Shown here: positions 1 through 9,418 of the stretch, one piece after another | Layout of the letters: each line of letters opens with the position of its first letter | Numbering within the stretch: the first letter of the stretch is position 1 | Source of the DNA: Phycisphaerae bacterium | GTDB lineage: Bacteria > Planctomycetota > Phycisphaerae > Phycisphaerales > SM1A02 | Length of the DNA stretch: 9,418 nt | NCBI GenBank assembly: GCA_002683195.1 | Contig: NYSW01000063.1 | Location: forward strand, 99,875-109,292 | Direction of reading: 5' to 3' | Translations under genes and position numbers: made by a program | Notes under the pieces: model-generated | What the model saw: only the letters and a program-made list of their open reading frames with translations | What the model was told of the DNA's origin: nothing | Database searches by the model: none

Positions 1-2417
1 AGAATGGCGCCCGCGGCGGCGATGCCGCTTTCCATCGCGTGCTCGACTCGACCGCCAAGGCACCAGTCTCCACATGCCAGCAGGGTGCGGTCTCGCGATG
101 CGAGGTGATCGACTTCGAGGGGTTGGCTCGTGAGTGCAAACCGCCAGCGGTGAGCATCGCCCGGGGCGGGTTCTGCGCCGAGTAGAGACGCCGCGAGAGC
201 CCGCAGTCTTGGCTCGACTTCGGTGCGATCGGATTCGAGGTTCGCCCGCGTCCAATCGGGAGAGGCGTGCATGGTCCACGCGCCGTGATCCTCGCGGCCG
301 GGTCGGCTTGCTTCGCGGGCGAGCCAACGAACGTCGGGCGTGGGGTCCACCGCGACGTCGAACCCCGGATCTTCCTTGATGCCGTCGATCATCAGGGTCC
401 AGGTCGGATCAACCATCACCTGGTCCAGCGCGGTGAGGATGGGTCTCTGATCGCAGGAATCGAAGTCGTCTTCAAACGGAGTCAGCAGGACGCGGGCCTG
501 ATGCGCGGGAATCGCAAGCACCAGTCGGTCGGCCGTGCCGAGCGACTGGCCGTCCGCATCGCGTGCTCGCCACCCATCGCTCGTCCGTTCGAGACCGGCG
601 ACGGCCGATTGATACCTGACTCGGAGATCGGTCTGCAGGTGGGTGACCAATCCGTTCATGCCGGGCATGGCGACGTACCAGGGTGCGTCGGGCGTGGTGA
701 CTTCACCATCGGCGTTCCTGACTCGAGGATTCCAGGCCGCGACCACGCCATCCTCGACCCAACTACGAGTCAGCTGCTCTCGGAGCCGGCCTCTGAGACG
801 GAGCACCTGACAACCGTGGTCGTGTCGGATCGGATGTTCCCGGTCCGGCCCGCGACGCCGGGTGCTCAAGCGTCCGCCAGGACCTCGTCCCTTGTCCAGC
901 AGGGTGACGGGGTGTCCATGATCATGCAATGTCCGGGCCGCGATCGAACCGGCGATGCCGGCACCGACGACCAGAACCGAGGCCCGTTGGATCCCGCTCC
1001 GAAGGCGATCGGCGTAGCGAGAGAGATTCAGGCGGCGGGCATGGTCGGTGGTCGATCGAACCCTCAGGGTGCCGGTGACCGCATTCTCCTCGGGGAACGG
1101 GCGGTCAAAGAGGCCGAGGCACCACAGGAGGCCGCCGACGGAGTTGGGATCGTGTCCGTCGAGGGCAAATCGATCATTCAGGTCGAAGAGTCGGTCAAGA
1201 GTCTGCCCCGGATCGCGGCTCCAACCGGTCAGTGCCTTTCCCCAGGTCATGCGGAGATTGTTGTGAAGCCAGCCTCGCTGGCGAAGGGCGGTCTGGGCGA
1301 GGTCCCAGGTCGCATCTCCGGTTCTTCCGCGGGAGAGAGTCTCCCAGGAGTGGCACCTCCTCGGGTCGCGAGCGTGGGATTCAAGGGTTTCCTGCGCCCA
1401 GGCGGGAACCGCATCGTATTCGTCGTGAGCGTGCTGGCTCCGGCAGAAATGAAAGGACAATTCCCGCCAGACCAGAAGTTCGTCGAGGAATTTCGCGCCG
1501 CCGTCGCCGCCGGCCCGATGGGCGTCGCGAGCCAGCCGGAACGGGGAGACCATGCCGTGGTGGATCCAGGGTGAGAGGCCGCTGGTTCCGTCGACCAGCG
1601 GATTGTTCCGGCGCCGGTCGTAGGTTCCGAGTCCGTCTTTGAGAAAGGACTCCCAACGATGCAGACCGGCCGACTCGCCGCCTGGCATGTCGGTCACCGG
1701 CCCGACCGAATGGTCAAGGGGCCAGCGGCCGGCCAGATCACGAAGAGCGGTGGTGTCGTGGTCACGCAGATCGAGCGCGTCCGCCGGGAGATCCGCCGTG
1801 GATGGTGTCGGGGCCGAGAGATCGGACGGGGGCCAGTCTTGATCCAGTCTCGCATTCCACTCCTGCTGGCAGGCGTCACGGAATCGAAAAGCGCGTTCGT
1901 GCGTGCCCTTCACCAGTCGTCCGGGCAACAGGCAGGACGCATCGACCATCACCGTGGGGCCGGGCGCTCGCTCGGCCATTTGGTGTGTCCAGGCCGGGTA
2001 GGGATTACGAGGAAAGTCTTCGGTCACGAGTACCCTCGCCCGCGCGATCAACCCCCGGAGACCGCTTGGTCGGTCCGGTCCGGACGGAGGCGTGATCGAC
2101 ATCATGATGCCGAGGTCTCGCAGTCGCCTTTGAAGTTCGGCCCAGCCCTCGAGCATGAAGATGGTGTGGCGATCATTGGCGAACGGGTGCCGTCCCCCGA
2201 ATCCGGCGTGGACCAGCAGTGGTCGTTCCACCCGTCGGGCGATCGACGCCGCGACCTCGATGACGGGATTTTCCTCGACCCGGCAGGCATGATGGAGCCA
2301 GCACACGACCAGATCCCCATTCGGGGCTTCGAGTCTGGATCCGGGATCGACCAGCGAACAACGTTCCGACAGATGGTGTGGAAGTTCGAACGGCAGCGAG
2401 TGTCCGGAACGAATCAC
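1..2417 (-). CDS. Class II CPD photolyase fused to a renalase-like (COG3380) FAD oxidoreductase; 3' end cut by the window edge
   Basis: 805 codons are open from GTG at 2417 to the left edge. Residues 1 to ~475 read as a class II cyclobutane-pyrimidine-dimer photolyase, which repairs UV dimers in DNA using light and reduced FAD. The N-terminal Rossmann part has CRVEENP at 45-51. The FAD/DNA half has DELLVWREL (312-320) and LNDRFALDGHDPN (413-425). Recalling Methanosarcina mazei numbering, the electron-transfer tryptophans W360/W381/W388 correspond to W371/W392/W399 with identical spacing, N403 to N414, E301/W305 to E313/W317, and W421 to W432, so photorepair activity is plausible. Residues ~478-805 form a second flavoprotein: GAGIAG dinucleotide fold (485-490), DKGRGPGGRLSTRR (508-521), and a C-terminal ACGDWCLGGRVE (781-792), as in COG3380. 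Little should be missing beyond base 1. I see no in-frame ATG or GTG near the junction, so the two halves appear to be one polypeptide. The GTG overlaps the TGA of the upstream SDR gene, suggesting translational coupling. The substrate of the second domain is unknown. Confidence 0.9.
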   Translation of the reverse strand, partial: MIRSGHSLPFELPHHLSERCSLVDPGSRLEAPNGDLVVCWLHHACRVEENPVIEVAASIARRVERPLLVHAGFGGRHPFANDRHTIFMLEGWAELQRRLRDLGIMMSITPPSGPDRPSGLRGLIARARVLVTEDFPRNPYPAWTHQMAERAPGPTVMVDASCLLPGRLVKGTHERAFRFRDACQQEWNARLDQDWPPSDLSAPTPSTADLPADALDLRDHDTTALRDLAGRWPLDHSVGPVTDMPGGESAGLHRWESFLKDGLGTYDRRRNNPLVDGTSGLSPWIHHGMVSPFRLARDAHRAGGDGGAKFLDELLVWRELSFHFCRSQHAHDEYDAVPAWAQETLESHARDPRRCHSWETLSRGRTGDATWDLAQTALRQRGWLHNNLRMTWGKALTGWSRDPGQTLDRLFDLNDRFALDGHDPNSVGGLLWCLGLFDRPFPEENAVTGTLRVRSTTDHARRLNLSRYADRLRSGIQRASVLVVGAGIAGSIAARTLHDHGHPVTLLDKGRGPGGRLSTRRRGPDREHPIRHDHGCQVLRLRGRLREQLTRSWVEDGVVAAWNPRVRNADGEVTTPDAPWYVAMPGMNGLVTHLQTDLRVRYQSAVAGLERTSDGWRARDADGQSLGTADRLVLAIPAHQARVLLTPFEDDFDSCDQRPILTALDQVMVDPTWTLMIDGIKEDPGFDVAVDPTPDVRWLAREASRPGREDHGAWTMHASPDWTRANLESDRTEVEPRLRALAASLLGAEPAPGDAHRWRFALTSQPLEVDHLASRDRTLLACGDWCLGGRVEHAMESGIAAAGAI

Positions 2418-3175
2418 GATGATCTGATCCGTCCGAGGCCACCGTCCACGCCGACGACCTGGCCGGTCACCCACGCCGAATCCTCGGAGGCCAGCCATTC
2501 GATCACCGGGGCGACGTCATCGGGGGTTCCGATCCGTCCGAGAGGGTGCATCTTTCGAGAATGTTCGAGGGCTCGTTCGCTGGATGTGATCCGGGAGGCC
2601 ATCGGGGTGTCGACCAACGCCGGCGCCACGACGTTGAAGCGAAGCCCACGAGTGGCGTAGGTCGCCGCGGCGGAACGAGCAAGTCCTTCGACTCCTGCTC
2701 CGGCCGCCGCGATGGCTTCGTGGTTCGGGAGCCCGACGGTGGCGGCGACGGTCGACACCAGCACCACGCTTCCCCCGGATTTCATATGACGTCCGGCCGC
2801 CCTGACACAGGCGAACGCGGTCGTGAGTTTGGCGGCGATGGTCCGATCCCAGTCGGCCTGAGTCAGCAGGTGAGCGGGCTTGAGCGTGATGCAACCGGCA
2901 AGATTCACGATGGTCCGCAACGGCGGCCGGTCCGCGTCGGCCACGAGGTCGCCGACGATCGAGTCGACGTCGTCGATGTTCGATGCGTCACAGATTCGCC
3001 GATCTGTGATTTCCGGACATTCACGCATCCGTGATTCCTCACGTCCGACGCCGACGACGGCGAATCCTCGGTTGGTGAGGCGTCGAACCACCGCTCGGCC
3101 GATGCCGCCTCCCGCTCCGATGACCAGAGCGGTTCCGGATTCCTCATTCTTGATGGGTGCTTGATCGTGCGTCAT
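2414..3175 (-). CDS. Short-chain dehydrogenase/reductase-fold protein lacking the catalytic tetrad
   Basis: 253 residues, normal for a classical SDR. The cofactor-binding half is intact: VIGAGGGIG at 18-26 is the Gly-rich NAD(P) loop, NLAG (91-94) stands in for NNAG, and the C-terminal half has the usual VAP...TPMASRI and GQVVGVDGG segments. The catalytic half is not canonical. By my alignment to the family pattern, the tetrad Asn is K116, Ser is T142, Tyr is I155 and Lys is G159 (AIAAAGAGV where AYxxSKAGV is normal). It probably binds a dinucleotide but may not perform ordinary SDR chemistry. The ATG at 3175 was chosen because AGGAGG lies 11 bases upstream and the fold begins just after; the frame is open further upstream but without family similarity. 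It overlaps the photolyase-fusion gene by GTGA, so the two probably form one transcript. Enzyme class and substrate cannot be named. Confidence 0.88.
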   Translation of the reverse strand: MTHDQAPIKNEESGTALVIGAGGGIGRAVVRRLTNRGFAVVGVGREESRMRECPEITDRRICDASNIDDVDSIVGDLVADADRPPLRTIVNLAGCITLKPAHLLTQADWDRTIAAKLTTAFACVRAAGRHMKSGGSVVLVSTVAATVGLPNHEAIAAAGAGVEGLARSAAATYATRGLRFNVVAPALVDTPMASRITSSERALEHSRKMHPLGRIGTPDDVAPVIEWLASEDSAWVTGQVVGVDGGLGRIRSS

Positions 3176-3186
3176 CCGACGATGAA

Positions 3187-3192
3187 CCTCCT
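3187..3192 (-). promoter_or_regulatory. Shine-Dalgarno site of the SDR gene
   Basis: The minus strand reads AGGAGG, a full anti-16S match, 11 bases before the ATG at 3175. It decides the SDR start against the much longer open frame that continues upstream. Confidence 0.7.
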
Positions 3193-3214
3193 GGAAGAAA
3201 TTTCGGCTCGCCAA

Positions 3215-3234
3215 CGGCGGGCAGGTACCCGCCG
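3215..3234. other. GC-rich hairpin in the SDR leader
   Basis: Perfect 7-bp inverted repeat CGGCGGG / CCCGCCG with a 6-base loop (CAGGTA). It lies about 40 bases upstream of the SDR ATG and just upstream of its ribosome binding site. There is no U-tract on either side, so it is not a standard terminator; it could be a leader structure or a chance product of high GC. Confidence 0.4.
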
Positions 3235-3259
3235 GGCAGGGCGTTCCGTTCGCGGACGT

Positions 3260-3283
3260 CCCGGGCGCGGCTTCGCCGCCGGG
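3260..3283. other. Second GC-rich hairpin in the divergent region
   Basis: GCGGC (3267-3271) and GCCGC (3275-3279) pair around a TTC loop. CCCG (3260-3263) can pair with CGGG (3280-3283) across a 3-base bulge. Function unknown; no T-run follows in either direction. Confidence 0.3.
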
Positions 3284-3449
3284 ATCCGGGAGTTTCAAGC
3301 ACGGGCTCGAGCGGGAAGAAATCCCGGAGATGATCGCCGGTTTCGCGATTGAAAGCGATCGGGGGCCCGAACTCCGGGACCCAATCCAAATCGCCGGCGT
3401 TGCGAAATGAGCCGAAATCACCCAGTGGGAAGCCGCACCCGGGAGCCGA

Positions 3450-4112
3450 GTGAGCGACAATATCCGCATGATCGAAGAATCAATCGGTAGAGCGGATCGA
3501 ACACTGAAGGAACTGCTCGAGGATGCGTGGGCCGGGCTGACCGCGGCGGTGAAGGAAGGCCGGCATGAATGGCATCTTCCCGTCATCTCCACCACGACAT
3601 CCGACGGATGGCCTTCAGCGAGGGTGGTGGTGCTGAGAGGAGTCTGGCCGGAGACCCCGGAAGGGCCAACCATCTCCTGTCACACGGACGTGCGGAGCGA
3701 GAAGGTTCGCGAACTCGGCTTTGAATCCGGGGGGTCCAGGCCGATGGCCTGGACGTTCTACGAGCGAGGCCGCAAGGTTCAACTTCGAGTTCGAGGGGAG
3801 ACCAAGGTTCATGCGAACGACGACGTCTCCAATGAGGCCTGGAGTCGGACACCGACCACCAGCCGCCGCTGTTACATGGCACCCCACGGGCCGTCTGGTC
3901 GCCTCGACTCATGGCATCCGAACCTCCCGGACGCGTGGCGCGCGTCGGTGCCCGACGAGGCGTCCAGTGAAGCGGGGCGGGCGAACTTCGCGGTGATCCG
4001 AACCCAAATCTCGCGACTTGAGCGACTCGAGCTTCATCACGACGGTCATGTTCGAAGTGCGTGGGTCTGGGACGGTGCGAATCTGATCGATTCGACCTGG
4101 CTGGCGCCCTGA
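3450..4112 (+). CDS. Pyridoxamine 5'-phosphate oxidase-fold FMN-binding protein (Alr4036-like)
   Basis: 220 residues with the split-barrel flavoprotein pattern. ARVVVLR (57-63) and HTDVRSEKVREL (78-89) are the FMN-phosphate-binding segments. FYERGRKVQLRVRG (103-116) follows the family pattern, then W131 and SRR (138-140), and a short WLAP C-terminus like the RLAP end of PNPOx proteins. Such proteins bind FMN and oxidise or reduce small substrates; the Alr4036-type subgroup has no firmly known substrate, so true PLP synthesis should not be assumed. The GTG start at 3450 was chosen because GGGAG lies five bases upstream; an ATG at 3468 has no such site. It is divergent from the SDR and photolyase-fusion genes, adding a third flavin or dinucleotide protein to the cluster. 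Its TGA directly abuts the stop of the next, convergent gene. Confidence 0.85.
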   Translation: MSDNIRMIEESIGRADRTLKELLEDAWAGLTAAVKEGRHEWHLPVISTTTSDGWPSARVVVLRGVWPETPEGPTISCHTDVRSEKVRELGFESGGSRPMAWTFYERGRKVQLRVRGETKVHANDDVSNEAWSRTPTTSRRCYMAPHGPSGRLDSWHPNLPDAWRASVPDEASSEAGRANFAVIRTQISRLERLELHHDGHVRSAWVWDGANLIDSTWLAP

Positions 4113-4119
4113 TCAGGCG
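4105..4119. other. Palindrome containing both convergent stop codons
   Basis: CTGATCAG (4109-4116) is a perfect 8-base palindrome. It can be extended by C4108/G4117 and, across one bulged base, by GC/GC pairs. It contains the TGA of the plus-strand gene (4110-4112) and, read in reverse, the TGA of the minus-strand gene (4115-4113). It is too short and lacks T-tracts, so a bidirectional terminator role is doubtful. Confidence 0.3.
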
Positions 4120-4556
4120 ACCTTGCTCGGATGGTTCACTCGCCAGGCCGCAAGGAGGATCCCTCCAAACGGAATCCACCAGATCAGATCATTGGTCAGG
4201 ATCGTCCATCCGAATGACCAGTCAATGGCCCCTCGGCTGGCCGCCCAGGCGAAGCCGATGGGTCCGAAGATCTTTCCGAGAAGCCCGACCAGAATGATCG
4301 GCCAGTGTCTGATCGGATCACGGCTCGCGGCCAGATAGCCAACTCCGTAGACGCCGATCACCATCCCGAGGCACTGCCAGATGGCCCTGCCGGGGTCCGG
4401 CAGAGGGTCCATCCCGGCCAGTTGGAAGGGGAGATCCGGGGTGAGAATCACCGGGATGCCCCAAAGCAGGTTGTAGATGCCGGCTGCAACCAGCCAACCG
4501 CGCATCCAGCGTCGAGGGGCGAAAGCGGGGGAGGCTGGATCGTGGGGTGGCGTCAT
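4113..4556 (-). CDS. Small four-helix integral membrane protein of unknown function
   Basis: 147 residues with about four hydrophobic helices at ~19-38, 58-76, 84-106 and 112-138, and a short polar N-terminus. Conserved-looking pieces are RHWPIILVGLLGKIFGPIGF (82-101) and TNDLIWWIPF (~118-127), rich in Trp, Gly and Pro; I recognise this as a recurring small membrane protein without a known role. No enzymatic motif was seen. The ATG at 4556 is preceded by GGAG a few bases upstream. It converges with the PNPOx-like gene with no intergenic base, and lies 70 bases downstream of the TadG-like gene on the same strand, so it could be on that transcript or have its own promoter. I saw no promoter or terminator in the 70-base gap. 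Confidence 0.8.
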   Translation of the reverse strand: MTPPHDPASPAFAPRRWMRGWLVAAGIYNLLWGIPVILTPDLPFQLAGMDPLPDPGRAIWQCLGMVIGVYGVGYLAASRDPIRHWPIILVGLLGKIFGPIGFAWAASRGAIDWSFGWTILTNDLIWWIPFGGILLAAWRVNHPSKVA

Positions 4557-4626
4557 GGCTCCGGCTTCGATTCAACCCGGGAATTGGATGCTGAAACGGT
4601 CTCGGGCGTTGGCCGCCGGCGGAGGG

Positions 4627-5877
4627 TCACCGCCGAAGGCTGGCCCGGCCACTGTCCATTTCGGTGCTGGTGAGAATGATCCGATCGAATCGGGTGGTGG
4701 AGTTCTCGGTTTGGATCCAGCGTTTGAGGACTCCGCCGTCGATGACCATGGCAGCATCATCGCTCATGCGAACGGTGGCCGACGGACCGTAGATGAAACC
4801 GGGCGACAGGATCGTGGCGTCATCACTCAAAGTGATCGTGGATGCCGCCGCCGTGATCAGCAGGGCGTCCGCCCAGTCATCGCCGATGATCGGGTCTCCG
4901 GTGAGCCGGCCGAAATCCTGAATCAGCAGATTTCCGGAATCAAGGAGCTGGATCATGGCGTCGACGAGGACGACTTCCGCGTTTCCAGTGATCTGAAGTC
5001 CGAGTCCGCCGAACTGGTGAACTCCGGGGAGGAGCCGGAGCGTTCCGGTACTGACGGTCACGCCACCGGGATGTCGACCGGATTCAAGATCAAAGACCTC
5101 TCCGGGTGCCAGGTCCGGAGGGGGGCTCGCGAGGTTCTTGTTGATCGTGAAGGGAATTCCCACGAACGGATCGTCGAGGGGATCGGCGCCGATTTCGATC
5201 GTGCCCTCGACGTTGGAGGCGTCTCCGGGGAGAAGATCGCCGGTGATCCGCAGTGCGGGCGTTTGAAGCAACGCTGAATCCCCGATTTTCGCAGCCTGCG
5301 AACTGGTGGAAACGACCGCCACCTCCCCGAAGGAGTCCTGAAGAGAAGCCTGGGAGAGCGAGAGTGCATTCTTGCTGCTCGCTTCAAGCAGGAGGAGCGA
5401 CGTCGATGCGGGCCGAGGATTCCACGTGGCGATGCCCGAGCGTTCGAACGTGATGTCCGCGAGTGAGAGGATGTTCGGAAGCAGGAATCCCGGAGCCGAG
5501 TTGGGGGCGTTGCCGCCCACTCGAACCGTCACCTTGACGGCATCGCGGGCATCTGGATCGGCCGTGAAAATTCGGTTTTCCGAATCCCAGGTGCCGGTGT
5601 GCAGATCACCTCCGGGAAGATCGCCGGGGACTTCGATGATCAGATCGCCGCCGGCACCGGTATTGCCGCTGGTGGCCAACATCGCTGAATCACGGAATAC
5701 GGCGAAGCCTTCAGGTAACCGGGCGGCGGCCGCCAGGGCGCCGGCATCCGCGGCGATCTTGGATTGCTGCAGGGACCGAAGGACGAGTCCGAATTCGATT
5801 CCCAGCCAGGTAAACGCGATCATCGCCGGCAGGGCGACGAGGAGCTTGATGCTGGAGATTCCGCGGCGACTCGTCAT
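4627..5877 (-). CDS. TadG-like Flp-pilus-associated protein with a long beta-rich extracytoplasmic part
   Basis: 416 residues. The N-terminus is TadE/TadG-like: basic TSRRG followed by one membrane helix (~7-30), then a polar helix with the characteristic AADAGALAAAARL (~42-54). Most of the protein then lies outside the cytoplasm. Residues ~250-400 are rich in short Gly/Asp-turn strands with repeated I/V patterns (GLQITGNAEVVLVDAMIQLL, ADALLITAAASTITLSDDA), which suggests a beta-solenoid or parallel beta fold; this is judged by eye. The position matching the prepilin +5 Glu is Lys (G6 / ISSIK), so processing by the prepilin peptidase is uncertain. A GAGGG sequence about 12 bases upstream supports the ATG at 5877. 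It is transcribed away from the cpaA-tadE genes, sharing a 160-base divergent region. It may be a minor pilus or envelope component. Confidence 0.72.
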   Translation of the reverse strand: MTSRRGISSIKLLVALPAMIAFTWLGIEFGLVLRSLQQSKIAADAGALAAAARLPEGFAVFRDSAMLATSGNTGAGGDLIIEVPGDLPGGDLHTGTWDSENRIFTADPDARDAVKVTVRVGGNAPNSAPGFLLPNILSLADITFERSGIATWNPRPASTSLLLLEASSKNALSLSQASLQDSFGEVAVVSTSSQAAKIGDSALLQTPALRITGDLLPGDASNVEGTIEIGADPLDDPFVGIPFTINKNLASPPPDLAPGEVFDLESGRHPGGVTVSTGTLRLLPGVHQFGGLGLQITGNAEVVLVDAMIQLLDSGNLLIQDFGRLTGDPIIGDDWADALLITAAASTITLSDDATILSPGFIYGPSATVRMSDDAAMVIDGGVLKRWIQTENSTTRFDRIILTSTEMDSGRASLRR

Positions 5878-6037
5878 ATCCGGTTTCCCTCGAACTACTT
5901 TTACAGATTCGACCCGTGTAGCCTTTGATCCGATACACCATCATGAGAGAAGGTGTGCAGGAAGGCCAGTGGATTTTGCAGTCCCACCTCTTCTTCCAGC
6001 AGGTCGATTTGTGGCTTGAAAGCCTTTGGAACACTTC
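5878..6037. promoter_or_regulatory. Divergent intergenic region between the TadG-like gene and cpaA
   Basis: 160 bases that must hold promoters for both directions. No good sigma-70 or sigma-54 pair could be picked by eye. A 5-bp inverted repeat ACACC (5935-5939) / GGTGT (5952-5956) with a 12-base gap could be an operator, but a repeat of this size is expected by chance. No Flp pilin open frame fits here, although pilin genes often sit just before the prepilin peptidase. Confidence 0.4.
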
Positions 6038-6652
6038 ATGATCTTAGCGACGAGTTCAGTATCAACGGTCGGCCCTCCGATTTGGATCTGGATCCTGCTG
6101 TTGGTGGCCTGTTCTGTGGCCGCGGTCACGGATATTCGTGAAACCCGTATTCCGAACTGGCTGACGCTTCCGCTCATTCTTACCGGGCTCGTGCAGGCTC
6201 CGATTCTCGGTGGTCTGCCGGGACTCGGAGATTCCGCCATCGGTATGGTGATCGCGAGCGCCCTTTTCATATGGGCGTACGCTTTTTTCGGGGGCGGTGC
6301 CGGCGATGCCAAATTCATGATGGGGCTTGGGCTCTGGCTCGGCTATGAAGCCGCTTTCGTGGTCACCGTGGCGATCACCATCGTGGGCTTCGTGTTCTCG
6401 ATGTTCGGAGTGGTGATCCGGGGGGACATTCGGGACATACCCATCGTGATCCTCACCGGATGGGCTCGAACCGGCCGGGCGGTGGGGCGGGTCTTGACGG
6501 GGCAGATAATCGAGCGTTCCGCCGAAGAGATCGAGGCGGCCACCATCAAGGGTCGTCGGCGACCTAAGGGATGGATCCCCTTTGCTCCGGCGATTTTGGG
6601 AGGCACACTCCTCGGGTGGTGGTACCTTTCAACCTACGGGCCGATCATATGA
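6038..6652 (+). CDS. cpaA: Prepilin peptidase of the Tad pilus (A24 family, CpaA/TadV)
   Basis: 204 residues; an inner-membrane aspartyl protease that cleaves the leader of Flp pilin and TadE-type pseudopilins. The two catalytic aspartates are clear: D32 in TDIRETRIPNWLT, just after the first helix, and D90 in GGGAGDAKFM, the GxGD motif. Hydrophobic helices surround both. Beyond the core, at ~130-185, there is a polar, charged stretch (IIERSAEEIEAATIKGRRR) before a last helix, making it somewhat longer than compact TadV proteins; it has no cysteine-rich methylase domain, as usual for this subfamily. The ATG at 6038 is preferred; an in-frame TTG lies 12 bases upstream, and only a weak GGA precedes the ATG. 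It overlaps tadE by four bases (ATGA), indicating coupled translation. Confidence 0.9.
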   Translation: MILATSSVSTVGPPIWIWILLLVACSVAAVTDIRETRIPNWLTLPLILTGLVQAPILGGLPGLGDSAIGMVIASALFIWAYAFFGGGAGDAKFMMGLGLWLGYEAAFVVTVAITIVGFVFSMFGVVIRGDIRDIPIVILTGWARTGRAVGRVLTGQIIERSAEEIEAATIKGRRRPKGWIPFAPAILGGTLLGWWYLSTYGPII

Positions 6653-7065
6653 ACCACAGCAAGACATTGAAACGCCACCGACGACGAGGGATCGAGTCCA
6701 TCGAGCTCCTTCTGGGGCTTCCGGTACTGCTCCTGGTCGTTGCGGCTGGTTTCGAGTACGGATGGATGCTGCTCAAGACCACTCAGCTTGATCATGCGGC
6801 CCGAGTCGGGGCCCGAGTCGCGTCTCTGGCAGGCGCGGACGGGGTCTCTGTTGCAAATCGGGTCACTGAAACGCTGGAGGCCTCTGGAATCAAAGGCGCT
6901 ACCATCGAGGTCTTCCCCGGTGAACCGGGAAGCATTCCGGCTGGCTCGATCGTAACTGTTTCAGTAGAAGTGAATTACGCGGATTCTTCGCTGCTCGGCC
7001 TGGGGACATTCATGCCGCTTCCTGATTCGATTCGGGGTCAGGCCGCAATGGTCCGAGAACCTTGA
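6649..7065 (+). CDS. tadE: TadE-like pseudopilin
   Basis: 138 residues. Basic N-terminus (KTLKRHRRRG) followed by a type IV prepilin-like cleavage site: G14 / I15 with Glu at +5 (IESIE), then a hydrophobic helix to ~36 and a polar helix with DHAARVGARVASLAG, typical of TadE-like domains. The C-terminal 80 residues look like a small extracytoplasmic beta domain. In characterised Tad systems TadE is processed by TadV, which here is encoded directly upstream and overlaps it by ATGA. The same frame is open upstream inside cpaA, but the overlap and the start of the family motif support ATG 6649. It is probably the last gene of a cpaA-tadE unit, as a promoter candidate follows. Confidence 0.88.
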   Translation: MNHSKTLKRHRRRGIESIELLLGLPVLLLVVAAGFEYGWMLLKTTQLDHAARVGARVASLAGADGVSVANRVTETLEASGIKGATIEVFPGEPGSIPAGSIVTVSVEVNYADSSLLGLGTFMPLPDSIRGQAAMVREP

Positions 7066-7119
7066 AGAGGTTTGTGAGGACTGCGGCCTGATGATCCGGT
7101 ACCAATCCTCAACCTCGGA

Positions 7120-7147
7120 GTGACAGGCCCCGGACTCCCGTTATAGT
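7120..7147 (+). promoter_or_regulatory. Candidate sigma-70-type promoter for cpaB-cpaC
   Basis: GTGACA (7120-7125; five of six matches to TTGACA) and TATAGT (7142-7147; five of six matches to TATAAT) are separated by 16 bases. Transcription would start near 7155, giving a leader of roughly 77 bases before the cpaB ATG. The pair falls outside any gene. Promoter consensus in the likely host phylum is less well defined, so this remains a candidate. Confidence 0.5.
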
Positions 7148-7168
7148 CGATTGAGTTCTTCTCTCACC

Positions 7169-7189
7169 TTGAGTGCCTGGAGTGCTCAA
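7169..7189 (+). other. Imperfect hairpin in the cpaB leader
   Basis: TTGAGTGC and GTGCTCAA can pair over eight positions, two of them G-U wobbles, around a five-base loop (CTGGA). It falls in the predicted 5' leader of the cpaB transcript, 42 bases before the start codon. No T-run follows, so it is not a terminator. Function unknown. Confidence 0.3.
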
Positions 7190-7231
7190 CGTCCATCTTT
7201 CTTGATTTCAGATTCAGACCGAGGTCTCAGA

Positions 7232-8167
7232 ATGCGCCAAATAACCATGATTGTGCTTGGTCTTGGGCTCGCTCTCGGAGCGGCAGCCTTGGTCTCCGTG
7301 CTCCAATCGGGCCTCGTGGCTGCCAACTCGGCGGAAGCCGCGGCGGCATCCGCATCGGCGCCCTCGTCCGCGAGCGGCCCGGATGAGGTGCTGGTGGCGG
7401 TGCTCGCTCGTGACCTGCAATCCGGCCATCGGATCACGCCCGACGATCTGTCGGTCGAGGTGGTCGATGCATCGGCCGACCTCAATGGTGTGGTACGGAC
7501 TCCGCTGGCGGTGGTCGGGCGTGTCTTGATCGCGTCGGGAGTCAAAGGGGAACTTCTCCGAACCATGAACCTCGCAAGGCCCGGAACCGGTGCCTCCATC
7601 GCCGCCCAACTGCAGCCTGGTGATCGGGCCGCGACGGTGACGCTGAGAGATGTGGGTGCGAAGGTGATCCTGTATCCCGGTGCAAAGGTGGACGTGCTCG
7701 CGACCATGCAGCTTCTCGACGGTCGGAATCAGCGACGAACAGCGACTCGAACCATCCTTCAAGATCGTCGAGTCCTCGCCGTCGACGATGAAATCGCCGG
7801 CGGAGAAGTCGCGGCGATCGACGACGACGGACGTCGTCGTCCCGTGGCGAGATCCATCACGGTCACGCTCGCCGTCCGGCCGGGAGAGGTCGAGAAACTG
7901 GAGTTGGCGAGTGAGCAAGGGACGATCGGCCTGGTGCTGAGGCCCATGGAAGGCGACGTTTCGGCGGCGAATTCCGTGGCGACGGCGGAGACCATGTTCG
8001 GAGAATCCAAGGCTCGCAACGCTCCTCGGATTCAGGACGACTCCGCGGTTCTGGCGCCCGCCCCTCCGCAGGGACTCGATGCGGACTGGTGGGACATGGT
8101 CGTGATTCGCGGCGGAAAGTCTGAAGGTCACCGTTTCGATTCTGAATCCGAAGAACAAGAAAACTGA
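7232..8167 (+). CDS. cpaB: Flp pilus assembly protein CpaB/RcpC
   Basis: 311 residues. An N-terminal signal/membrane helix (~3-25) precedes an Ala/Ser-rich linker, an SAF domain (~51-115; VLVAVLARDLQSGHRITPDD) and the RcpC/CpaB domain (~125-240; GDRAATVTLRDVGAKVILYPG and ITVTLAVRPGEVEKLELASE). The protein ends with WWDMVVIRGG (286-295), the WxVxVxRG-type terminal strand, and an acidic tail. CpaB is a periplasmic partner of the CpaC secretin in Tad systems and may bind peptidoglycan through its SAF domain. The ATG at 7232 was chosen because GAGGT lies six bases upstream and the signal helix starts there; the frame is open up to 7151 but without such features. The next gene starts 37 bases downstream, past a run of eight G residues. 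Confidence 0.9.
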   Translation: MRQITMIVLGLGLALGAAALVSVLQSGLVAANSAEAAAASASAPSSASGPDEVLVAVLARDLQSGHRITPDDLSVEVVDASADLNGVVRTPLAVVGRVLIASGVKGELLRTMNLARPGTGASIAAQLQPGDRAATVTLRDVGAKVILYPGAKVDVLATMQLLDGRNQRRTATRTILQDRRVLAVDDEIAGGEVAAIDDDGRRRPVARSITVTLAVRPGEVEKLELASEQGTIGLVLRPMEGDVSAANSVATAETMFGESKARNAPRIQDDSAVLAPAPPQGLDADWWDMVVIRGGKSEGHRFDSESEEQEN

Positions 8168-8183
8168 CTCACTGTTGCTCCCC

Positions 8184-8191
8184 GGGGGGGG
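8184..8191 (+). repeat. Homopolymer G8 tract between cpaB and cpaC
   Basis: Four C then eight G residues (C4G8) lie in the 37-base spacer, upstream of the GAGGA ribosome binding site of cpaC. Such tracts can slip during replication, and here a length change would alter spacing rather than reading frame. It may also be a site of sequencing error. Confidence 0.5.
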
Positions 8192-8204
8192 CGAGGACGC
8201 ATCA

Positions 8205-9418
8205 ATGATCCAATACATGACTGTTGCAGCCACTGCTCTGGCGGTTGCCACGTCTTCGTTCTCCTTTGCGACCGAGGACGGGAAACTCACTCAGACTCGG
8301 ATTTCCGGCATGACCGATGTGGAATCGGTTTCGATCACCACGGGCCAGTCATCGCTTGTGTCGCTGGGTGAACGAATCGAACGTGTGGTCGTGGTTGATG
8401 AAAAGATCGCCGATGCCGAACCGGTCGACGCCGACGAAGTGCTGTTGATCGGGCGAGCCCCTGGTGTCACCGACGTGGTGTTTCGATTGGAATCCGGAGC
8501 CACCGTGTGTCGTCGACTCGAAGTCGGTTTCGATGCCGCGGGGCTGGAGTCGCAACTCCGGCGTCTGTTCGGGGTCTATCTTTCGGTCGACGAGGTCGGG
8601 GGGACGATCGCGGTGCGCGGCCTGATGCCGGATGTCGAGATCGCAGGCCTCGTGACCGCCTTCATGGACGACATTGGAATCAACTGGATCGACCTCACTC
8701 GGATTCCCGGGGTGCGTCAGGTCCAACTTCGGGTTCGGATCGCGGAAGCCAGTCGATCGGCGCTGAGGCAGCTGGCGTTCGGCGGGGTCATCGGTGGGAG
8801 TAACTTCTTCGGTGGAGTGCAGAGTCCCGGCGGATCCGCCTTCCAGAGCGCCGGCATCAGTCCGGTTGGCGCGGCCGCGGCGACGGGGACCGAATTCGAC
8901 CTCGCAAAGGCGAAGACCGTTTCCAGTGCCACCACGCTCTTTGCTGGTGTTCCCGGTGCGGATCTGGAGATCTTCCTCGAGGCATTGGACGAAAACCGAT
9001 ACGTCAGAATGCTGGCGGAACCGAATCTGGTCGCATCCAGCGGTGAGGAAGCGACCTTCCTCGTCGGCGGCGAGTTCCCGATTCCAATCACTCAAGGCGG
9101 AGGCCTTGGTGGTGGCCAGGCGGTCACGATCGAATACAAGGAATACGGTGTTCGTCTGGTGTTTCGTCCGGAGGTTCTCGGTGACGGTTTGATCCGGCTC
9201 GAAGTGGCGCCGGAAGTGAGCGAGCTCAGCGAGCTCGGAGCGGTCGATCTGAACGGATACAAGGTGCCTGGGGTCACGACTCGGCGTTCAAGCACCACGG
9301 TCGAACTCGGGAGTGGGCAGTCGTTCGCGCTCGCTGGCTTGATTCGCACCTTCGAGCAGGGCAAGGTCTCGCGTATTCCGCTCCTCGGTGACATTCCGTT
9401 GCTCGGAACGTTGTTCCG
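8205..9418 (+). CDS. cpaC: Outer-membrane secretin CpaC/RcpA of the Tad pilus; 3' end cut by the window edge
   Basis: 404 residues are visible. A signal peptide (~1-22, ending SFSFA) is followed by a pilus N-terminal domain (~40-108; SLGERIERVVVVDEKIADAE and ALxxG-like LLIGRAPGVTDVVFRLESG), a BON/N-type domain (~110-165; VDEVGGTIAVRGLMPDVE) and the secretin domain from ~170. Secretin signatures are LAEPNLVASSGEEATFLVGG (270-289), VPGVTTRRSSTTVELGSG (354-371), and IPLLGDIPLLGTLF (391-404), where the window ends; only the C-terminal edge of the domain should be missing. It forms the multimeric outer-membrane ring for the Flp pilus, working with CpaB directly upstream. The ATG at 8205 follows GAGGA at a normal distance. 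A Gly/Ser/Ala-rich insert (~192-228) may be a disordered or gate-proximal loop. Confidence 0.92.
   Translation, partial: MIQYMTVAATALAVATSSFSFATEDGKLTQTRISGMTDVESVSITTGQSSLVSLGERIERVVVVDEKIADAEPVDADEVLLIGRAPGVTDVVFRLESGATVCRRLEVGFDAAGLESQLRRLFGVYLSVDEVGGTIAVRGLMPDVEIAGLVTAFMDDIGINWIDLTRIPGVRQVQLRVRIAEASRSALRQLAFGGVIGGSNFFGGVQSPGGSAFQSAGISPVGAAAATGTEFDLAKAKTVSSATTLFAGVPGADLEIFLEALDENRYVRMLAEPNLVASSGEEATFLVGGEFPIPITQGGGLGGGQAVTIEYKEYGVRLVFRPEVLGDGLIRLEVAPEVSELSELGAVDLNGYKVPGVTTRRSSTTVELGSGQSFALAGLIRTFEQGKVSRIPLLGDIPLLGTLF

Follow-up and report, generated by a model that had tools for sequence, protein, structure and literature searches.

A class II photolyase fused to a COG3380/renalase-like flavoprotein in Planctomycetota and other bacteria, with an apparently altered surface at its terminal tryptophan

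A reading frame at the edge of a 9,418-nucleotide stretch of Phycisphaerae bacterium contig NYSW01000063.1 (the window) codes for two flavoproteins in one chain, an apparent class II photolyase followed by a COG3380/renalase-like FAD-binding oxidoreductase. The question raised by this locus is whether the second enzyme serves the photolyase flavin or carries out a chemistry of its own. Solved relatives of both halves are unfused: the class II CPD photolyase of Methanosarcina mazei (2XRY, 4CDN) lacks a second flavoprotein, and the Pseudomonas renalase (4ZCC, 4ZCD, 5KRQ, 3KKJ) stands alone. A first-pass annotation of the window stated that no characterised protein of this architecture was known. 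This agrees with a search of open-licence PubMed Central literature, in which no paper describing a photolyase-COG3380 fusion was found, and the available passages of PMC4016680 and PMC7560933 make no mention of the architecture; in databases the fusion is already common, under names that are partly automatic annotations such as 'photolyase PhrII'.

The minus-strand frame that begins at the GTG codon stays open up to the window edge. Residues 36-472 match the M. mazei class II photolyase (E 1.4e-49) and residues 481-802 the Pseudomonas renalase (E 4.2e-42), whose domain we take to be the one named COG3380. Open frame and homology matches thus bear out the annotated combination of a photolyase and a second FAD oxidoreductase in one polypeptide. 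The second domain had been called complete, which does not hold within the window: its C-terminus is cut by the window edge, with about 20 residues missing compared with P0002, a near-identical protein of 844 amino acids from a longer contig that carries 20 further residues and whose numbering is that of the annotation plus 19. The proposed gap of about 35 residues between the domains also had to be given up, as the structural match of the photolyase part ends at P0002 residue 492 and that of the renalase part begins at 498. The reported absence of in-frame ATG or GTG codons near the junction was confirmed and extends to TTG, none of the three being found in codons 400-496. The first TTG (codon 497) lies after the GxGxxG motif (485-490), so that an internal start there cannot yield an intact second domain.

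Table 1. Features of the fusion locus in window coordinates; P0001 and P0002 give protein positions.
Feature	Position	Strand	Details
Fusion gene, class II photolyase + COG3380 flavoprotein	3..2417	-	GTG start at 2417, 805 codons in window
Putative class II CPD photolyase domain	999..2372	-	P0001 16-473; P0002 35-492
COG3380/renalase-like FAD domain	3..983	-	P0001 479-805, cut; P0002 498-831 in full protein
S357-W358	1344..1349	-	P0002 376-377, beside M. mazei Tyr345 position
W371, triad member	1305..1307	-	P0002 W390, M. mazei W360; W in 191/191 and 389/389
W392, triad member proximal to FAD	1242..1244	-	P0002 W411, M. mazei W381; 191/191, 389/389
L396	1230..1232	-	P0002 415, three residues ahead of terminal Trp; covaries with COG3380 residue 508
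W399, terminal triad Trp	1221..1223	-	P0002 W418, M. mazei W388; 190/191, 388/389
GxGxxG dinucleotide-binding loop, second domain	948..965	-	A489 (951-953) = P0002 508
W553 + D556, end of COG3380 helix	750..761	-	P0002 572 and 575; 575 couples with P0002 376
Short-chain dehydrogenase (SDR) gene	2414..3175	-	PF13561 E 2.1e-50; upstream, same strand, overlaps fusion by 4 bp (2414-2417)
PPOX-type FMN flavoprotein	3450..4112	+	PF12766; divergent neighbour
147-aa protein, no Pfam match	4113..4556	-	beside PPOX gene in L003-L005

A gene whose end runs off the window might be suspected of being an assembly or gene-calling artefact. A scan of the genome collection yielded 533 relatives in 559 matching stretches, and in all of the best-scoring 80 of these 533 GTDB loci both domains lie in one uninterrupted frame, in many assemblies that include the chromosome records CP036526, CP036272 and CP043547. 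Neither a frameshift or stop at the junction nor domains always made separately, which the annotation had named as observations that would undo its reading, were encountered in these 80 loci, and an artefact is rejected, its probability being negligible. One stop was flagged inside the matched stretch in two of eight fusion matches (G004 and G005). The corresponding loci (L071 and L070) have both domains in one open frame, hence the flagged stops are taken to sit at the match edge.

Record titles of the best 80 of 533 loci cover six phyla, mostly Planctomycetota, with Pseudomonadota, Desulfobacterales, Rhodothermales, Longimicrobiales (Gemmatimonadota) and Sandaracinaceae (Myxococcota) as other groups, and protein names among the homologues listed add Acidobacteriota and Bacteroidota. 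Two metagenome assemblies titled Klebsiella pneumoniae and Candidatus Kuenenia (loci L075 and L038) bear fusions about 40% identical to that of the window, and these titles seem wrong. Protein searches covered the best 120 of 939 homologues of the window fusion (E up to 1e-3), the best 120 of 2591 homologues of P0048, whose relatives are named Pseudomonadota, and the best 120 of 1690 of a Desulfobacterales member. Among the matches listed, 321 of 329 distinct proteins exceed 720 amino acids and the eight shorter ones seem truncated, frameshifted or internally deleted; protein and locus sets alike, the former drawn from up to about 8000 candidates per search, consist of best-scoring matches and are biased towards full-length fusions. 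A draw of 199 Planctomycetota genomes (the phylum of G001), with at most four candidates scored per genome, gave a near full-length fusion in seven, counting the chosen centre G001 and one fusion split near its end, while many others carry a standalone class II photolyase, a standalone COG3380 protein, or both. No plasmid record among 63 matching ones covers 80% of the fusion query (0/63), and a genome scan with a single query gave no match.

The fusion architecture is ancient and widespread. In a tree of the photolyase domain (23 fused and 21 standalone rows) a single branch with SH-aLRT 100 separates all fused sequences from the standalone ones. The tree of the renalase domain (23 fused and 36 standalone rows, omitting the three standalone rows L153, L154 and L157) has little resolution, with fused sequences interspersed among standalone ones (9 changes); a constraint that keeps the fused sequences together gave a likelihood higher by 4.9 (AU p 0.558). 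Multiple independent fusions are not needed, the constrained renalase tree fitting no worse than the free one, and a single fusion event is compatible with these data, rather than proven by them. A recent fusion of adjacent operon genes within Planctomycetota was not seen: none of 16 selected standalone COG3380 genes of this phylum, some on short contigs, adjoins a class II photolyase/PF03441 match, and a DPRP-type photolyase is found near one of the 16.

The photolyase part was compared, residue by residue, in 191 non-redundant fusions and in an alignment of 389 fusions, with a reference set of 20 standalone class II proteins that come mostly from one phylum (17 from the Planctomycetota draw and one each from G001, G006 and G008). 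The three tryptophans annotated as the electron transfer triad could be maintained as such, since they align with the M. mazei triad and their codons were checked (Table 1). The equivalents of E301, W305 and N403 are each present in 191/191 fusions and W421 in 189/191; these are catalytic/CPD-site residues. The R256 and M379 equivalents are invariant in the 191 fusions. Sequence and fold homology to class II extends across the whole photolyase part, and we infer that this N-terminal part is a CPD photolyase. By score the fusion photolyases are a divergent subfamily, the window protein (261 bits) and P0048 (320.5 bits) falling short of the NCBIfam TIGR00591 cut-off of 550 bits.

The surface around the terminal tryptophan of the class II triad was characterised in M. 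mazei. According to passages of PMC5885780, the proton lost by Trp388 is taken up by a cluster of surface waters that Tyr380, Lys384, Glu387, Ser342, His356 and Asp357 keep in place, the cluster is described as a general class II property, and Tyr345, 3.8 A from Trp388, extends the chain to four members. The available part of PMC7560933 also reports that class II enzymes share a conserved tyrosine. Compared with the M. mazei structures, the fusions are largely changed at the H356, K384, E387 and Tyr345 positions and carry phenylalanine in place of W431. The K384 position is alanine in 173/191 fusions versus lysine in 20/20 standalone proteins, and the H356 position is glycine in 146/191 versus histidine in 19/20. 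E387 is kept in 19/191 fusions versus 14/20 standalone proteins. Tyr345 is a tyrosine in 65/191 fusions (143/345 by motif) versus 20/20, the two counts arising from an ambiguously aligning loop in which the large alignment puts Tyr345 elsewhere. D357 is mostly retained (160/191). At most two of K384, E387, D357 and Y345 remain in 190/191 fusions, versus at least three in all 20 standalone proteins.

Further positions separate the two sets. The Tyr376 site is asparagine in 190/191 fusions versus tyrosine in 19/20 standalone proteins, the W431 position phenylalanine in 185/191 (P0002 F460) versus tryptophan in 20/20, and the A297 position lysine in 191/191 (P0002 K328), a residue never found there in the standalone set. 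The Tyr380 site, threonine in 190/191 fusions, is leucine rather than tyrosine in 19/20 standalone proteins, and both it and the Ser342 position are unconserved in the 20 standalone rows as well. The fusion-specific N406, T410 and A414 lie 12, 8 and 4 residues ahead of W418, on one face of helix 405-418. The tryptophan at P0002 377 (window W358), found in 321/389 fusions, is replaced by leucine in 16/20 standalone proteins and is largely fusion-specific. The class II electron-exit surface at the terminal tryptophan is largely changed, not wiped out. The fusion is filed here as a putative variant of class II photolyase, agreeing with the class in homology, fold and triad and departing from it in NCBIfam score and terminal-tryptophan surface.

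The two domains are joined by a linker of 22 residues in 357/389 fusions. AlphaFold models of two members that are 43% identical to each other reach a pTM of 0.94; a lower value would be expected if the domains had no defined orientation, so that the arrangement looks fixed, and a rigid assembly of the two domains is predicted by the models. Coupling between the domains was assessed by mean-field analysis (DCA) of 389 fusions over 760 columns, with an effective number of 317 sequences and ranking of pairs at least 6 columns apart. The inter-domain pairs 376-575, 376-571 and 415-508 rank 5, 11 and 39 of all pairs with scores of 2.13, 1.78 and 1.22, and seven inter-domain scores exceed 1.0. Residue 376 adjoins the Tyr345 position, 508 belongs to the GxGxxG motif of COG3380, and positions 571 and 575 sit at the end of helix 563-574, which bears W572. 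This tryptophan is near-fixed in the fusions (386/389 versus 17/35 standalone COG3380 proteins).

The strength of these couplings was gauged by re-pairing the domains. One global re-pairing gave a best inter-domain score of 0.86, with none above 1.0. When the domains were exchanged within clades instead, the top scores of the four runs were 1.05, 1.47, 1.58 and 1.20, and two or three scores exceeded 1.0. Pair 376-575 keeps a score of 0.80-1.47 under re-pairing within clades, so part of its signal is clade history; pair 415-508 drops to between -0.24 and 0.25. The 63 sequences with aspartate at 376 belong to 19 clusters, and in these sequences 575 is R/K in 23 and D/E in 0; in the 326 sequences lacking D376, 575 is D/E in 223 and R/K in 8. 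On a tree built without the coupled columns D376 needs 19 changes. Over 15 independent pairs, an acidic 575 on average went the opposite way in 7.4 and the same way in 0, the remaining 7.6 showing no difference (median p 0.0078 by sign test). The association of D376 with a basic 575 over independent pairs was not significant (median p 1), and that of L415 with A508 was borderline (median p 0.057). Other strong inter-domain couplings (192-654, 470-747, 114-695 and 86-800) are not placed by the docking model. From the covarying positions we infer that the FAD-binding face of COG3380 packs against the terminal-tryptophan surface.

The reading that we favour, at a probability just short of an even chance, is that of an ancient two-flavin class II photolyase in which the COG3380 domain caps the terminal tryptophan and feeds electrons to the photolyase FAD. 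The renalase-like FAD domain would be held in a fixed position above the terminal tryptophan and would cover what is, in ordinary class II enzymes, the contact site with solvent and the proton-accepting water cluster. It would be reduced by NAD(P)H or a donor resembling it, and the electrons would run through the tryptophan triad, so that the photolyase FAD would be maintained in, or returned to, the FADH- state and repair would be independent of soluble reductants. A tethered reductase is preferred because it best accounts for the retained triad, the altered exit, the covarying contact and the fixed geometry. The earlier suggestion of a second flavoprotein acting as reductant of the photolyase flavin is to this extent favoured by the predicted geometry, the changed tryptophan surface and the covariation found there. 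A more specific version is tentative and held at clearly less than an even chance: a photolyase powered by its own tethered NAD(P)H flavoenzyme, whose electrons would reach the photolyase FAD by way of the triad, perhaps without light, the water-cluster exit having become an inter-flavin gate that replaces photoactivation by soluble reductants.

The in vivo need for triad photoactivation of the photolyase flavin is presented as a matter of debate in the available part of PMC3204975. The fusions form a natural family that spans several phyla and retains the triad, although a second redox enzyme seemingly covers the triad's exit to solvent. Should electrons cross between the domains, this family would provide a direct test of the photoactivation question and a scaffold ready for light-independent photolyase activation.

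The COG3380 domain has the bacterial renalase fold and its dinucleotide-binding motifs. Bacterial renalase has 2-/6-dihydroNAD(P) oxidase activity. The main alternative to a tethered reductase, itself rather unlikely and in line with the annotation's other suggestion of a renalase-like detoxification, is an independent renalase-type metabolite-repair oxidase that converts damaged NAD(P)H isomers to NAD(P)+, the two enzymes being made together since both are needed in sunlight, with a docking that only stabilises the protein and no electrons crossing. It is in keeping with the closest solved relative, the Pseudomonas renalase, whose structures contain NADH, NAD+ and NADPH according to their titles, ligands that also speak for the tethered reductase, and it would leave unexplained the near-constant linker, the rigid model and the change at the tryptophan-exit surface. 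The motif DHGAQYFTARD of the relatives is moreover lost in the window clade, in a strand that has been rewritten: positions 789-821 on the minus strand of the window (P0002 552-562) read DHGCQVLRLRG in this clade of 21 sequences, where the 368 other fusions mostly have DHGAQYFTARD. A555, Y557 and T559 are kept in 358, 349 and 345 of these 368 and are C, V and R in 21/21 of the window clade, whose second domain may, judging by this motif, differ in donor or substrate.

Standalone COG3380 genes are informative on this metabolite-repair alternative, as their presence in clusters of the light or singlet-oxygen type indicates that the protein can work unfused. Six plasmid loci with such a gene were opened and three resemble light-stress or photolyase clusters. 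L084 combines standalone COG3380 with ChrR, ECF sigma and DUF3429, and L085 with FolE, SDR, DUF2256, MerR and a photolyase. In an Asticcacaulis plasmid (L081, 5941-8047) there is an overlap between the COG3380 gene and one coding for a 390-aa protein that has just the photolyase C-terminal FAD domain, a possible two-gene counterpart from another photolyase class. The gene lies by katG and an error-prone polymerase in L082 and by a UbiB kinase in L083; L086 has neither. A strong standalone COG3380 match was found in 17/185 genomes of Gammaproteobacteria (the class of G002), and 5 of these 17 have a photolyase-family gene in the flank, one of them fragmentary, versus 1/16 in Planctomycetota; the gammaproteobacterial proportion also speaks for a metabolite-repair role. 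The flank in L139 (G231, 7258-15000) shows standalone COG3380 near three photolyase-family matches and a MerR match.

Two other functions place the same domain contact in a different context. Photolyase-family proteins can turn into photoreceptors by gaining C-terminal parts, and the fusion might be a light/redox sensor in which the photolyase flavin is the antenna and COG3380 serves as output or as a redox gate, with repair or signalling under its control; the proposed contact at the tryptophan exit would suit this. Such a role is improbable: the examined catalytic positions are kept in essentially all fusions, unlike in typical cryptochromes, and no regulator is fused. Single probes for DUF3429, MerR and UbiB, and for ChrR and ECF sigma (blastp, E up to 1e-6), matched 0/80 of the best-scoring fusion loci, the ChrR, ECF sigma and MerR results arguing against a sensor. 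More improbable still is a reversed electron flow, in which the photolyase part, driven by light, would power photo-oxidation or photoreduction at the active site of COG3380. This photoenzyme would have a geometry identical to that of the tethered reductase, and both the COG3380 motif rewritten in one clade and the amine oxidase-like flavoproteins among the neighbours are consistent with it, but the near-invariance of the CPD-binding and catalytic residues is accounted for by repair alone.

Close relatives keep the fusion gene in an operon. Of the five closest loci, four (L001, L003, L004 and L005) have genes for SDR, the fusion, DUF2256-DUF3253, FolE, an amine-oxidase-like protein and a photolyase in this order on a single strand, while L002 stops soon past the fusion; the gene families were checked on the L003 and L004 members, in which the photolyase that closes the series is of class I type. 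Passages of PMC9758184 describe light-inducible phrB/SDR/FAD-oxidoreductase/UfaM and folE clusters in Pseudomonas, and light- and singlet-oxygen-responsive operons of this genus contain phrB, SDR and flavin oxidoreductases (available parts of PMC9758184 and PMC5507510). The operon of the window's relatives is alike in combining SDR, photolyase, FolE and flavin oxidoreductase genes, whereas in the Pseudomonas clusters, as far as described in those passages of PMC9758184, the photolyase is a separate gene.

Of these neighbour families counted over the 80 best-scoring fusion loci, whose flanks vary in length with a median of about 11 kb in all, further photolyase-family genes of any type (26 loci), SDR-family matches (23) and DPRP-type photolyases (17) are the most frequent, ahead of DUF2256 (11), Nei/Fpg (7) and FolE (4). 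The PPOX gene is upstream of the fusion in the close relatives L003, L004 and L005 (3/80), and L004 has an extra photolyase-like frame between the upstream PPOX/147-aa genes and the operon. The remainder of the window (4627-9416) is occupied by a Flp/Tad pilus locus that codes for a TadE/G-like protein, a type IV prepilin peptidase, TadE, CpaB and a secretin.
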